A DNA stretch of 64,000 nucleotides from Aquimarina muelleri DSM 19832 (GTDB lineage: Bacteria; Bacteroidota; Bacteroidia; Flavobacteriales; Flavobacteriaceae), in assembly GCF_000430665.1 (NCBI RefSeq), contig NZ_AUML01000001.1, positions 186,001-250,000 on the forward strand. The letters are read 5' to 3'. The first letter of the stretch is position 1, and every line of letters begins with the position of its first letter. A model generated the notes under the pieces. That model was not told the origin of the DNA, ran no database searches, and saw nothing but the letters and a program-made list of their open reading frames with translations. Positions 1 to 64,000 of this stretch are shown one piece after another. The translations under genes were made by a program, and so were the position numbers.

Positions 1-4
1 TGTA

Positions 5-12
5 TACATTTG
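5..12 (+). promoter_or_regulatory. -7 promoter element of the sulfate-assimilation operon
   Basis: TACATTTG is an exact match to the Bacteroidota -7 consensus TAnnTTTG. It lies about 48 bases before the first gene of the cys operon. The -33 element would fall before the window starts, so only half of the promoter can be checked. The transcript would begin near position 17. Confidence 0.55.
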
Positions 13-59
13 TTTTATAATCTACTAATCCGATAGGGTAATAGAGTTTTTTTAAAAAA

Positions 60-326
60 ATGATTATAGATCAAATGATATTAGATAAGGTAGCTGCGCA
101 AAAATCAACGTATCAGGATGATAAGTCCACAGAAAAGCCAGTACGTAGTATTGTAAAAGCAATAAGCTGGAGAATAGTAGGTACATTAGATACATTAATT
201 GTATCTTATTTATTAACAGGCGAGATGGCGCTAGCTACATCGATTGCATCTATTGATTTTGTTACAAAAATGATTCTATATTTTTTCCATGAAAGAATTT
301 GGAATCGAATCAAATGGGGGAAATAA
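60..326 (+). CDS. DUF2061 small membrane protein at the head of the sulfate-assimilation operon
   Basis: This 88-residue protein has a hydrophilic N-terminus of about 28 residues. A DUF2061-type core follows (RSIVKAISWRIVGTLDTLIV, then IASIDFVTKMILYFFHERIW). Two hydrophobic helices at roughly residues 41-56 and 58-76 are compatible with a hairpin in the inner membrane. It is the first gene after the promoter at 5-12, and cysH starts 32 bases after its stop. The family has no established biochemical role. Its place in the operon suggests a part in sulfate assimilation, perhaps handling of sulfate or sulfite at the membrane, but that is inference. Family assignment is good; function is unknown. 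Confidence 0.8.
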   Translation: MIIDQMILDKVAAQKSTYQDDKSTEKPVRSIVKAISWRIVGTLDTLIVSYLLTGEMALATSIASIDFVTKMILYFFHERIWNRIKWGK

Positions 327-358
327 TTGTTGTAAAAGAAAAAGAAATTTATCAAATC

Positions 359-985
359 ATGAGTTTTACAGAAAAAGAAATAGAAAGCTTAAATAAAACC
401 CTAAAGGATAAAACTCCTTTAGAAATTGTACAATGGGCAGTTTCAAATGCGAAAACGCCTGTAGTAACTACTAATTTTAGACCTTATGAAGCCGCAATTC
501 TAAATGTATGCTCAAAAGCATTGTCTGATATGCCTGTTATATGGTGTGATTCTGGTTATAATACACCTAACACGTATCGACATGCAGAAGAAGTAATTAA
601 ATTATTGAGTTTAAATGTTCAGTTGTATGTTCCAAAACAGACTACTGCACATAGAGATGTTATTATGGGAATTCCTGATGTCGAAGATCCTAAACATAAG
701 ATTTTTACAGAGCAAGTAAAGTTAGAGCCTTTTAAAAGAGCAATGACAGATTTTAAACCAGATGTATGGTTTACTAATCTTAGAAAAGGACAAACGGCAT
801 TAAGAGACTCTCTAGATATACTAAGTATGGGTAAGGACGGGGTATTGAAAGTAAGCCCCTTTTATTATTACAGTGATGCTGAATTGGACACATATTTAGA
901 AGAAAATAATTTACCAAACGAGTTTAAATATTTTGACCCTACAAAAGTATTAGAGAATAGAGAGTGTGGATTGCATACTAACTAA
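359..985 (+). CDS. cysH: Phosphoadenylyl/adenylyl-sulfate reductase (CysH family)
   Basis: The 208-residue product reduces (P)APS to sulfite in the cytoplasm. I chose the ATG at 359 (MSFTEKEIESLNKTL). A longer reading from 299 would overlap the DUF2061 gene and add residues that look unlike the family. The PAPS-reductase fold shows in TTNFRPYEAAILNVCSK, IWCDSGYNT and WFTNLRKGQT. The C-terminal ECGLH motif carries the catalytic cysteine. There are only three cysteines and no CC...CxxC set, so it cannot bind the [4Fe-4S] cluster of bacterial APS reductases. Cluster-free enzymes usually use PAPS, yet no APS kinase (cysC) is encoded nearby. Substrate is therefore unsettled. Confidence 0.9.
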   Translation: MSFTEKEIESLNKTLKDKTPLEIVQWAVSNAKTPVVTTNFRPYEAAILNVCSKALSDMPVIWCDSGYNTPNTYRHAEEVIKLLSLNVQLYVPKQTTAHRDVIMGIPDVEDPKHKIFTEQVKLEPFKRAMTDFKPDVWFTNLRKGQTALRDSLDILSMGKDGVLKVSPFYYYSDAELDTYLEENNLPNEFKYFDPTKVLENRECGLHTN

Positions 986-1037
986 TTTAATAGCTTTTTA
1001 GAAAATAATATCAAAAACGTAATAGAATAGAAATTAA

Positions 1038-1979
1038 ATGGAAGTGATTGAAAAAAATATAAAAGAACAGGTTACAGGTAAAAAAGTATTAACTGTAAAC
1101 CCTTTAGAAAGCGAAGCAATTTATATTTTTCGAGAAGTAGTAGCACAGTTCGAAAAGCCAGTATTACTTTTTTCAGGAGGAAAAGATTCTATTACGTTAG
1201 TGCGACTGGCACAAAAAGCATTCTATCCAGCAAAAATACCTTTTCCGTTATTACATATTGATACAGGGCATAATTTTCCTGAAACTATAGAATTTAGAGA
1301 TAGATTGGTAAAAGAACTAGGAGTAGAACTTATTGTTCGTAATGTTCAGGACTCTATTGATGCAGGTAAAGTAGTAGAAGAAAAAGGAAAATATGCCAGC
1401 CGTAATAGTTTACAAACCACTACACTTTTAGATGCTTTAGAAGAATTTAAATTTGATGCAGCAATTGGTGGAGCACGTAGAGACGAAGAAAAAGCAAGAG
1501 CCAAGGAACGTATATTTTCTGTTAGAGATGATTTTGGACAATGGGATGAAAAAAATCAGCGCCCAGAATTATTTGATCACCTTAATGGAAAAATTGATTT
1601 AGGACAGAATGTACGCGTATTTCCTATCAGTAACTGGACAGAGTTAGATGTATGGAGCTATATCGAAAAAGAAAATATTGAAATCCCATCTATATATTTT
1701 GCGCATAAACGTAAAACATTTGTTAGAGATGGCATGATTTGGTCTGCAGAAGATGGTGTTGTTTATAGAGAAGAAGATGAGGTGGTAGAAGAAAGATTAG
1801 TGCGTTTTCGAACCGTAGGAGATATGTCTTGTACCGCGGCAGTATTATCTGATGCAGTTACCATACATAAAGTCGTAGCAGAAATTAGAGAATCTACAAT
1901 CTCAGAAAGAGGAGCTCGTATTGATGATAAAAGATCCGAAGCTGCAATGGAAAAACGTAAACAACAAGGATACTTTTAG
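1038..1979 (+). CDS. cysD: Sulfate adenylyltransferase subunit 2 (ATP sulfurylase small subunit)
   Basis: The 313-residue protein makes adenosine 5'-phosphosulfate (APS) from ATP and sulfate, in complex with the GTPase CysN. The PP-loop SGGKDS is at residues 46-51. Other family blocks are HIDTGHNFPET, GGARRDEEKARAKER and VFPISNWTELDVW. The length is close to the roughly 300 residues of enterobacterial CysD. It lies 52 bases after cysH and 116 bases before cysN on the same strand, so a shared transcript is likely. The cytoplasmic assignment is firm. Confidence 0.95.
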   Translation: MEVIEKNIKEQVTGKKVLTVNPLESEAIYIFREVVAQFEKPVLLFSGGKDSITLVRLAQKAFYPAKIPFPLLHIDTGHNFPETIEFRDRLVKELGVELIVRNVQDSIDAGKVVEEKGKYASRNSLQTTTLLDALEEFKFDAAIGGARRDEEKARAKERIFSVRDDFGQWDEKNQRPELFDHLNGKIDLGQNVRVFPISNWTELDVWSYIEKENIEIPSIYFAHKRKTFVRDGMIWSAEDGVVYREEDEVVEERLVRFRTVGDMSCTAAVLSDAVTIHKVVAEIRESTISERGARIDDKRSEAAMEKRKQQGYF

Positions 1980-1988
1980 AGCTTTTTT

Positions 1989-2026
1989 GTCATTCTCGGC
2001 ATGTTACATTGAACCTGTCGAAATGC
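1989..2026. repeat. Dispersed-repeat-like fragment in the cysD-cysN spacer
   Basis: GTCATTC followed by an imperfect palindrome, ACATTGAACCTGTCGAAATG, interrupts an otherwise tight operon. Similar GTCATT and CCTGTCGAAATG strings recur in spacers of flavobacterial genomes in my recollection. No second full copy is present in this window, so the call rests on pattern resemblance only. Confidence 0.3.
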
Positions 2027-2095
2027 AAAATTTAGCAAATACTAGAATTGAAAATAAAACTAAAACACTCTCTATTAAGAGAAAAATAAATAGCT

Positions 2096-3343
2096 ATGGA
2101 CGTATTAAAAATAGCAACAGCAGGAAGTGTAGATGATGGTAAAAGTACCTTGATTGGTCGTATCCTATATGATACAAAATCATTAACTACAGATAAATTA
2201 GAGGCAATAGAAGCCAGAAGTAAAGCTAATGGATTTGATTATTTAGATTTTTCATTGGCAACAGATGGATTAGTAGCAGAACGAGAGCAAGGAATTACTA
2301 TTGATGTAGCACATATCTATTTTTCTACAAAAACAAAAAGTTATATTATAGCAGATACTCCCGGACATATCGAGTATACCAGAAACATGGTTACAGGAGC
2401 GTCCACTTCACAAGCTTCGATTATTTTGGTCGATGCTCGTAAAGGAGTAATAGAACAAACGTATCGCCATTTTTTTATTAATAACTTACTAAGAGTTAAA
2501 GACGTTATTGTAGCAATTAATAAAATGGATTTAGTAGATTTTTCTCAGGAAAAATATGAGGCTATTAAGGCAGATTTCGAAACGTTAATCGCAAAAAGTG
2601 ATTATAAGGAACAAAACATAACTTTTATTCCAGTAAGTGCTTTACAAGGAGATAATGTTGTAGATAAATCCGAAAATACACCTTGGTATACCGGGCAAAC
2701 TTTATTACAACATTTAGAAGAGTTAGATGCACAAGATGTATATGAAGAAGCACAAGTTCGTTTTCCTGTACAAACGGTAATCCGTCCTAAAAAAGATGAG
2801 TTTCACGACTTTAGAGGATATGCAGGTAAAATATATGGAGGAGATCTTTCTGTAGGAGATGAGGTAACGGTTTTACCTTCATTAACTACTTCAAAAATAA
2901 AAGAAATATACTTTTTTGATCAAAAATTCGAAACAGCAGGCAGAGGAAGCTCTTGCACAATTACATTAGAAGACGATGTAAATGTAAGTCGAGGCGATAT
3001 GATTGTAAAATCATCTGAGAAACCAAGAGTAGAAAAACAATTAACAGCAACCGTATGTTGGATGGATAGTAAAAACTTAAATCCAGGAACAAATTATTAT
3101 ATACAAAGCGGGAGTAGTAGGATTTTAGCCAAAATAAAAAATATAAGCGGTACTATTGCAACAGATTTTTCTGGAGAAGATACTACCAAAAATACATTAA
3201 GTTTAAACGAAGTAGGAAAAGTGCAGATACAATTAAGTAAACCTTTAGCTATCGATTCTTATAGTAAGAATAAAGCTTCGGGATCCTTTATTTTAATAGA
3301 CTCACAAAACAATAATACTTCTGGGGTCGGCTTTATCGAGTAG
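2096..3343 (+). CDS. cysN: Sulfate adenylyltransferase subunit 1 (GTPase)
   Basis: This is the regulatory GTPase subunit of ATP sulfurylase; GTP hydrolysis drives APS formation by CysD. The EF-Tu-like G domain has P-loop GSVDDGKST at residues 10-18, then DTPGH and NKMD, followed by beta-barrel domains with GRGSSCTITLEDDVNVSRGD. At 415 residues it is shorter than enterobacterial CysN (about 475). It carries no C-terminal APS kinase domain, unlike the CysNC fusions of many bacteria. It starts at the ATG at 2096. Together with the cluster-free CysH, this leaves open how PAPS would be made. Confidence 0.93.
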   Translation: MDVLKIATAGSVDDGKSTLIGRILYDTKSLTTDKLEAIEARSKANGFDYLDFSLATDGLVAEREQGITIDVAHIYFSTKTKSYIIADTPGHIEYTRNMVTGASTSQASIILVDARKGVIEQTYRHFFINNLLRVKDVIVAINKMDLVDFSQEKYEAIKADFETLIAKSDYKEQNITFIPVSALQGDNVVDKSENTPWYTGQTLLQHLEELDAQDVYEEAQVRFPVQTVIRPKKDEFHDFRGYAGKIYGGDLSVGDEVTVLPSLTTSKIKEIYFFDQKFETAGRGSSCTITLEDDVNVSRGDMIVKSSEKPRVEKQLTATVCWMDSKNLNPGTNYYIQSGSSRILAKIKNISGTIATDFSGEDTTKNTLSLNEVGKVQIQLSKPLAIDSYSKNKASGSFILIDSQNNNTSGVGFIE

Positions 3344-3449
3344 ATAAAAGCCGATTAAAAAAAGAAAATAACACCTTTTTTTAAAGTAAAAATACATCAT
3401 ACAAAAGTCATAACTATGTCCTTTTTTGAGGATAGAAATACGAGAAGAG

Positions 3450-5540
3450 ATGCAAAGTTTTAGAACCGAAATAGAAAACCCAATTGTAGAGAAAGACATT
3501 ATAGAATTAGCTAATAAAATTGAGCAATTTCATAATGGCAAGATCGATGAAGAAAAGTTTCGTAGCCTTCGTTTGGCTAGAGGGGTATACGGTCAACGTC
3601 AGGAAGGTGTACAGATGATTCGTATTAAATTACCGTATGGTAAAGTATTAAGCAATCAATTAAGACGTATTTGTGAGGTATCCGATGAGTATTCCAGAGG
3701 TCGTTTGCATATTACGACACGTCAAGACATTCAGATACATTATGTAGACCTTAACAGAACGCCAGAGTTATGGGCAGAACTAGAAAAAGATGAGGTAACT
3801 TTAAGAGAGGCTTGTGGTAATACGGTTCGTAACGTAACCGCATCAGAAACAGCAGGGATCGATCCAAAAGAGCCTTTTGATGTTTCTCCATATGCAGATG
3901 CATTATTCCGTTTCTTTCTAAGAAATCCTATTTGTCAGGAGATGGGACGTAAATTCAAAGTGTCCTTTTCAGGAACAGATGAAGATACAGGATTATCCTA
4001 TATGCATGATTTAGGTTTTATAGCTAAAATCGAAAACGGAGTACGAGGGTTTAAAGTAATGTTAGGTGGCGGTTTAGGTTCGCAACCAAGACATGCAGAT
4101 GAGCTATATAGCTTTTTGCCGTCAGATAAAATTATTCCTTTAATGGAAGGCGTATTAAGAATATTCGATCGTCATGGCGAGCGTAAAAGTAGAGCCAAAG
4201 CCAGAATGAAATTCTTAATTAAAGATATTGGTTTAGAAGCTTTTAAGGAGTTGGTAGAGGCAGAGCAAAACGCAATAGTGCAAAAAACAGTTGCGATTGA
4301 TGCAGACGCTTATAAAACTTCAACTCCAGTAGAAGTGGAGATTCCAAAAGCTGAAATTAAAGATCAAAAAGCTTTTGATTTATGGAGGTCTACGAATGTA
4401 ATCGCTCAAAAGCAAGAAGGATATGTGGCAATAGGAGTTAAAGTATTATTAGGAGATTTTTATACCGATAAAGCTAGATTATTAGCAGATTTGGTAGAAA
4501 AATATGCAGCAGGAGAAATACGTTTGTCTCTGCGTCAAAATATCTTGATTCCTTTTATTAAAGAAACTGCATTACCATTTTTTTATCAGGAATTAGAAAA
4601 ATTAGGATTTGTAGAATCAGGATATAATAAAGCAGTAGATATAACGGCATGCCCGGGAACAGATACTTGTAATTTAGGAATAGCAAGTAGTACAGGTATA
4701 GCAGAAGAGCTGGAAAGAGTTATAAAAACAGAATACCCGCAATATCTTCAAAAAGAAGATTTAGTTATTAAGATTAGTGGGTGTATGAATGCTTGTGGAC
4801 AACACAATATGGCAAATATTGGTTTTCAAGGAATGTCAATCCGTACGAAAGACAAATTAGTAGCACCAGCATTACAAGTGTTATTAGGAGGAGGAAACCT
4901 TGGAGATGGTAATGGCCGTTTTGCAGATAAGGTAGTAAAAATACCTAGTAGAAGAGGTCCAGAGGCATTACGCAGGATTTTAGATGATTATGAAGCAAAT
5001 GCAGAAGGAAAGCTTTTTGTAGACTATTATGCAGAGAAAGGAGAAAAGTATTTTTATGATCTTCTTACCGATTTGTCTAATGCAGATAACCTAACGCAAG
5101 AAGACTTTATTGATTGGGGAACACAAGAAGAATATGTAAAAGCTATTGGAGTAGGAGAATGTGCCGGTGTAGTTATTGATTTAATTGCCACCTTGTTTTT
5201 AGAAAGTGAAGAAAAAATAGAGAATGCCAAAATCTCTTTTGATAATGAAGTATATTCAGATGCAGTATATCATGCGTATAATTCTTTAGTAAACTCTGCA
5301 AAAGCATTACTATTAGCAGAAAATAAAAAGACCAATACGCACGCAGGTATTATAAGTCAATTTGATGAAGAATTTGTAGCAAATGGCAAAATAAGTATAA
5401 AAGGTACTTTTTCAGATTTAATATACCAGCTTCAAAAAAATGCACCTACAAAAGATTTTGCAGTAGATTATATAAAAAGTGCAAAACAATTTTTACAAAA
5501 AGTACAAGAATTTAGAGCAATCGAAGTAGAAAACGCTTAA
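3450..5540 (+). CDS. Siroheme sulfite reductase fused to a C-terminal HEPN-like domain
   Basis: The 696-residue enzyme reduces sulfite to sulfide with six electrons, probably from ferredoxin. The start MQSFRTEIENP at 3450 has AGAAGAG just upstream. It has the duplicated nitrite/sulfite reductase fold: half-domains near residues 55-125 and 320-390 contain SRGRLHITTRQDIQIHY and LSLRQNILIPF. The siroheme/[4Fe-4S] ligands are C401-x5-C407 (CPGTDTC) and C445-x3-C449 (CMNAC). From about residue 560 an all-helical region (EVYSDAVYHAYNSLVNSAKA) resembles HEPN domains, which hemoprotein reductases normally lack. The next two genes make siroheme. Core function is firm; the tail's role is unknown. Confidence 0.92.
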   Translation: MQSFRTEIENPIVEKDIIELANKIEQFHNGKIDEEKFRSLRLARGVYGQRQEGVQMIRIKLPYGKVLSNQLRRICEVSDEYSRGRLHITTRQDIQIHYVDLNRTPELWAELEKDEVTLREACGNTVRNVTASETAGIDPKEPFDVSPYADALFRFFLRNPICQEMGRKFKVSFSGTDEDTGLSYMHDLGFIAKIENGVRGFKVMLGGGLGSQPRHADELYSFLPSDKIIPLMEGVLRIFDRHGERKSRAKARMKFLIKDIGLEAFKELVEAEQNAIVQKTVAIDADAYKTSTPVEVEIPKAEIKDQKAFDLWRSTNVIAQKQEGYVAIGVKVLLGDFYTDKARLLADLVEKYAAGEIRLSLRQNILIPFIKETALPFFYQELEKLGFVESGYNKAVDITACPGTDTCNLGIASSTGIAEELERVIKTEYPQYLQKEDLVIKISGCMNACGQHNMANIGFQGMSIRTKDKLVAPALQVLLGGGNLGDGNGRFADKVVKIPSRRGPEALRRILDDYEANAEGKLFVDYYAEKGEKYFYDLLTDLSNADNLTQEDFIDWGTQEEYVKAIGVGECAGVVIDLIATLFLESEEKIENAKISFDNEVYSDAVYHAYNSLVNSAKALLLAENKKTNTHAGIISQFDEEFVANGKISIKGTFSDLIYQLQKNAPTKDFAVDYIKSAKQFLQKVQEFRAIEVENA

Positions 5541-5549
5541 GGTAATAAG

Positions 5550-6317
5550 ATGATTAATAAAACACCAAAATTAACAGTAGTAGGAGCAGGGCCAGGGGAT
5601 CCGGATCTGATCACACTCAAAGCTATTAAAGCTTTAAGTTCTGCTGATGTGGTGTTGTATGATGCACTCATTAACGAGAGTTTATTGGATTATGCTACTG
5701 AAGCAGAAAAAATTTTTGTAGGTAAAAGAAAAGGCTGTTACGCATACCAACAAGAACAGATTAATGAATTAATCGTTAGTAGAGCCAAAAGTCATGGTCA
5801 TGTAGTACGATTAAAAGGAGGAGACCCATTTATTTTTGGTAGAGGAGCAGAAGAGATAGATTATGTAAGACAATTTAACATAGAAACTAATATGGTTCCT
5901 GGGATATCCTCTTCTTTAGCAGTACCAGCATATCAAGGAATACCGCTAACAAAACGAGGTTCCTCAGAAAGTTTTTGGGTAATCACAGGAACAACAAAAT
6001 CCCATAAATTATCACAGGATGTATGCCTGGCAGCAAAATCAAGTGCAACTGTGGTAATTTTGATGGGGATGAGTAAGTTAAGTGAAATAGTTAGTATCTT
6101 TGCAGCCGAAAATAAGCAGGACACCCCTGTGGCAATTATTCAAAATGGAACCACAAAAAATGAACATTTTGGATTCGGAACGATAAAAACAATAGAACAA
6201 GTAGTTAAAGATAAAAAACTATCCTCTCCAGCAATTATTGTAATAGGAGAAGTTGTTAAAAAAAGAGTAAAACTTACTTCTATCTATAAAGAGATAAAAG
6301 AAGAAATAGTATCTTAA
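5550..6317 (+). CDS. cobA: Uroporphyrinogen-III C-methyltransferase (SUMT)
   Basis: The 255-residue SAM-dependent enzyme methylates uroporphyrinogen III at C-2 and C-7 to give precorrin-2, the first step of siroheme synthesis. Signature blocks are VGAGPGDPDLITLKA near the N-terminus, VRLKGGDPFIFGRGAEE and VPGISSSLAVPAYQGIPLTKR. It is a single-domain protein, unlike the trifunctional CysG of enterobacteria; the other activities are in the next gene. It begins 9 bases after the sulfite reductase stop, matching its role as cofactor supplier in the same operon. Confidence 0.95.
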   Translation: MINKTPKLTVVGAGPGDPDLITLKAIKALSSADVVLYDALINESLLDYATEAEKIFVGKRKGCYAYQQEQINELIVSRAKSHGHVVRLKGGDPFIFGRGAEEIDYVRQFNIETNMVPGISSSLAVPAYQGIPLTKRGSSESFWVITGTTKSHKLSQDVCLAAKSSATVVILMGMSKLSEIVSIFAAENKQDTPVAIIQNGTTKNEHFGFGTIKTIEQVVKDKKLSSPAIIVIGEVVKKRVKLTSIYKEIKEEIVS

Positions 6318-6337
6318 AAGATTCGTATCCCTTTGTG

Positions 6338-6940
6338 ATGGAAGAAAGAAATAATTTATACCCAGTTTTTCTGAAAGTTAAAAACCTTGAAGTACTTATT
6401 GTAGGAGGAGGTAATGTAGCAGAGGAAAAACTTATGTTCTTATTAAAGTCCAGTCCAGATGCAAATGTAACTATGGTATCTCCTATGTATAGAGATAATA
6501 CCGTAACATTGGCAGAAAAATTTGGAGTACAAAGGATACATAAAAAATATAATAAACGTTTTCTAAAAGGGAAACATATTGTAATAGCTACTACAGATAT
6601 TCCAAAAATTAACATACAAGTGTATAAAGATTGTAGGAAGAAAAGTATATTGGTTAATGTAGCAGACAATCCATCATATTGTGATTTTTATATGGGAGGA
6701 ATTGTAACCAAAGGAAGTGTAAAAGTGGCAATTTCTACTAATGGAAATTCACCAACCACTGCCAAACGACTACGTCAATTTTTTGAAGAAGTAATACCCG
6801 AAAATATTGACGATTTAGTTAAAAATTTAAACGAATATAGAAAAACAATAAAAGGGGATTTCGAAGAAAAAGTAGAAACACTAAACGAATTCACCAAAGG
6901 ATTAATAGGAAAAAAAGAAGTTGCAAATGATAAAGACTGA
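6338..6940 (+). CDS. Precorrin-2 dehydrogenase / sirohydrochlorin ferrochelatase (CysG N-terminal/Met8-like)
   Basis: This 200-residue protein oxidises precorrin-2 with NAD+ and probably inserts iron to complete siroheme. The NAD-binding motif VLIVGGGNVAEEKL is near the N-terminus. NVADNPSYCDFYMGGIV and KVAISTNGNSPTTAKRLR are typical of the family. An in-frame GTG at 6335 directly precedes the ATG at 6338; I prefer the ATG. Its end overlaps the next gene by 14 bases, suggesting translational coupling. The ferrochelatase activity is assumed from family members. Confidence 0.9.
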   Translation: MEERNNLYPVFLKVKNLEVLIVGGGNVAEEKLMFLLKSSPDANVTMVSPMYRDNTVTLAEKFGVQRIHKKYNKRFLKGKHIVIATTDIPKINIQVYKDCRKKSILVNVADNPSYCDFYMGGIVTKGSVKVAISTNGNSPTTAKRLRQFFEEVIPENIDDLVKNLNEYRKTIKGDFEEKVETLNEFTKGLIGKKEVANDKD

Positions 6941-7982
6941 TATTTTAATAATCGGAGCAGGGCCAACAGGATTATTTACTGTTTTTGAAGCAGGATTACT
7001 TAAGTTAAAAACACATCTTATAGATGCATTACCACAACCAGGAGGGCAATGTTCAGAGATATATCCTAAAAAACCGATATATGATATTCCTGGGTTTCCA
7101 GAAATACTTGCAGGAGATTTAGTGAATAATCTAATGGAACAGATAAAACCTTTTGAACCTGGATTTACATTAGGCGAGAGAGCAGAAACTATCGAAAAAC
7201 TAGAAGATGATACGTTTTTAGTAACTACCAATAAAGGAACTAAACATAATGCACCAGTAGTAGCCATTGCAGGTGGATTAGGTTCTTTCGAACCACGTAA
7301 ACCTCCTATCCCAAATATCACAGATTTTGAAGATAAAGGAGTAGCGTATATTATACGAGATCCAGAGGTGTATAGAGATAAAAGAGTGGTTATAGCAGGA
7401 GGAGGAGATTCTGCCTTAGATTGGTCTATTTTTCTGGCAGATGTAGCAAGCGAAGTAACATTGGTGCATAGACGAAATGAATTTAGAGGAGCTTTAGACT
7501 CTGTAGAACGAGTAGCAGAACTTTCTAAATTAGGAAAAGTAAACCTGATTACAGAAGCAGAAGTAAAAGAATTAAAAGGAGAAGACCATTTAACTGCAGT
7601 TGGTATTAAACATAAAACCAAAGGCGATATTCACTTCGAAACAGATTACTTTATTCCATTATTTGGATTATCTCCAAAATTAGGGCCAATAGGAGATTGG
7701 GGATTAGAAATCGAAAAGAATGCTATCAAAGTAGATAACTCTTACGATTATCAAACCAATATACCAGGTATTTATGCTATTGGAGATGTCAATACATATA
7801 AAGGAAAACTAAAATTAATCCTTTCTGGGTTTCACGAAGCAGCAATTATGTGTCAAAGCGCATATCAAAAAATTCATCCAGACAAAAAGTATGTAATGAA
7901 ATATACAACAGTAGGAGGAGTAGAAGGATTTGATGGAACCAAAAAAGAAGCTAAAAAAGAAGTTGTAAAAGCAATTAATTAA
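6927..7982 (+). CDS. Ferredoxin-NADP+ reductase, thioredoxin-reductase-like type
   Basis: The 351-residue flavoprotein moves electrons between NADPH and ferredoxin. FAD-binding IIGAGPTGL is at the N-terminus and the NADPH-binding motif VVIAGGGDSALDW lies mid-protein. The FAD-ribityl motif PGIYAIGDV is near the C-terminus. The redox-active CxxC of true thioredoxin reductases is absent, which identifies the FNR subgroup. Translation most likely begins at ATG 6927 (MIKTDILIIG) rather than at a TTG two codons earlier. As the last gene of the cys operon and next to a ferredoxin, it probably powers the sulfite reductase. Confidence 0.9.
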   Translation: MIKTDILIIGAGPTGLFTVFEAGLLKLKTHLIDALPQPGGQCSEIYPKKPIYDIPGFPEILAGDLVNNLMEQIKPFEPGFTLGERAETIEKLEDDTFLVTTNKGTKHNAPVVAIAGGLGSFEPRKPPIPNITDFEDKGVAYIIRDPEVYRDKRVVIAGGGDSALDWSIFLADVASEVTLVHRRNEFRGALDSVERVAELSKLGKVNLITEAEVKELKGEDHLTAVGIKHKTKGDIHFETDYFIPLFGLSPKLGPIGDWGLEIEKNAIKVDNSYDYQTNIPGIYAIGDVNTYKGKLKLILSGFHEAAIMCQSAYQKIHPDKKYVMKYTTVGGVEGFDGTKKEAKKEVVKAIN

Positions 7983-8002
7983 GTATAAAAAATAATACTT
8001 TT

Positions 8003-8053
8003 GACCTCACAGACTTGTGCCAAATCAATTTTGGTATCTAAAACTGTGAGGTC
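8003..8053 (+). terminator. Long inverted repeat between FNR and ferredoxin, probable terminator
   Basis: GACCTCACAG at 8003-8012 and CTGTGAGGTC at 8044-8053 are perfect 10-base arms. The 31-base loop holds a second small pairing (CCAAA with TTTGG). The downstream U-tract is short (CTTTACTT). It may end the cys operon, but because it lies directly before the ferredoxin -7 element it could also be an operator. Confidence 0.5.
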
Positions 8054-8059
8054 TTTACT

Positions 8060-8067
8060 TATATTTG
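8060..8067 (+). promoter_or_regulatory. -7 promoter element of the ferredoxin gene
   Basis: TATATTTG matches the Bacteroidota TAnnTTTG consensus exactly and lies 20 bases before the ferredoxin ATG. A well-spaced -33 TTTG is not evident. The only candidate, TTTG at 8030-8033, is a little too far away and lies in the loop of the preceding inverted repeat. Confidence 0.5.
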
Positions 8068-8086
8068 CGTACAGAAATAAAAAGAT

Positions 8087-8407
8087 ATGTCAGACATTAC
8101 CATAAAAATAAAAGATAGAGAAGGTGTAGTACACGAAGTCTTAGCGCCAACAGATATGGCTATGAACTTAATGGAAGTTTGTAAAGCTTACGAATTACCT
8201 GTTGAAGGCACTTGTGGTGGTATGGCAATGTGTGCTTCTTGCCAATGCTATGTTTTATCAGATCATACATTGCCAGAAATGGGTCAGGATGAAGACTTAA
8301 TGTTAGCAGAAGCCTTTTATGTCGAAGATAATAGTAGATTAGGATGTCAAATCCCGATTACCCCAGAATTAGACGGACTCGAAATAGAACTCGCACCAGA
8401 ATCATAA
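8087..8407 (+). CDS. [2Fe-2S] ferredoxin, adrenodoxin type
   Basis: The 106-residue electron carrier has [2Fe-2S] ligands C43, C49 and C52 (CGGMAMCASC) and C87 (LGCQIPI), the C-x5-C-x2-C...C pattern of adrenodoxin/ISC-type ferredoxins. The acidic C-terminus (ELDGLEIELAPES) is typical. It follows a ferredoxin-NADP reductase gene and a sulfite reductase operon, so sulfite reduction is a likely use, but ISC-type ferredoxins also serve Fe-S cluster assembly. It appears to have its own promoter. Confidence 0.93.
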   Translation: MSDITIKIKDREGVVHEVLAPTDMAMNLMEVCKAYELPVEGTCGGMAMCASCQCYVLSDHTLPEMGQDEDLMLAEAFYVEDNSRLGCQIPITPELDGLEIELAPES

Positions 8408-8436
8408 GAAACTATTCTAAAACTATAATAGTTTCT
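8407..8436. terminator. Hairpin at the convergent ferredoxin / Coa1-like gene ends
   Basis: AGAAACTATT (8407-8416) and AATAGTTTCT (8427-8436) are perfect 10-base arms with a 10-base loop and a short T-run after them on the plus strand. The stem begins at the last base of the ferredoxin stop codon. It covers the stop and the final codons of the gene on the opposite strand. Confidence 0.7.
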
Positions 8437-8837
8437 TTTATAGGCTTTTTTATTCTTACAGTAATTTTTTGATAGTTCCAGTTTAATCCATTTTTATGTG
8501 CTAGAATATCCATTTTAGCCTTTCCCTTTGTGCCTCTAATTCCAACAGTAAGAGCAACTATAGTATTATTGTTGCTATAAGTAACATCCCCTTCTAATAA
8601 AAGAAAAAAATCAACAGGAGATAATTCGCCTAGTTTTTCGACTACGCGATTATTTTTTTTAACTATCTCCAAAGCATTGTTTGTTAACGCTGGTTGCGCA
8701 AGAACAGAAACATATCTATGCGTAGCATTACCCGTAATCATAAAAAATATAGAAATACAAGCCAATATTCCTATACTTGGTAATAACCATTTCCAGTTTC
8801 TTTCCCACCAGTTTCTATTCACTATTAATTCATTCAT
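8412..8837 (-). CDS. Coa1-like (cytochrome c oxidase assembly factor) membrane protein
   Basis: The 141-residue protein has a short cytoplasmic N-terminus rich in Trp (NRNWWERNWKW) and one transmembrane helix at about residues 18-36. A soluble domain follows, with TNNALEIVKKNNRVVEKLGE and AKMDILAHKNGLNWNYQKITV. This layout matches bacterial proteins of the Coa1/Tim21 type, which often precede the helix with WWxRNWKW. Members in mitochondria help cytochrome oxidase assembly; in Bacteroidota the role is not established. It converges on the ferredoxin gene, and no oxidase gene is nearby. Confidence 0.65.
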   Translation of the reverse strand: MNELIVNRNWWERNWKWLLPSIGILACISIFFMITGNATHRYVSVLAQPALTNNALEIVKKNNRVVEKLGELSPVDFFLLLEGDVTYSNNNTIVALTVGIRGTKGKAKMDILAHKNGLNWNYQKITVRIKKPIKETIIVLE

Positions 8838-9237
8838 AAATATCTGTTATATGAGTGCTGTGTATAAAAGACATCTTTTAAAAAGTAATTGTTGCAGGAT
8901 AGGGATTATACCATGCTCCTTTAGTAGAAGTAGTTACGAATAATTTTTATTGGTTATATAAAAAAATAGCTGATTTTCTTTTCTAGTAAACTCAAAGTAG
9001 AACTGCTCAAATAATCGATTTTTTCCTATCTCTAGATATACTGTTAATAATGTTTAGGGCATAAGCCCCACAAAAGAAGAGTTATTACCCTATGCATAAA
9101 GGGGGCTTGACCTCTGTTTTAGATACTTTTTGTATACTACTTTTAACAAAAAATACAATTGATTTCCGGACTATCAATTTACAATTTATCGTCTAATTGC
9201 TTTACACAAAAAATTAGAACAATAAAAAACTAACAAC
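8838..9237. other. Intergenic region upstream of the astacin gene
   Basis: I see no gene in these 400 bases. The one structured part is 9055-9108, where AAGCCCC (9063-9069) can pair with GGGGCTT (9102-9108) and TAGGG with CCCTA inside it. This could be a 5' leader hairpin. No clear TAnnTTTG promoter was found. Confidence 0.4.
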
Positions 9238-10746
9238 ATGAAATTAAAAACATTTTGGTTGAAATCAAGGATTTCAACCTTAGTACTAGGGGCATTATTA
9301 ATATTCACTAATTGTGAAAAAGAGAATGAACTTTTTACAGAAGAAACTTCTGAAGAAATTATTGTAACACAAGAAAAAGATATCACAGAGAAAGCTTTTC
9401 CAGATAAAAAAGGAAAAGTAACTGAAATAACCTATCAGGGGCAACAATTAATGGTAGAAGAAATGGATGGGGTATATGTGTTTGAAGGAGATATACTCAT
9501 TACGCCCGAAGAACTTCAAAACGCAAACAAAAGTACAGGGAGAACACAAAATCTTTGGCCAAATTGTATTGTATATTATAGTATAGAAAGTAGTTTACCT
9601 AATAAACAGCGGGTATACGATGCAATAGCACATTGGAAAAGTAAAACCAATCTTCAATTTATAAAACGAACCAATCAGACCGCGTATGTAAATTTCCGTA
9701 AAGGAAGTGGATGCTCCTCTAGTGTTGGGCGTACCGGAGGAAAACAAAATATTAATTTAGCAGATGGGTGTTCTACAGGTAATACCATACATGAGATAGG
9801 ACATGCTATTGGGTTATGGCATGAGCAAAGCAGAAAAGATAGAAATACCTATGTAAATATCAATTTTGCAAATATACAAGCAGGTAAAGATCATAACTTT
9901 AAAACCTATGTGCAAAGAGGAGAAGATGGAGACGAATATTCACCTACCTTAGATTTTGGTAGTATTATGATGTATGGCTCTTATGCCTTTTCTAAAAATG
10001 GAATGCCCACTATTACCAAAAAAGATGGAAGTACTTACAGCGTGCAGCGTACAGCGCTATCTGCATGGGATAAAATAGGAGTCTCGAGAATGTATAAAAA
10101 AGTATGCGGTACCGTACCCAACATGAGCGGCTATTACAAAGCAAACGATGGAGGGCATTATTACGTTAGGCATATTGGGATCGATGTATATTGGTTTGGA
10201 GAACATCCAAATGGATCATGGGCTAATATATTTAAAGGGAAGCTAGACGGAAATAAAATAACGGGTAATTTTTATGACGTGCCAAAAGGTAAAATACAAG
10301 GATCAGGACAACTAAAATTAACCGTTAATTATAACAGTACCAAGATCACTAAAACACAAGGAAGTAACTTTGGAGGATCTGTTTGGAATAAAATGGCTCG
10401 CCCGTCTAGTCTTCCAGGAACCAGAACCGCTGGATTTGGAGTACGAAACAATATCAATAATCTAACCGCAAGATGGTATGCTAATGACGGAGGCTATTAT
10501 TATGTAAGACAAGTAGGAAGTAGGGTGGTATGGTTTGGAGAACGTCATTTTACATCAGGAAGACCAGCTTGGGCTAACGTAGGGTATGGTATCAAAATAG
10601 GAAATAATATATACTTGAATTGGGCAGATGTTGCTAAAGGAAACGCCAATGGAAACGGAACTTTGCAACTAAAAATGAATGGAGCTAATACAATGACCAG
10701 AGTGGCAGTTACAGGAGGATTTGGAGGCTCAAGTTGGAGCAGATAA
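9238..10746 (+). CDS. Astacin-family (M12A) metalloprotease lipoprotein with two C-terminal repeat domains
   Basis: The 502-residue product has a lipoprotein signal (LLIFTNC, lipobox cysteine near residue 30), so it is probably anchored outside the inner membrane. The astacin zinc site HEIGHAIGLWH is at residues 185-195, followed by the Met-turn SIMMYG. An acidic stretch and propeptide-like region of about 80 residues precedes the catalytic domain. The C-terminal part holds two related modules, beginning YKANDGGHYYVRHIG and YANDGGYYYVRQVG, each with a WFGE motif and a closing GxGxLxLx strand. These modules may bind substrate or surfaces; I do not recognise a named family for them. Peptidase assignment is firm, substrate unknown. 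Confidence 0.92.
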   Translation: MKLKTFWLKSRISTLVLGALLIFTNCEKENELFTEETSEEIIVTQEKDITEKAFPDKKGKVTEITYQGQQLMVEEMDGVYVFEGDILITPEELQNANKSTGRTQNLWPNCIVYYSIESSLPNKQRVYDAIAHWKSKTNLQFIKRTNQTAYVNFRKGSGCSSSVGRTGGKQNINLADGCSTGNTIHEIGHAIGLWHEQSRKDRNTYVNINFANIQAGKDHNFKTYVQRGEDGDEYSPTLDFGSIMMYGSYAFSKNGMPTITKKDGSTYSVQRTALSAWDKIGVSRMYKKVCGTVPNMSGYYKANDGGHYYVRHIGIDVYWFGEHPNGSWANIFKGKLDGNKITGNFYDVPKGKIQGSGQLKLTVNYNSTKITKTQGSNFGGSVWNKMARPSSLPGTRTAGFGVRNNINNLTARWYANDGGYYYVRQVGSRVVWFGERHFTSGRPAWANVGYGIKIGNNIYLNWADVAKGNANGNGTLQLKMNGANTMTRVAVTGGFGGSSWSR

Positions 10747-10767
10747 TAAAATAAGGTACACATATTT

Positions 10768-10804
10768 ATAAAGGCTGTCTGTTTTGGATAGCCTTTATTT
10801 TTTT
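10768..10804 (+). terminator. Intrinsic terminator of the astacin gene
   Basis: ATAAAGGCT (10768-10776) pairs with AGCCTTTAT (10790-10798), and a run of seven T residues ends at 10804. It lies 22 bases after the stop codon. Confidence 0.85.
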
Positions 10805-10911
10805 GTATTATAAATAAAATTGATAAAATAAACTTGCATAACAAAAGAGTATGCCTTTTATTTGTAGTCACATTAGCAATTGATGCTATTTAGTTCATAA
10901 GTATATAAAAT

Positions 10912-11058
10912 GTTATCAAGAAAGGTGGAGGGAATAGACCCTATGATACCTTAGCAACCCTTTACCTGTTAAAGAAGGTGCTACATTCTATCCGTTAAAC
11001 GGTATAGATAACGAAAACACATAGCTCAGCTATTTTTTTCCATTTGTTTTTCTTGATA
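10912..11058 (+). promoter_or_regulatory. SAM-I (S-box) riboswitch upstream of split metH
   Basis: The conserved S-box core is visible: AAAGGTGGAGGGA, then CCCTATGATACC, TTAGCAACC and AAGGTGCTACATTC. P1 is GTTATC (10912-10917) with GATAAC (11007-11012), giving a standard 101-base aptamer; P4 is CCGTT/AACGG. Downstream, ATAGC-TCA-GCTAT followed by seven T residues (11021-11039) looks like a weak terminator. TTTCTTGATA (11049-11058) is perfectly complementary to the 5' aptamer strand 10914-10923, an alternative fold that would break P1. Binding of SAM is expected to reduce methionine synthase expression. Confidence 0.92.
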
Positions 11059-11089
11059 CATATATTATTATTCTCTTTTTAAAGAAAGG

Positions 11090-11137
11090 ATGCATTTTGT
11101 TGTTTCCAATAATTTGAGGAGGAATACTTGTAAATGA
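11090..11137 (+). CDS. Possible 15-codon mini-ORF in the metH leader
   Basis: An ATG at 11090, preceded by AAAGAAAGG, opens a 15-codon frame ([15 protein letters not shown]). Its TGA overlaps the ATG of the next mini-ORF as ATGA. It lies between the SAM riboswitch and metH. No family is recognisable, and expression is not shown; the chained arrangement is the only support. Confidence 0.3.
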   Translation: MHFVVSNNLRRNTCK

Positions 11138-11187
11138 TATTTGATAGCATTAAACGAGGTAATCAAAATATTAAAGTGGCTATATGA
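11134..11187 (+). CDS. Possible 17-codon mini-ORF coupled to metH
   Basis: An ATG at 11134 opens a 17-codon frame ([17 protein letters not shown]) whose TGA overlaps the metH ATG as ATGA. GAGGAGG, a good Shine-Dalgarno sequence, ends 12 bases before its ATG, which is notable because Bacteroidota seldom rely on such sites. It could couple translation of metH to a regulated upstream initiation site. It may also be chance. Confidence 0.35.
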
Positions 11188-12188
11188 AAGATATAAACAA
11201 AATATTAGAAGAAAGAATTCTTGTTCTGGATGGTGCTATGGGAACCATGTTGCAAAGACACAAGTTTACTGAAGAAGATTTTAGAGGAGAGCAATTTAAA
11301 GATTGGCCAGTATCGGTACAAGGTAATAACGATTTACTTAGTATTACACAACCAGAGGCAATAAAAGAAGTACATCGTTTATATTTTGAAGCAGGAGCAG
11401 ATATAGTCGAAACTAATACTTTTTCTGGAACCACAATTGCTATGGCAGATTATGAGATGGAAGAATTAGTGTATGAACTTAATTATCAATCAGCGAAAAT
11501 AGCTAAAGAAGTAGCAGAAGAATTTACAGCAAAAGAGCCTCATAAACCACGTTTTGTAGCAGGATCTATTGGCCCGACAAACAGAACCGCAAGTATGTCA
11601 CCCGATGTAAATGATCCAGGATACAGAGCAGTAACTTTTGATGAATTACGAATAGCGTATAAACAACAAGTAGAAGCATTATTAGATGGTGGAGCAGATA
11701 TATTATTAGTAGAAACCATTTTTGATACCTTAAATGCCAAAGCAGCACTTTTTGCAATTGAAGAAGTAAAAGACGAAAGAAACATAAAAGTACCGATAAT
11801 GATAAGTGGTACGATAACGGACGCTAGTGGCAGAACATTATCTGGTCAAACCGCAGAAGCCTTTTTGATTTCTATATCACATATCCCTATGTTATCGGTT
11901 GGTTTTAATTGTGCCTTGGGTGCAAGTCAATTAACACCACATTTAGAAGTTCTTGCTCAAAAAGCAAATTTTGCAGTATCAGCACACCCTAATGCAGGAT
12001 TGCCAAATGCATTTGGTGAGTATGATGAAACACCAGAGCAAATGGCAGAACAAATCAAAGAATATATGGAGAAGAATCTGGTTAATATTATTGGAGGATG
12101 TTGCGGGACTACCCCAGAACACATAAAAGCAATAGCAGACTTAGCAAAAAAGTATACACCCAGACCGTTGACTGTGGATAGTTTTTAG
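11184..12188 (+). CDS. metH: Methionine synthase, homocysteine-binding half (split MetH part 1)
   Basis: The 334-residue protein corresponds to the first domain of cobalamin-dependent methionine synthase. It has the N-terminal [12 protein letters not shown] block, [10 protein letters not shown], and the zinc-binding cysteines GFNCALG and [10 protein letters not shown] near the C-terminus. It activates homocysteine for methyl transfer from methylcobalamin, in partnership with the second half encoded at 12556. Flavobacteria commonly split MetH this way, whereas the E. coli enzyme is one chain of over 1200 residues. The gene is under the SAM riboswitch and overlaps a mini-ORF at its start. Confidence 0.93.
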
Positions 12189-12198
12189 TGGATAGATT

Positions 12199-12552
12199 AT
12201 GGAGTATAAAGAGTTAGAAGTTTGGAAGAAGTCAAGAATATTAGTTAATAAGCTTTATGAAATTACAAAAACGTTTCTTAAGGATGAATTATATGGATTA
12301 ACAAATCAAATGAGAAGAAGCGCGATTTCAATACCGTCAAATATCGCTGAGGGATGCGGAAGAAGAACTTCTGCAGATACACTTCAGTTTTTACATATTT
12401 CAAGAGGTTCATTGTATGAATTAGAAACACAATCCTATTTGGCTTTGGATCAAAATTATTTTGAAATAAAACAGCATCAGATCCTGTTAGCCCAAATTTT
12501 AAAATGTAAAAAGTTATTAAATGGATTTATCAACTATTATAAAAACCTATAA
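12199..12552 (+). CDS. Four-helix-bundle protein (23S rRNA intervening-sequence protein family)
   Basis: The 117-residue protein shows the family signature RRSAISIPSNIAEGCGRR, preceded by KELEVWKKSRILVNKLYEIT and followed by SRGSLYELETQSYLAL. Relatives were first noticed as ORFs inside intervening sequences of 23S rRNA genes and form pentameric helical bundles; their function is unknown. It sits between the two methionine synthase halves with gaps of only 10 and 3 bases, so it is co-transcribed with them. It is not known to take part in methionine synthesis and looks like a mobile cassette that landed here without breaking either gene. Confidence 0.92.
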   Translation: MEYKELEVWKKSRILVNKLYEITKTFLKDELYGLTNQMRRSAISIPSNIAEGCGRRTSADTLQFLHISRGSLYELETQSYLALDQNYFEIKQHQILLAQILKCKKLLNGFINYYKNL

Positions 12553-12555
12553 GTC

Positions 12556-15285
12556 ATGATAGAAAATAAATCACAAAACCTATCAACCGACAACTCTAAA
12601 CAATCAACCAGAAAATACTTAAAACTTTCTGGTTTAGAACCCATGATAGTTTCTGCAGAAACTAACTTTATTAATGTAGGAGAACGCACTAATGTAGCAG
12701 GATCGCGTAAGTTTTTGCGTTTAGTAAAAGAAGAAAAATTTGATGAAGCTTTAGATATCGCTAGGCATCAGGTAGAAGGAGGCGCGCAAGTTATCGATAT
12801 TAATATGGATGACGGCTTGATCGATGGTAAAGAAGCAATGGTACGGTTTCTTAATCTTATTATGGCAGAGCCCGATATTGCCAGAGTACCTATCATGATC
12901 GATAGTTCTAAGTGGGATATTATCGAAGCAGGACTACAGGTAGTGCAAGGAAAATGCGTTGTAAATTCGATAAGTCTTAAAGAAGGAGAGGCCGAATTTA
13001 TTGCACATGCAAAAAAAATAAAGCGATACGGAGCAGCAGTAATTGTGATGGCTTTTGATGAGGTAGGACAAGCTGATAATTACGAACGACGTATAGAGAT
13101 TTCAAAAAGATCTTACGATGTACTAGTGAATCAAGTTAAGTTTCCTCCAGAAGACATCATTTTTGATTTAAATATTTTTCCGGTAGCAACCGGGATGGAT
13201 GAACATCGTAGAAATGCTATCGATTTTATTGAAGCAACACGATGGGTAAGAGAAAACTTGCCGCATTGCAGTGTTAGTGGAGGAGTAAGTAATGTTTCTT
13301 TTTCTTTTAGAGGTAATGATAGGGTTAGAGAAGCAATGCATTCTGTGTTTTTGTACCATGCAATCAAAGCAGGAATGAATATGGGGATTGTAAACCCTGC
13401 AATGCTCGAAGTATATGATGATATTCCTAAAGATCTTTTAGAACATGTTGAAGATGTTATTCTGGATCGAAAAGAAGATGCTACAGAAAGGTTATTAGAT
13501 TTAGCAGAATCTGTAAAAGGAACTAGTAAAGAAAGAGTTATTGACCTTTCATGGCGAGAAGAGCCTTTGCAAGATAGGATTACAAGAGCTCTGGTAAAAG
13601 GAATTGATCAATATATTGTAGAAGATGTAGAAGAAGCAAGACAAAAAGCCGATAAACCTATCGAAGTAATAGAAGGAAATTTAATGATAGGAATGAATGT
13701 AGTCGGAGATCTTTTTGGTTCTGGTAAAATGTTTTTGCCACAAGTAGTAAAATCTGCCAGAGTGATGAAGAGAGCAGTAGCTCATTTATTGCCCTATATT
13801 GAAGAAGAGAAAAAGAAAAATCCTAAACCAGTAGAAGGTAATGGAACAAATGGGCGTATCCTAATGGCTACCGTTAAAGGAGATGTACATGATATAGGTA
13901 AAAATATTGTATCAGTAGTATTAGGATGTAATAATTATGAGATTGTGGATCTTGGGGTTATGGTACCAGCAGAAAAGATTATTCAAACAGCAATCGATGA
14001 GCAAGTAGATATAATAGGATTAAGTGGTTTAATAACCCCCTCATTAGATGAGATGGTACACCTTGCAAAAGAAATGGAACGTAAAAATTTTAATATTCCA
14101 TTGTTAATTGGTGGTGCAACTACCTCTAAAGCACATACTGCAGTTAAGATCGATCCACAATATAAAAATGCGGTAGTGCACGTTAATGATGCATCTAGAG
14201 CAGTAACCGTAGTAGGAGATTTATTAAATAAAAGAAGCAATCAAAAATATATAGGAGATTTAAAAGAGGATTACGATAAGTTTAGAGAAGGATTCTTAAA
14301 AAGAACAAAGAAAAAAGAGTATTTAAGTATTGTAGAAGCTCGAAAAAATAAATATATAATAGATTGGCCAACTACTGAAATTACAAAACCAAACGAATTA
14401 GGTATTAAGGTAATAACAGAATTTGATTTAAAAAAACTAGAACCTTATATAGATTGGACTCCTTTTTTTAGATCCTGGGAGTTACATGGTAAATATCCTG
14501 CTATTTTAACCGATGAGGTAGTAGGGGAGCAAGCAACCTCTTTATTCAAAGACGCTAAAGAATTATTACAAAAAGTGTTGAATGAAAAATTGCTAGGTGC
14601 CAGTGCTATTTATGGGCTTTTTGAAGCAAATACAGTTAATGATGACGATATAGAAGTTTCTACTGAAGAAGGAGATTTTACATTTAGAACACTTCGTCAG
14701 CAATTAAAAAAACATGCAGGCAAACCCAATTTTGCATTGTCAGATTTTATAGCACCAAAAGAAAGTGAAGTTCAGGATTATATAGGATGCTTTTGTGTTA
14801 CAACAGGATTTGGAACCAAAGAATTAGCTGAAGCTTTTGAAAAAGATCTGGATGATTATAACTCTATCATGATTAAAGCACTAGCAGACAGGTTAGCAGA
14901 AGCATTTGCCGAATATTTACATAAAAAAGTAAGAAAAGAGGATTGGGGGTATGCAAATGAGGAAACCTTAAGCAATGATGAATTGATAAAAGAAGCATAT
15001 AAAGGTATTCGTCCAGCACCAGGATACCCTGCTTGTCCCGATCATCTCGAAAAAATAACCATTTGGGAAATGCTTAAAGTAAAAGAACGAATAGGGGTAG
15101 AATTAACCGAAAGCATGGCAATGTGGCCTGCAGCATCCGTATCTGGATATTATTTTGCAAATCCCGAAGCAAGATATTTTGGGTTAGGAAAAATAAAAGA
15201 AGATCAAGTAAAAGACTTTGCAGAACGAAAAGATATAGATTTTGAATATGCAAAAAGATGGTTGGCTCCAAATATAGTAGACTAG
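12556..15285 (+). CDS. metH: Methionine synthase, pterin-, cobalamin- and SAM-binding half (split MetH part 2)
   Basis: The 909-residue protein begins with a short linker and then the pterin-binding domain ([34 protein letters not shown]). The cap and cobalamin domains follow, with the lower-ligand motif [21 protein letters not shown] and GGATTS. The C-terminal reactivation domain has [12 protein letters not shown]. It transfers the methyl group of methyltetrahydrofolate to cobalamin, and part 1 passes it to homocysteine. The methylfolate is supplied by MetF, encoded downstream. All domains of the second half appear intact. Confidence 0.95.
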
Positions 15286-15315
15286 ATACTATATTTTAGG
15301 TATACAGCTACATGT

Positions 15316-15333
15316 GTGCCTGCTTGCAGGCAC
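15316..15333. repeat. Perfect 18-base palindrome before the 21-bp array
   Basis: GTGCCTGCTTGCAGGCAC reads the same on both strands. It lies 30 bases after the metH part 2 stop and 6 bases before the tandem array. It could fold as a small hairpin, but no T-run follows. Confidence 0.7.
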
Positions 15334-15339
15334 AAACAA

Positions 15340-15528
15340 GAACCTCGGAGTACAAAGAAAGAACCTCGGAGTACAAAGAAAGAACCTCGGAGTACAAAGA
15401 AAGAACCTCGGAGTACAAAGAAAGAACCTCGGAGTACAAAGAAAGAACCTCGGAGTACAAAGAAAGAACCTCGGAGTACAAAGAAAGAACCTCGGAGTAC
15501 AAAGAAAGAACCTCGGAGTACAAAGAAA
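15340..15528. repeat. Nine perfect tandem copies of a 21-bp repeat
   Basis: The unit GAACCTCGGAGTACAAAGAAA is repeated nine times without a mismatch. Because 21 is a multiple of three, most reading frames stay open across the array, creating false ORFs on both strands. It begins 54 bases after the metH part 2 stop. Identical copies imply recent expansion or homogenisation, and the copy number is likely to vary between strains. Confidence 0.97.
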
Positions 15529-15535
15529 GAAGTAG

Positions 15536-15737
15536 ATAGATAAACAGGGCAAACACATTTAAGATCAGTATATGTTAAGCAGAGGGTTTTTGATTTTTTT
15601 TTGTAGGATTTTGTCATTCCAGCGTAGGCTGGAATCTATTTTTCAATCAAAAAAAACGAGACCAAACCTATGTAAATTCAACTTTTCATCTCTAAAATGA
15701 AAATAATTTTTTAAATGTGTTTACCCTGATAGATAAA
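15536..15737. mobile_element. MITE-like element with terminal inverted repeats and a 9-bp target duplication
   Basis: The element spans 15545-15728 (184 bases). Its ends are CAGGGCAAACACATTTAA (15545-15562) and TTAAATGTGTTTACCCTG (15711-15728), inverted repeats matching at 17 of 18 positions. It is flanked by direct repeats ATAGATAAA at 15536-15544 and 15729-15737, the expected footprint of transposition. It encodes no protein. Inside is a second palindrome, ATTCCAGCGTAGGCTGGAAT (15616-15635). A 9-base duplication is compatible with IS4-type transposases, but the parent element is not in the window. Confidence 0.8.
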
Positions 15738-15770
15738 GCATGGATTAGCTTAAAAGAAAATATAAATAAT

Positions 15771-15839
15771 GCGTGAGGGATAGGAGCAAGCTACCATGTA
15801 GCGCGGATAGCCCGACCGAAGTGTAACGTAGGGCACGCC
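15771..15839. repeat. Structured GCGTGAGGG...GGGCACGCC intergenic element
   Basis: The segment begins GCGTGAGGGATAGGAGCAAG and ends GTAGGGCACGCC. Outer arms GCGTG and CACGC pair, and an inner hairpin GCTAC-CAT-GTAGC is present, followed by GCGGATAGCCCGACC. It is much richer in G and C than its surroundings. I recall very similar elements in spacers of many flavobacterial genomes, but there is no second copy in this window. It may be a small RNA or a dispersed repeat. Confidence 0.5.
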
Positions 15840-15899
15840 ATAATAAATAGAAAAATTAATTTTTTTGAATATCTAGAAATTACAGAAATAAAATAAGTA

Positions 15900-16853
15900 A
15901 TGAAAGTAACAGATCACATAAAAAATGCAAAAGGAAAAACTTTATTTTCTTTTGAGTTAATACCGCCACAAAAAGGAAGAAGTATACAAGAGTTATACAA
16001 TAATATAGATCCATTAATGGATTTTAAACCCCCTTTTATAGATGTAACTACTTCGAGAGAAGAGTTTATTTATATAGACAGAGAAGGTCTGTTGGATAAA
16101 AAATTAACAAGAATGAGACCCGGTACAGTTGGTATTTGTGCATCGATTACTCATAAATATAATGTAGATGCTATACCGCATGTTTTATGTGGAGGGTTTA
16201 CCAAAGAAGAAACAGAATACCTATTAGTAGATTGCCATTATCTGGGGATCGATAACGTAATGGCATTACGAGGAGATGCTATGAAGGAAGAAAAGTACTT
16301 TACTCCTGCAAAAGGAGGACATGCCTATGCTAATGAGTTGGTGAAACAAATCGTAAACATGAATAAAGGACAATTTCTGCATGAAGTTATAGAAACTGGA
16401 AATAAATCTGATTTTTGTGTAGGTGTGGCTGCGTATCCCGAAAAACATATGGAAGCCCCCTCTATGGATTCTGATATTAGAAGGTTAAAAGATAAAGTAG
16501 ATGCAGGAGCAGACTATGTAGTAACCCAAATGTTTTTTGATAATAAAAGATATTTTGATTTTGTAGAAAGAGCAAAAAAAGCAGGAGTTAATGTGCCTAT
16601 TATACCAGGGATAAAACCAGTAGCTGTAAAAAAGCACTTACAGTTATTACCACAAGTATTCAAATTAGATATGCCGGATGAGTTAGTTAGAGCAGTAGAA
16701 AAATGTAGCTCGAATAAAGAAGTTCGAGAGGTAGGGATAGAATTTGCTATACAACAATCTAAAGAGTTAATGGAGTATGGAGTGCCAGTATTACACTACT
16801 ATTCAATGGGTAAATCTGATAATATAAAAAAGATTGCAGAAGCTATTTTTTAA
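15900..16853 (+). CDS. metF: Methylenetetrahydrofolate reductase
   Basis: The 317-residue FAD enzyme reduces 5,10-methylenetetrahydrofolate to 5-methyltetrahydrofolate, the methyl donor for MetH. Family blocks are LFSFELIPPQKGRSIQELY, DVTTSREE, ALRGDA, VGVAAYPEKHMEAPS and GADYVVTQMFFDN. The length is near the roughly 300 residues of bacterial MetF. It follows the metH genes after a repeat-rich spacer of 614 bases, so it may need its own promoter, though none is obvious. Confidence 0.95.
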   Translation: MKVTDHIKNAKGKTLFSFELIPPQKGRSIQELYNNIDPLMDFKPPFIDVTTSREEFIYIDREGLLDKKLTRMRPGTVGICASITHKYNVDAIPHVLCGGFTKEETEYLLVDCHYLGIDNVMALRGDAMKEEKYFTPAKGGHAYANELVKQIVNMNKGQFLHEVIETGNKSDFCVGVAAYPEKHMEAPSMDSDIRRLKDKVDAGADYVVTQMFFDNKRYFDFVERAKKAGVNVPIIPGIKPVAVKKHLQLLPQVFKLDMPDELVRAVEKCSSNKEVREVGIEFAIQQSKELMEYGVPVLHYYSMGKSDNIKKIAEAIF

Positions 16854-16868
16854 AAATATCTTTAAGAC

Positions 16869-16900
16869 TTTGGAAACTATGAAGGGCTATCCTACTTTTG
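16869..16900 (+). promoter_or_regulatory. Promoter of the lipid A deacylase-like gene
   Basis: TTTG at 16869-16872 and TACTTTTG at 16893-16900, spaced by 20 bases, form a full Bacteroidota promoter. The start codon at 16905 follows after four bases, so the transcript would have almost no leader. Confidence 0.7.
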
Positions 16901-16904
16901 CCAA

Positions 16905-18002
16905 ATGATAAAAAAGATTTGTTTGATTTTTTGTATAGTTCATTTTAGCATCTATAGCCAGATGGATTCTAAAAAAAACTATACCTTGGATGTCAATAAT
17001 TTTTATGGCACCATATTAAATCACAACCCTGGTATCTCTCATTTAATAACAGGGCATCCATCTGGAATGTTATTATCTTTTCAGCGTAAAACATTTGGAG
17101 ACGAAAAATGGCAACGACTGTATAATTATCCGGATTATGGAGTTTCGTTTATATATCAAGACATGGATAATGAGTTTTTAGGAACACATTTAGGGCTGTT
17201 TGTTCATTATAACTTTTATTTTTTAAAACGATATGCGAATCTAAGAATAGGACAAGGAGTTGGATATAGTACAAATCCATACGATGAAGATGATAATTTT
17301 AGGAATATAGCACACGGCACCCATTTATCTAGTGCAACATATGCGCTGTTAAACCTTAGGAAAGAAAATATCTTTAAAAGATTTGGAGTACAAGCAGGAT
17401 TGGGAGTGGTTCATTATTCTAACGGAAACTCTAAAGCTCCGAATAAAAGTACAAATACCTTATTTATAAATGCGGGAATTACCTATAACCTAGAAGAGAG
17501 TAATCCAGAGTACATAGAAAAAGAAAAAGATGCGAATAAAGGAGCAGAGCCTATAGGGTATGGTTTTGTTTTTAGAAGTGGGGTTAATGAAAGTGATGTA
17601 GTAGGGTCAGGGCGATTTCCTTTTTATACTTTTGCTGCTTATGCAGATAAACGGTTAAATAAAAAAAGTGCATTACAGTTAGGTACAGAAGTGTTCTTTT
17701 CTAAAGCTTTAGCCAAATACATCGATTATAGAGCTGCTGGAGGATTCAATGATGGAACAACAGGAGAGGAAGATTCTAAAAGAGTCGGGATGTTTTTTGG
17801 GCATGAATTAAGAGTAAATAAAATTTCGGTAGTGACCCAATTAGGGTATTATGTATATTACCCATACGATTTTGAAGGACAAATGTATCTTAGGGCAGGA
17901 GTTCGATATCATTTCACTAAAAATATATTTGGTTCCTTAACTGTTAGATCCCATGCAGCAAAAGCAGAAGCAATGGAGTTTTCGATAGGATACAGATTAT
18001 AA
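16905..18002 (+). CDS. PagL-like lipid A deacylase / acyloxyacyl hydrolase family outer-membrane protein
   Basis: The 365-residue protein has a signal peptide (residues 1-19, ending IYSQ) and is rich in beta-strand-like segments, suggesting an outer-membrane barrel. The motif VVHYSNGNSK puts His170 and Ser172 in the arrangement of the PagL catalytic pair. PagL removes an acyl chain from lipid A. The chain is about twice the length of PagL of gamma-proteobacteria, with a second strand-rich half ending in the aromatic GYRL. The start lies only four bases after a promoter -7 element. Family call is fair; activity is not proved. Confidence 0.75.
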   Translation: MIKKICLIFCIVHFSIYSQMDSKKNYTLDVNNFYGTILNHNPGISHLITGHPSGMLLSFQRKTFGDEKWQRLYNYPDYGVSFIYQDMDNEFLGTHLGLFVHYNFYFLKRYANLRIGQGVGYSTNPYDEDDNFRNIAHGTHLSSATYALLNLRKENIFKRFGVQAGLGVVHYSNGNSKAPNKSTNTLFINAGITYNLEESNPEYIEKEKDANKGAEPIGYGFVFRSGVNESDVVGSGRFPFYTFAAYADKRLNKKSALQLGTEVFFSKALAKYIDYRAAGGFNDGTTGEEDSKRVGMFFGHELRVNKISVVTQLGYYVYYPYDFEGQMYLRAGVRYHFTKNIFGSLTVRSHAAKAEAMEFSIGYRL

Positions 18003-18014
18003 AAATATAACAAT

Positions 18015-18830
18015 ATGTATCTTAGTTTAAGAAAAGAAAATATAAAGACAATAGTATTAGACCCTTTTTTAAAATATACCGTGGTTAGAATTATATTAAT
18101 TTTAGGAGTATTGTTTTTGTTTAGTTGTGACTCTGAAAATGCTTCAGATTGCTTTCAAAGAACAGGTACTATAGTAAGAAAAGAGATTGTAGTTTCTGAT
18201 TTTAATCGAATTTTGGTAAACCCAAACATAGAGCTTGTTTTAAAAGAAGGAATAAGTACTTCGGTTATAATTGAAACAGGAGATAATCTTTTAAATGATG
18301 TTTCTGCAGCAGTACAAGGAGATCGCTTAACACTTAGTGATGCTAATAATTGTGGGTTTTTTAGAGGTTTTAACCAAACAAAGATTTTTGTTACCGCTCC
18401 TAATGTGACCGAAATACGAAGTAATACTCAGTTTGATATTTCTTCAGATGGAGTATTACAATACCCTTCATTGACATTGTTGTCTGAGGATTTTGGGGAA
18501 GACACCACAAATACAAATGGGACTTTTACTATGCAGGTAGACAATACCTCTGTCTCGATAGTAGGTAATAGTATAGCTTCTTTTTTTATAAAAGGAATTA
18601 CAGAAACTTTAAATGTTACTATGGCTTCTGGAACTGGAAGGTTTGAAGGAAGGGGTTTAGTAGCTAAAAATGTTTCGATTTTTCATAGAGGAACCAATAA
18701 AGTCATAGTACATCCACAAGAATCTATTACAGGAGAAATACGAAGTACAGGAGATGTGATTTCTGTTACCAAGCCTCCAGTTGTAACTGTAGAAGAGTTT
18801 TTTACAGGCAAGCTTATATTTCAATATTAA
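18015..18830 (+). CDS. DUF2807 (head GIN domain) lipoprotein
   Basis: The 271-residue protein has an uncleaved-looking N-terminal extension of about 25 residues, then a hydrophobic segment ending at the lipobox FLFSCDS (Cys about residue 38). The remainder resembles the putative auto-transporter adhesin head GIN domain (DUF2807), with VVSDFNRILVNPNIELVLKEG and repeated turns of a beta-solenoid. It begins 12 bases after the deacylase-like gene and probably shares its transcript. It is presumably located at the outer membrane or surface; function is unknown. Confidence 0.75.
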   Translation: MYLSLRKENIKTIVLDPFLKYTVVRIILILGVLFLFSCDSENASDCFQRTGTIVRKEIVVSDFNRILVNPNIELVLKEGISTSVIIETGDNLLNDVSAAVQGDRLTLSDANNCGFFRGFNQTKIFVTAPNVTEIRSNTQFDISSDGVLQYPSLTLLSEDFGEDTTNTNGTFTMQVDNTSVSIVGNSIASFFIKGITETLNVTMASGTGRFEGRGLVAKNVSIFHRGTNKVIVHPQESITGEIRSTGDVISVTKPPVVTVEEFFTGKLIFQY

Positions 18831-18853
18831 ATAAGTAATAAAACTTAAATAAT

Positions 18854-19756
18854 TTAGGTGTTTTTATTAGTTAATTCTCTAAATAAACTTTCCAGATTTT
18901 TATTTTTTCTGGCTAGTTGTAAAATCTTTAACTTATTGTCATGAGCAAAATCAAATACTACACTACGCATATCTTTTGTAGTGTCAAAAATAATTAGGTA
19001 ACAAAACCCATGTGTATTTTGTACTTCTTTAACATTAGGTAAACCTAATAAAAAAGCTTCTTCAATTCGGTAGTCAAATTCTACCTCTATAATCTGTTCC
19101 TTTTTATCTGCTATTTCATTAAGATGTTTATCGGCAACAATTTCTCCCTCATTAATGATAATGACACGGTCACACATTGCTTCTACCTCTTGCATAATAT
19201 GAGTGGATAAGAATACTGTTTTTTCTTTACCAATAGATTTAATAAGCTCTCTGATTTCTATCAATTGGTTCGGATCTAAACCAGTTGTTGGTTCATCCAG
19301 AATTAAAACCTTTGGGTCGTGGAGTAATGCACAAGCCAGACCTACTCTTTGTCGGTATCCTTTAGAGAGTTGATTAATTTTTTTATTAGCCTCAGGAGTT
19401 AAGCCTGTTAATGTAATAACTTCTTCAATTCGTGATTTTGAAATTTTGTATATGCGAGCATTAAACTCAAGATATTCTCGAACATACATCTCAAGATATA
19501 AAGGGTTATGTTCTGGTAGATAACCAATGCTTTTTTTTACATCAATGGATTTAGATTGTGTGTCAAAACCGTTTACTATAGCTGTTCCTTCAGTAGGGTC
19601 AAGATAGGTAGTTAAGATCTTCATCATAGTTGATTTTCCTGCGCCATTTGGACCTAAGAAGCCTACAATTTCTCCTTGTTTTATTTCAAAAGAAATAGAA
19701 TTAAGTGCTTTTTGAGTATTATAAAATTTAGAAATATTAGATACTACTATGGACAT
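18854..19756 (-). CDS. gldA: Gliding motility ABC transporter ATP-binding protein GldA
   Basis: The 300-residue ATPase has Walker A GPNGAGKST, signature LSKGYRQRVGLA and Walker B VLILDEPTTGLDP, then the H-loop STHIMQEVE. The length and C-terminal extension agree with GldA, which forms an ABC transporter with GldF and GldG and supports gliding in Flavobacterium johnsoniae. Those partners are not in this window; gldB and gldC are about 25 kb away. A general ABC-2 type ATPase is the alternative. It is transcribed toward the DUF2807 gene. Confidence 0.85.
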   Translation of the reverse strand: MSIVVSNISKFYNTQKALNSISFEIKQGEIVGFLGPNGAGKSTMMKILTTYLDPTEGTAIVNGFDTQSKSIDVKKSIGYLPEHNPLYLEMYVREYLEFNARIYKISKSRIEEVITLTGLTPEANKKINQLSKGYRQRVGLACALLHDPKVLILDEPTTGLDPNQLIEIRELIKSIGKEKTVFLSTHIMQEVEAMCDRVIIINEGEIVADKHLNEIADKKEQIIEVEFDYRIEEAFLLGLPNVKEVQNTHGFCYLIIFDTTKDMRSVVFDFAHDNKLKILQLARKNKNLESLFRELTNKNT

Positions 19757-20069
19757 ATAAAATGCATATAAATAGGGTTATCTTCAAAAATACATATTTC
19801 ACATCTGTATTTTATAATAAAAATAGAAAAAAAGACCTTAACACTAAAATAATATTAAGATAAAGAAGTATGAGGTTTTGTGAACTATTTTTATAAGTAT
19901 AAGAGTACTAGATATGTTGAGATATAAAATACATTGCCTGCTTCAAAAATTAACTTGTAGGGTTCAACAAATCCTTTTTTTAATAATATCACTATTTCTC
20001 AAAAAAGGATTGTTTAAACACTAGTTAGATGTCGAGATTCTATTATGTTTCCTATATTTTTTGTAGGAA
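19757..20069. other. Divergent spacer between gldA and the glycosidase gene, with an inverted repeat
   Basis: No gene is seen. AATCCTTTTTT (19970-19980) and AAAAAAGGATT (20001-20011) are perfect 11-base inverted arms with a 20-base gap, placed about 60 bases before the glycosidase start. It could be an operator or leader hairpin. No canonical promoter was found. Confidence 0.45.
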
Positions 20070-21374
20070 ATGAATAAAAATAAAAACTTCAAGTGGGGAG
20101 TTACAATTTCTGCCGCTCAAACCGAAGGGGCTTATGATAAAGATGGAAAAGGTTTTTCTATTTGGGATACATTTACGCAGAAACGTTATAAAATAAAAGA
20201 TAGATCAAATGCTAGGATTGCTACAGATTTTTATCATAAATATAAAGAGGATATTGACTGTGCTGTAGATATTGGGTTGCAAATATTTCGTTTTTCTATT
20301 TCTTGGGCAAGAATATTGCCAGAAGGTTTCGGTAAGATAAACTCAAAAGGGATTGAATTTTATAATAAAGTGATTGATTATTGTTTAGAAGTAGGTATAG
20401 AACCTTGGATTACTACATACCACTGGGATTTACCACAAAAACTACAAGATAAAGGAGGTTGGTGTAATAGAGATGTTGTAGACTGGTATGCAACTTATGT
20501 AGCTATACTAAGAGATAATTATGCCGATAGAGTAAAATACTGGATATTAATAAATGAAGGAATTGTGTGTATGGGGGCGGGGTATTTTTTAGGAGTACAT
20601 GCTCCTGGTAAAAGAGGGATTGATAACTTTCTATCAAGTGTACATCATATTTTGTTAGCGCAAGCGGAAGGTTTTAGAGTATTAAAAGAAAAAGAAGGAC
20701 TTCAAGTAGGAACAGCGTTAAGTTGTACTAAAATTGAAGCTTATAGAAACACAAATGCAGATCAAAAGGCCGTAAATAGAATAGATGCATTAATGAACCG
20801 TTTATTTATAGAACCTCATTTAGGTATGGGATACCCCCATGAAGATTTGCCTATTTTAAAACGAATTCCAAAATACTATAAAGAAGAGGATTTAGAAACA
20901 TTAAAAGTTGATTTTGATTTTTTAGGAATACAGACATATACAAGACAAATCGTTAAATCGGCATGGTATGTTCCTTATTTAGGAGTAATGCAAGTAAAGC
21001 CTAAAAAAAGAAATGTAGAAACCTCTATAATGGGTTGGGAGACTTACCCTGAGGGAACACAGTATTTTTTAGAAAGATTCTCTACATATAATCCTGAAAA
21101 ACCATTGTGGCTATCAGAGTGCGGGATTGCTCTATCAGATAAGGAAGATGATCAGAAAAGAATTGATTATTATAAAAAAGTGATTGATTTAACCAAATCG
21201 GTAATGGATAAAGGAATTAACGTAAAAGGGATTTTGCTATGGACCTTAGTCGATAATTTTGAGTGGGCAGAAGGCTATATACCTAAATTTGGAATAATTA
21301 GTTTGAACAGAAACACCTTACAACGACAAATGAAAAAATCTGCAATTTGGTTAAAAAAGTATATAAAAGAGTGA
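20070..21374 (+). CDS. Glycoside hydrolase family 1 (beta-glucosidase-like)
   Basis: The 434-residue enzyme begins FKWGVTISAAQTEGAYDKDG, the typical GH1 N-terminal block, and has FRFSISWARILPEG and TTYHWDLPQ. The acid/base glutamate is E163 in ILINEG, where most members have NEP. The nucleophile is E350 in WLSECG, where most have ENG. Both catalytic residues remain, while their neighbours differ. There is no signal peptide, so it acts in the cytoplasm on short beta-glycosides. It stands alone without a transporter or SusCD pair. Activity is likely; the substrate cannot be named. Confidence 0.9.
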   Translation: MNKNKNFKWGVTISAAQTEGAYDKDGKGFSIWDTFTQKRYKIKDRSNARIATDFYHKYKEDIDCAVDIGLQIFRFSISWARILPEGFGKINSKGIEFYNKVIDYCLEVGIEPWITTYHWDLPQKLQDKGGWCNRDVVDWYATYVAILRDNYADRVKYWILINEGIVCMGAGYFLGVHAPGKRGIDNFLSSVHHILLAQAEGFRVLKEKEGLQVGTALSCTKIEAYRNTNADQKAVNRIDALMNRLFIEPHLGMGYPHEDLPILKRIPKYYKEEDLETLKVDFDFLGIQTYTRQIVKSAWYVPYLGVMQVKPKKRNVETSIMGWETYPEGTQYFLERFSTYNPEKPLWLSECGIALSDKEDDQKRIDYYKKVIDLTKSVMDKGINVKGILLWTLVDNFEWAEGYIPKFGIISLNRNTLQRQMKKSAIWLKKYIKE

Positions 21375-21516
21375 TAATGATGAATATTAGACACATATAA
21401 AATGGTTGTTTTTATTGTGACCATATAAATCATTTTAAGTTTATAGTTTGCAGATGTTTAAGTTTGGTATAAATTTTTATTTCTTGAAGCGGTAGCGATC
21501 TTGAGTCTAATAAAAA

Positions 21517-21978
21517 TTATATATAAAATTCAGAAGTGTGTTTTATCTCTTTTAGAACAAACGTACTGTTTAAGACCCCAATGTTTTCAATTTTTGAAAG
21601 TTTTGTTTTTACAAAATCATGATACTCTTCGAGACTTTTAGTATGTATTTTTAGAATAAAATCAACCTGACCAGCCATATGATAGCACTCCTGTACTTCT
21701 TGCAGGTTTTGTATTTGTTCTTCGAATTTTTCTATAAAAGCTTCATTATGATATCGCATAGAAACCTGACAAATAGTAGTCATGGAGCGATCGATTAACT
21801 TTTTATCTAATATAGCAACATACTTTTTGATAAATCCGTGTTTTTCTAATCTTCGTATTCGTTCGTAAACCGGAGAAGTAGTTAGATTAAGGATATTAGC
21901 AATTTCTTTAGCTGTTTTTTTAGAATCTTCCTGTAAAATTCTAAGTATAGTAAGATCTGTAGGGTCTAATTCTTCCAT
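21517..21978 (-). CDS. Lrp/AsnC family transcriptional regulator
   Basis: The 153-residue protein has an N-terminal winged helix (DPTDLTILRILQEDSKKTAKEI, then SPVYERIRRLEKHGFIKKYVA) and a C-terminal RAM ligand-binding domain (MAGQVDFILKIHTKSLEEYHDF). It is divergent from the threonine dehydrogenase gene across 260 bases. By analogy with Lrp control of tdh-kbl in E. coli, it may regulate the neighbouring threonine-to-glycine pathway, though this is inferred from position alone. Confidence 0.92.
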   Translation of the reverse strand: MEELDPTDLTILRILQEDSKKTAKEIANILNLTTSPVYERIRRLEKHGFIKKYVAILDKKLIDRSMTTICQVSMRYHNEAFIEKFEEQIQNLQEVQECYHMAGQVDFILKIHTKSLEEYHDFVKTKLSKIENIGVLNSTFVLKEIKHTSEFYI

Positions 21979-22238
21979 TTTATTTCAAAAAAATTACTTT
22001 AAAAACATAGTTAAAACCTAATTGAAAGTAAATGTAGCGGATAATATTTAAAAAATAAGCGATTATTACTTAATTTTTAGAGATATATAACTGGAAAATC
22101 CTTATTTATTACTTTAGCAAGGGAATAATACTTTGTATTGTCATAATTTTAAAGCAAGAATATATTTTAAAGATGGGCTTTTAAATATTTTTATGGTTTT
22201 AATTTTTTGACTTTAATTAATTAAAAGTTTTTGGAAAT

Positions 22239-23213
22239 ATGAAAACGGTAGTTTTAGTAATAGGAGCAAATGGTCAGTTAGGATCCGTTTTAACAGAATC
22301 TCTTAAAGAAAAATTTGGGAGTCTTAATGTAATAGCTTCTGATTTAAAGTCTAGAGAAGATTATATTGGTAATTTTGAAATAATAGATGCCACCAATATA
22401 GAAAGAATTGAAGAAGTAGTTATTCAATATAAAGTTACTCAGATATATCATCTGGCAGCAATTCTTTCTGCCAAAGGAGAAGAAACACCTTTGCAAACCT
22501 GGAACATTAATATGCAAACATTATTTAATGTATTAGAGATTTCTAGAAAAAATAATATTGAAAAAGTATTTTTTCCTAGTTCTATTGCAGTTTTTGGAGA
22601 AGGCGCTCCTTTAGATAATACTCCTAATAATGCTTATTTGGACCCAGCTACAGTATATGGTATTAGTAAGGCAGCAGGAGAGAACTGGGCACAATATTAT
22701 TTTATGCGATATGGATTAGATGTTAGATCTATTAGATATCCTGGAGTGATAGGATACCAATCGTTGCCAGGAGGAGGAACTACAGATTATGCAGTAGATA
22801 TTTATCATAAGGTAGTACTAAACGAAAAATTTAGTTGCTTTTTAAAAGAAGATGCAACACTACCTATGATCTTTATGGAAGATGCAATACGTGCAACTTT
22901 AGAATTGATGGATGCGCCAAAAGAAGATATTAAACTAAGAACTTCTTATAATATTTCAGGAATTAGTTTTTCTCCAGCAGAAGTAGTAGCAGAAATTCGT
23001 AAATTATACCCTGATTTTAAAGTTACTTATGCTCCTGATTTTAGACAAGAAATTGCATCTCGATGGCCAAACTCTATAGATGATTCTGCGGCAAGTAAAG
23101 ATTGGGGATGGAAACCTAAATTTGATCTAGAATCAATTACAGAAACTATGATCCAGAAACTAAAAGAAAAATATAAAACAGGATCTAAGAATCAAGAAAA
23201 TTTAGCATATTGA
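22239..23213 (+). CDS. L-threonine 3-dehydrogenase, short-chain dehydrogenase/epimerase type
   Basis: The 324-residue protein is an extended SDR with the NAD-binding motif VIGANGQLGSVL and the catalytic YGISK (Tyr-x3-Lys). GYQSLPGGGTTDYAVDIYH and the adjacent kbl gene point to the SDR-type threonine dehydrogenase described from Flavobacterium frigidimaris, not the zinc-dependent Tdh of E. coli. It oxidises threonine to 2-amino-3-oxobutyrate, which Kbl cleaves. A NAD-dependent sugar epimerase is the alternative but fits the context less well. kbl starts 52 bases downstream. Confidence 0.88.
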   Translation: MKTVVLVIGANGQLGSVLTESLKEKFGSLNVIASDLKSREDYIGNFEIIDATNIERIEEVVIQYKVTQIYHLAAILSAKGEETPLQTWNINMQTLFNVLEISRKNNIEKVFFPSSIAVFGEGAPLDNTPNNAYLDPATVYGISKAAGENWAQYYFMRYGLDVRSIRYPGVIGYQSLPGGGTTDYAVDIYHKVVLNEKFSCFLKEDATLPMIFMEDAIRATLELMDAPKEDIKLRTSYNISGISFSPAEVVAEIRKLYPDFKVTYAPDFRQEIASRWPNSIDDSAASKDWGWKPKFDLESITETMIQKLKEKYKTGSKNQENLAY

Positions 23214-23265
23214 TTTAATATATTTTTTACAACAATACATAAATAATTAAAATAGTTAAGAAATT

Positions 23266-24453
23266 ATGTTCTCAAATATAAAAGACGATTTACAAAAAGA
23301 ACTAGACGAAATTAAATCTGCTGGTTTATATAAAACAGAAAGAATAATTACAACTCCACAAGGAGCAAAGATTGATACCACAAATACAAAAGATGTTTTA
23401 AATTTTTGCGCAAATAATTATTTAGGATTGTCTTCGCATCCAGAGGTTATCGAGGCAGGTAAGAATGCTATAGATTCTCATGGATATGGTTTGTCATCAG
23501 TTCGATTCATTTGTGGTACTCAAGATATTCATAAAGAGTTAGAGAGTAAAACAGCTGAGTTTTTAGGAATGGAAGACTGTATTTTATATGCAGCAGCCTT
23601 TGATGCTAATGGAGGAGTGTTTGAACCTATTTTAGGAGCAGAAGATGCTATTATCTCTGATGCATTAAACCACGCTTCGATTATTGATGGGGTTAGATTA
23701 TGTAAAGCAAAACGCTTTAGATACGAACATAATAATATGGAGGATCTCGAAAAGCAGTTAAAAGCGGCAGAAGGATCAAGACGAGTACTTGTGGTAACAG
23801 ATGGTTCTTTTTCTATGGATGGCACCATTGCACAATTAGACAAAATCTGTGATCTGGTAGAAAAGTATGGAGCAATGATTATGATAGATGAGTGCCATTC
23901 TACTGGTTTTTTAGGAAAAACAGGTCGAGGTACACATGAGTATCGAGATGTAATGGGGCGTATAGATATTATTACAGGTACCTACGGTAAAGCGCTAGGA
24001 GGAGCATCTGGAGGATTTACGGCTGCAAGAAAAGAAATTGTAGAAATGTTAAGACAGCGTTCCAGACCTTATTTGTTCTCTAATACAGTTGCTCCTTCTA
24101 TAGTAGGAGCGTCCATTAAGGTATTAGATATACTATCGTCATCAACTACGTTACGAGATAAATTAGAAGAAAATACAAAATATTTTAGGTCAGAAATGAC
24201 TGCTGCAGGATTTGATATCATACCAGGGGATCACCCAATAGTTCCGGTAATGCTTTATGATGCAAAACTTGCACAAGAGTTTGCTGCAAAACTATTAGAA
24301 GAAGGGATTTATGTAATAGGCTTTTTCTATCCAGTAGTTCCACAAGGAAAAGCAAGAATTAGAGTTCAGCTGTCCGCAGGACATGAACGTATTCATTTAG
24401 AAAAAGCAGTGAAAGTCTTTACTAAAGTAGGTAAAGAGCTAAATGTAATATAA
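23266..24453 (+). CDS. kbl: Glycine C-acetyltransferase (2-amino-3-ketobutyrate CoA ligase)
   Basis: The 395-residue PLP enzyme cleaves 2-amino-3-oxobutyrate with CoA into glycine and acetyl-CoA. Family blocks are [30 protein letters not shown], the PLP-lysine region [14 protein letters not shown], and [14 protein letters not shown]. The length is close to E. coli Kbl (398). Related enzymes (BioF, HemA, SPT) share the fold, but the upstream threonine dehydrogenase favours Kbl. A strong terminator follows. Confidence 0.93.
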
Positions 24454-24487
24454 TCTCATATAGCTTTAAAAAAGCAGAAATTATATA

Positions 24488-24533
24488 AAACAAACTACCC
24501 TGTTCATATAATAATGAACAGGGTAGTTTGTTT
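24488..24533. terminator. Strong hairpin terminator after kbl
   Basis: AAACAAACTACCCTGTTCAT (24488-24507) and ATGAACAGGGTAGTTTGTTT (24514-24533) are perfect 20-base arms with a 6-base loop. The A- and T-rich ends of the stem serve as U-tracts in both orientations. Confidence 0.88.
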
Positions 24534-24758
24534 AAAAAGTATCTAAAATGTTCTTTTTAAGAATTAATTAGTTGAATAGGTTGCTGTTTTTTTTGTAAAG
24601 GTCTGATTTAGTAGTGTTCACGAACGTTTGTTAGCAGTTTAAAATGTAGAAGATTCTCAATATACTTATATTTTTGTTTAAAATATTTCACAAAAACGAT
24701 GCTAAATATTTAGATTTGATGATAATTCAAGTGAATGGATTAAAAAAATAAAAAATAT

Positions 24759-24788
24759 TTTGATTCGTAATAGTTTTAGCTACTTTAG
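24759..24788 (+). promoter_or_regulatory. Candidate promoter of the pheA leader
   Basis: TTTG at 24759-24762 and TACTTTAG at 24781-24788 (one mismatch to TAnnTTTG) are spaced by 18 bases. The leader-peptide ATG at 24810 follows. The same string TACTTTAGCAA occurs at 22110 before the threonine dehydrogenase gene. Confidence 0.5.
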
Positions 24789-24809
24789 CAATGTAATAAT
24801 GATACAATA

Positions 24810-24887
24810 ATGAGCAATTTATTTACTTGGAACCGATTTTATTTTTTCTTCTTTTATTTTAAAAGCAAGATCGGGATCACTATGTAA
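24810..24887 (+). CDS. Aromatic-rich leader peptide of the pheA attenuator (25 residues)
   Basis: The ATG at 24810 opens a 25-codon frame ending at TAA 24885-24887. Ten residues are aromatic: seven Phe, two Tyr and one Trp, with the dense run RFYFFFFYF at residues 9-17 (24834-24860). The frame ends just past TCGGGAT (24871-24877), which can pair with the 5' arm of the terminator downstream. Ribosome stalling at the Phe/Tyr codons would expose that segment. Such a leader upstream of a prephenate dehydratase gene is what transcription attenuation predicts. It is too short for standard gene callers. Confidence 0.88.
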   Translation: MSNLFTWNRFYFFFFYFKSKIGITM

Positions 24888-24945
24888 ATAGATAAACAAA
24901 AATTTATATAACTAAAATCCCGACAAAAAATCGGGATTTTTTTTT
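24871..24945 (+). promoter_or_regulatory. pheA attenuator: antiterminator/terminator switch
   Basis: The terminator is AAAATCCCGA (24914-24923), a 7-base loop, TCGGGATTTT (24931-24940) and T residues to 24945. An upstream copy of TCGGGAT (24871-24877), inside the leader ORF, can pair with ATCCCGA (24917-24923) instead. The two folds share the same strand and exclude each other. Starved ribosomes stall upstream, leaving 24871-24877 free to form the antiterminator. Ribosomes that reach the stop codon at 24885 cover it and let the terminator form. Confidence 0.87.
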
Positions 24946-25007
24946 GGAATAGATTCATTAATAATATCTGAATGTTTAAAATTATTGAAAAATAATAAAA
25001 TAAATAA

Positions 25008-25838
25008 ATGAAACAAAAGGTAGCTATACAAGGGGTAAAAGGCTCTTATCATCATGGAGTTGCTCAAGCATATTTTGGAGAAAATGTCGATGTAAAAGAG
25101 TGTATGTCTTTTCAAGAATTAGTACTTAGTCTAGAGAACGAAAAAAGTACAGATGCAGTAATGGCTATCGAAAACTCGATAGCAGGATCCATTATTCCTA
25201 ATTACGCATATATCGATGAGCATAATCTTACTATTAGAGGAGAGTACTTTCAGCCTATTCATCATTGTTTGATGGCATTAGATAATCAAGAGATTTCTGA
25301 TATAAAAGAGGTGTATTCGCATCCCATGGCTTTGTTACAGTGTAAAGAGTTTTTTAAAGGGCAACCTCATATCAAACTAGTAGAAGATGCAGATACGGCA
25401 GATGTTGCTAAAAGAATTCATGAAAAGCAACTAATAGGAATAGCGGCAGTAGCTGGTGAAACAGCAGCAAATATTTACAATCTAAATATTTTAGCAAAAG
25501 AGATTCAGACTATAAAATCAAATAGCACTCGTTTTTTTATTTTAAACAAATACAAAGAAATAAAGGTAGAGAAGAAAGAAATAAATAAAGCATCCTTAAA
25601 ATTTCTAACAGATCATAAAAAAGGAAGTTTGGCAACTGTACTTAATGTAATGAGTGATTGTGGATTAAATTTAACGAAAATACAATCCTTGCCAGTAATT
25701 AGTATGCCTTGGAAATATTCTTTTTTTGTAGATGTAACATTTACTGAATATAAAAATTACGAAAAGGCGATGTCAATTTTAAAAATAATGGCACTAGAAC
25801 TTAAAGTACTAGGAGAATATAAAAATCAGAACGGATGA
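25008..25838 (+). CDS. pheA: Prephenate dehydratase
   Basis: The 276-residue enzyme converts prephenate to phenylpyruvate in phenylalanine synthesis. The catalytic motif TRFF is at residues 174-177 (SNSTRFFIL), and VMAIENSIAGSI is typical. A C-terminal ACT domain runs from about residue 195. The usual regulatory ESRP motif is replaced by QSLP (KIQSLPV), so phenylalanine binding may differ. There is no chorismate mutase domain; that activity is fused to DAHP synthase at the end of the operon. It is first in a four-gene operon behind the attenuator, and its stop overlaps the next ATG. Confidence 0.94.
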   Translation: MKQKVAIQGVKGSYHHGVAQAYFGENVDVKECMSFQELVLSLENEKSTDAVMAIENSIAGSIIPNYAYIDEHNLTIRGEYFQPIHHCLMALDNQEISDIKEVYSHPMALLQCKEFFKGQPHIKLVEDADTADVAKRIHEKQLIGIAAVAGETAANIYNLNILAKEIQTIKSNSTRFFILNKYKEIKVEKKEINKASLKFLTDHKKGSLATVLNVMSDCGLNLTKIQSLPVISMPWKYSFFVDVTFTEYKNYEKAMSILKIMALELKVLGEYKNQNG

Positions 25839-27031
25839 GGATATCAACTGCAAAAAGATTAGAAACTATAGAAGAGTATTATTTTTCCAAAAAGCTAAGA
25901 GAAGTAAGAGAGCGCATAGCTTCAGGAAAACCAGTTTTAAATATGGCAATAGGAAGCCCTGATCTAGACCCTCCAAAAGAAGTAGTACAGGCTATTCAAG
26001 AAGAAGCACTTATAGAAGGGGCTCACAAGTATCAAAGCTATCAAGGGATTCCAGAGTTACGCAAAGCAATTTCAGATTTTTATAAAGCAAAATATAAAGT
26101 CTCTTTAAATCCAGAAAATGAAATTTTACCTTTAATGGGATCCAAAGAAGGGATTATGCATATTTCACTAGCATATTTAAACGAAGGAGATCAAGTGTTA
26201 GTTCCTAATCCGGGATATCCTACTTATACAGCAGTAGCTAATTTAATTGGAGCGAAGCCACTGTTTTATGATTTGGTAGAAAATAATAACTGGGAACCAG
26301 ATTTTCATAGCCTTTCAAAAATGGACTTAAGTAAGGTTAAAGTGATGTGGGTTAATTATCCAAATATGCCAACAGGATCTTCTGGAAGTATTAATCTTTT
26401 TCAAAAACTGATTGATTTTGCTAAAAAACATAGCATCCTATTGGTTAATGATAACCCATATAGCTTTATTTTAAATGAGTATCCTATTAGTATTTTTTCA
26501 ATAAATGGAGCAAAAGATGTAGCTTTAGAACTTAATTCGTTAAGCAAAACTTTTAATATGGCAGGATGGCGAGTAGGGATGGTAAGTGGTAGCTCTGATA
26601 AGATCGAAGCTATACTTAAAGTAAAAAGTAATATGGATAGTGGTATGTTTTTGGGTATTCAAAAAGGAGCTATTGCAGCATTGCGTATTAGTGATTCTTG
26701 GTATGATAACATGAATCTAATTTATAAAGAAAGGAGAGAACTAATATGGAAATTAGCAAGTTTATTAGGAGGTAGTTATGATAAAACTACAAAAGGAATG
26801 TTTGTTTGGGTTAAGCTTCGTGATGGGGTAAATGCAGTAGAATTTATCGATAATATCTTATATCAAAATGATATTTTTATTGCTCCTGGAGATATTTTTG
26901 GAAGCAATGGGAAAGGGTATATACGTTTTTCATTATGTATAGCTAAAGAAAATATAGAAGAAGCAATACAAAGATTGCAAAATAAAAAATTACATTTTAT
27001 AACTGATATACCGATGATAAATCAAAACTAA
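25835..27031 (+). CDS. PLP-dependent aminotransferase, probable aromatic amino acid aminotransferase
   Basis: The 398-residue class I/II aminotransferase has GSPDLDPP, YQSYQGIPELRKAI, NPGYPTY and the PLP-lysine region LNSLSKTFNMAGWRVG. The ATG overlaps the pheA stop (ATGA), indicating coupling. Its place between pheA and tyrA suggests transamination of phenylpyruvate and 4-hydroxyphenylpyruvate, or of prephenate. Sequence alone cannot separate it from aspartate- or LL-DAP-type relatives. Confidence 0.88.
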   Translation: MRISTAKRLETIEEYYFSKKLREVRERIASGKPVLNMAIGSPDLDPPKEVVQAIQEEALIEGAHKYQSYQGIPELRKAISDFYKAKYKVSLNPENEILPLMGSKEGIMHISLAYLNEGDQVLVPNPGYPTYTAVANLIGAKPLFYDLVENNNWEPDFHSLSKMDLSKVKVMWVNYPNMPTGSSGSINLFQKLIDFAKKHSILLVNDNPYSFILNEYPISIFSINGAKDVALELNSLSKTFNMAGWRVGMVSGSSDKIEAILKVKSNMDSGMFLGIQKGAIAALRISDSWYDNMNLIYKERRELIWKLASLLGGSYDKTTKGMFVWVKLRDGVNAVEFIDNILYQNDIFIAPGDIFGSNGKGYIRFSLCIAKENIEEAIQRLQNKKLHFITDIPMINQN

Positions 27032-27037
27032 TAATAG

Positions 27038-27886
27038 ATGAACGTATTCGTAATAGGAGTAGGGTTAATAGGAGGATCATTTGCAATAGATATAAAAGCA
27101 ACTTTTAACGAAGCTATGATTTATGGTGTAGATAAAAATGAAGAAAATTTAAAGCAAGCATTATCATTAGGGTTTATTGATTGTACGTCTGATTTAGAAA
27201 GTTTAGAAAAAGCAGATATTGTTATTGTAGCAATACCAGTAGATGCAACTGTTGAAATTTTATCGATTATTTTAGATAAAATAGGGGATGATTGTTTGGT
27301 CTTTGATGCAGGTTCAACAAAGAAAAAATTGTGTGAAACAATAGAAAGACATCATAAGAGAAGAAATTACTTGGCAACACATCCAATTGCAGGAACAGAG
27401 TTTTCTGGACCACAAGCAGCTATTGCAAATTTATATAGAGGAAAAACTAATATTATTTGTGAAGTAGAAAAAACAGCATTTAAATTACAAGAAAAAGGGA
27501 TGGAGATTTTTTCTAGACTAGGAATGCGAATTAGGTATATGGATCCTGGATCACATGATAAGCATATAGCTTATGTCTCTCACCTGTCTCATATTAGTTC
27601 TTTTATGCTAGGTAAAACGGTAATAGAAAAAGAAAAGAATGAAAGAGATATTTTTGATATGGCAGGAAGTGGTTTTGCTTCTACCGTTCGTTTAGCAAAA
27701 AGTTCACCAGATATGTGGACACCTATTTTTAAACAAAATAAAGAAAACATATTAGAAACTCTAAAAGAGTATATAGCTAATCTTACACATTTTAAAGGAT
27801 TAATAGAAAATGAGGATTTTTTAGCAATCCATAAAGAAATGGAAGAAACTAATTATATAAAAACAATTTTAAAAGGAATTGCATAG
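27038..27886 (+). CDS. tyrA: Prephenate dehydrogenase
   Basis: The 282-residue enzyme oxidises prephenate to 4-hydroxyphenylpyruvate for tyrosine synthesis. The NAD(P)-binding motif VIGVGLIGGSFAIDIK is at the N-terminus; DAGSTKKKLC, THPIAGTEFSGP and SHLSHISSFMLG are family blocks with the catalytic histidines. It lacks both a chorismate mutase and a C-terminal ACT domain. It begins 6 bases after the aminotransferase. Confidence 0.94.
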   Translation: MNVFVIGVGLIGGSFAIDIKATFNEAMIYGVDKNEENLKQALSLGFIDCTSDLESLEKADIVIVAIPVDATVEILSIILDKIGDDCLVFDAGSTKKKLCETIERHHKRRNYLATHPIAGTEFSGPQAAIANLYRGKTNIICEVEKTAFKLQEKGMEIFSRLGMRIRYMDPGSHDKHIAYVSHLSHISSFMLGKTVIEKEKNERDIFDMAGSGFASTVRLAKSSPDMWTPIFKQNKENILETLKEYIANLTHFKGLIENEDFLAIHKEMEETNYIKTILKGIA

Positions 27887-27918
27887 TAATAACACACACA
27901 CAATAAATAAAAATTAAA

Positions 27919-29001
27919 ATGGAGAATAAGAAAGAACTTAGAAACTGGCTTGATGATTATAATTTAGATCACCCTTTAGTAATAGGTGGGCCTTGTAGTG
28001 CAGAAACAGAAGACCAAGTAGTTAAAATAGCACATCAGCTTAAAGATTCTGATGCCACAGTATTACGTGCAGGTATCTGGAAACCAAGGACAAGACCAGG
28101 TAACTTTGAAGGGGTAGGTGCTTTGGGGTTAAAATGGCTACAACGAGCTAAAGAAGAAACAGGTATGAAGATAGCTACAGAAGTAGCAAGCCCTCATCAT
28201 GTAGAGTTAGCTTTAAAACACGGAGTTGATGTTCTGTGGATAGGAGCAAGAAGTACAGTTTCTCCTTTTATTGTTCAAGATATAGCAGATGCTTGTAGAG
28301 GAATAGACAACCCCGTATTGATAAAAAACCCTATTAATCCAGATTTATCGTTATGGTTAGGGGCGGTAGAACGTTTTTATACAGCAGATGTAAAAAATCT
28401 AGGGGTTATTCATAGAGGGTTTTCTACTTATGAAAAAACTAAATATCGTAATATCCCAGAATGGCAAATACCAATTGATTTACAAAACCGTTTTCCCGAT
28501 TTACCATTAATATTAGACCCTTCTCATATTGCAGGAAGAAGAGATTTGATTTTTGATTTATCTCAAACAGCATTAGAACTTAATTTTGATGGATTAATAG
28601 TAGAAACACATTATGATCCAGATAATGCATGGAGTGATGCAAAGCAGCAGATAACACCAGAGACATTAATTCAGTATATGAAAGATTTAAAAATCCGTAA
28701 AGAAGTTGGGGTAGATGAAGCATATCAAAAAGCACTTAGTGAGTTGCGTGCTAAAATTGATATAGCAGACAACCAGTTATTAGATGTTTTATCAAAAAGA
28801 ATGAGAATTTCTGATGAAATTGGTAAAGTAAAAGCAAAACAGAATGTTGCAATCTTACAATCTAAAAGATGGAATGAAATATTAGGAAAAATGATTCTCG
28901 AAGGAGAAGAAAACGGATTGAGTGAGGAGTTTATGCTTCGTATTTACAAAGCAATTCATCAAGAATCTATTAATCATCAGAAAAAAGTGGCGAAAGGATA
29001 A
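27919..29001 (+). CDS. Bifunctional DAHP synthase / chorismate mutase
   Basis: The 360-residue protein combines a 3-deoxy-7-phosphoheptulonate synthase of the type Ibeta (KDO8P-like) class, with GGPCSAETEDQV, LRAGIWKPRTRPGNFEG and LILDPSHIAGRRD over residues 1-260. A type II (AroQ) chorismate mutase covers about 270-355, with LRAKIDIADNQLLDVLSKRM. It thus catalyses the first shikimate step and the branch step to prephenate. The mutase domain often confers feedback control on the synthase. It ends the pheA operon and is followed by a terminator. Confidence 0.94.
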   Translation: MENKKELRNWLDDYNLDHPLVIGGPCSAETEDQVVKIAHQLKDSDATVLRAGIWKPRTRPGNFEGVGALGLKWLQRAKEETGMKIATEVASPHHVELALKHGVDVLWIGARSTVSPFIVQDIADACRGIDNPVLIKNPINPDLSLWLGAVERFYTADVKNLGVIHRGFSTYEKTKYRNIPEWQIPIDLQNRFPDLPLILDPSHIAGRRDLIFDLSQTALELNFDGLIVETHYDPDNAWSDAKQQITPETLIQYMKDLKIRKEVGVDEAYQKALSELRAKIDIADNQLLDVLSKRMRISDEIGKVKAKQNVAILQSKRWNEILGKMILEGEENGLSEEFMLRIYKAIHQESINHQKKVAKG

Positions 29002-29005
29002 AAAT

Positions 29006-29039
29006 AAAGCCATCTGCTATATTCTTAGCAGATGGCTTT
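29006..29039 (+). terminator. Terminator of the pheA operon
   Basis: AAAGCCATCTGCTA (29006-29019) and TAGCAGATGGCTTT (29026-29039) form a perfect 14-base stem with a 6-base loop, starting 5 bases after the last stop codon. Confidence 0.9.
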
Positions 29040-29354
29040 ATAAAATACACTTTATAGAAGGTTATTTTGTGTTAAAGAAGCACTAGTAATGCGTTATTAT
29101 CATGGTTATCGTAACGAAAATCACTACAGGATTAGTGATAAAAGCGGATATCCTAGCTTTCAAAAAAAAATATAGTATTTGTTTTTGCTACGGCTACTAA
29201 ATTATTGATAACTGTATTTTGAAAACAAATTTTATCTCGTAGTTAATTAAAAAATCAATATTTATACAAGGAAATTATATATCAATATGGAGTTTTTTAA
29301 ATTAAGAAAAAAAATAATAGCTTCAAAAATATTAATATTTGCATCTTTGTACTT
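29040..29354. other. Spacer between the pheA operon and rsgA
   Basis: I find no convincing gene. AATATTTG and CATCTTTG near 29337-29349 each differ by one base from TAnnTTTG and may drive rsgA with almost no leader. A 23-codon frame at 29287-29358 ends in an ATGA overlap with rsgA, but the candidate promoter lies inside it. Confidence 0.4.
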
Positions 29355-30305
29355 ATGACAGGTATTGTTTATAAATCTACAGGGAGTTGGTATACGGTTA
29401 AAGCCGATAACAGTAAAATATATGAATGTCGAATAAAGGGTAAGTTTAGGATAAAAGGTATTAAAAGCACCAATCCTATAACTGTAGGAGATGTAGTTGA
29501 TTTTAGATTAGATACAAATAGTGATCAGGAAACTGGGGTTATTGAAAATATTCACGAAAGACAAAATTATATTATTCGAAAATCAGTTAACTTATCCAAA
29601 CAGACACATATCATAGCATCAAATATAGATGTAGTCTTTTTGTTAATCACTTTAAATAATCCAACTACATTCACAACATTTATAGATAGATTTTTAGTTA
29701 CTGCAGAGGCATATGGTATTAAAGCTATTTTACTTTTTAATAAAATAGATACTTATAACGAAGAGGAGCTTTTAGAGGTGAAATATTTAGCAGCATTATA
29801 TAGGAAAATCGGTTATGAGTGTATTGGGATTTCTGCAAAATCTGGTAAAAATGTGGATAAGGTGAAAGACGTTATGACAGGAAAAGTCAGTATGTTTTCT
29901 GGACATAGTGGAGTCGGCAAGTCGACATTAGTAAATGCTATTGCACCAGAGTTATCTTTAAAAACAGCAAAAATTAGTGATCAGCACCAACAAGGGCAGC
30001 ATACTACAACTTTTGCAGAAATGTTTGATTTAAGTTTTGATGCTAAAATTATTGATACACCAGGTATAAAAGGCTTCGGAATTGTAGATATAGAGAGAGA
30101 AGAGATAGGAGATTATTTCCCAGAGTTTTTTAGATTAAAATCAGAGTGTAAGTTTAATAATTGTTTACACGTTAATGAACCAAAGTGTGCAGTCAAAGAA
30201 GCTTTGGATGCTGAAGAAATTGCTTGGTCTAGATATAAAAGCTATCTCCAAATTTTGGAAGGAGAAGAAGAGCATTATAGGAAAAATAATTATGATGAAG
30301 AATAG
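29355..30305 (+). CDS. rsgA: Ribosome small subunit-dependent GTPase A
   Basis: The 316-residue GTPase helps mature the 30S subunit. Domains are an N-terminal OB fold (GSWYTVKADNSKIYECRIKG) and a circularly permuted G domain with the order NKID, GHSGVGKSTLVN, DTPGIKGFG. A C-terminal zinc-binding region follows (CKFNNCLHVNEPKC). All are typical of RsgA/YjeQ. It heads a run of genes to aroA and is preceded closely by promoter-like sequence. Confidence 0.95.
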   Translation: MTGIVYKSTGSWYTVKADNSKIYECRIKGKFRIKGIKSTNPITVGDVVDFRLDTNSDQETGVIENIHERQNYIIRKSVNLSKQTHIIASNIDVVFLLITLNNPTTFTTFIDRFLVTAEAYGIKAILLFNKIDTYNEEELLEVKYLAALYRKIGYECIGISAKSGKNVDKVKDVMTGKVSMFSGHSGVGKSTLVNAIAPELSLKTAKISDQHQQGQHTTTFAEMFDLSFDAKIIDTPGIKGFGIVDIEREEIGDYFPEFFRLKSECKFNNCLHVNEPKCAVKEALDAEEIAWSRYKSYLQILEGEEEHYRKNNYDEE

Positions 30306-30493
30306 ACTTTATTAGATGTAATTATAAAATAATGTCGATTCCTTAGAAAAGTAAAACTCGAATTATAAAAGAAAATTATTGATTCAAATAATTTTGGATT
30401 TATGAGAGGCGTAAATTATATGAAACCCCTAAAGAAAGGTTGTTTTTGTATAAATAGATGTCAATAAAAGTTGTTTAAATTGTCAATTAATAA

Positions 30494-30946
30494 ATGAGAG
30501 CAGTAATTCAAAGAGTTTCTAGTGCTTCGGTCACTGTGGATAGCAACATTATTTCAAGTATAAACCAAGGGCTACTTATTCTGATTGGGATAGAAGAGGG
30601 AGATTCTGAAGAAGATATATTTTGGTTATCAGGAAAAATATCTCGGCTTAGAATATTTGAAGATGAAAAAAGAGTAATGAATAAAAGTGTGATAGATATC
30701 TCTGGTGATGCTATAGTCGTAAGTCAGTTTACCTTACATGCTAGTATTAAAAAAGGTAACAGACCAAGTTATATTAATGCAGCAAAACCTGAAATAGCTA
30801 TTCCGTTATACGAAAGTTTTATAAATCAGTTAGAATTAGATATGCAAAAAAAAGTTGGTACAGGAGTATTTGGTGCAGATATGAAAGTATCTTTATTAAA
30901 TGACGGGCCAGTTACCATAATTGTTGATACTAAAAATAAAGAATAA
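30494..30946 (+). CDS. dtd: D-aminoacyl-tRNA deacylase
   Basis: The 150-residue enzyme removes mischarged D-amino acids from tRNA. MRAVIQRVSSASVTVDS, the VSQFTLHA motif and NDGPVTIIVD with the cross-subunit Gly-Pro are all present; RPSYINAA is also conserved. It works as a dimer in the cytoplasm. The length equals that of bacterial Dtd. The next gene starts two bases after its stop. Confidence 0.95.
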   Translation: MRAVIQRVSSASVTVDSNIISSINQGLLILIGIEEGDSEEDIFWLSGKISRLRIFEDEKRVMNKSVIDISGDAIVVSQFTLHASIKKGNRPSYINAAKPEIAIPLYESFINQLELDMQKKVGTGVFGADMKVSLLNDGPVTIIVDTKNKE

Positions 30947-30948
30947 TA

Positions 30949-31275
30949 ATGAATATCCAAAATGCACAACAAACCGTAGATGATTGGATTAAAGATCACG
31001 GAGTTCGATATTTTAATGAGTTAACCAATATGGCTCAATTAACGGAAGAAGTAGGAGAGGTAGCTAGGATCATAGCAAGGCGTTATGGGGAGCAAAGTGA
31101 AAAAGAGAGCGATAAAAATAAAGATCTTGGTGAAGAATTAGCAGATGTTTTATTTGTAGTATTATGTCTGGCCAATCAAACAGGAGTAGATCTTCAAGAA
31201 GCTTTTGATAAAAAATTAGATATCAAAACAAAACGAGATCATGATCGCCATCATAATAATGAAAAATTAAAATAA
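30949..31275 (+). CDS. MazG-like nucleotide pyrophosphohydrolase
   Basis: The 108-residue protein has the all-alpha NTP pyrophosphohydrolase pattern: EEVGEVARII (ExxE) and EELADVLFVVLCLAN (ExxxD). It is a single-domain member, shorter than E. coli MazG (263). It probably hydrolyses non-canonical or damaged nucleotides, complementing the quality-control role of dtd. It overlaps the next ATG by one base (TAATG). Confidence 0.88.
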   Translation: MNIQNAQQTVDDWIKDHGVRYFNELTNMAQLTEEVGEVARIIARRYGEQSEKESDKNKDLGEELADVLFVVLCLANQTGVDLQEAFDKKLDIKTKRDHDRHHNNEKLK

Positions 31276-31529
31276 TGTTTATTTCTATAATTTCATCTAA
31301 AAAATATTGGCTTTCCGTCTGTTTCATAGGGCTTGGTTTTGTGTTTATATTTAGCCTTATAGAATATTTTATGCAATACGGCGTAAGCTCTTTAGATACT
31401 TTTGTCGAGCAACGAATCTATAATCAACAATGGATTAGATATATGTTATCCCGACTTGTTGGAGGATTAGCGTATGGTATGATAATGGGGTATTATTTTG
31501 AATTAAGAAAAAGAAAATCAAATCGATAG
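31275..31529 (+). CDS. Small two-helix membrane protein of unknown function
   Basis: The 84-residue protein has one hydrophobic helix near residues 11-30 (LSVCFIGLGFVFIFSLIEYF) and a second near 56-73 (MLSRLVGGLAYGMIMGYYFE), with a basic C-terminus (RKRKSNR). I recognise no family. It is packed between mazG-like (one-base overlap) and aroA (one-base gap), so it is surely co-transcribed with them. Confidence 0.7.
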   Translation: MFISIISSKKYWLSVCFIGLGFVFIFSLIEYFMQYGVSSLDTFVEQRIYNQQWIRYMLSRLVGGLAYGMIMGYYFELRKRKSNR

Positions 31530-31530
31530 T

Positions 31531-32760
31531 ATGAATTTGAAATTAGACTATATTTCTAATATAGAAAACAAAACACTACAAATTACAGGATCTAAAAGCG
31601 AAACGAATAGATTACTTATCTTACAAGCATTATATCCAAATATAAGTATCGAAAATGTATCGAATAGTGATGATTCAGAATTAATGCAAAAAGCATTAAG
31701 GAATTCGGATACTATAGTAGATATTCATCATGCAGGAACCGCAATGCGATTTCTTACCGCTTATTTTGCAATAAAAGAAGGAAAAGAAACTGTGCTAACA
31801 GGTAGTAAAAGGATGAAGGAAAGACCAATCAAGATATTGGTCGAAGCATTACAACAATTAGGCTGTGAAATCACATATGAGAACGAAAAAGGATATCCGC
31901 CAATTAAAATTCACGGAAAAAGCCCAACTACAAATAGTGTTTCTCTGCAAGCAAATGTTAGTAGTCAGTATATATCTGCCTTAATGTTAATTGCTTCATC
32001 ATTATCAAATGGACTCGAAATTTTTTTAGAAGGAAAAGTAACCTCTGTGCCGTATATTAATATGACATTAAGTTTGTTAAGTGATGCAGGTATAGAAGGG
32101 CGTTATGAGAATAATAAAATTACAATAAATTACCATAAAGAAATTTTGCCCAAAAATATAGTTGTAGAATCAGATTGGAGTTCAGCATCTTATTTTTATA
32201 GTATAGTGGCATTGTCAGAAAACGGATCTGTAACTATAGGTAGTTATAAAAAACAAAGCTATCAAGGAGACTCTTCTTTAGTTGAAATATATAAAAACCT
32301 TGGAGTAGATACTGTTTTTAATCAAAATACAATTACCATAAAGAAAAACTCAAACAATATTTCTGGATTTCCTGAAGCATTAGATTTATCTAATTCACCT
32401 GATATTGCTCAGACTATAGTCGTAACCTGTTTTGGATTAGGAGTAGAGTGTTGTTTAACAGGATTACATACACTAAAAATAAAAGAAACAGATCGACTTG
32501 AAGCCTTAAAAACAGAAATAGAGAAATTTGGAGGTAGAGTTAATATAACAAAAGATTCTTTGTACTTGGAATCTCATCCAGTATCTATTAAAAAAGAAGT
32601 TTATGTAGAAACATATAATGATCACCGTATGGCTATGGCGTTTGCTCCTTTGGCACTTAAAACCTCTTTGTTTATTAAAGATGCCAATGTCGTTTCTAAG
32701 TCCTATCCTGATTTTTGGTCAGATTTAGAAAAACTAGGTTTCAGAACGAGTAAATACTAA
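31531..32760 (+). CDS. aroA: 3-phosphoshikimate 1-carboxyvinyltransferase (EPSP synthase)
   Basis: The 409-residue enzyme joins PEP to shikimate 3-phosphate, the sixth shikimate step. Recognised blocks are SKSETNRLLILQAL at the N-terminus, HHAGTAMRFLTAYF, and LKIKETDRLEALKTEIEKFGG and YNDHRMAMAFAPLAL toward the C-terminus. It is somewhat shorter than E. coli AroA (427). It lies a few kilobases downstream of the pheA operon, but in a different transcription unit. Confidence 0.94.
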   Translation: MNLKLDYISNIENKTLQITGSKSETNRLLILQALYPNISIENVSNSDDSELMQKALRNSDTIVDIHHAGTAMRFLTAYFAIKEGKETVLTGSKRMKERPIKILVEALQQLGCEITYENEKGYPPIKIHGKSPTTNSVSLQANVSSQYISALMLIASSLSNGLEIFLEGKVTSVPYINMTLSLLSDAGIEGRYENNKITINYHKEILPKNIVVESDWSSASYFYSIVALSENGSVTIGSYKKQSYQGDSSLVEIYKNLGVDTVFNQNTITIKKNSNNISGFPEALDLSNSPDIAQTIVVTCFGLGVECCLTGLHTLKIKETDRLEALKTEIEKFGGRVNITKDSLYLESHPVSIKKEVYVETYNDHRMAMAFAPLALKTSLFIKDANVVSKSYPDFWSDLEKLGFRTSKY

Positions 32761-32867
32761 TACGGATTTAGAGCATTTTAATACTAAATTAAGTGATAAG
32801 TAAGATGTATTTTATTTAAAAAGAGAAGGGTGGTTTTATTTAAAACAATAAATATATTCTAATTTAC

Positions 32868-32899
32868 TTGACAACGCCTATCTCAAGATTGTATATTTG
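32868..32899 (+). promoter_or_regulatory. Promoter of queA
   Basis: TTG at 32868-32870 (within CTTGAC) and TATATTTG at 32892-32899 are spaced by 21 bases. The -7 element is an exact consensus match. The queA ATG is at 32924. Confidence 0.68.
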
Positions 32900-32923
32900 C
32901 ATCTTCCAAAAAAACAAACACGA

Positions 32924-33973
32924 ATGAAGTTATCACATTTCAATTTTAACCTTCCGCAAGAATTATTAGCAGAATATCCTGCAGAAAACAGAGATGAATC
33001 TCGGCTAATGGTTCTTAATAGAAAGGAACAAACCATAGAACATAAACAATTTAAAGATCTTATAGATTATTTTAGCCCTAATGATGTAATGGTTGTTAAT
33101 AATACTAAGGTTTTTCCTGCAAGGTTATATGGAAATAAAGAAAAAACTGGAGCTAGAATTGAAGTGTTTTTATTACGGGAACTAAACTCAGAAACACGAC
33201 TTTGGGACGTACTCGTTGATCCAGCAAGAAAAATACGTATTGGAAACAAATTATATTTTGGTGACGATGAAAGTTTAGTAGCAGAGGTAATCGATAATAC
33301 TACCTCAAGAGGACGTACTTTACGATTTTTATATGATGGTTCCTATGATGAGTTTAGACAAAAACTTACAGACTTAGGAGAAACACCTCTTCCTAAATAC
33401 ATAAAAAGAGAAGCTGAACCCGAAGATGAAGAAAGATATCAGACCATTTATGCTAAAAATGAAGGAGCTGTAGCTGCTCCCACAGCAGGACTTCACTTTT
33501 CTAAACATCTTATGAAAAGATTAGAAATAAAAGGAGTTGATTTTGCTGAAATTACCCTGCATGTTGGTTTAGGAACATTTAATCCAGTAGAAGTAGAAGA
33601 TTTGTCTAAGCATAAGATGGATAGCGAAGAGGCATATGTTACAGCTCAAGCTGTGGATACTATAAACAATGGAATTGCTAATAAACAGAGGATTTGTGCT
33701 GTAGGAACTACAGTAATGAGAGCTCTAGAAAGTTCCGTGTCTTCAGAAAGAACGCTAAACGAATTTGGAGGATGGACTAATAAATTTATATTTCCTCCCT
33801 ATGATTTTAGTATAGCAAATAGTATGATTACAAATTTTCATACCCCTAAATCAACTTTATTGATGATGGTTTCTGCATTTGCAGGGCATGATTTCCTTAA
33901 AGAAGCGTATGAACAAGCTGTAAAAGAAAAATATAAGTTTTATTCTTATGGCGATGCCATGCTAATCATTTAA
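32924..33973 (+). CDS. queA: S-adenosylmethionine:tRNA ribosyltransferase-isomerase
   Basis: The 349-residue enzyme makes epoxyqueuosine in tRNA by transferring ribose from SAM. Start [20 protein letters not shown] at 32924 is preferred; an upstream TTG in frame overlaps the promoter -7 element. [40 protein letters not shown] and [10 protein letters not shown] are family blocks. It is monocistronic, with its own promoter and a terminator. Confidence 0.95.
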
Positions 33974-33997
33974 TCATAAAATGAGAGAACATAAAAT

Positions 33998-34032
33998 ACC
34001 CCCGCTAAATCTTGATTTAGGTGGGGGTTTTT
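33998..34032 (+). terminator. Terminator of queA
   Basis: ACCCCCGCTAAATC pairs with GATTTAGGTGGGGG with one bulged base, followed by five T residues. It begins 25 bases after the queA stop. Confidence 0.85.
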
Positions 34033-34263
34033 ATATGTTTTTAGAAATTAATAAGTAAATAATGTTTTTTGTATGAAAAAGTATTATTTTCGACGCCTTA
34101 AAATATTACGGCATAGCCATAATTTATTAGATGCCATAAAACGGTAAATAGTGGTTTTCATCGAAAAACACTTTATGTAGAACTAATAAATGAGGTTTTT
34201 ATAGATTTGTATTGTTTTTTTGTGTACCCAAATTATAAAAAGAATAATAAACCTAATTATAGT

Positions 34264-35190
34264 ATGAAGAAAGTAATTTATTACATAGTATTTTTGAATG
34301 CTCTTTTTTCTTTTTCGCAAACCAAAGTAGGCGATATTCATTTTAATGACATAGATGTTTTTGATAATGATACTGAGTTGATGCTTAACGGAGCAGGAGA
34401 AAAAGACAAATTATACGCAATGGCACTTTATCTGGATTTTGAAGTAGATGGCGTAGAGGATGGAATAATGGTAGCAGAAAAAGATGTTACTATGGCGATA
34501 ACTATTAAAATAATTTCTTCTGTTACGGATAGTGATTTTAAAGAAATTATTAGAAATGGTTTAGAGAGAGCTACCGATGGTAATAGTTATCTGCTAGAAA
34601 ATCAAATACGTGATTTTTTAAATCTTCTTCCTGGAGAAATAAATAAGTTTGATATATTCAGGATTCTATATGTTAAAGGAGGAACCTTATCTTTGTTTAA
34701 AAATAAGGAGAAATTAGGCACAATTAATAGTAAAGAATTTAAAAAAGCACTATTTAAAATCTGGTTGGGAGAAAATCCTGTAGATTTAGAGTTAAAAGAG
34801 AATTTATTAGCATCTTATGAACCAAACCCTATTTTAGGTAAATGGAAAACATACGATAAAAAAACAGGAGTTGCTATTAATATAATACAGCTCTATATTA
34901 TTAAAGATAAGGTATATGGTTCTATACAAAGAATGTTACGTATATCAGAAAGAGATGCCATCTGTTATGAGTGTGAAGGGGCGGATAAAAACCAAAATGT
35001 AGAAGGATTAGTAATTTTAAAAAGATTGCAATTAGAAGGAGATAGATATGTAAACGGTAAATTTACAGATATAAATACAGGCAAGGTGTCAGATTGCCAA
35101 ATATGGATTGATCAGGATGATAAAAATATACTTTATGTTAAGTATAAAGGTGGTGGCGGAGTTCATGAATGGAAAAGAATATTAGATTAG
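34264..35190 (+). CDS. Secreted chalcone isomerase-like protein fused to DUF2147
   Basis: The start is ATG 34264, giving 308 residues and a clear signal peptide (MKKVIYYIVFLNALFSFSQ); longer readings add an atypical N-terminus. Residues about 20-180 resemble bacterial chalcone isomerase-like proteins (LYAMALYLDFEVDG, FKKALFKIWLGENPVD). Residues about 190-308 match DUF2147 (PILGKWKTYDKKTGVAIN, the CYECEG cysteine pair, and the closing HEWKR). Each part is usually a separate periplasmic protein. Function is unknown; a role in envelope lipid or small-molecule binding is conceivable. TAGATTTG at 34202-34209 is a candidate promoter, and a terminator follows. Confidence 0.78.
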   Translation: MKKVIYYIVFLNALFSFSQTKVGDIHFNDIDVFDNDTELMLNGAGEKDKLYAMALYLDFEVDGVEDGIMVAEKDVTMAITIKIISSVTDSDFKEIIRNGLERATDGNSYLLENQIRDFLNLLPGEINKFDIFRILYVKGGTLSLFKNKEKLGTINSKEFKKALFKIWLGENPVDLELKENLLASYEPNPILGKWKTYDKKTGVAINIIQLYIIKDKVYGSIQRMLRISERDAICYECEGADKNQNVEGLVILKRLQLEGDRYVNGKFTDINTGKVSDCQIWIDQDDKNILYVKYKGGGGVHEWKRILD

Positions 35191-35208
35191 TACTCTATAA
35201 TAGAAGCT

Positions 35209-35254
35209 AAGCTAAAAAAACCCTGATAAATAAATATCAGGGTTTTTTTAGCTT
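35209..35254. terminator. Strong terminator after the CHI-like/DUF2147 gene
   Basis: AAGCTAAAAAAACCCTGATA (35209-35228) and TATCAGGGTTTTTTTAGCTT (35235-35254) are perfect 20-base arms with a 6-base loop and an internal T-run. Confidence 0.88.
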
Positions 35255-35300
35255 ATTATAATAAAGAACGATGATGTGGTTAAAGTACCATTTTATCTTT

Positions 35301-35308
35301 TACTTTTG
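35301..35308 (+). promoter_or_regulatory. -7 promoter element of rlmN
   Basis: TACTTTTG fits TAnnTTTG exactly and ends only eight bases before the rlmN ATG at 35317. No strong -33 TTTG lies at the usual distance, so the promoter is only half supported. Confidence 0.5.
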
Positions 35309-35316
35309 TAAATAAT

Positions 35317-36357
35317 ATGAATGTGAAAAAAAAAGATATAAGAGCGTTAACCAAAGAAGAACTACGAGTTTTCTTTGAGGATAATAATGATAAAGCTTTT
35401 AGAGGAAACCAAGTCTATGAATGGTTATGGAGCAAAGGAGCTCATAGTTTTATGGATATGACTAATATTTCTAAAGAAACCCGAGAAATGTTAGAAAAGA
35501 ATTTTGTTATCAATCATATAAAGGTAGATCAAATGCAGCGAAGTACAGATGGTACTATAAAAAACGCTGTAAGATTGCACGATGGTTTAATAGTAGAATC
35601 AGTATTAATTCCTACATCAACAAGAACAACAGCTTGTATATCATCACAGGTTGGTTGTAGTTTAGATTGTAAATTTTGTGCAACTGCTCGCTTAAAAAGA
35701 ATGAGAAACCTTAATCCCGATGAGATATATGATCAGGTTATGGCTATTGATAAAGAAAGTAGATTGTATCATAATAGACCATTGTCTAATGTTGTATTTA
35801 TGGGTATGGGAGAGCCTTTGATGAATTATAATAATGTATTATCGGCTATTGATAAAATCACCTCTATAGATGGATTAGCAATGTCCCCAAAAAGAATAAC
35901 ATTATCCACATCAGGGGTTCCAAAGATGATCAAAAAAATGGCGGATGATCAGGTTCGATTTAAATTAGCAGTATCTTTACATTCTGCAATTGAGGAGGTT
36001 AGAACGTCTATAATGCCTTTTAATGAAAATTTTCCGCTGGTAGATCTTAAAGAATCCTTAGAATATTGGTATCAAAAAACCAAAAGTAGAATTACTTATG
36101 AATATGTAGTTTGGAACGGGATTAATGATAAAAAAGAAGACATTGATGCCTTAATTAAATTTTGCTCTTATGTACCTTGTAAAGTTAATTTAATCGAATA
36201 TAATCCAATTGATGATGGGGTTTTTCAGCAAGCTTCAAAAACGGCAACAGATAATTATATTAAAGCTTTAGAATCCAGAGGTATTGTAGTAAATGTTCGC
36301 CGTAGTCGTGGAAAAGATATTGATGCAGCTTGTGGTCAATTAGCGAATAAGTCTTAA
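35317..36357 (+). CDS. rlmN: Dual-specificity 23S rRNA A2503 / tRNA A37 C2-methyltransferase
   Basis: The 346-residue radical SAM enzyme methylates adenosine C2 in 23S rRNA and in some tRNAs. The radical SAM motif CSLDCKFC (C-x3-C-x2-C) is followed by MGMGEPLMNYNNV. The catalytic cysteine occurs in RRSRGKDIDAACGQL near the C-terminus. The N-terminal helical domain (FRGNQVYEWLWSKGAHSF) is typical. The length is near the family norm of 345-385. Confidence 0.95.
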   Translation: MNVKKKDIRALTKEELRVFFEDNNDKAFRGNQVYEWLWSKGAHSFMDMTNISKETREMLEKNFVINHIKVDQMQRSTDGTIKNAVRLHDGLIVESVLIPTSTRTTACISSQVGCSLDCKFCATARLKRMRNLNPDEIYDQVMAIDKESRLYHNRPLSNVVFMGMGEPLMNYNNVLSAIDKITSIDGLAMSPKRITLSTSGVPKMIKKMADDQVRFKLAVSLHSAIEEVRTSIMPFNENFPLVDLKESLEYWYQKTKSRITYEYVVWNGINDKKEDIDALIKFCSYVPCKVNLIEYNPIDDGVFQQASKTATDNYIKALESRGIVVNVRRSRGKDIDAACGQLANKS

Positions 36358-36488
36358 AAAAAACAATTGTTTTTTATATAAATAATTAAGTAGTTAAAAT
36401 TAATACCTATATATAAGGTATCGGTTTCAAAGAAAAACTATTTGCATTATATTCGCATAAGTTAAGAAACAGAACTAATTACGGTATA

Positions 36489-37466
36489 TTGAAAGTTGTA
36501 GAACAAATAAAACTACCAATCGTTGATGAAATGGAACTTTTTGAGCAAAAGTTTTCACAATCAATGACCTCTAAGGTTGCCTTGCTTAATAGAATTACTC
36601 ACTATATTGTAAATAGAAAAGGGAAACAGATGAGGCCTATGTTTGTCTTTTTAGTCGCTAAAATGGTGTCTGGAGGAAAGGTAAATGAGCGAACATATAG
36701 GGGAGCTTCAGTTATAGAATTAATACATACAGCAACTCTAGTTCATGACGACGTTGTCGATGATTCTAATCAAAGGCGAGGTTTTTTTTCTATAAATGCG
36801 TTATGGAAAAATAAAATAGCAGTTTTAGTAGGAGATTATTTACTTTCAAAAGGACTATTATTGTCTATAGATTATGGAGATTTTGATCTTTTAAAGATTA
36901 TTTCAGTTGCAGTTAGAGAAATGAGTGAAGGAGAGTTATTGCAGATTGAAAAAGCAAGAAATCTAGATATTACAGAATCTATATATTATGAAATTATACG
37001 TCAGAAAACAGCAACGTTAATTGCAGCTTGTTGTAGTCTTGGGGCTTGTTCTGTAGAGCCTGACTCCGATAGTGTTAAAAAAATGAGAAAATTTGGAGAG
37101 CTTATAGGAATGGCTTTTCAAATAAAAGATGATTTATTTGACTATGGAGATACCGTTATAGGTAAACCAACAGGAATTGATATTAAAGAGCAAAAAATGA
37201 CACTTCCTTTAATTTATACTTTAAACCATTGCTCTAAAGAAAAGAAAAAATGGCTTATTAACTCTGTGAAAAACCATAATAAAGATAAAAAAAGAGTCAA
37301 AGAGGTTATAGAATTTGTAAAAATGAGCGGAGGACTAGAATATGCCATTAAAATAATGTATCAATTTAAGAACGAAGCGCTTTCTATCTTATCAGAATAT
37401 CCAGAATCAGATTATAAATCTTCCTTAGAATTGATGGTAGGTTATGTTATTGATAGAAAAAAATAA
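36489..37466 (+). CDS. Polyprenyl diphosphate synthase (trans-isoprenyl type)
   Basis: The 325-residue enzyme extends isoprenoid chains for quinones or carrier lipids. The aspartate-rich motifs are DDVVDD (first, HDDVVDDSNQRRG) and DDLFDYGD (second). The TTG at 36489 is the probable start, because the region KVVEQIKLPIVDEMELFEQKF upstream of the first ATG resembles relatives. Chain length cannot be read with confidence from sequence; octaprenyl or similar would be usual for menaquinone producers. No partner gene adjoins. Confidence 0.88.
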   Translation: MKVVEQIKLPIVDEMELFEQKFSQSMTSKVALLNRITHYIVNRKGKQMRPMFVFLVAKMVSGGKVNERTYRGASVIELIHTATLVHDDVVDDSNQRRGFFSINALWKNKIAVLVGDYLLSKGLLLSIDYGDFDLLKIISVAVREMSEGELLQIEKARNLDITESIYYEIIRQKTATLIAACCSLGACSVEPDSDSVKKMRKFGELIGMAFQIKDDLFDYGDTVIGKPTGIDIKEQKMTLPLIYTLNHCSKEKKKWLINSVKNHNKDKKRVKEVIEFVKMSGGLEYAIKIMYQFKNEALSILSEYPESDYKSSLELMVGYVIDRKK

Positions 37467-38069
37467 TACTATAACTATCACGTATAATAAATTGCAATAA
37501 AAAATTAATGATAACACAGATGTCTAATTAGTCTTATTATAATATTTTTAGCAATGATTGTAAATCAAGAGTTTAGTTTTGAAATTAAAAACTAGATTTT
37601 TTAGTATAAGTAAAGGGTACACAATCAGAGTTTTTGAGACCTAGAAATGAATTTTTATAGGTTGAGGTTAGATTTGCTTATTAAAAAAAATCAAAATAAC
37701 TCTAAATCATTCAAAGTTTAGGTTAAGCTACCTTAAAAGTTCTGCATTAAGGTTTTTAAAAAACAACCGAAATTAGTATTATACCTGTTGTTGGAGTTAT
37801 GTGTGTTTACCAGTAAATTTTATTAAATCAATAAAAAACAATTATCCCGTGGTTTAATTACGGTATAACTGTATCTTGTTGTTTACGAATGTTTTATAGT
37901 GTTTATTTTTTTATTTACTACCTAAATACACTATATTTATTGAAGTCATAGTTGAAATAATTTTTGTCATATTTATTTAGCGGCTTTACATTTTTGTCTC
38001 AAAATGTAGTCGACACTACTTATGCTGAAAACGGGTATTGAATTGAACAATTAACCAAATTTCACATAT
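37467..38069. other. Long intergenic region before the T9SS cargo gene
   Basis: No gene is apparent in about 600 bases. ATAGTGTTTA (37896-37905) and TAAATACACTAT (37923-37934) form an imperfect inverted repeat. TACATTTT and AAAATGTA near 37987-38008 form another, about 60 bases before the ATG. No perfect TAnnTTTG promoter was found. The rest shows no structure that I can name. Confidence 0.35.
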
Positions 38070-41000
38070 ATGAAAACAAATTTTATTTATTTCACATTAT
38101 TCTTGTTTTGCAGCTTTGGGCTGTTTGCACAAAAAGGAGGAGTTGTTAAAGCTAACTCAGTAGGTAAATCTGTTTATAAAAAGGATATTCCTGCTTTTTC
38201 TCAAATGAAAAATATTATTTCTGCTAAAGGTTTAGGACATGTTGCTCCACCTAAACGTAAAGGAAGTAATACTGTAGTTCCAGGGAAAGGATTTCCTAAA
38301 GGAAATGATCCACTTATTGAATTTCAAAAAAAAGCTAATAAAATTGCTATTAGTGCCCCTTTAGCATCTTTTGATGCTCATGTAGGAACAGTTTTAAATG
38401 ATGCAACAGGAGCGATTGGCCCTAACCATTATGTGTATGCATTTAATTCTGGTTTTGGGATTTTAGATAGATCTGGTAATGTTTTACTTGCAGAAGCATC
38501 GTTAGCTACCTTGTTTCCAGGAGAATCACTTGGGGATCCAGTAGTTGTTTATGACAATTTTGCAGGTAGATTTATTATAATGCAATTTAGTAATTCTCCA
38601 AACGGATTTTTGATAGCGGTATGTAAAGGACCAGATCCTATCAATGATGGATGGTCTACTTATAGGTTTAATACAGGTACATTTCCTGATTATGAAAAAC
38701 TATCTATTTGGAGTGATGGGTATTACATTACTGCAAACAAAGATCAAAATGCTCCGGATACTAATAATGTAGTATTTGTAGTAGAGAGAGATAAAATGAT
38801 TGCAGGAGCAGCTTCTACACAAATGATTAGTTTTCCATTGCCAGGAGCAGAAACTAACGGCTTCTATAGTCCAGGAGGGTTTAATGCGACAGGAACAACA
38901 CTTCCTCCTGCAGGTGTAGGATGTTCTATAGTGTATATACAAGATGATAGTTGGGCAGGTATTTCAACAGATCATTTAAAAGTGTGGACTACTAGCGTAG
39001 ATTGGACTACTCCAGCAAATTCTACCATTTCTCAACCGCAAGAGATCACAACAGCCCCTTTTGATAGTGTGTTTGATAACGGATCTTTTCAAAACCTGGA
39101 TGAGCCAGGAAATGGGCCAGATATAGATGCATTGCAGGCAACTATGATGTATATGACTAACTACAGACGTTTTGGTACTCATAACTCAGTGGTTATGAAT
39201 TTTGTTGTAGACTTAGATGGTAACGATAGTCTAGCAGGTATACGTTGGTACGAACTTAGGCAAACTGCTGACGGGCAGCCATGGACAATCTACCAGGAAG
39301 GAACATATACACAACCAGATGGACTAAGTGCATTTTGCGGAAGTATTGCTCAAGATTCTCAAGGTAATATAGGATTAGCATATACTGTAGTAAGCAGTAG
39401 TGTTTATACTTCTTTAAGATATACAGGTAGATTAGCAAGTGATCCAGTAGGTACAATGACAGTCGCTGAGCAAGTTTCAGCTAACGGAGATAGCCAAAAT
39501 AATAGAAGTGATGGTAGATATGGAGATTATGGGCAAATCACTATCGATCCATTAGATGATAAAACGTTCTGGCATATCAGTGAGTATATGAAAGGACCAT
39601 CTCCAAACGTTAGAAAGAGTCATGTAGTGGCTTTTAAAATCGAACCAGCAGTAGTAGATAATGAGCCTCCATCTACACCAGCAAATTTATCAGCTTCAGG
39701 AACAACTGCTAGAGAAACTACGCTAAGTTGGGAAGCTTCAACAGATAATATCGGGGTAACAGGGTATGATATATATCAAGACGGTACAGTAGTAGCTAAT
39801 TCTGCTACAAATAACTATACTGTTAATGGGTTAGCTCCCCTTACTACATATTCATTTTATGTAATAGCAAAAGATGCATCAGGAAATCAATCTTCAGCAA
39901 GTAATACAGTAAGTGTAACTACTTTAGAAAGTACAACAGGGCCAGGATGTTTAAATGGACTAGTAGCACCTTATAATGAAAGTTTTGAAAGTAATCTAGG
40001 TGCATGGACTCAGGCATCTGGAGATAATCTGGATTGGACAAGAAAATCAGGTGGCACTCCCTCTAATGGAACAGGACCTGCAAGTGCAGCAGACGGATCA
40101 AATTATTTATTCGTTGAAGCATCAGGAAATGGTACAGGATATCCAAACAAGCGAGCTATTCTTAATTCTCCTTGTTTTGATCTTAATGATGCTACAGCTG
40201 CAGTTTTTTCATTCAAATACCATATGTATGGAGCTACTAACTTTGGCTCTTTAGATGTAGAAGCAAGTAATGATGAAGGAGTAACATGGACTAGTATTTG
40301 GAGTAAAAGTGGAAATCAAGGAAACTCTTGGCAGACAGCTACCATAGATTTAGCAGCATATCTTGGTTCAGGATTACAATTACGATTTAATCGTTTAACC
40401 GGAAACACTTGGCAAGCAGATGTTGCAATAGATGCGATATCTCTTACAGCAGGTACAACTGGAGATAATTGTGCTACAGGCAACTTAACTTTGACTATAA
40501 CATTTGATAATTATCCAGAAGAGACTTCATGGGTGTTAAAAGATGTTGGAGGAACAGCAGTAGCATCAAAAAGTTATTCGTCATCAAATCCAGACGGGTC
40601 TACAGTAACAGAAACTATTAACGCTTTGGCTTCTGGTAGCTATACTTTTACAATATCCGATTCTTTTGGAGATGGGATATGTTGCCAATATGGTAATGGA
40701 GTATATACGTTATCAAGTAGTACAGGGGCTATAGCATCAGGAAGTCAGTTTACAAATTCTGAGACTACTGAATTTTGTGCACAAGGGTCAGCAACAAGGT
40801 TGGATACTTATGAGTTAACCGATGTTAATACAAACGAAGAAAGGTTTAAATTGTATCCAAATCCAGTAAGTGGCGTTTTAAACATTTCGATAGGAAAAAC
40901 ACCTATCCAAAATTTACAGATTTTTTCTATGTTTGGACAGTTGATTCATAGTGTAGATAATCAAGGAACAAAACAGCAAATAGATGTAAGTGATCTTTCA

Positions 41001-41072
41001 GCAGGAACATATTTTGTTAGAATTACAGCAGATGAAACTATTGTTACAAGAAGTTTTGTGGTTAAAAAATAA
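38070..41072 (+). CDS. Large secreted protein with fibronectin III domain and T9SS type A sorting domain
   Basis: The 1000-residue protein has a signal peptide (cleavage after CSFGLFAQ). A large N-terminal domain to about residue 530 has repeated beta-rich segments. A fibronectin type III domain spans about 535-620 (PSTPANLSASGTTARETTLSW). A MAM/jelly-roll-like segment covers about 640-790 and another with DGICCQYGNGVYTL about 795-900. The C-terminal sorting domain is about 925-1000 (FKLYPNPVSGVLNIS ... GTYFVRIT ... RSFVVKK). That tail directs export by the type IX secretion system and surface attachment or release. The first domain is unnamed to me; no catalytic motif is evident. Confidence 0.88.
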   Translation: MKTNFIYFTLFLFCSFGLFAQKGGVVKANSVGKSVYKKDIPAFSQMKNIISAKGLGHVAPPKRKGSNTVVPGKGFPKGNDPLIEFQKKANKIAISAPLASFDAHVGTVLNDATGAIGPNHYVYAFNSGFGILDRSGNVLLAEASLATLFPGESLGDPVVVYDNFAGRFIIMQFSNSPNGFLIAVCKGPDPINDGWSTYRFNTGTFPDYEKLSIWSDGYYITANKDQNAPDTNNVVFVVERDKMIAGAASTQMISFPLPGAETNGFYSPGGFNATGTTLPPAGVGCSIVYIQDDSWAGISTDHLKVWTTSVDWTTPANSTISQPQEITTAPFDSVFDNGSFQNLDEPGNGPDIDALQATMMYMTNYRRFGTHNSVVMNFVVDLDGNDSLAGIRWYELRQTADGQPWTIYQEGTYTQPDGLSAFCGSIAQDSQGNIGLAYTVVSSSVYTSLRYTGRLASDPVGTMTVAEQVSANGDSQNNRSDGRYGDYGQITIDPLDDKTFWHISEYMKGPSPNVRKSHVVAFKIEPAVVDNEPPSTPANLSASGTTARETTLSWEASTDNIGVTGYDIYQDGTVVANSATNNYTVNGLAPLTTYSFYVIAKDASGNQSSASNTVSVTTLESTTGPGCLNGLVAPYNESFESNLGAWTQASGDNLDWTRKSGGTPSNGTGPASAADGSNYLFVEASGNGTGYPNKRAILNSPCFDLNDATAAVFSFKYHMYGATNFGSLDVEASNDEGVTWTSIWSKSGNQGNSWQTATIDLAAYLGSGLQLRFNRLTGNTWQADVAIDAISLTAGTTGDNCATGNLTLTITFDNYPEETSWVLKDVGGTAVASKSYSSSNPDGSTVTETINALASGSYTFTISDSFGDGICCQYGNGVYTLSSSTGAIASGSQFTNSETTEFCAQGSATRLDTYELTDVNTNEERFKLYPNPVSGVLNISIGKTPIQNLQIFSMFGQLIHSVDNQGTKQQIDVSDLSAGTYFVRITADETIVTRSFVVKK

Positions 41073-41097
41073 TCTTACATAAGAAAAATATAGTTTT

Positions 41098-41135
41098 AAA
41101 TAAGGTTGCCTGAAAAGACAACCTTATTTTTTTTG
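41098..41135 (+). terminator. Terminator of the T9SS cargo gene
   Basis: AAATAAGGTTG (41098-41108) pairs with CAACCTTATTT (41119-41129), then a run of T residues follows. It begins 25 bases after the stop. Confidence 0.88.
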
Positions 41136-41477
41136 ATAATGATCTCATACGATTTACGGATGAGAATTACGTATAAATAATTGCAAAGGTTTTTCGCTAG
41201 ATTGATGAATCAAATTAAAGAATAGTCATAACTATTGTTTCATTTTATGAAGAAAATATAGTACAAAAAGAATGCGATTATATGCGAGATTTTTATTCGT
41301 AAATCGTATCAGTACGAGTTTAGGAAGAATGCTTCTAAAAAAGTATATTTTATTTTTAAGGTAAGTCTAAGGAATTAAAAAAAAAACTCAATGAGGGATT
41401 AAAATTAGAAGAAGGGATTGTGTTTGCTGAATTATCTTATTTTTGTTGCATACACAAAAATTAGCACCCCCAGTTTT
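41136..41477. repeat. Spacer with a long inverted-repeat pair, possible degenerate MITE
   Basis: ATACGATTTACG (41147-41158) and CGTAAATCGTAT (41298-41309) are perfect 12-base inverted arms. The imperfect similarity extends inward over about 25 bases, enclosing 163 bases in all. No target duplication is seen at the ends. It lies between the cargo-gene terminator and dnaG. TATTTTTG at 41438-41445 is a possible dnaG -7 element. Confidence 0.45.
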
Positions 41478-43439
41478 ATGATTCATAAATCGACTATAGA
41501 TTCAGTATTTGAAGCCGCCCGTTTAGAAGAGGTTATTGGGGATTTTGTACAATTAAAAAAAGCAGGGAGTAACTTTAAAGGATTGAGTCCTTTTAGCGAC
41601 GAAAGAAGCCCTTCTTTTATGGTGTCTCCTGTAAAACAAATATGGAAAGATTTTTCTAGTGGCAAAGGAGGAAATGTTGTTGCATTCTTGATGGAACATG
41701 AACATTTTACATATCCAGAAGCTATAAAGTATTTAGCAAAAAAATATAATATTGAAGTAGAAGAAACGGAGCGAACAGATGAGCAAAAGCAACAAGCAGA
41801 CGAAAAAGAAAGTATGTATCTGGTTAGTGAATTTGCAAACACTTTTTTTCAAAAAACATTACTTAAAACAGAACAAGGTAAAGCCATAGGGTTATCTTAT
41901 TTTAAAGAGCGTGGATTCACAAAACATACTATAGAGAAATTTGGTTTGGGATACTCTCCTGATACTTGGGATGCTTTTACTACAGAGGCTATCAAAAAAG
42001 GATATAAATTAGAATATCTAGAGAAAACAGGGCTTACTATAATAAAAGAAGAAAAACAATTTGATAGATTTAAAGGTAGGGTAATGTTTCCTATACAATC
42101 GATGTCTGGGAGAGTGTTAGGTTTTGGAGGTAGAATATTAACTAACGAGAAAAAAGCAGCAAAGTATCTTAACTCTCCAGAAAGTGATATCTATCATAAA
42201 AGTAAAGTGTTATATGGTATTTATCATGCCAAACAAGCAATAGCGAAAGAGGATAACTGTTTTTTAGTGGAAGGATATACAGATGTTATCCAGTTTAATC
42301 AAACAGGAGTTACCAATGTAGTTTCTTCATCAGGAACAGCTTTAACATCAGATCAAATACGTTTGATTAATAGGTTAACCAAAAATATCACAGTACTTTT
42401 TGATAGTGATGCAGCAGGGATGCGAGCATCTTTAAGAGGTATAGACCTTATTCTTGAGCAGGGAATGAATGTAAAAGTATGTAGTTTTCCTGATGGAGAA
42501 GATCCAGATAGCTTTGCTAAGAAAAATACATTAGAAGAATTGACCTTGTATTTAGAAGATAATGCTAAAGATTTTATAAGTTTTAAAGCTTCTTTGTTAT
42601 TACAAGAATCTAAAAGTGATCCTATAAAAAGAGCAGAGTTAGTTAGGGATATGGTAACAAGCATATCTAAAATACCCGATGTAATTAAGCAAGAGATTTA
42701 TGTAAAGGAATGTTCAAGAATAATGGATGTTTCAGAGGATGTTTTGTTTGATACTCTGGCACAAATGCATAATACAGATGCAAAAAGTCAACATAAGCAA
42801 AAAGAACAGCAACAAAAACCTCTTGAAGTTGTGCGAGGTGAAGCACAAAAACAACCCAAAGTAAATAGACAGTATATATTAGAACGACATATAATAAAAG
42901 CATTGTTAATGTATGGTGTTCTCGAGGCAGATTTCGAGGATTTGATATTGAAGGAGAATGAAGAAGGAGAACTTATTTTAGAGCCAGAAATACATAAAAT
43001 AAAGGTTTTTGAAAAAATATATCTAGATTTACAAGATGATGAAATAGAATTTACAGATCAGATTTTTAAGGACATATATAGAATTTTAATCGAAGAATTA
43101 AACTTGGTTGATAAGTTTAAAATAGAAAGTTTTATAAATAAAATTCAACCAGAAATAGCTTCAGAGATTACAGAAATTATGATGAGCGAGGATCGTTACG
43201 AGCTCCATAGATGGGTGGATAAAGAAATTCATGTAAAACAAAAAATAGATTCTGTTGCAGACTATGTAAATAATATTATACTAAGTTTAAGAGGGTTTTT
43301 GATAGATCAAAAAATAAATGAGCTTTCACAAGAAGTGAAAGCTCAAAATTTTGAAAATAATACGAGTGTTTTAGAAGATATTCGAGATTATCAAACTCTC
43401 AAGAAATTATTATATAAAAAGCTAAATCGAGTGATTTAA
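41478..43439 (+). CDS. dnaG: DNA primase
   Basis: The 653-residue protein synthesises RNA primers for replication. The start MIHKSTIDSVFEAARLEEVI at 41478 matches primase N-termini. The N-terminal domain keeps the CHC2 zinc-finger fold pattern (GLSPFSDERSPSF), but the four ligand positions are S37, S40, D58 and S61, so zinc cannot be held. The TOPRIM catalytic core is intact (VEGYTDVIQF, SSGTALT, LFDSDAAGMRA). The C-terminal helicase-binding region is present. Its end overlaps the convergent regulator gene by four bases. Confidence 0.94.
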   Translation: MIHKSTIDSVFEAARLEEVIGDFVQLKKAGSNFKGLSPFSDERSPSFMVSPVKQIWKDFSSGKGGNVVAFLMEHEHFTYPEAIKYLAKKYNIEVEETERTDEQKQQADEKESMYLVSEFANTFFQKTLLKTEQGKAIGLSYFKERGFTKHTIEKFGLGYSPDTWDAFTTEAIKKGYKLEYLEKTGLTIIKEEKQFDRFKGRVMFPIQSMSGRVLGFGGRILTNEKKAAKYLNSPESDIYHKSKVLYGIYHAKQAIAKEDNCFLVEGYTDVIQFNQTGVTNVVSSSGTALTSDQIRLINRLTKNITVLFDSDAAGMRASLRGIDLILEQGMNVKVCSFPDGEDPDSFAKKNTLEELTLYLEDNAKDFISFKASLLLQESKSDPIKRAELVRDMVTSISKIPDVIKQEIYVKECSRIMDVSEDVLFDTLAQMHNTDAKSQHKQKEQQQKPLEVVRGEAQKQPKVNRQYILERHIIKALLMYGVLEADFEDLILKENEEGELILEPEIHKIKVFEKIYLDLQDDEIEFTDQIFKDIYRILIEELNLVDKFKIESFINKIQPEIASEITEIMMSEDRYELHRWVDKEIHVKQKIDSVADYVNNIILSLRGFLIDQKINELSQEVKAQNFENNTSVLEDIRDYQTLKKLLYKKLNRVI

Positions 43440-44068
43440 CTAATATGTAATAATCTTGATTGATGAATCAAATCTGCAAGATTGTCTACTTTTAGTTTTT
43501 TTAATAGCCTTGTTTTGTAAGTGCTTACTGTTTTTTCATTAATAGACAAAGTGCTTGCAATATCTTTATTTCTTTTTCCTGAAGATAATAAGTTAAGGAC
43601 CTCTATTTCTCTTGAGGATAATTTCTTGTATTTCACAACCATGTTATTTTCACTGGCATTTCCATTAGCCAGTTGTTTTGTAAGGTTGTCATTTAAGTAA
43701 ATACCTCCTCTTGCAACACGTTCGATTGCTTTTTTAAGAGTTTTTGTAGGAACTGTTTTTGCTAAATAAGCAGAAGCACCTGCTTTAATAGCACTTAGAG
43801 CATACATTTCCTCAGGGTGAGAACTAAAAATAATAACTTTTATTCCAGAAAATTCTTTTTTTATAGTTCTCAATGCCATAATTCCATTGATTTGAGGTAG
43901 ATCTAACTCCATAATGAGAACATCAGGAGTGTTAGTTTTCAAAACATCATACATTTCGTTTCCATTACTTACTTTACCAATGATTTCATAATCTTCAGAA
44001 TTGCGAAATAAAGAAACGATCCCCTTCCTAGTGATTGGATGATGATCTGCGATTAATACGGTTGTCAT
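43436..44068 (-). CDS. LuxR/NarL-family response regulator with an atypical receiver domain
   Basis: The 210-residue protein has an N-terminal receiver domain and a C-terminal LuxR-type helix-turn-helix (LSSREIEVLNLLSSGKRNKDIA, then EKTVSTYKTRLLKKL). The phosphoacceptor position is Glu54 (VLIMELDLP) where Asp is normal, and the acidic pair is D8/H9 instead of Asp-Asp. The lysine K104 is kept (YLAKT). It probably works without phosphorylation or is held in an active-like state. No sensor kinase gene adjoins. DNA targets are unknown. Confidence 0.9.
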   Translation of the reverse strand: MTTVLIADHHPITRKGIVSLFRNSEDYEIIGKVSNGNEMYDVLKTNTPDVLIMELDLPQINGIMALRTIKKEFSGIKVIIFSSHPEEMYALSAIKAGASAYLAKTVPTKTLKKAIERVARGGIYLNDNLTKQLANGNASENNMVVKYKKLSSREIEVLNLLSSGKRNKDIASTLSINEKTVSTYKTRLLKKLKVDNLADLIHQSRLLHIS

Positions 44069-44204
44069 TCTTGTTTGTGAGTATTTTAGTTTAATTTAAG
44101 AGTTTAACATTCTTTAGGCTAGGGGTAATTTAAATCTTTGTGCAAAATTACTAAGAACTAGTCCTCATAAACTTTTTTTTATTAATTTATCGACAAAAAG
44201 ATAA

Positions 44205-44993
44205 TTAAAGCAGTTCAATGGGTATATTACAGACAGGAATAGGGTTCATTTTATGTTGGTTTACGGTATTTAGGTGGATAAAAATTTTAAAAACTTCTTT
44301 TTCTCTCCCTTTAAAATCATTGCTATTTTTACCTTCTTCTTTCATTTTCATAGCCCATTCTAATTCATCATAACTAGCTCCGATTTGATCTTCATCACTT
44401 CTGCTATCTCCAAATAAACCGTCGGTTGGTGCGGCATTTTGTATAGAAACAGGTACTTTCAAAAACTTAGCAATAGTGTATACTTCACTTTTTAAAAGAT
44501 TAGCAATAGGGCTTAAATCAACACCTCCATCACCATATTTGGTATAAAATCCTACGCCAAAATCCTCTACTTTATTACCAGTTCCAGCAACTAGATATCT
44601 ATGTAAACCAGCAAAATAGTATAAAGTAGACATTCTTAACCGGGCTCTGGTATTTGCAAGAGATAAGTCTAATTGTGCGCTATCAGGGATTTTTGGGAAT
44701 ACAGACTTTAATTCTTCAAAAACTGGAGTTAAATCAACATTGGTATTCGATACATTTGTATATTTTTTTTTAAGTTGTGTAATGTGTTCTTGTGCTCGAG
44801 TTACTTGGCTTTCTGCTTGATGAATAGGCATTTCAACGCAAAGAGTTTTTAATCCAGTTCTTGCACATAAAGATGAAGTAACAGCACTATCAATCCCTCC
44901 GCTAATACCAACAACAAAACCTTCCATATTTGCGTTTATAGCATACTCTTTTAACCAATTTACAATATGATCAATTACTTTTTCTGTTTGCAT
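44205..44993 (-). CDS. nadE: NAD+ synthase, ammonia-dependent
   Basis: The 262-residue enzyme amidates nicotinic acid adenine dinucleotide to NAD+. The ATP-pyrophosphatase PP-loop is GISGGIDSAV. Further blocks are ARLRMSTLYYFAGLHRYLVAGTGNK and EDFGVGFYTKYGDGGVDLSPI. There is no N-terminal glutaminase domain, so it relies on free ammonia. It is divergent from gldB, sharing a 125-base regulatory spacer. Confidence 0.95.
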   Translation of the reverse strand: MQTEKVIDHIVNWLKEYAINANMEGFVVGISGGIDSAVTSSLCARTGLKTLCVEMPIHQAESQVTRAQEHITQLKKKYTNVSNTNVDLTPVFEELKSVFPKIPDSAQLDLSLANTRARLRMSTLYYFAGLHRYLVAGTGNKVEDFGVGFYTKYGDGGVDLSPIANLLKSEVYTIAKFLKVPVSIQNAAPTDGLFGDSRSDEDQIGASYDELEWAMKMKEEGKNSNDFKGREKEVFKIFIHLNTVNQHKMNPIPVCNIPIELL

Positions 44994-45052
44994 ACTTTAT
45001 GTTTGTGAATAATATAATTAAAATAAGTTTAATTCAAAAAAGGATACTTGAC

Positions 45053-45094
45053 TATCCTATACTTTGTACTTCGCAATAGGATATAGTATCTTTG
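45053..45094 (+). promoter_or_regulatory. gldB promoter with an embedded inverted repeat
   Basis: TTTG at 45063-45066 and TATCTTTG at 45087-45094, 20 bases apart, form a full Bacteroidota promoter. TATCCTAT (45053-45060) and ATAGGATA (45076-45083) are perfect 8-base inverted arms flanking the -33 element and filling the spacer. A further GGATA half-site is at 45042. The layout is suited to a repressor. Confidence 0.7.
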
Positions 45095-45118
45095 CGATCA
45101 TAAAATTAATAAAAAAAG

Positions 45119-46138
45119 ATGGCGTTCTGGAGGAATAGAGATAATTTAGATAGATATTATAATTTACAAAGGAATATCATTAAAATCTTAAAATTTACTT
45201 TGGTTTTTTATGTATTTATTTCTTGTTCAAACGAAAGTGAAGTTAAAAAAGAAATTTCTAAAATACCTATAGAAATAAAGATAGAGCGTTTTGATACGTT
45301 ATTTGCAAAGGTAACCCTAGAAACTCTTCCTGATCTTAAAAAAGAATATCCATTTTTGTTTCCAGAAAAATATGCAGACAGTATCTGGATTAAAAGGTCT
45401 CAGGATACAATACAACAAGAAGTAAATATAGAGGTAGAAAAAACTTTTTTAGACCTTTCTAAAGAAGAAACAGAGCTTTATTCCCTTTTTCAACATATCC
45501 AATATTATTTCCCAGAAATTAAAACACCAAAAATAGTTACAATCATTAATGATGTAGATTATCGAAACAAAATAGTACTATCAAAAGGATTATTAATTAT
45601 TGCTTTAGATACATATCTAGGAAAGGATCACCATTTTTATGAGGGAATACAAAAATATCTAAGACAAAACTTTGAACGAAAATATATGGTTCCAGATATA
45701 GCTTCTATGTATGCTAAAAATCAGGTAGGCCCAATTAGAGATAGAACATTTATAGGTAATTTAATCTCTTTTGGAAAAGAGCTGTATATAAAAGATTTAC
45801 TGTTGCCTGAATTTACTAATGCAAGAAAAATAGGGTATACTGAAGAACAGTATTCTTGGGCAATAACTAATGAAGAATATATATGGAGGTATTTTATAGA
45901 TAAAAAATTATTGTATAGTACCGATAGTTCTTTAATGCCTAGATTTTTGTATCCAGCACCTTTTTCTAAGTTTTATTTAGAAGAAATAGATAAAGAGGCC
46001 CCAGATAGAATAGCTCAGTTTATAGGGTGGCGAATTGTGGATTCATACATGAAAAATAACAATGTATCTTTGCGACAATTAATATTAGCAGATGCTGAAA
46101 CGATTTTTAATAGATCAAAATATAAACCTAAAAAATAA
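45119..46138 (+). CDS. gldB: Gliding motility lipoprotein GldB
   Basis: The 339-residue protein has a long basic N-terminus, a hydrophobic stretch and a lipobox ending FISCSN (Cys about residue 36). GldB-type features include EIKIERFDTLFAKV and FIGWRIVDSYMKNNNVSLRQL. GldB is needed for gliding in Flavobacterium johnsoniae, though its exact function is not settled; it is probably envelope-attached. gldC follows after eight bases, as in relatives. A later start at an internal residue is possible. Confidence 0.88.
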   Translation: MAFWRNRDNLDRYYNLQRNIIKILKFTLVFYVFISCSNESEVKKEISKIPIEIKIERFDTLFAKVTLETLPDLKKEYPFLFPEKYADSIWIKRSQDTIQQEVNIEVEKTFLDLSKEETELYSLFQHIQYYFPEIKTPKIVTIINDVDYRNKIVLSKGLLIIALDTYLGKDHHFYEGIQKYLRQNFERKYMVPDIASMYAKNQVGPIRDRTFIGNLISFGKELYIKDLLLPEFTNARKIGYTEEQYSWAITNEEYIWRYFIDKKLLYSTDSSLMPRFLYPAPFSKFYLEEIDKEAPDRIAQFIGWRIVDSYMKNNNVSLRQLILADAETIFNRSKYKPKK

Positions 46139-46146
46139 TAACAAGC

Positions 46147-46476
46147 GTGCATAAATCAGAAATTAGAATAGATATAGAGTTAGATGAAAATCGTATTCCA
46201 GAAAAATTAAAATGGACAGCAAAAGATGGAGGTGTAGAGAATCAGGAGACTAAAGCAATGCTTTTGTCTGTTTGGGATAATAAAACAAAAGAAAGTCTTC
46301 GGATAGATTTATGGACAAAAGATATGCCTGTTGATGAGATGAAAATATTTTTTCATCAAACATTAGTGGCTATGAGTGATACTTTTTATAAAGCTACTCA
46401 AGATGAAAAAATGTCTGCTACTATGAAGGATTTTTGTGATTATTTTGCTGAAAAGTTAGAATTAGAACAAAAATAA
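46147..46476 (+). CDS. gldC: Gliding motility protein GldC
   Basis: The 109-residue protein most likely begins at the GTG at 46147 (HKSEIRIDIELDENRIPEKL follows); no nearby in-frame ATG precedes the conserved region. WTAKDGGVENQETKAMLLSVW and DLWTKDMPVDEMKIFFHQTL are GldC-like. It is small and soluble-looking with no signal peptide. In F. johnsoniae gldC mutants show reduced gliding; the molecular role is unknown. It is co-transcribed with gldB. Confidence 0.9.
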   Translation: MHKSEIRIDIELDENRIPEKLKWTAKDGGVENQETKAMLLSVWDNKTKESLRIDLWTKDMPVDEMKIFFHQTLVAMSDTFYKATQDEKMSATMKDFCDYFAEKLELEQK

Positions 46477-46804
46477 TCTCAAAACTACTGAAGTCTCGTT
46501 GAGGTGTTTTTGAATATATATACTTTTTATATACAATATAAAATCAAATATCGAGGTAATATCATGAGGTTATAAGTGCAAGAACTTGTTTTTATAGTCT
46601 TTAGAGTATTGCGTAATATTTTTTTTAAAGAATAAAAAGTTTTTATAGAAGATGCGTTTCTCTCATTTGTTTAAATGAAATCACTGTAAAGAGAATCAGA
46701 TTATTTTTGGTTTATGCGAAAAATAAAATTTAGATATAGGCCTTCTCGCTATTGATCTGTCTTATTCTAAAAGGCTAGAGATAGAGTGTGTAAAGAAAGA
46801 TGTC
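46477..46804. other. Convergent spacer between gldC and engB
   Basis: No gene is seen in 328 bases. Imperfect pairing (TCAAAAC with GTTTTTGA near 46480-46515, GGCCTT with AAGGC near 46739-46775) may act as weak terminators for the two facing genes. Confidence 0.35.
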
Positions 46805-47413
46805 TTAAGAGGATTTTGCTAGCTGATTATTAATGTCTTCTATGTATTTAAGGACATCTTCTTGTCCCAATCCAGAGGATGAGGAGGTTATGAAATAATT
46901 AGGCATTTCTTCCCAATAGTTTAGCATTTCATTAATGTAGTTATTTATCTGAACAGGTAGTTTGGTTTTAGTAAGTTTATCTGCTTTGGTAAAAATAATA
47001 GAAAACGGCACTTGATTTTCACCTAGCCATTGCATGAATTCCAGATCTATTTTTTGTGGTTCGTGACGACTATCTATCAATACAAAGGCAGAAACAATCT
47101 GAGTTCTTTTAGCAAAGTAAGCGGTAATAAACTTTTGAAATACCTTTTTTGAAGATTTAGAAACCTTTGCATACCCATATCCAGGCAAATCAACTAAAAA
47201 CCAATTTTTATTAATGATGAAATGATTGATTAATTGTGTTTTTCCAGGTCTTCCAGATGTTTTAGCAAGATTTTTTCGATTGGTAAGCATATTAATTAAA
47301 GAAGATTTTCCGACGTTGGATCTTCCAATAAATGCATACTCAGGGAGTTTGTCTTTAGGGCATTTGGCAACGTCGCTGTTACTCATTATAAATTCAGCGC
47401 TGCTAATCTTCAT
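46805..47413 (-). CDS. engB: Ribosome biogenesis GTP-binding protein EngB (YihA/YsxC)
   Basis: The 202-residue GTPase is required for large-subunit maturation in other bacteria. It shows P-loop GRSNVGKSSLIN, the G2 region SGRPGKTQLIN, DLPGYGYAKVS (G3) and FTKADKL (G4). The size is typical. It is the second gene of a minus-strand pair with the hydrolase, whose stop is 15 bases upstream of its ATG. Confidence 0.95.
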   Translation of the reverse strand: MKISSAEFIMSNSDVAKCPKDKLPEYAFIGRSNVGKSSLINMLTNRKNLAKTSGRPGKTQLINHFIINKNWFLVDLPGYGYAKVSKSSKKVFQKFITAYFAKRTQIVSAFVLIDSRHEPQKIDLEFMQWLGENQVPFSIIFTKADKLTKTKLPVQINNYINEMLNYWEEMPNYFITSSSSGLGQEDVLKYIEDINNQLAKSS

Positions 47414-47428
47414 AGTACTTAATTAAGG

Positions 47429-48199
47429 TTAAAAGTTGCGTTCTTGTAACCAGTTATGTAATAGTCGGTTAAATTCTTGAGGATGTTCCATCATGGCGGC
47501 ATGTCCACATTTATCTATCCAGTATAAGTTAGAGTCAGGTAGTAGTTTATTGAAATCATTAGCTACTTCTGGAGGAGTGACATTGTCATTTTTGCCCCAT
47601 ATGATACAAGATGGGATATCCATTTTAGGTAAATCTTTTGCCATATTGTGCCGAATAGCACTTTTAGCAATGGCTAAAGTTCTGATTAATTTATTTCTAT
47701 CATTAACTGTATTGTATACTTCGTCTACAATTTCTTTAGTAGCTATAGTTGGGTCGTAAAAAACATTTTCGGCCTTAGCTTTAATGTATTCATAATCACC
47801 TCGCTTAGGGTAACTTTCTCCCATAGCGCTTTCGTATAGTCCAGAACTTCCAGTTATAACGAGTGCTTTTACTTTTTCAGGAAACATTTTAGCGCATAAA
47901 AGTGCTATGTGTCCTCCTAGAGAGTTACCAAGAAGAATTACTTCTTTATCACCATAACCTAATTGATCTATAAAATCGTTAAGATACTTGGCATATGTAC
48001 TAACCTTGGTTTTTAGTAAAGGCAACGTATAAATAGGTAATTCAGGGATCAGTACCTTGTATCCATGTTCAGGAAAATAAGAACCAACACCTTCAAAGTT
48101 ACTTAATCCTCCCATCAACCCATGTAAGATGATGATTGGTGTACCTTCTCCCAAATCTAGATAACTAAATTTTCCGTCTTTTTGTAATTCGTGCTTCAT
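47429..48199 (-). CDS. Alpha/beta-fold hydrolase
   Basis: The 256-residue protein has the oxyanion block ILHGLMGGLSNFEGV, nucleophile elbow GNSLGGH (Ser) and terminal GHAAMMEHP (His). The acid is probably in WGKNDNVTPP. It is cytoplasmic, with no signal peptide. Substrate cannot be deduced; such genes commonly stand beside engB and mraZ in flavobacteria. It is divergent from mraZ across 300 bases. Confidence 0.88.
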   Translation of the reverse strand: MKHELQKDGKFSYLDLGEGTPIIILHGLMGGLSNFEGVGSYFPEHGYKVLIPELPIYTLPLLKTKVSTYAKYLNDFIDQLGYGDKEVILLGNSLGGHIALLCAKMFPEKVKALVITGSSGLYESAMGESYPKRGDYEYIKAKAENVFYDPTIATKEIVDEVYNTVNDRNKLIRTLAIAKSAIRHNMAKDLPKMDIPSCIIWGKNDNVTPPEVANDFNKLLPDSNLYWIDKCGHAAMMEHPQEFNRLLHNWLQERNF

Positions 48200-48429
48200 T
48201 AATACTTCTTACAAGAATTAAACGCAAATATAGCATTTTCATAATTAGTTTCGAGTTTTTTTATGAATACTACAGAATGATTTTTTTATTTTTTTAAAGA
48301 TGAATTATTTCTTCTTCCTATTCGTTAAAGTCGAGAATTTATAAGCCTTGTTGTAGTGTGTTGATAAACAAAATCTTAAAGTTTAGCAGGGTGGAAGATT
48401 GTTGTTTTTGATCACAACTTATTAACAAT

Positions 48430-48473
48430 GTGGTAGATTGTGGTAAAAAGTGGTATTTTTTTCAATATATTTG
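48430..48473 (+). promoter_or_regulatory. MraZ-type operator and promoter of the dcw cluster
   Basis: Three GTGGT repeats at 48430, 48440 and 48450 have exact 10-base periodicity, the layout of known MraZ boxes (GTGGG/TGGGN units with 5-base spacers). A perfect -7 element TATATTTG lies at 48466-48473, and the repeats cover the -33 region. A further GTGGT forms the mraZ start region at 48500, in phase. The arrangement suggests autorepression of the cluster. The rest of the 48200-48429 spacer shows nothing recognisable. Confidence 0.75.
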
Positions 48474-48499
48474 ACTTATTAAACGTTTAGGGAAGTAAA

Positions 48500-48967
48500 G
48501 TGGTAAATCTAATTGGTACATACGAGTGCAAAGCAGACGCTAAGGGACGTTTGATGATGCCTGTTGCTTTTAAAAAGCAACTTTCGGGAGTACTAAAAGA
48601 TGGATTTGTATTAAAAAGAGCAGTTTTTCAGCCTTGTTTGGAGTTGTATCCTATGGCAGAATGGAATCTTTTAATGCAGAAAATGAATAAACTTAATCGA
48701 TTTAAAAAGAAAAATAATGACTTTATCAGAAAATTTACCGCAGGAGTTAAAGTGGTAGAGGTGGATACAGCAGGTCGTCTTTTAATACCTAAGGATTTAA
48801 TAAGTTTTGCTGGTATTACGAAAGATTTGGTGTTGTCGTCGGCTGTAAATATAGTTGAGATCTGGGATAAAGATCAATACGAAAAAGCAATTGAAGACGT
48901 GGCAGATGATTTTGCAGATTTAGCAGAAGAGGTCATGGGGTTTGATGATGATATAAGTCTTGATTAG
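48500..48967 (+). CDS. mraZ: Transcriptional regulator MraZ
   Basis: The 155-residue DNA-binding protein has two AbrB-like halves: NLIGTYECKADAKGRLMMPVAF and KVVEVDTAGRLLIPKDLISFAGI. MraZ binds direct repeats before its own gene and controls the dcw cluster. The start is a GTG at 48500 with AGGGAAG upstream; no nearby ATG precedes the conserved start. It is the first gene of the cluster, 73 bases before rsmH. Confidence 0.94.
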   Translation: MVNLIGTYECKADAKGRLMMPVAFKKQLSGVLKDGFVLKRAVFQPCLELYPMAEWNLLMQKMNKLNRFKKKNNDFIRKFTAGVKVVEVDTAGRLLIPKDLISFAGITKDLVLSSAVNIVEIWDKDQYEKAIEDVADDFADLAEEVMGFDDDISLD

Positions 48968-49040
48968 TAGTCTAGATAAAGGATAATTGAAGTGTGCGAA
49001 AGGGGATTGCCGCTATTGATAAAAAAAGAAATAAAACAGA

Positions 49041-49955
49041 ATGGAGTATCATAATCCGGTTTTGCTTAAAGAAACAGTAGATGGGTTGGTCATCAAGCCA
49101 AATGGAACATATGTAGATGTTACATTTGGCGGTGGTGGCCATTCTAAAGAAATACTTAATCGATTAGGACCCGAAGGTAAATTGTTTGCTTTTGATCAGG
49201 ACTTAGATGCTTTAGATAATACGATAAAAGATGATCGTTTTATTTTGATAAATGAAAATTTTAGGTTCATAAAGCGATTTTTGCGGTTTCATGGGGTGAG
49301 AAAGGTAGATGGGATTCTTGGAGACTTTGGGGTTTCTTCTCATCAGTTTGATGTAGCAGACAGGGGGTTTTCTACTCGATTTGATGCGGATTTGGATATG
49401 AGGATGAATCAAAATGGAGAGCTGTCTGCATACAATGTAATTAATGACTATGAAGAAGCAGATTTAAAAAAGATGTTTCTAGAATATGGAGAATTAAGAA
49501 ATGCTCCAAAATTAGCAAGGACTATAATAGCAGCTAGAAAAGAAGAGCCGCTAAAAACAAGTATAGCGTTAAAAGAAGTATTGAAACCGTTTTTACCAAA
49601 ACATAAAGAACATAAAATACTAGCGCAAATTTATCAGGCAATTCGCATAGAAGTAAACCAAGAAATAGGAGCTCTTAAGGAGCTTTTGATGCAGACTACA
49701 GAGCTTCTTAATCCTAATGGAAGAGTTAGTTTTATATCCTATCACTCCTTAGAGGATAGATTAGTAAAACGGTTTATTCGTAATGGAATGTTTGAAGGAG
49801 AACCAGAAAAAGATTTATATGGTAATGTATATGTTCCTTTTAAAAAAGTAGGAGGATTAATTATTCCAGATAATGATGAAATCAAAGAAAATAATAGAGC
49901 ACGAAGTGCAAAATTAAGAATAGCGGAAAGAGTAAAAGAAGAAAACCCTGCCTAG
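49041..49955 (+). CDS. rsmH: 16S rRNA (cytosine1402-N4)-methyltransferase
   Basis: The 304-residue SAM enzyme methylates C1402 in 16S rRNA. YHNPVLLKETVDGL, VDVTFGGGGHSKEIL (SAM site), GDFGVSSHQFD and ISYHSLEDRLVKRF are characteristic. It stands second in the dcw cluster, as is common, and is followed after one base by the ftsL-like gene. Confidence 0.96.
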   Translation: MEYHNPVLLKETVDGLVIKPNGTYVDVTFGGGGHSKEILNRLGPEGKLFAFDQDLDALDNTIKDDRFILINENFRFIKRFLRFHGVRKVDGILGDFGVSSHQFDVADRGFSTRFDADLDMRMNQNGELSAYNVINDYEEADLKKMFLEYGELRNAPKLARTIIAARKEEPLKTSIALKEVLKPFLPKHKEHKILAQIYQAIRIEVNQEIGALKELLMQTTELLNPNGRVSFISYHSLEDRLVKRFIRNGMFEGEPEKDLYGNVYVPFKKVGGLIIPDNDEIKENNRARSAKLRIAERVKEENPA

Positions 49956-49956
49956 A

Positions 49957-50280
49957 ATGGAGAAGAGTATGAAGCAAACAATTTATGACATATTAAAAGG
50001 AAAGTTTCTTATCGCAGACGATGCGATGAAAAACTGGCGAATGTTATTGTTTCTTTCTTTTTTAGCAATAATAATGATTGCAAGTTCTCATAACGCAGAA
50101 AGTAAAGTACATGAAATAGCAAAACTAAATAATGAGGTAAGAGAGTTAAGAACGCAATTTGTAGATGGAAAGACAGAGCTAATGAGGTTGAAAATGGAGT
50201 CGTCTATAATAAAAAAGATGGCGCAAAAAGGGTTAAAACGTCCAGCAAAACCACCAAGAAAAATAATAGTAAAAAACTAA
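49957..50280 (+). CDS. FtsL-like small bitopic cell-division protein
   Basis: The 107-residue protein has a short cytoplasmic N-terminus, one transmembrane helix (about residues 29-44, LLFLSFLAIIMIASS) and a coiled-coil-like periplasmic region (VHEIAKLNNEVRELRTQF). This is the layout and position of FtsL, which scaffolds FtsQ and FtsB in the divisome. Sequence conservation in this family is weak, so the call leans on context between rsmH and ftsI. Confidence 0.8.
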   Translation: MEKSMKQTIYDILKGKFLIADDAMKNWRMLLFLSFLAIIMIASSHNAESKVHEIAKLNNEVRELRTQFVDGKTELMRLKMESSIIKKMAQKGLKRPAKPPRKIIVKN

Positions 50281-50286
50281 ACTATT

Positions 50287-52281
50287 TTGGCAACAAAAGA
50301 AAAAAACATATTGAATCGGTTGTATTTTATAGCAGCTTGTATGTTCATCTTTGCAATTGTAGTATTGGTGAAACTGGTAAATATACAATTTGTTGAAGGG
50401 GATGCATACCGTAAAAAAGCTCAGGAACGAGTTTTTAAAACCTTTGATATACCTGCAAATCGAGGAAACCTATATGATAGTAAAGGTAATTTGCTTGCGA
50501 CCTCAGTTCCAAAATATGACATAAGATTTGATGTGCTTACAGTTACAGATAAAGATTTTAGAGTACATATTAAACCACTTTGTGAATCCTTGTCTAAAGA
50601 GTTCGGAAAACCTGTTTCTTACTACAATAAATTAATAAGAACCGCAAGAGCCAATAAAAACAGGTATTTACTAATTCGTAGAAATTTGGGTTATTCTCAG
50701 TATATGAGAGTTAAGCAATTTCCTTTGTTTGCGTTAGGAGCTAATCGAGGAGGGTTGATCGTTGAGCAACGTACTGTGAGAGAGCATCCTATAGGTAAAA
50801 TAGCAGAACGAACTGTTGGTTATGAAAGAAGAGACGAAAATGGATACTACACTAGGGTAGGGTTAGAAGGAGCTTATGGGCCTTTTTTAAGAGGAAAAGA
50901 AGGCAAAAGAAAAAAACAAAAAATAGCAAAAAATCAATGGAAACCTATTGGAGATGCCAATGAGGTAGAACCTCAGGATGGATATGATGTAGTTTCAACA
51001 ATAGATGTAAATATTCAGGATATATCTCATCATGCATTATTAGCACAATTAGATAAATATGATGCAGAACACGGTACCGTTGTAGTAATGGAAACCAAAA
51101 CAGGAGAGATAAAAGCAATCTCTAATTTGGGACGTACAAATAGCGGAAAATACTATGAAAAGCTAAATTATGCTGTAGGAGAAGCTCATGAACCAGGATC
51201 TACATTTAAGTTAATGACAATAGTCGCAGCTTTAGAAGATAAAGTAATTGATTCAAGTTATGTTATTGATACAGGAAATGGTCGTGTAAAATTTTATGAT
51301 AGAGTAGTAAAAGACTCTAAATGGGGAGGGTATGGTAAAATCTCTGCAGCCAAAGCATTTGAATTATCCTCAAATACAGCTTTTGCAAAAATGATTGATG
51401 AAAACTATAAAGGTAATCCCAGAAAATTTGTGGATCGATTAATTAATATGGGATTAGGAGAAACTTTAGGATTATCCATTAAAGGAGAAGGAAAACCTAA
51501 AATTCCTTACCCAGGAGATGATGATTGGTACGGTACAACGCTCCCGTGGATGGCACATGGATACGGTGTTGCAATAACTCCTTTACAAACATTAGCATTC
51601 TATAATGCAATAGCTAATGATGGCGAAATGGTAAAGCCAAGATTTATTAAAGAAGTAAAAACCTGGGATAAAGTTAGAGAGAAATTTGATAAAGAAGTTC
51701 TAAATCCAACAATATGTTCTAAGCAAACAGCAAGAGTTGCTAAGGAAATGATGAAAAATGTCGTAAAAAAAGGAACTGCAACTAATATACAAACAGATAA
51801 TTTTGATATAGCAGGAAAAACAGGTACATGTTGGGGGAATTACGGAAGAGATAAAGAAAGAGAGTATATATCCTCTTTTGCAGGCTATTTTCCTGCGGAT
51901 AAACCTATTTACTCCTGTATTGTAGTAATACATAGGCCGAATAAAGAAAAAGGGTATTATGGTAGCGAAGTTGCAGCTCCTGTTTTTAAAACAATTGCCA
52001 CAAAAATATATAATGATATACCAGTAATAGACGAAGTGTCTTATGCTGCTGTAGAAAGTACACCTGTTGTAGAGAGTTACGATAAATACTATCACAATGT
52101 TCAAAAGTATAAAACCATAATGCCAAATGTAACCGGAATGCCAGCAATGGATGTTATTTCGCTATTAGAAAATATGGGATTAAAAGTAGAGATAAAAGGA
52201 TCAGGAAGAGTTAAAAAACAATCTATAGAACCTGGAGTAAAAGTAAAAAATAACCAAACTATAAGATTAGAATTATCGTGA
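50287..52281 (+). CDS. ftsI: Division-specific transpeptidase (PBP3/FtsI) with PASTA domain
   Basis: The 664-residue protein crosslinks septal peptidoglycan. An N-terminal membrane anchor (FIAACMFIFAIVVLVKLVNI) precedes the dimerisation domain (DIPANRGNLYDSKGNLLA). The catalytic serine is S305 in STFK, with SSNTAF and KTGT as other active-site motifs. One PASTA domain ends the protein (TIMPNVTGMPAMDVISLLENMG). The start is a TTG at 50287, six bases after the ftsL stop; the first ATG lies inside the membrane anchor. It is targeted by beta-lactams in other species. Confidence 0.94.
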   Translation: MATKEKNILNRLYFIAACMFIFAIVVLVKLVNIQFVEGDAYRKKAQERVFKTFDIPANRGNLYDSKGNLLATSVPKYDIRFDVLTVTDKDFRVHIKPLCESLSKEFGKPVSYYNKLIRTARANKNRYLLIRRNLGYSQYMRVKQFPLFALGANRGGLIVEQRTVREHPIGKIAERTVGYERRDENGYYTRVGLEGAYGPFLRGKEGKRKKQKIAKNQWKPIGDANEVEPQDGYDVVSTIDVNIQDISHHALLAQLDKYDAEHGTVVVMETKTGEIKAISNLGRTNSGKYYEKLNYAVGEAHEPGSTFKLMTIVAALEDKVIDSSYVIDTGNGRVKFYDRVVKDSKWGGYGKISAAKAFELSSNTAFAKMIDENYKGNPRKFVDRLINMGLGETLGLSIKGEGKPKIPYPGDDDWYGTTLPWMAHGYGVAITPLQTLAFYNAIANDGEMVKPRFIKEVKTWDKVREKFDKEVLNPTICSKQTARVAKEMMKNVVKKGTATNIQTDNFDIAGKTGTCWGNYGRDKEREYISSFAGYFPADKPIYSCIVVIHRPNKEKGYYGSEVAAPVFKTIATKIYNDIPVIDEVSYAAVESTPVVESYDKYYHNVQKYKTIMPNVTGMPAMDVISLLENMGLKVEIKGSGRVKKQSIEPGVKVKNNQTIRLELS

Positions 52282-53741
52282 CAGAGTTAAAAAATATATT
52301 GTATAAAGTAGCTATTAATGCTGTGGTTGGTAACACAATTACAAATGTTAATAAAATAGAGTTTGATTCACGAAAAGTTGGTCAGGAGGATGTATTTGTG
52401 GCGATTCGGGGCTCGGTCTCTGATGGACATGATTTTATTGAAAAAGCAATTAATCAAGGGGCTTTAGCAGTAATTTGCGAAAAAACACCTGATGTTATAG
52501 TTAATGGGGTTACTTATGTAGAGGTTCAAGATACCCAATCTGCATTAGCAATAATGGCATCTAACTATTATGGTTCTCCGTCAGAGAATTTAAAATTAAT
52601 AGGTGTTACTGGAACAAACGGAAAAACAACAATAGCATCCTTATTATATATGCTTTTTAAGAAAGCAGGCTTTAAAGTAGGTCTGTTATCAACAGTAAAG
52701 ATCATGGTAGATATAGAAGAGTATAAGGCAACACATACAACACCAGACTCTTTAATGATTAATCATTATCTCAAAGAAATGAATAAAGCAGGAGTAGAGT
52801 ACTGTTTTATGGAAGTAAGCTCTCATGGGATTCATCAAAAACGGACAGAAGGATTGGCGTTTGCAGGAGGTATTTTTACTAACCTCTCTCATGATCATTT
52901 AGATTACCACAATACATTTAAAGAATATAGAGACGTAAAAAAAATATTTTTCGACAATTTACCAGAAAAAGCATTTGCATTAGTTAATAAAGATGATAAA
53001 AATGGAGTTTTTATGCTTCAAAATACTAAAGCAAAACAATATACATATGGTTTAAAATCATATGCAGATTATAGAGGGCAGATTTTAGAAAATAGTTTAG
53101 GAGGACTATTGTTAAAGTTAAATGATCACGAAGTTTGGGTAAAGCTAATAGGGACTTTTAATGCGTATAATTTGCTTGCTATTTTTGGAACAGCAGAATT
53201 ATTAGGACTTGAAACTATAGAGACCCTTCAGTTATTAAGTGATCTGCATAGCGTGAGTGGTAGATTTGAGTATATGATTTCGGAGAATAAAATTACAGCA
53301 ATAGTAGATTATGCACATACTCCTGATGCTCTAAAAAATGTGTTAGAAACAATCAATGATATAAGAACTAACAACGAAACCTTAATTACTATTGTAGGAT
53401 GTGGAGGAGATAGGGATAAAACAAAAAGACCAGTAATGGGTAACATTGCAGCAAAGCTAAGTAATAAAACAATTTTTACAAGTGATAATCCTAGAACAGA
53501 GAATCCTGATAAAATTATTGAGGATATAGAAAAAGGAGTAGAACCGCAGCACTATAAAAAAACATTATCCATAACAGATAGAAGGCAAGCAATTAAAACA
53601 GCATGTCAATTAGCAAATAAAAATGATATCATACTTATTGCAGGTAAAGGGCATGAGACGTATCAGGAAATTAATGGTGAACGTATGGATTTTAATGATT
53701 TTGAAATCATTAAAAAAGAACTAAAAAAATTAAACAAATAA
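52278..53741 (+). CDS. murE: UDP-MurNAc-tripeptide synthetase (meso-DAP-adding ligase)
   Basis: The 487-residue ligase adds the third stem residue to UDP-MurNAc-dipeptide. ATP-binding GVTGTNGKTTIASLL, GGIFTNLSHDHLDYH and DYAHTPDAL are present. The DNPRTENP motif predicts meso-diaminopimelate as substrate. It starts at a GTG overlapping the ftsI stop (GTGA), indicating translational coupling. The cytoplasmic enzyme precedes mraY. Confidence 0.95.
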   Translation: MTELKNILYKVAINAVVGNTITNVNKIEFDSRKVGQEDVFVAIRGSVSDGHDFIEKAINQGALAVICEKTPDVIVNGVTYVEVQDTQSALAIMASNYYGSPSENLKLIGVTGTNGKTTIASLLYMLFKKAGFKVGLLSTVKIMVDIEEYKATHTTPDSLMINHYLKEMNKAGVEYCFMEVSSHGIHQKRTEGLAFAGGIFTNLSHDHLDYHNTFKEYRDVKKIFFDNLPEKAFALVNKDDKNGVFMLQNTKAKQYTYGLKSYADYRGQILENSLGGLLLKLNDHEVWVKLIGTFNAYNLLAIFGTAELLGLETIETLQLLSDLHSVSGRFEYMISENKITAIVDYAHTPDALKNVLETINDIRTNNETLITIVGCGGDRDKTKRPVMGNIAAKLSNKTIFTSDNPRTENPDKIIEDIEKGVEPQHYKKTLSITDRRQAIKTACQLANKNDIILIAGKGHETYQEINGERMDFNDFEIIKKELKKLNK

Positions 53742-53785
53742 ATCCTTTTATTCTCTTTAAGAGAGATAATAAAGGTAGGTAATTT

Positions 53786-55018
53786 ATGCTATATTATTTA
53801 TTTGAATATTTAGAAAGTGAATATCAGTTTCCTGGAGCTACACTGTTTCAGTTTATCACGTTTAGGGCTGCAATGGCAATTATACTATCCTTGTTAATTT
53901 CTACCATTTATGGTAAACGAATCATAAATTTTCTAGGAAAAAAACAAATGGGTGAAAGTATCCGCGAGTTAGGACTAGAAGGACAAGTAGAAAAAGCAGG
54001 GACGCCAACGATGGGAGGTGTCATAATTATCCTAGCTACACTAATTCCTGTATTGTTATTAGCGAAACTAGATAATATATATGTTATTTTATTGATTGTT
54101 ACTACATTATGGATGGGGGCTATAGGGTTTGCAGATGATTATTTAAAAATTAAAAGAAAAGATAAAGAAGGGTTAGCAGGAAGGTTTAAAATCATAGGGC
54201 AAGTAGGTTTAGGGCTTATTGTAGGGTGTACTATGTACTTGCATAAAGATATTACTATAAAAGAAGAAAAAGTAAAAACACAAACAGAACAAGTATCTTT
54301 AAAAGTTGGAGGAGAATCAGGGTTTAATCCCGCAGTAAAATCTACAAAAACAACCATACCGTTTTTTAAAAATAATGAATTTGATTACTCAGATTTAATT
54401 ACGTGGATCAGTCCAGAGTTAACAAAATATGCATGGTTGATTTTTATACCTATTGTAATCTTTATTGTTACAGCAGTATCTAATGGAGCTAACCTTACCG
54501 ATGGAATTGATGGCTTAGCAGCAGGATCTTCTGCAATAATAGTTTTAACATTGGCTTTGTTTGCATGGGTCTCTGGTAACATTATTTTTTCGAATTATCT
54601 TAATGTAATGTATATCCCCAATTCTGGCGAAATGACTATTTACATAACAGCGTTTGCAGGGGCTTTAGTAGGGTTTTTATGGTACAATACATATCCAGCT
54701 CAAGTTTTTATGGGGGATACAGGTAGTTTAACCATTGGCGGTATAATAGCGGTTATAGCTATCGCTATACGAAAAGAGTTTCTTATTCCGATTTTATGTG
54801 GGATTTTCTTTATCGAGACAGTTTCAGTAATGATGCAAGTAAGTTGGTTTAAATACACCAAGAAAAAATTTGGAGAAGGGCGTAGAATATTTTTAATGTC
54901 ACCTCTACATCATCATTACCAAAAAAAAGGAATACATGAAAGTAAGATTGTTGCAAGATTTTGGATTGTAGGTATTTTTCTGGCAATTATAGCAGTGGTT
55001 ACACTTAAAGTAAGATAA
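53786..55018 (+). CDS. mraY: Phospho-N-acetylmuramoyl-pentapeptide transferase
   Basis: The 410-residue integral membrane enzyme makes lipid I from UDP-MurNAc-pentapeptide and undecaprenyl phosphate. [33 protein letters not shown] and [11 protein letters not shown] are the active-site regions. It is about 50 residues longer than E. coli MraY (360) owing to an insertion around residues 150-215 with a soluble, charged sequence. Several hydrophobic helices are visible. Confidence 0.95.
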
Positions 55019-55038
55019 GGTTAAAACAATAAGAAACA

Positions 55039-56394
55039 GTGAATCATAATTCAAAAATAAAAAAACGTCTTGTCGTTTTGGGAGCAGGAGAAAGTGGGGT
55101 AGGAACTGCTATTTTAGGTAAAAATAAAGGTTTTGATGTTTTTGTTTCTGATAAAGGAGTGATCGCCGAAAAATATAAAGAAGTTCTTAGAAATTTTGAA
55201 ATAGAATGGGAAGAACAGCAGCATACAGAGAATGAAATTATGAACGCCGATGTTGTTATGAAAAGTCCTGGAATTCCTGATAAAGTAGAATTAATAAAAA
55301 AACTACAAAAAAAAGGTGTTCCAGTAATCTCAGAAATAGAATTTGCTGCTAGATATACAACTGCTCAAATTATAGGAATTACAGGTAGTAATGGTAAAAC
55401 AACTACTACAATGCTTACATATCATGTGCTTAAACAAGGTGATTTAAAAGCGAGTATGGCAGGTAATATAGGAGATAGTTTTGCAAAACAAGTAACAAAA
55501 AATGACGCCTCCTTTTATGTATTGGAGTTAAGTAGTTTTCAATTAGATGGTATAAAGGACTTTGCTCCACATATTGCAGTGCTAACGAATATTACACCAG
55601 ACCACCTGGATCGATATGACTATAAGCTAGAAAACTATGTAGCATCAAAGTTTAGAATAGCAATGAATCAAACAGAAGAAGACTATTTTATCTATGATGC
55701 AGACAATAAAATAATAGAAGAATATTTAATAAAACACCCCATTCGTTCGAGATTATTGCCATTTTCATTAACTAAAAAATTTGAAAACGGAACATATTTA
55801 GAAGATGGAAATATAAAAATAACAATAGATAACAATAAAATAATTATGCCAACAACAGATTTAGCTTTAGAAGGAAATCATAATGTGAAAAATGCTATGG
55901 CGGCTTCCACCGTATCCCATTTATTAAAAATAAGAAAAGCCACTATTAGAGAAAGTTTAGAAAATTTTCATGGAGTAGAGCACAGATTAGAAAAAGTTTT
56001 AAAAATTAATAATGTACAATACATAAACGACTCTAAAGCAACTAATGTAAATGCTACATTTTATGCTCTAGATGCAATGAAATCAGCTACTGTTTGGATA
56101 GTTGGCGGAGTAGATAAAGGAAACGACTATTCAGAGTTATACCCTTTGGTAAACGAAAAGGTAAAAGCAATAATTTGTTTAGGAGTAGATAACTCTAAAG
56201 TTATTAATGCATTTGGCAATTGTGTAGATAACATTGTAGAAACACAATCGATGAAAGAAGCTGTAGAATTAGCATATAAAATAGCAGAAAGAAACGAAAA
56301 CGTACTATTGTCCCCAGCATGTGCAAGCTTTGATCTGTTTAAAAATTATGAAGAAAGAGGAAGACAATTTAAAGAAGCAGTAAGAGAATTATAA
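55039..56394 (+). CDS. murD: UDP-MurNAc-L-alanine:D-glutamate ligase
   Basis: The 451-residue ligase adds D-glutamate to UDP-MurNAc-L-alanine. VLGAGESGVGTAIL at the N-terminus, GITGSNGKTTTTML (ATP), TNITPDHLDRYD and NDSKATNVNATFYAL are diagnostic. The start is a GTG at 55039. A 174-base spacer with degenerate 21-bp repeats separates it from ftsW. Confidence 0.95.
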   Translation: MNHNSKIKKRLVVLGAGESGVGTAILGKNKGFDVFVSDKGVIAEKYKEVLRNFEIEWEEQQHTENEIMNADVVMKSPGIPDKVELIKKLQKKGVPVISEIEFAARYTTAQIIGITGSNGKTTTTMLTYHVLKQGDLKASMAGNIGDSFAKQVTKNDASFYVLELSSFQLDGIKDFAPHIAVLTNITPDHLDRYDYKLENYVASKFRIAMNQTEEDYFIYDADNKIIEEYLIKHPIRSRLLPFSLTKKFENGTYLEDGNIKITIDNNKIIMPTTDLALEGNHNVKNAMAASTVSHLLKIRKATIRESLENFHGVEHRLEKVLKINNVQYINDSKATNVNATFYALDAMKSATVWIVGGVDKGNDYSELYPLVNEKVKAIICLGVDNSKVINAFGNCVDNIVETQSMKEAVELAYKIAERNENVLLSPACASFDLFKNYEERGRQFKEAVREL

Positions 56395-56453
56395 AGCAGT
56401 AAAGTAGTGCTAATATCCGACCTCTGAGGCACTCGAAGAGGTAGGAGCACAAG

Positions 56454-56537
56454 ATTGGCGTTGAGGAGCGGAACATTAGGGTTGAGGAACACAAGATTGG
56501 AGTTGAGGAACGTAAGATTAGAGTTTAGGAACACAAA
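56454..56537. repeat. Four degenerate tandem 21-bp repeats between murD and ftsW
   Basis: The units ATTGGCGTTGAGGAGCGGAAC, one base over the limit to print for all four, recur at 56454, 56475, 56496 and 56517, sharing ATT-G-GTT-AGGA-C--AA. A weaker fifth unit may precede them. The period equals that of the perfect array at 15340, and both contain GGA-x-x-ACAA. They lie inside an otherwise compact cluster and have no coding sense. Confidence 0.85.
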
Positions 56538-56568
56538 TAAAAATACAATTTAGATAACAAAATATTAG

Positions 56569-57771
56569 ATGACTAAATTATTAGCAGATATAAAAGGAGA
56601 TAAAATGATATGGGCTGTTTCAGCCTTGTTGGCGTTATTTTCATTTTTACCCGTATATAGTGCTAGTAGTAATTTGGCATATCTATATGGCGATGGTAAT
56701 ACTTTTATTTATCTTATAAAACACTTTGCACATTTAGTTCTTGGGTTCTTGATTATGTACGGCATTCATAAGATACCCCATCATTATTTCAAAGGACTTT
56801 CCATTATTATGATACCAGTTGTAGTGATATTATTACTGGTTACAATGGCGCAAAACACAACTATAGAAGGTGCTAATGCAAGTAGGTGGATTCGTGTGCC
56901 ATTCGTAGGAGTCACTTTTCAAACTTCTACTCTAGCGGCAGTAGTTTTAATGGCTTATGTAGCTAGGTATCTTTCAAGAATTAAAGATAAGGTAGTTTCG
57001 TTTAAAGAAACATTGTTACCACTTTGGCTACCAGTTTTTCTAATATTGATTCTAATTTTACCTGCTAATTTTTCAACAACAGCAATACTATTTTCTATGG
57101 TAATGGTCTTGGTGTTTTTAGGAGGATATCCATTAAAATATATCGCAATAATTTTAGGTGCAGGGTTTTTGATCCTTACTTTTTTTGTTTTGTTTGCTAA
57201 AGCATTTCCAGGGGTTTTTCCAAATCGTGTGGATACTTGGGTGAGTAGGGTAGAAAATTTTGTAGATGATAAAGATACACAAGAAGATTATCAGATAGAA
57301 CGTGCGAAAATAGCGATTGCCCGTGGAGGAATTATAGGAGCAGGTCCAGGTAAAAGTGTACAAAGAAATTTTTTGCCGCAATCTTCTTCTGATTTCATTT
57401 ATGCCATTATAATCGAAGAGTGGGGCTTTGTAGGAGGTATTTTTTTAATGTTGTTATATATAATGTTATTACTAAGGTTGGTAATTGTGGCGCATAAAAG
57501 TGTGGATATTTTTGGAAAACTGTTAGTTATAGGAGTAGGTCTTCCTATTGTTTTTCAGGCATTAATAAACATGGCAGTTGCAGTAGAGTTGTTTCCAGTC
57601 ACAGGGCAGACATTGCCACTTATTAGTAGTGGAGGAACATCTATTTGGATGACTTGTTTAGCAATCGGAATAGTATTAAGCGTAAGCGCTAAAAGAGAAG
57701 CAATTCTGGAAGAAGAACAAATAAAAGAAAAAGAAGAAAACCCATTAGAGGTTTTGAGCGAAGTTTTATGA
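56569..57771 (+). CDS. ftsW: Septal peptidoglycan glycosyltransferase FtsW
   Basis: The 400-residue SEDS-family membrane protein polymerises lipid II at the septum with FtsI. Many hydrophobic helices, [20 protein letters not shown] and [12 protein letters not shown] mark the family. It begins after the degenerate repeats and ends with ATGA overlapping murG. In rod cells RodA is the paralogue; the position here supports FtsW. Confidence 0.94.
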
Positions 57772-58874
57772 GTAAAAAACTGAAAGTTATATTATCAGGA
57801 GGAGGAACAGGAGGACATATCTATCCTGCAATATCTATTGCAAATGAAATATGTAAAAGATATCCAGATGCATCGATATTGTTTGTTGGAGCAAAAGACC
57901 GAATGGAAATGCAAAAGGTGCCCGAAGCTGGTTATGAAATCATAGGGCTTTGGATAAGTGGTATTCAAAGAAAACTTACGTTAAGTAATCTTATGTTTCC
58001 TCTAAAACTGTTAAGTAGTTTATGGAGATCCAGAAAGATTATTAAAAAATTTAACCCCGATGTAGTAATAGGAACAGGTGGATTTGCAAGCGGGCCTTTA
58101 TTAAAAATGGCTAATGTCAAAAATATACCTGCAGTGCTTCAAGAACAAAACTCATTTCCTGGGATCACTAATAAATGGTTGTCAAAAGGGGTAGATAAGA
58201 TTTGTGTGGCGTATGATGGGATGGAACAGTTTTTTCCAAAAGATAAAATTATAAAAACAGGAAACCCAGTTCGTCAAGATCTATTAAAAACAGAAGATAA
58301 GAGAGGTCGATCGATATTAAAATATAATCTTGATCCAGAAAAGAAAACAATATTGATTATAGGAGGGAGTTTAGGAGCAAGGAGAATCAATCAATTGATA
58401 GAAAAAGAACTTGATTTTTTTAAAGAAAAAAATGTTCAGGTAATATGGCAATGTGGTAAGTTGTATTATTCAGATTATAAAAAATATACAAATCAAAAAA
58501 ATGTACAAGTCTATCAGTTTTTAGATACTATGAATCTGGCATATGCCTCGGCAGATGTGATTATCTCAAGAGCAGGAGCTAGTTCCGTTTCAGAATTATG
58601 TATTGTAGCAAAACCGACATTGTTTATACCATCGCCAAATGTGGCAGAAGATCATCAAACCAAAAATGCAAAAGCTATTGTAGATAAAGATGGAGCTTTA
58701 ATGTTAAAAGAAAGTGAGCTTGAAGATAAATTTCAGCGTACAATTTCAGAACTATTAGAATCAGAAGAGTTACAAAATAAATTATCAAAAGCTATAAAAA
58801 AATTGGCATTACCAAATGCTACTTTAGATATAGTCGATGAAATTGAGGAATTAATAAAAAATACAACGAAGTAG
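57768..58874 (+). CDS. murG: UDP-GlcNAc:lipid I N-acetylglucosaminyltransferase
   Basis: The 368-residue peripheral membrane enzyme makes lipid II. The N-terminal [16 protein letters not shown] glycine-rich loop, [20 protein letters not shown] and [12 protein letters not shown] match the GT-B family. The ATG overlaps the ftsW stop by four bases (ATGA). Confidence 0.96.
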
Positions 58875-58887
58875 AACTAGAGAATAA

Positions 58888-60234
58888 ATGAATAAAAGTT
58901 TAGAGAACATACAGAATATATATTTTATAGGTATTGGCGGGATTGGTATGAGTTCTCTTGCTAGATACTTTAAGTCTCTTGACAAAAATGTAGCAGGATA
59001 TGATAAAACCCCTAGCAAAATTACTTCTGATTTAATTACTTTAGGGATACCTATCCATTTTGAAGATAATATAGATTACATTCCTAAAGAATTTTTAAAT
59101 ATTAAAGACACATTAATAGTATATACCCCAGCAATTCCAAAAGAACATACAGAATTTGTTTACTTTCAAAACAATAGTTTTTTTATAAAGAAGAGAGCTC
59201 AAGTTTTAGGGATTATTACCAAAGGGGTCTATACACTTGCGGTAGCAGGTACACATGGAAAAACTACAACCACAGCTATTCTTGGGCATTTGCTAAAAGA
59301 ATCAGGGGTAAAAGTAACTGCCTTTTTAGGAGGGATAAGTGAAAATTATAACTCTAATTTAATTTTAGAAGGAAATGAGGTAATTGTGGTCGAAGCAGAC
59401 GAGTTTGATAGATCCTTTTTGCAACTATATCCAGATATTGTAGCAATTACTTCTATGGATGCGGATCACCTTGATATTTATGAAAAAGCAAATGCATTAG
59501 AAGAATCTTTTGTAGAGTTTTCTCAAAGAGCAAAAGATCATCTTTTAGTTCGTAATGGATTATCACTTTCAGGAATTACATTTGGTATTGAAGACGATTC
59601 AGATTACTGTATTAAAAATATAAGAATAGACAATGGGGTGTATGTTTTTGACCTTAAAACACCCCAAGAATTTATTGAAAATTTGCATTTAAACCTGCCA
59701 GGTAAACACAACTTGTTAAATGCTATTACAGCCTTTGCCATTGCGATGCTTTATGGCACCCCAACCAGCTCCTTGGTAAAGGCTTTATTTTCGTTTAAAG
59801 GAGTACAAAGAAGATTTAGTTATCAAATCAAAAAAGAAGAAATAGTGTATATAGATGACTATGCACACCACCCTACAGAGATTAATGCATTGCATCAGGC
59901 AGTAAGAGAAATGCACCCTAATAAAAAGGTACTGGCAATTTTTCAACCACATTTGTATAGCAGGACCAGAGATTTTGCTTCAGATTTTGCACAAAGTTTA
60001 AGTCAATTCGACCAATTATTACTTTTGGATATCTATCCAGCACGAGAATTGCCAATTGAAGGAGTAAATTCGGACTGGTTGTTGAACATGGTAGATATGA
60101 TAGACAAAAAAAAGATTAAAAAAAACAAGCTAATTACAGAAATAATGAATAGTGATGCTCAAGTAATTTTAACTATTGGAGCAGGAGATATTGGAGAAGA
60201 AGTAGGTAGGATAAAAGAAGCGTTGTTGGTATGA
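58888..60234 (+). CDS. murC: UDP-MurNAc:L-alanine ligase
   Basis: The 448-residue ligase starts the peptide stem by adding L-alanine to UDP-MurNAc. FIGIGGIGMSSLARYF, AGTHGKTTTTAILGHLL (ATP), VEADEFDRSFLQL and YIDDYAHHPTEI are family blocks. It overlaps ftsQ by four bases (ATGA). Confidence 0.95.
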   Translation: MNKSLENIQNIYFIGIGGIGMSSLARYFKSLDKNVAGYDKTPSKITSDLITLGIPIHFEDNIDYIPKEFLNIKDTLIVYTPAIPKEHTEFVYFQNNSFFIKKRAQVLGIITKGVYTLAVAGTHGKTTTTAILGHLLKESGVKVTAFLGGISENYNSNLILEGNEVIVVEADEFDRSFLQLYPDIVAITSMDADHLDIYEKANALEESFVEFSQRAKDHLLVRNGLSLSGITFGIEDDSDYCIKNIRIDNGVYVFDLKTPQEFIENLHLNLPGKHNLLNAITAFAIAMLYGTPTSSLVKALFSFKGVQRRFSYQIKKEEIVYIDDYAHHPTEINALHQAVREMHPNKKVLAIFQPHLYSRTRDFASDFAQSLSQFDQLLLLDIYPARELPIEGVNSDWLLNMVDMIDKKKIKKNKLITEIMNSDAQVILTIGAGDIGEEVGRIKEALLV

Positions 60235-60950
60235 AAAATAAATTTTTTACATATTTAAAAATTAGTGCTTTATTGGTGGGAGTTATTATTCTTTTTGCTT
60301 TTACTAATAAACGGAATGAGCAAAGAAAGATTAATAAAGTGCTAGTAGAGTTTATTGAAGAACAAGATCCCTATATAAATGAAATAACGGTTAATAAATT
60401 GTTAATACAAAATCGTAATAGAGTTACGAGCGTGGGCAAAGAAATTTTAGTTTTGAATACTGTAGAAAAAGAACTAGATGCACATGAAATGATTGAACAT
60501 TCTGATGTGTATCTTACTGTTAATGGAGAACTTAGGGCAAAAATAAAGCAACGCACTCCAATTGCGAGGATGGATGCGGTTGCTCCTTTTTATATTGATG
60601 TTACAGGAAATATTATGCCTTTGTCTGATAGTTATTCGGCACATGTGCCAATAGTTAGTAATGTTTCGGAACGAGAAATATCTAATGTATTTCCATTATT
60701 GAAAAAAATTCAGGAAGATGAATTTTTAAAAAAGCATGTTGTAGGAGTAGATCTCAATGCAGATAATGATTATGAGTTAGATTTACGGGTGTATACATTT
60801 AAAGTAGTTTTAGGAAAAGTGGAAAATTTAAATAGTAAGATTAGAAATTTTAAAGCATTTTATCAAAAAGCATTAAAAGACAAAAGTCTTGATGCATATA
60901 AAAAAGTTAGCTTACAGTTTAGTAATCAAGTGGTTTGCACAATAAAATAA
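60231..60950 (+). CDS. ftsQ: FtsQ/DivIB-like cell division protein
   Basis: The 239-residue bitopic protein has one N-terminal transmembrane helix (about residues 9-24, ISALLVGVIILFAF) and a periplasmic region with a POTRA-like part. TPIARMDAVAPFYIDVTGNIMPLSDSY is the most FtsQ-like block. FtsQ bridges early and late divisome proteins. Primary sequence is divergent, as is usual in Bacteroidota, so position between murC and ftsA carries weight. Confidence 0.85.
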   Translation: MKNKFFTYLKISALLVGVIILFAFTNKRNEQRKINKVLVEFIEEQDPYINEITVNKLLIQNRNRVTSVGKEILVLNTVEKELDAHEMIEHSDVYLTVNGELRAKIKQRTPIARMDAVAPFYIDVTGNIMPLSDSYSAHVPIVSNVSEREISNVFPLLKKIQEDEFLKKHVVGVDLNADNDYELDLRVYTFKVVLGKVENLNSKIRNFKAFYQKALKDKSLDAYKKVSLQFSNQVVCTIK

Positions 60951-60956
60951 TGCCTT

Positions 60957-62312
60957 ATGGAACGAGAAATAAATGAAATAGCGGTAGGGTTAGACATAGG
61001 GACAACTAAGATTGTTGCTATGGTAGGAAAATATAACGAGTATGGTAAGATGGAGGTATTGGGTATTGGCAAATCTAAAAGCTTAGGAGTACATCGTGGT
61101 GTTGTAAATAATATAACTCAAACAATACAATCTATACAACAAGCAGTACAAGAAGCAGAAAGCGTAGGAGGAGCAAAGATTAGTAATGTAACTGTTGGTA
61201 TTGCTGGCCAGCATATTCGTAGTTTACAACATAGTGATTATATTACCAGACCAAATGCAGACGCCGTTATAGATGAAGATGATATAGAAAAATTGATTAA
61301 TCAAGTACATAAATTAGTTATGTTACCTGGCGAAGAAATTTTACATGTTTTACCTCAAGAGTATAAGGTAGATGGTCAAGCCGAGATAAAAGAACCTGTC
61401 GGGATGTATGGAGGGAGATTAGAAGCTAATTTTCATGTAGTGGTAGGACAAGTGACATCTATTCGTAATATAGGAAGATGTGTTAAAAGTTCTGGGTTAG
61501 AATTGTCGGATGTAACTTTAGAGCCATTAGCATCAGCTAATGCAGTTTTAAGTCAGGAAGAAAAAGAAGCAGGAGTAGCACTAATTGATATAGGAGGAGG
61601 AACTACAGATCTAGCTATTTTTAAAGATGGTATTATTCGTCACACAGCAGTAATTCCTTTTGGAGGTAATGTCATTACAGAAGATATCAAAGAGGGATGC
61701 TCTATCATTGAAAAACAAGCAGAACTGCTGAAAATAAAGTTTGGATCTGCCTGGCCAGGAGAAAATAAAGATAATGAAATTGTTTCTATTCCAGGACTTA
61801 GAGGAAGAGAGCCAAAAGAAATTACTTTAAAAAACTTATCTAAAATTATTCATGCTCGTGTAGTAGAAATTGTAGAGCAAGTTTTTTTAGAGATTAAAAA
61901 TTATGGACACGAATCTCCAAAGAAAAAATTAATAGCAGGGATTGTTCTTACTGGAGGAGGAGCCCAGCTTAAACACTTAAAACAGTTAGTAGAGTATATT
62001 ACAGGCATGGATACTAGAATAGGGTATCCAAATGAACATCTGGCAGGAAATAGCAATTCAGAAACTACCAGTCCTATGTATGCAACTGCAGTTGGACTAG
62101 TAATGGATGGTTTGGTGCACATGAAAAGACAGAAAAAATTAAATAAAAAAGAAACTGTTGTAAAGGAACCAGTAATTGAATTGAAAGAAGAAGTTTTAGA
62201 CAACAAAACTGTTACCGAAGAAGAAAACCCAAGAGTAGATCTAAAACCAAGGAAGAATATTTTAGAAAAATGGACAGAGAAATTTAAGGAATTTTTAGAT
62301 AACGCAGAATAA
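60957..62312 (+). CDS. ftsA: Cell division protein FtsA
   Basis: The 451-residue actin-like ATPase tethers FtsZ to the membrane. VGLDIGTTKIVAMVG, LIDIGGGTTDLAIF and GIVLTGGGAQLKHL are nucleotide-binding motifs. The C-terminus has a charged linker followed by a helix (ILEKWTEKFKEFLDNAE) that may serve as the membrane-targeting amphipathic helix. It starts 6 bases after ftsQ and 69 bases precede ftsZ. Confidence 0.95.
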   Translation: MEREINEIAVGLDIGTTKIVAMVGKYNEYGKMEVLGIGKSKSLGVHRGVVNNITQTIQSIQQAVQEAESVGGAKISNVTVGIAGQHIRSLQHSDYITRPNADAVIDEDDIEKLINQVHKLVMLPGEEILHVLPQEYKVDGQAEIKEPVGMYGGRLEANFHVVVGQVTSIRNIGRCVKSSGLELSDVTLEPLASANAVLSQEEKEAGVALIDIGGGTTDLAIFKDGIIRHTAVIPFGGNVITEDIKEGCSIIEKQAELLKIKFGSAWPGENKDNEIVSIPGLRGREPKEITLKNLSKIIHARVVEIVEQVFLEIKNYGHESPKKKLIAGIVLTGGGAQLKHLKQLVEYITGMDTRIGYPNEHLAGNSNSETTSPMYATAVGLVMDGLVHMKRQKKLNKKETVVKEPVIELKEEVLDNKTVTEEENPRVDLKPRKNILEKWTEKFKEFLDNAE

Positions 62313-62381
62313 TAAAGTATAGTTCTTGATAGAACAATAAAATATATAAAAAGTAGTAGGAGAACCAGAAAATTAGCAATT

Positions 62382-64000
62382 ATGAGTAATAACGAGGAGT
62401 TCGAAAATATTTCGTTTGATTTACCCAAAAATCAATCTAATGTGATCAAAGTAATCGGAGTAGGAGGAGGAGGTAGTAATGCCATTAACCACATGTTTCA
62501 GCAAGGAATTAAAGGAGTTGATTTTGTTATCTGTAATACAGATGCCCAAGCATTAGAGAATAGCTCTATTCCAAATAAAATACAATTAGGAGTATCATTA
62601 ACCGAAGGGTTAGGAGCAGGAGCAAATCCTGAAGTGGGAGAACAATCCGCTGTAGAAAGTTATGAAGAGATAAAAAGAATGTTGGATACCAATACCAAAA
62701 TGATTTTTATCACTGCAGGTATGGGTGGAGGAACTGGTACAGGAGCAGCTCCGATTATTGCTAAAATGGCAAAAGAGCTGGATATTTTAACAGTTGGTAT
62801 TGTGACTATCCCTTTTCAATTTGAGGGACGTATGCGTAATGAGCAAGCACAGTTAGGGGTAGAAAAACTTCGAGCTCATGTAGATTCCTTAGTTGTTATT
62901 AACAATAATAAACTAAGAGAAGTGTATGGTAATCTTGGTTTTAAAGCTGGGTTCTCTAAAGCAGATGAAGTTCTTGCTACTGCATCTAGAGGAATAGCAG
63001 AGGTTATAACACACCACTATACACAAAATATAGATTTACGCGATGCTAAAACAGTACTTAGTAATAGTGGTACAGCAATTATGGGGTCTGCTAATGCCTC
63101 TGGTAATAAGCGTGCTCATGATGCTATAGTAAAAGCTTTAGATTCACCTTTACTTAATGATAATAAAATAACAGGCGCCAAAAATGTACTTTTATTAATT
63201 GTATCGGGTAAAGAAGAAATTACCATAGATGAGATAGGAGAGATCAATGACCATATCCAACAAGAAGCAGGGCATGGAGCTAATATTATTATGGGGGTTG
63301 GAGAAGATGAATCCTTAGAAGACTCCATCTCAGTTACAGTTATCGCTACAGGATTTGATGTAGAACAACAAGACGAAATTGTAAATACAGAAACTAAAAA
63401 AATTATTCATACTCTAGAAGATGAGCAAAGAACTGCCGTACAAGATTTGTCTCCTAAATCTACAGGTACACGTACGTCATTGCCTATAGTCGAAGAAGTA
63501 AAAAAAGAAAAAATAATAAAACATGAACTAGTAGATGAGGATGAAATAGAGCAAGATACCGGTCTTATACCTACCACAAATCTATTAAAAAACATAGATG
63601 TTTCTTATGAAGTAGTAGATCCCTTCTCAGTAGATAATGACTTTGTGATCATTAATGCACAGGATATTATCAAACAGATAGAAGTTAATGATGAAAAAGA
63701 GATAAGTAAAGAACAGGAAAAGAAAGATCAATTTGCACTAGCTTTTGATATGCCAGTAGAAGAAAATAAAGAAGAGATAGAAAAAGAAATAAGCTCTTTT
63801 AAAGAAAATCCTACTGAAAAAATAGAAGAAGAGAGAGCTATTGTTTTTGATTTAAGTGATGATATTTTAGACTTAGAAGTTAAAGATCCTATAGAAGTTA
63901 TTCCTTTAGGAGAAAAAGTAGAAGGAGGGGGGCGTAAATATAGTCTAGAAGATTATATGGAAGAAGAGAAACGATTAACAGAAGCAAAACCAGTAAAAGT
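62382..64000 (+). CDS. ftsZ: Cell division protein FtsZ, C-terminus beyond the window
   Basis: At least 539 codons of the tubulin-like GTPase lie in the window; the stop is not reached. The start MSNNEEFENISFDLP at 62382 is followed by VIGVGGGGSNAINHM, the tubulin signature GGGTGTGAAP and the synergy region NIIMGVGEDESLEDSIS. After about residue 325 a long acidic, Lys/Glu-rich linker runs to the window end, far longer than in E. coli FtsZ (383 residues in total), as in other Bacteroidota. The conserved C-terminal peptide should be just downstream. Confidence 0.95.
   Translation, partial: MSNNEEFENISFDLPKNQSNVIKVIGVGGGGSNAINHMFQQGIKGVDFVICNTDAQALENSSIPNKIQLGVSLTEGLGAGANPEVGEQSAVESYEEIKRMLDTNTKMIFITAGMGGGTGTGAAPIIAKMAKELDILTVGIVTIPFQFEGRMRNEQAQLGVEKLRAHVDSLVVINNNKLREVYGNLGFKAGFSKADEVLATASRGIAEVITHHYTQNIDLRDAKTVLSNSGTAIMGSANASGNKRAHDAIVKALDSPLLNDNKITGAKNVLLLIVSGKEEITIDEIGEINDHIQQEAGHGANIIMGVGEDESLEDSISVTVIATGFDVEQQDEIVNTETKKIIHTLEDEQRTAVQDLSPKSTGTRTSLPIVEEVKKEKIIKHELVDEDEIEQDTGLIPTTNLLKNIDVSYEVVDPFSVDNDFVIINAQDIIKQIEVNDEKEISKEQEKKDQFALAFDMPVEENKEEIEKEISSFKENPTEKIEEERAIVFDLSDDILDLEVKDPIEVIPLGEKVEGGGRKYSLEDYMEEEKRLTEAKPVK

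Follow-up and report, generated by a model that had tools for sequence, protein, structure and literature searches.

The pheA locus and its leader

The window, meaning the whole 64-kb stretch of Aquimarina muelleri DNA that was analysed, carries on its forward strand an operon for aromatic amino acid biosynthesis. The first gene, pheA (25008-25838), encodes prephenate dehydratase and matches PF00800 above the Pfam cut-off; it is followed on the same strand by a class I/II aminotransferase gene (25835-27031), by tyrA for prephenate dehydrogenase (27038-27886; NF006307, 387.9 bits against a cut-off of 295) and by a gene for a DAHP synthase-chorismate mutase fusion (27919-29001), both domains of which are matched below the curated cut-offs. 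With the NCBIfam models listed, tyrA is the only one of the four operon genes over a curated cut-off; no cut-off was exceeded for the aminotransferase among 25 of the 68 matching NCBIfam models, and from its context this enzyme is probably an aromatic aminotransferase. With pheA, the aminotransferase gene, tyrA and the DAHP synthase-chorismate mutase gene side by side, the operon serves the synthesis of Phe and Tyr, and the DAHP synthase supplies the pathway to every aromatic amino acid. About 3 kb upstream, on the reverse strand (21517-21978), lies a gene for a regulator of the Lrp/AsnC family, another possible amino-acid-responsive regulator.

Upstream of pheA lies a leader peptide ORF (24810-24887, forward strand), which reads MSNLFTWNRFYFFFFYFKSKIGITM and ends with TAA at 24885-24887. 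Its 25 codons include seven for Phe, two for Tyr and one for Trp, as the preliminary description of this DNA had counted them, and codons 10-17 (24837-24860) form the aromatic run FYFFFFYF, the presumed regulatory codons; the earlier start of this run at 24834 was wrong, as 24834-24836 is CGA, which encodes Arg and lies outside the uninterrupted run. After a gap of 26 nt the leader stop is followed by the terminator (24914-24940, forward strand), with a stem of 10 pairs, four of them G-C, a loop of 7 and a T-run that continues to 24945. The strong terminator and T-run claimed in the preliminary description were recovered by a terminator scan of 24300-25300, in which two terminator-like sites were found compared to a mean of 0.3 in shuffled sequences. 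The second site is a hairpin on the reverse strand (24488-24533), strong, with 20 pairs and a minus-strand terminator score, located directly after a 395-aa gene that ends at 24453.

Aromatic-rich short ORFs do occur in AT-rich DNA, and this speaks for an alternative reading, an ordinary intergenic terminator that happens to follow a chance aromatic ORF. Both strands of the window contain 1555 distinct short ORFs (8-45 codons), of which 11 have at least six Phe or Tyr within some eight residues and two have eight of eight. Only one of those 11, the pheA leader, has a terminator within 120 nt downstream, and with a looser threshold of five in eight there is one ORF with a terminator on each strand.

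The leader is preceded by a likely promoter at 24760-24788 (forward strand), composed of TTG (24760-24762), 18 nt, and TACTTTAG (24781-24788), which would be a loose variant of the TTG / TAnnTTTG type of Bacteroidota. In the relatives described below, the pattern TTG-N15-22-TAnnTTWR precedes the ATG of the leader at 48 of 65 genus loci, where shuffles predict 3.0, and at 58 of 82 loci outside the genus, where they predict 4.7; these counts are descriptive only, since this loose pattern was chosen after the sequences had been seen. The strict TAnnTTTG box gives a weak signal, occurring in 37 of 147 loci and in about 10% of shuffles.

Distribution of the element among relatives

A search for PheA gave a match in 65 of 66 genomes of the genus, counting the window's own, in 228 of 249 genomes of the family, in 69 of 118 of the order and in 33 of 119 of the class, and PF00800 was matched in 102 of 118 genomes of the phylum. 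The upstream DNA was then read at 65 genus loci, 67 loci of the same family, 13 loci of the order outside this family, 20 class loci and 20 loci of the phylum draw. The family sample consists of about every second match plus a few, that is 67 of 227 matching genomes with the window's own set aside, and it favours PheA proteins similar to the query, so that weaker matches are under-represented (three were added through the order search). A leader was counted only when Phe and Tyr made up at least five of eight residues. Three of 100 non-genus loci (L127, L138, L141) could not be anchored on pheA; they raise the order loci to 13 from the 10 included in the 162 that were scored (65 genus, 67 family, 10 order and 20 class). 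Among these 162, 13 were dropped, 11 for want of a leader rich in Phe and Tyr and two (L150, L139) for want of a terminator, and one more (L164) passed the script and was rejected by hand because its strand A, defined below, lay 161 nt away. Later counts therefore refer to 148 loci, except that one swap test with a freely placed strand A and the percentiles of the strand A spacing still include L164 (149 loci).

A leader rich in Phe and Tyr followed by a terminator is present at all 65 genus loci, which comprise 64 relatives and the window itself, and at all 67 sampled loci of the same family. Outside the family it is found at 6 of 13 order loci, 10 of 20 class loci and 4 of 20 loci in the phylum draw, leaving 7 order loci (three of them the unanchored ones), 10 class loci and 16 phylum-draw loci at which the element did not pass. 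Three of the four phylum-draw positives (L190-L192) belong to the class, and the fourth, L186, comes from outside it; the remaining 16 loci, all outside the class, are negative, and some of these reads may fall inside a longer gene. For the phylum draw a different terminator rule was used and the region was counted from the PF00800 match, which may sit late in a longer protein (several matches have open frames near 380-740 aa), so these negatives carry little weight. By these counts the element appears to be general among the sampled members of the family, patchy across the class and rare beyond it. The preliminary description had proposed that relatives be compared for aromatic codons, alternative pairing and covarying stems: aromatic codons and alternative pairing are both present at each of the 65 genus and 67 family loci, and the covariation of the stems is treated in the next section.

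Two single loci deserve mention on their own account. L186 comes from a genome (G545) of another class in the same phylum and has a leader rich in Phe and Tyr, MKNNYYTGFGFYYFYLTRPSCRD, with a terminator; among the four phylum-draw positives, to which inspection of the alternative pairing was confined in that draw, it is the single case outside the class, and its pairing is short and begins 17 nt past the aromatic run. In a single-contig genome of the genus (L063, G033:C1:3855447-3856272), pheA is matched in two overlapping pieces, one of which contains an in-frame TAG, and the leader and terminator are still there.

Competing helices and the predicted position of the ribosome

Three strands of the leader transcript can be combined into two alternative helices. 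Strand A (ATCGGGATC, 24870-24878, forward strand as for all strands given here) lies within the leader ORF, would form the 5′ arm of an antiterminator, and contains a copy of the terminator 3′ arm, the second TCGGGAT at 24871-24877 to which the preliminary description had drawn attention. Strand B (AAAATCCCGA, 24914-24923) is the shared arm, forming the antiterminator with A and the terminator with strand C (TCGGGATTTT, 24931-24940), which is the terminator 3′ arm and runs on into the T-run.

Both helices were examined in an alignment (A1) of 90 sequences out of 91 references, with L061 left out and with only 7 of the 65 genus loci included, partly picked to show variants. For the antiterminator, 7 of 7 pairs have changed on both sides, 86.9% of cells are paired, and 84 double-change cells are observed compared to 32.2 in shuffles (reached in 0 of 500); displacing the partner by 1-3 columns lowers pairing to 27-45%. 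Its ends are less regular: 45 of 90 sequences leave the outermost pair unpaired and 40 of 90 have a gap at the innermost one, and the excess of further pair types over the shuffles is only moderate (13 of 500 reach the observed value). The terminator shows the same behaviour, with 8 of 8 pairs changed on both sides, 97.6% of cells paired, 86 double-change cells against 20.6 in shuffles (0 of 500), and pairing that falls to 23-50% when the partner is slid. The stem occurs in the types ATCCCGAT, GTCTCGAT, GTCCCG, GTCCTGAT, AAGCCTCG, GTCCCGGC and GACCGCTC, and each is matched by its own copy in the leader. The two predicted helices are thus mutually exclusive and both are backed by covariation.

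Since such shuffles keep the relatedness of the sequences, a second test exchanged B strands between genomes and defined A as a set stretch, 4-21 nt past the last aromatic codon. Across the 148 loci, the mean A:B energy is -11.42 kcal/mol with the genome's own B strand and -8.29 kcal/mol after swapping, and none of 5000 permutations was as low; an earlier version in which A was freely placed gave 0 of 10000 (149 loci). The permutation keeps relatedness between groups, yet it requires that A and B changed together. Among the genus loci alone the test carries no information (own -10.94, swapped -11.04; 4379 of 5000), because the stems barely vary there. The covariation of the antiterminator and the swap test contradict a chance ORF before an ordinary terminator, and the conservation of the element, the covariation of a strand inside the leader and the narrow spacings described below stand against it as well, so that this alternative can practically be discounted.

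The spacings of the element are narrow. From the last aromatic codon to the start of A the median distance is 9 nt with quartiles of 8 and 10 (149 loci) and a full spread of 2-19 nt (148 loci), while B starts 19-46 nt past the leader stop and never closer than 19 nt (148 loci). When the last aromatic codon sits in the ribosomal A site, the leading edge of the ribosome would lie approximately at the start of strand A. With this general footprint size, a ribosome stalled on the run would free A and one at the stop would cover it, and since B lies 19-46 nt past the stop, the latter would leave B free. The preliminary description had judged the geometry suitable for attenuation from one genome, and the spacings among relatives agree with it.

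In folds of the nascent RNA from which the part covered by a stalled ribosome was removed, A:B forms at 148 of 148 loci, compared to 185 of 740 folds in which the spacer was shuffled. With the ribosome at the stop the terminator forms in 148 of 148, which is so by construction, as a terminator was required for entry. In an equilibrium fold with A free and C present, A:B is kept at only 12 of 148 loci and the terminator is favoured. Because equilibrium favours the terminator once C has been made, antitermination must be kinetic: A:B has to form before the terminator and to hold until the polymerase is past the T-run.

We therefore regard the element as a ribosome-mediated transcription attenuator that senses charged tRNA-Phe and tRNA-Tyr, a reading to which we give roughly nine chances in ten, in which ribosome stalling, terminator read-through and a response to both amino acids are what we infer from sequence and folding. 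Four marks of a leader-peptide attenuator are found together at the locus, namely an ORF rich in codons for the product, an intrinsic terminator, a covarying antiterminator and a fitting spacing. When both charged tRNAs are plentiful, the ribosome would reach the stop at 24885-24887 and cover A, so that B would pair with C and transcription would end at the T-run. When charged tRNA-Phe or tRNA-Tyr is scarce, the ribosome would stall within 24837-24860 with its leading edge approximately at the start of A, A:B would form once B is made, and the blocked terminator would allow transcription of pheA and of the aminotransferase, tyrA and DAHP synthase genes.

When the leader is left untranslated, termination by default may result from a weaker helix, in which the Arg-Phe codons pair with the beginning of strand A. 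In the whole-leader fold, a possible protector strand (CCGATTTT, 24833-24840) pairs with AAGATCGG (24867-24874), which overlaps the antiterminator strand, and this helix, which would correspond to the protector or pause hairpin (1:2) of E. coli trp, may hold A back in the absence of a ribosome. The comparative signal is weak: the helix energy is -8.88 with the own strands and -7.78 with swapped ones (148 loci; 0 of 5000), the swap test gives 1 of 5000 within the genus and 4 of 5000 outside it, and energies of -9.48 and -8.42 compare with -8.3 and -7.79 when the protector region is shuffled. Part of this signal may reflect shared ancestry.

Another possibility is that the peptide acts in trans, or that the leader functions through translational coupling, with the terminator secondary. 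Many leaders of the genus are alike beyond their aromatic residues (WNRF, KSKIGIAM), and a trans-acting attenuator peptide, peTrpL, has been described (PMC7298713). The exact peptide FYFFFFYF is found in 42 of 65 genus leaders in six different DNA versions; that these differ only at synonymous positions was rejected as evidence, as the argument is circular when the 42 leaders were picked by that peptide. The C-terminus of the peptide, however, varies together with the RNA strand (GIAM, GLL, ETLYV), and strand A falls in each of the three reading frames (84, 25 and 12 of 121 scored), lying at or past the leader stop at 20 of 148 loci. Being kept in every frame and even beyond the stop, strand A is evidently conserved as RNA. 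One leader with a frameshift (L038) and three with an early stop (L040, L044, L047) likewise retain strand A and leave the RNA motif intact. An action of the peptide itself, or control by translational coupling, is accordingly very improbable compared to attenuation by the RNA.

Amino acids probably sensed and relation to known leaders

Which amino acids an attenuator of this kind responds to can be approached from its codons. Each of the 148 leaders, which were selected for Phe and Tyr together, has at least three Phe and at least two Tyr, which makes joint sensing of Phe and Tyr likely. The preliminary description had held that the mixed codons would sense both, and the 148 leaders together with an operon for Phe and Tyr speak in its favour. 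Alternatively, Phe alone or a general slowing of translation could be the signal, with Tyr and Trp codons as passengers of a T-rich sequence, as would suit the dominance of Phe in the genus (a mean of 6.7 Phe against 2.4 Tyr per leader) and the abundance of T-rich short ORFs in an AT-rich genome. The Tyr codons of every leader, subject to the same joint selection, the means of 3.7 Tyr and 5.5 Phe per leader outside the genus and the presence of prephenate dehydrogenase in the operon argue against it, and we consider this reading unlikely.

Since the DAHP synthase of the operon supplies chorismate for Trp too, the leader might also sense a third amino acid through the one Trp codon that precedes the run, so that a shortage of Trp would open the operon as well. 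A Trp codon is indeed present in 97 of 148 leaders, and Trp makes up 2.5% of leader residues outside the genus. Against this, 51 of 148 leaders have no Trp, a single codon would presumably stall the ribosome only weakly, and trpE has a Trp leader of its own, which makes a role for Trp at pheA less likely. Such a role is possible, and a sensor of all three amino acids seems to us quite unlikely compared to one of Phe and Tyr.

Leaders of this type are also found elsewhere in the same genome, where 4 of 8 other amino acid gene loci (hisG, ilvD, trpE and one aspartate kinase gene) have a matched leader. The hisG leader (L166) is rich in His (MKNIIVHHHHSYIFAQAW, with HHHH) and the ilvD leader (L167) in Ile and Val (MRVFNNIIINVIIIIVIISQV), each being followed by a terminator, and the layout at ilvD is that of pheA, with a copy of the terminator 3′ arm (ATGAAGGGA) about 7 nt past the last Ile codon. 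At trpE (L168), a Trp leader (MKIILTKNWWWSSQSENVVR, with WWW) precedes a terminator and matches the Rfam family RF01692 Bacteroid-trp with 61.1 bits against a gathering score of 49, which is a positive control for the approach; the folds showed no clear antiterminator for this leader. The aspartate kinase locus (L170) has a Thr/Ile-rich ORF and no terminator by the rule used, and no matched leader was found at a second PF04715 match (L169) or at three other aspartate kinase loci (L171-L173). From these leaders of one genome, for Phe/Tyr, His, Ile/Val, Trp and perhaps Thr, it can be proposed with about even odds that leader-peptide attenuation is a general and old control of amino acid operons in the class that holds the Flavobacteriaceae, having at pheA and ilvD a compact design in which the copy of the terminator 3′ arm lies within the leader some 7-10 nt past the sensing codons.

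As to known RNA families, the pheA leader scores 19 bits with Rfam RF01859 Phe_leader, below the gathering score of 55, and membership in Phe_leader or Trp_leader was rejected, as matches to them are sub-threshold only. A T-box or riboswitch was likewise rejected, as there is no Rfam match at the leader at gathering score; at that score the window has a single match, to a SAM riboswitch (RF00162, 10910-11014, forward strand, 82.5 bits). Bacteroid-trp, a predicted Trp leader RNA of Bacteroidota, differs from the pheA leader in its Trp codons and its structure, and matches to it with E values as high as 10 do not include the pheA leader. Positions 24750-25010 had no match in a phage search.

The kind of control proposed here has precedents. 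In 2010, in the portion of one report that concerns leader-peptide systems, these were said to have been shown, to its authors' knowledge, only in Proteobacteria and Actinobacteria, to which that work added Firmicutes (PMC2965389), and a comparative survey of the same year by Lopatovskaya and colleagues is cited in a section of a later paper (PMC4833913). For Bacteroidetes, Bacteroid-trp appears among the motifs in the relevant part of another report of 2010 (PMC2864571) and is placed before the trp operon of Flavobacterium psychrophilum in a section of a further paper (PMC6414381), and a passage on Bacteroides thetaiotaomicron mentions short ORFs reminiscent of attenuator leaders (PMC7366714). 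Closest to the present case, a structured element without an Rfam match has been reported before pheA in F. psychrophilum and also in other genera of Flavobacteriaceae, in a section that sees strong clues for leader-peptide attenuation before amino acid operons of F. psychrophilum generally (PMC9723704, 2021). That element shares its gene and family with ours, the likeness being one of description rather than of sequence, and the section concerned gives no leader sequence or switch (PMC9723704). Among the open-licence papers listed, none was seen to describe pheA switch strands in Bacteroidota.

The preliminary description had expected a clear case in Bacteroidota to be informative; the element is a well supported case, and attenuators in Bacteroidota are not new in view of Bacteroid-trp and the element of 2021. 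This type of control was known, and so was an element ahead of pheA in F. psychrophilum; added here are the switch strands, the covariation of both helices and the taxonomic range. The named strands make up a concrete proposed switch at a site for which a structured element had been noted and left unexplained, and it can be set beside the His, Ile/Val, Trp and possible Thr leaders of the same genome. What makes the element interesting is how widely it occurs, that its two alternative helices both covary, and its bearing on transcription-translation coupling in Bacteroidota. Because a terminator timed by the ribosome needs translation that keeps pace with transcription, these leaders offer a ready assay for coupling in Bacteroidota, and if control of this kind is maintained across the class, translation would run close behind RNA polymerase in bacteria that are described as having no Shine-Dalgarno sequences. 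Such leaders could also seed a new family of the Rfam type.

The logic proposed for A. muelleri is like that of pheL-pheA in E. coli, where a leader rich in Phe codons and a terminator and antiterminator precede the gene for prephenate dehydratase. To our knowledge, pheL has no Tyr codons. In contrast, the A. muelleri leader includes Tyr codons, and its operon adds tyrA and DAHP synthase to prephenate dehydratase.
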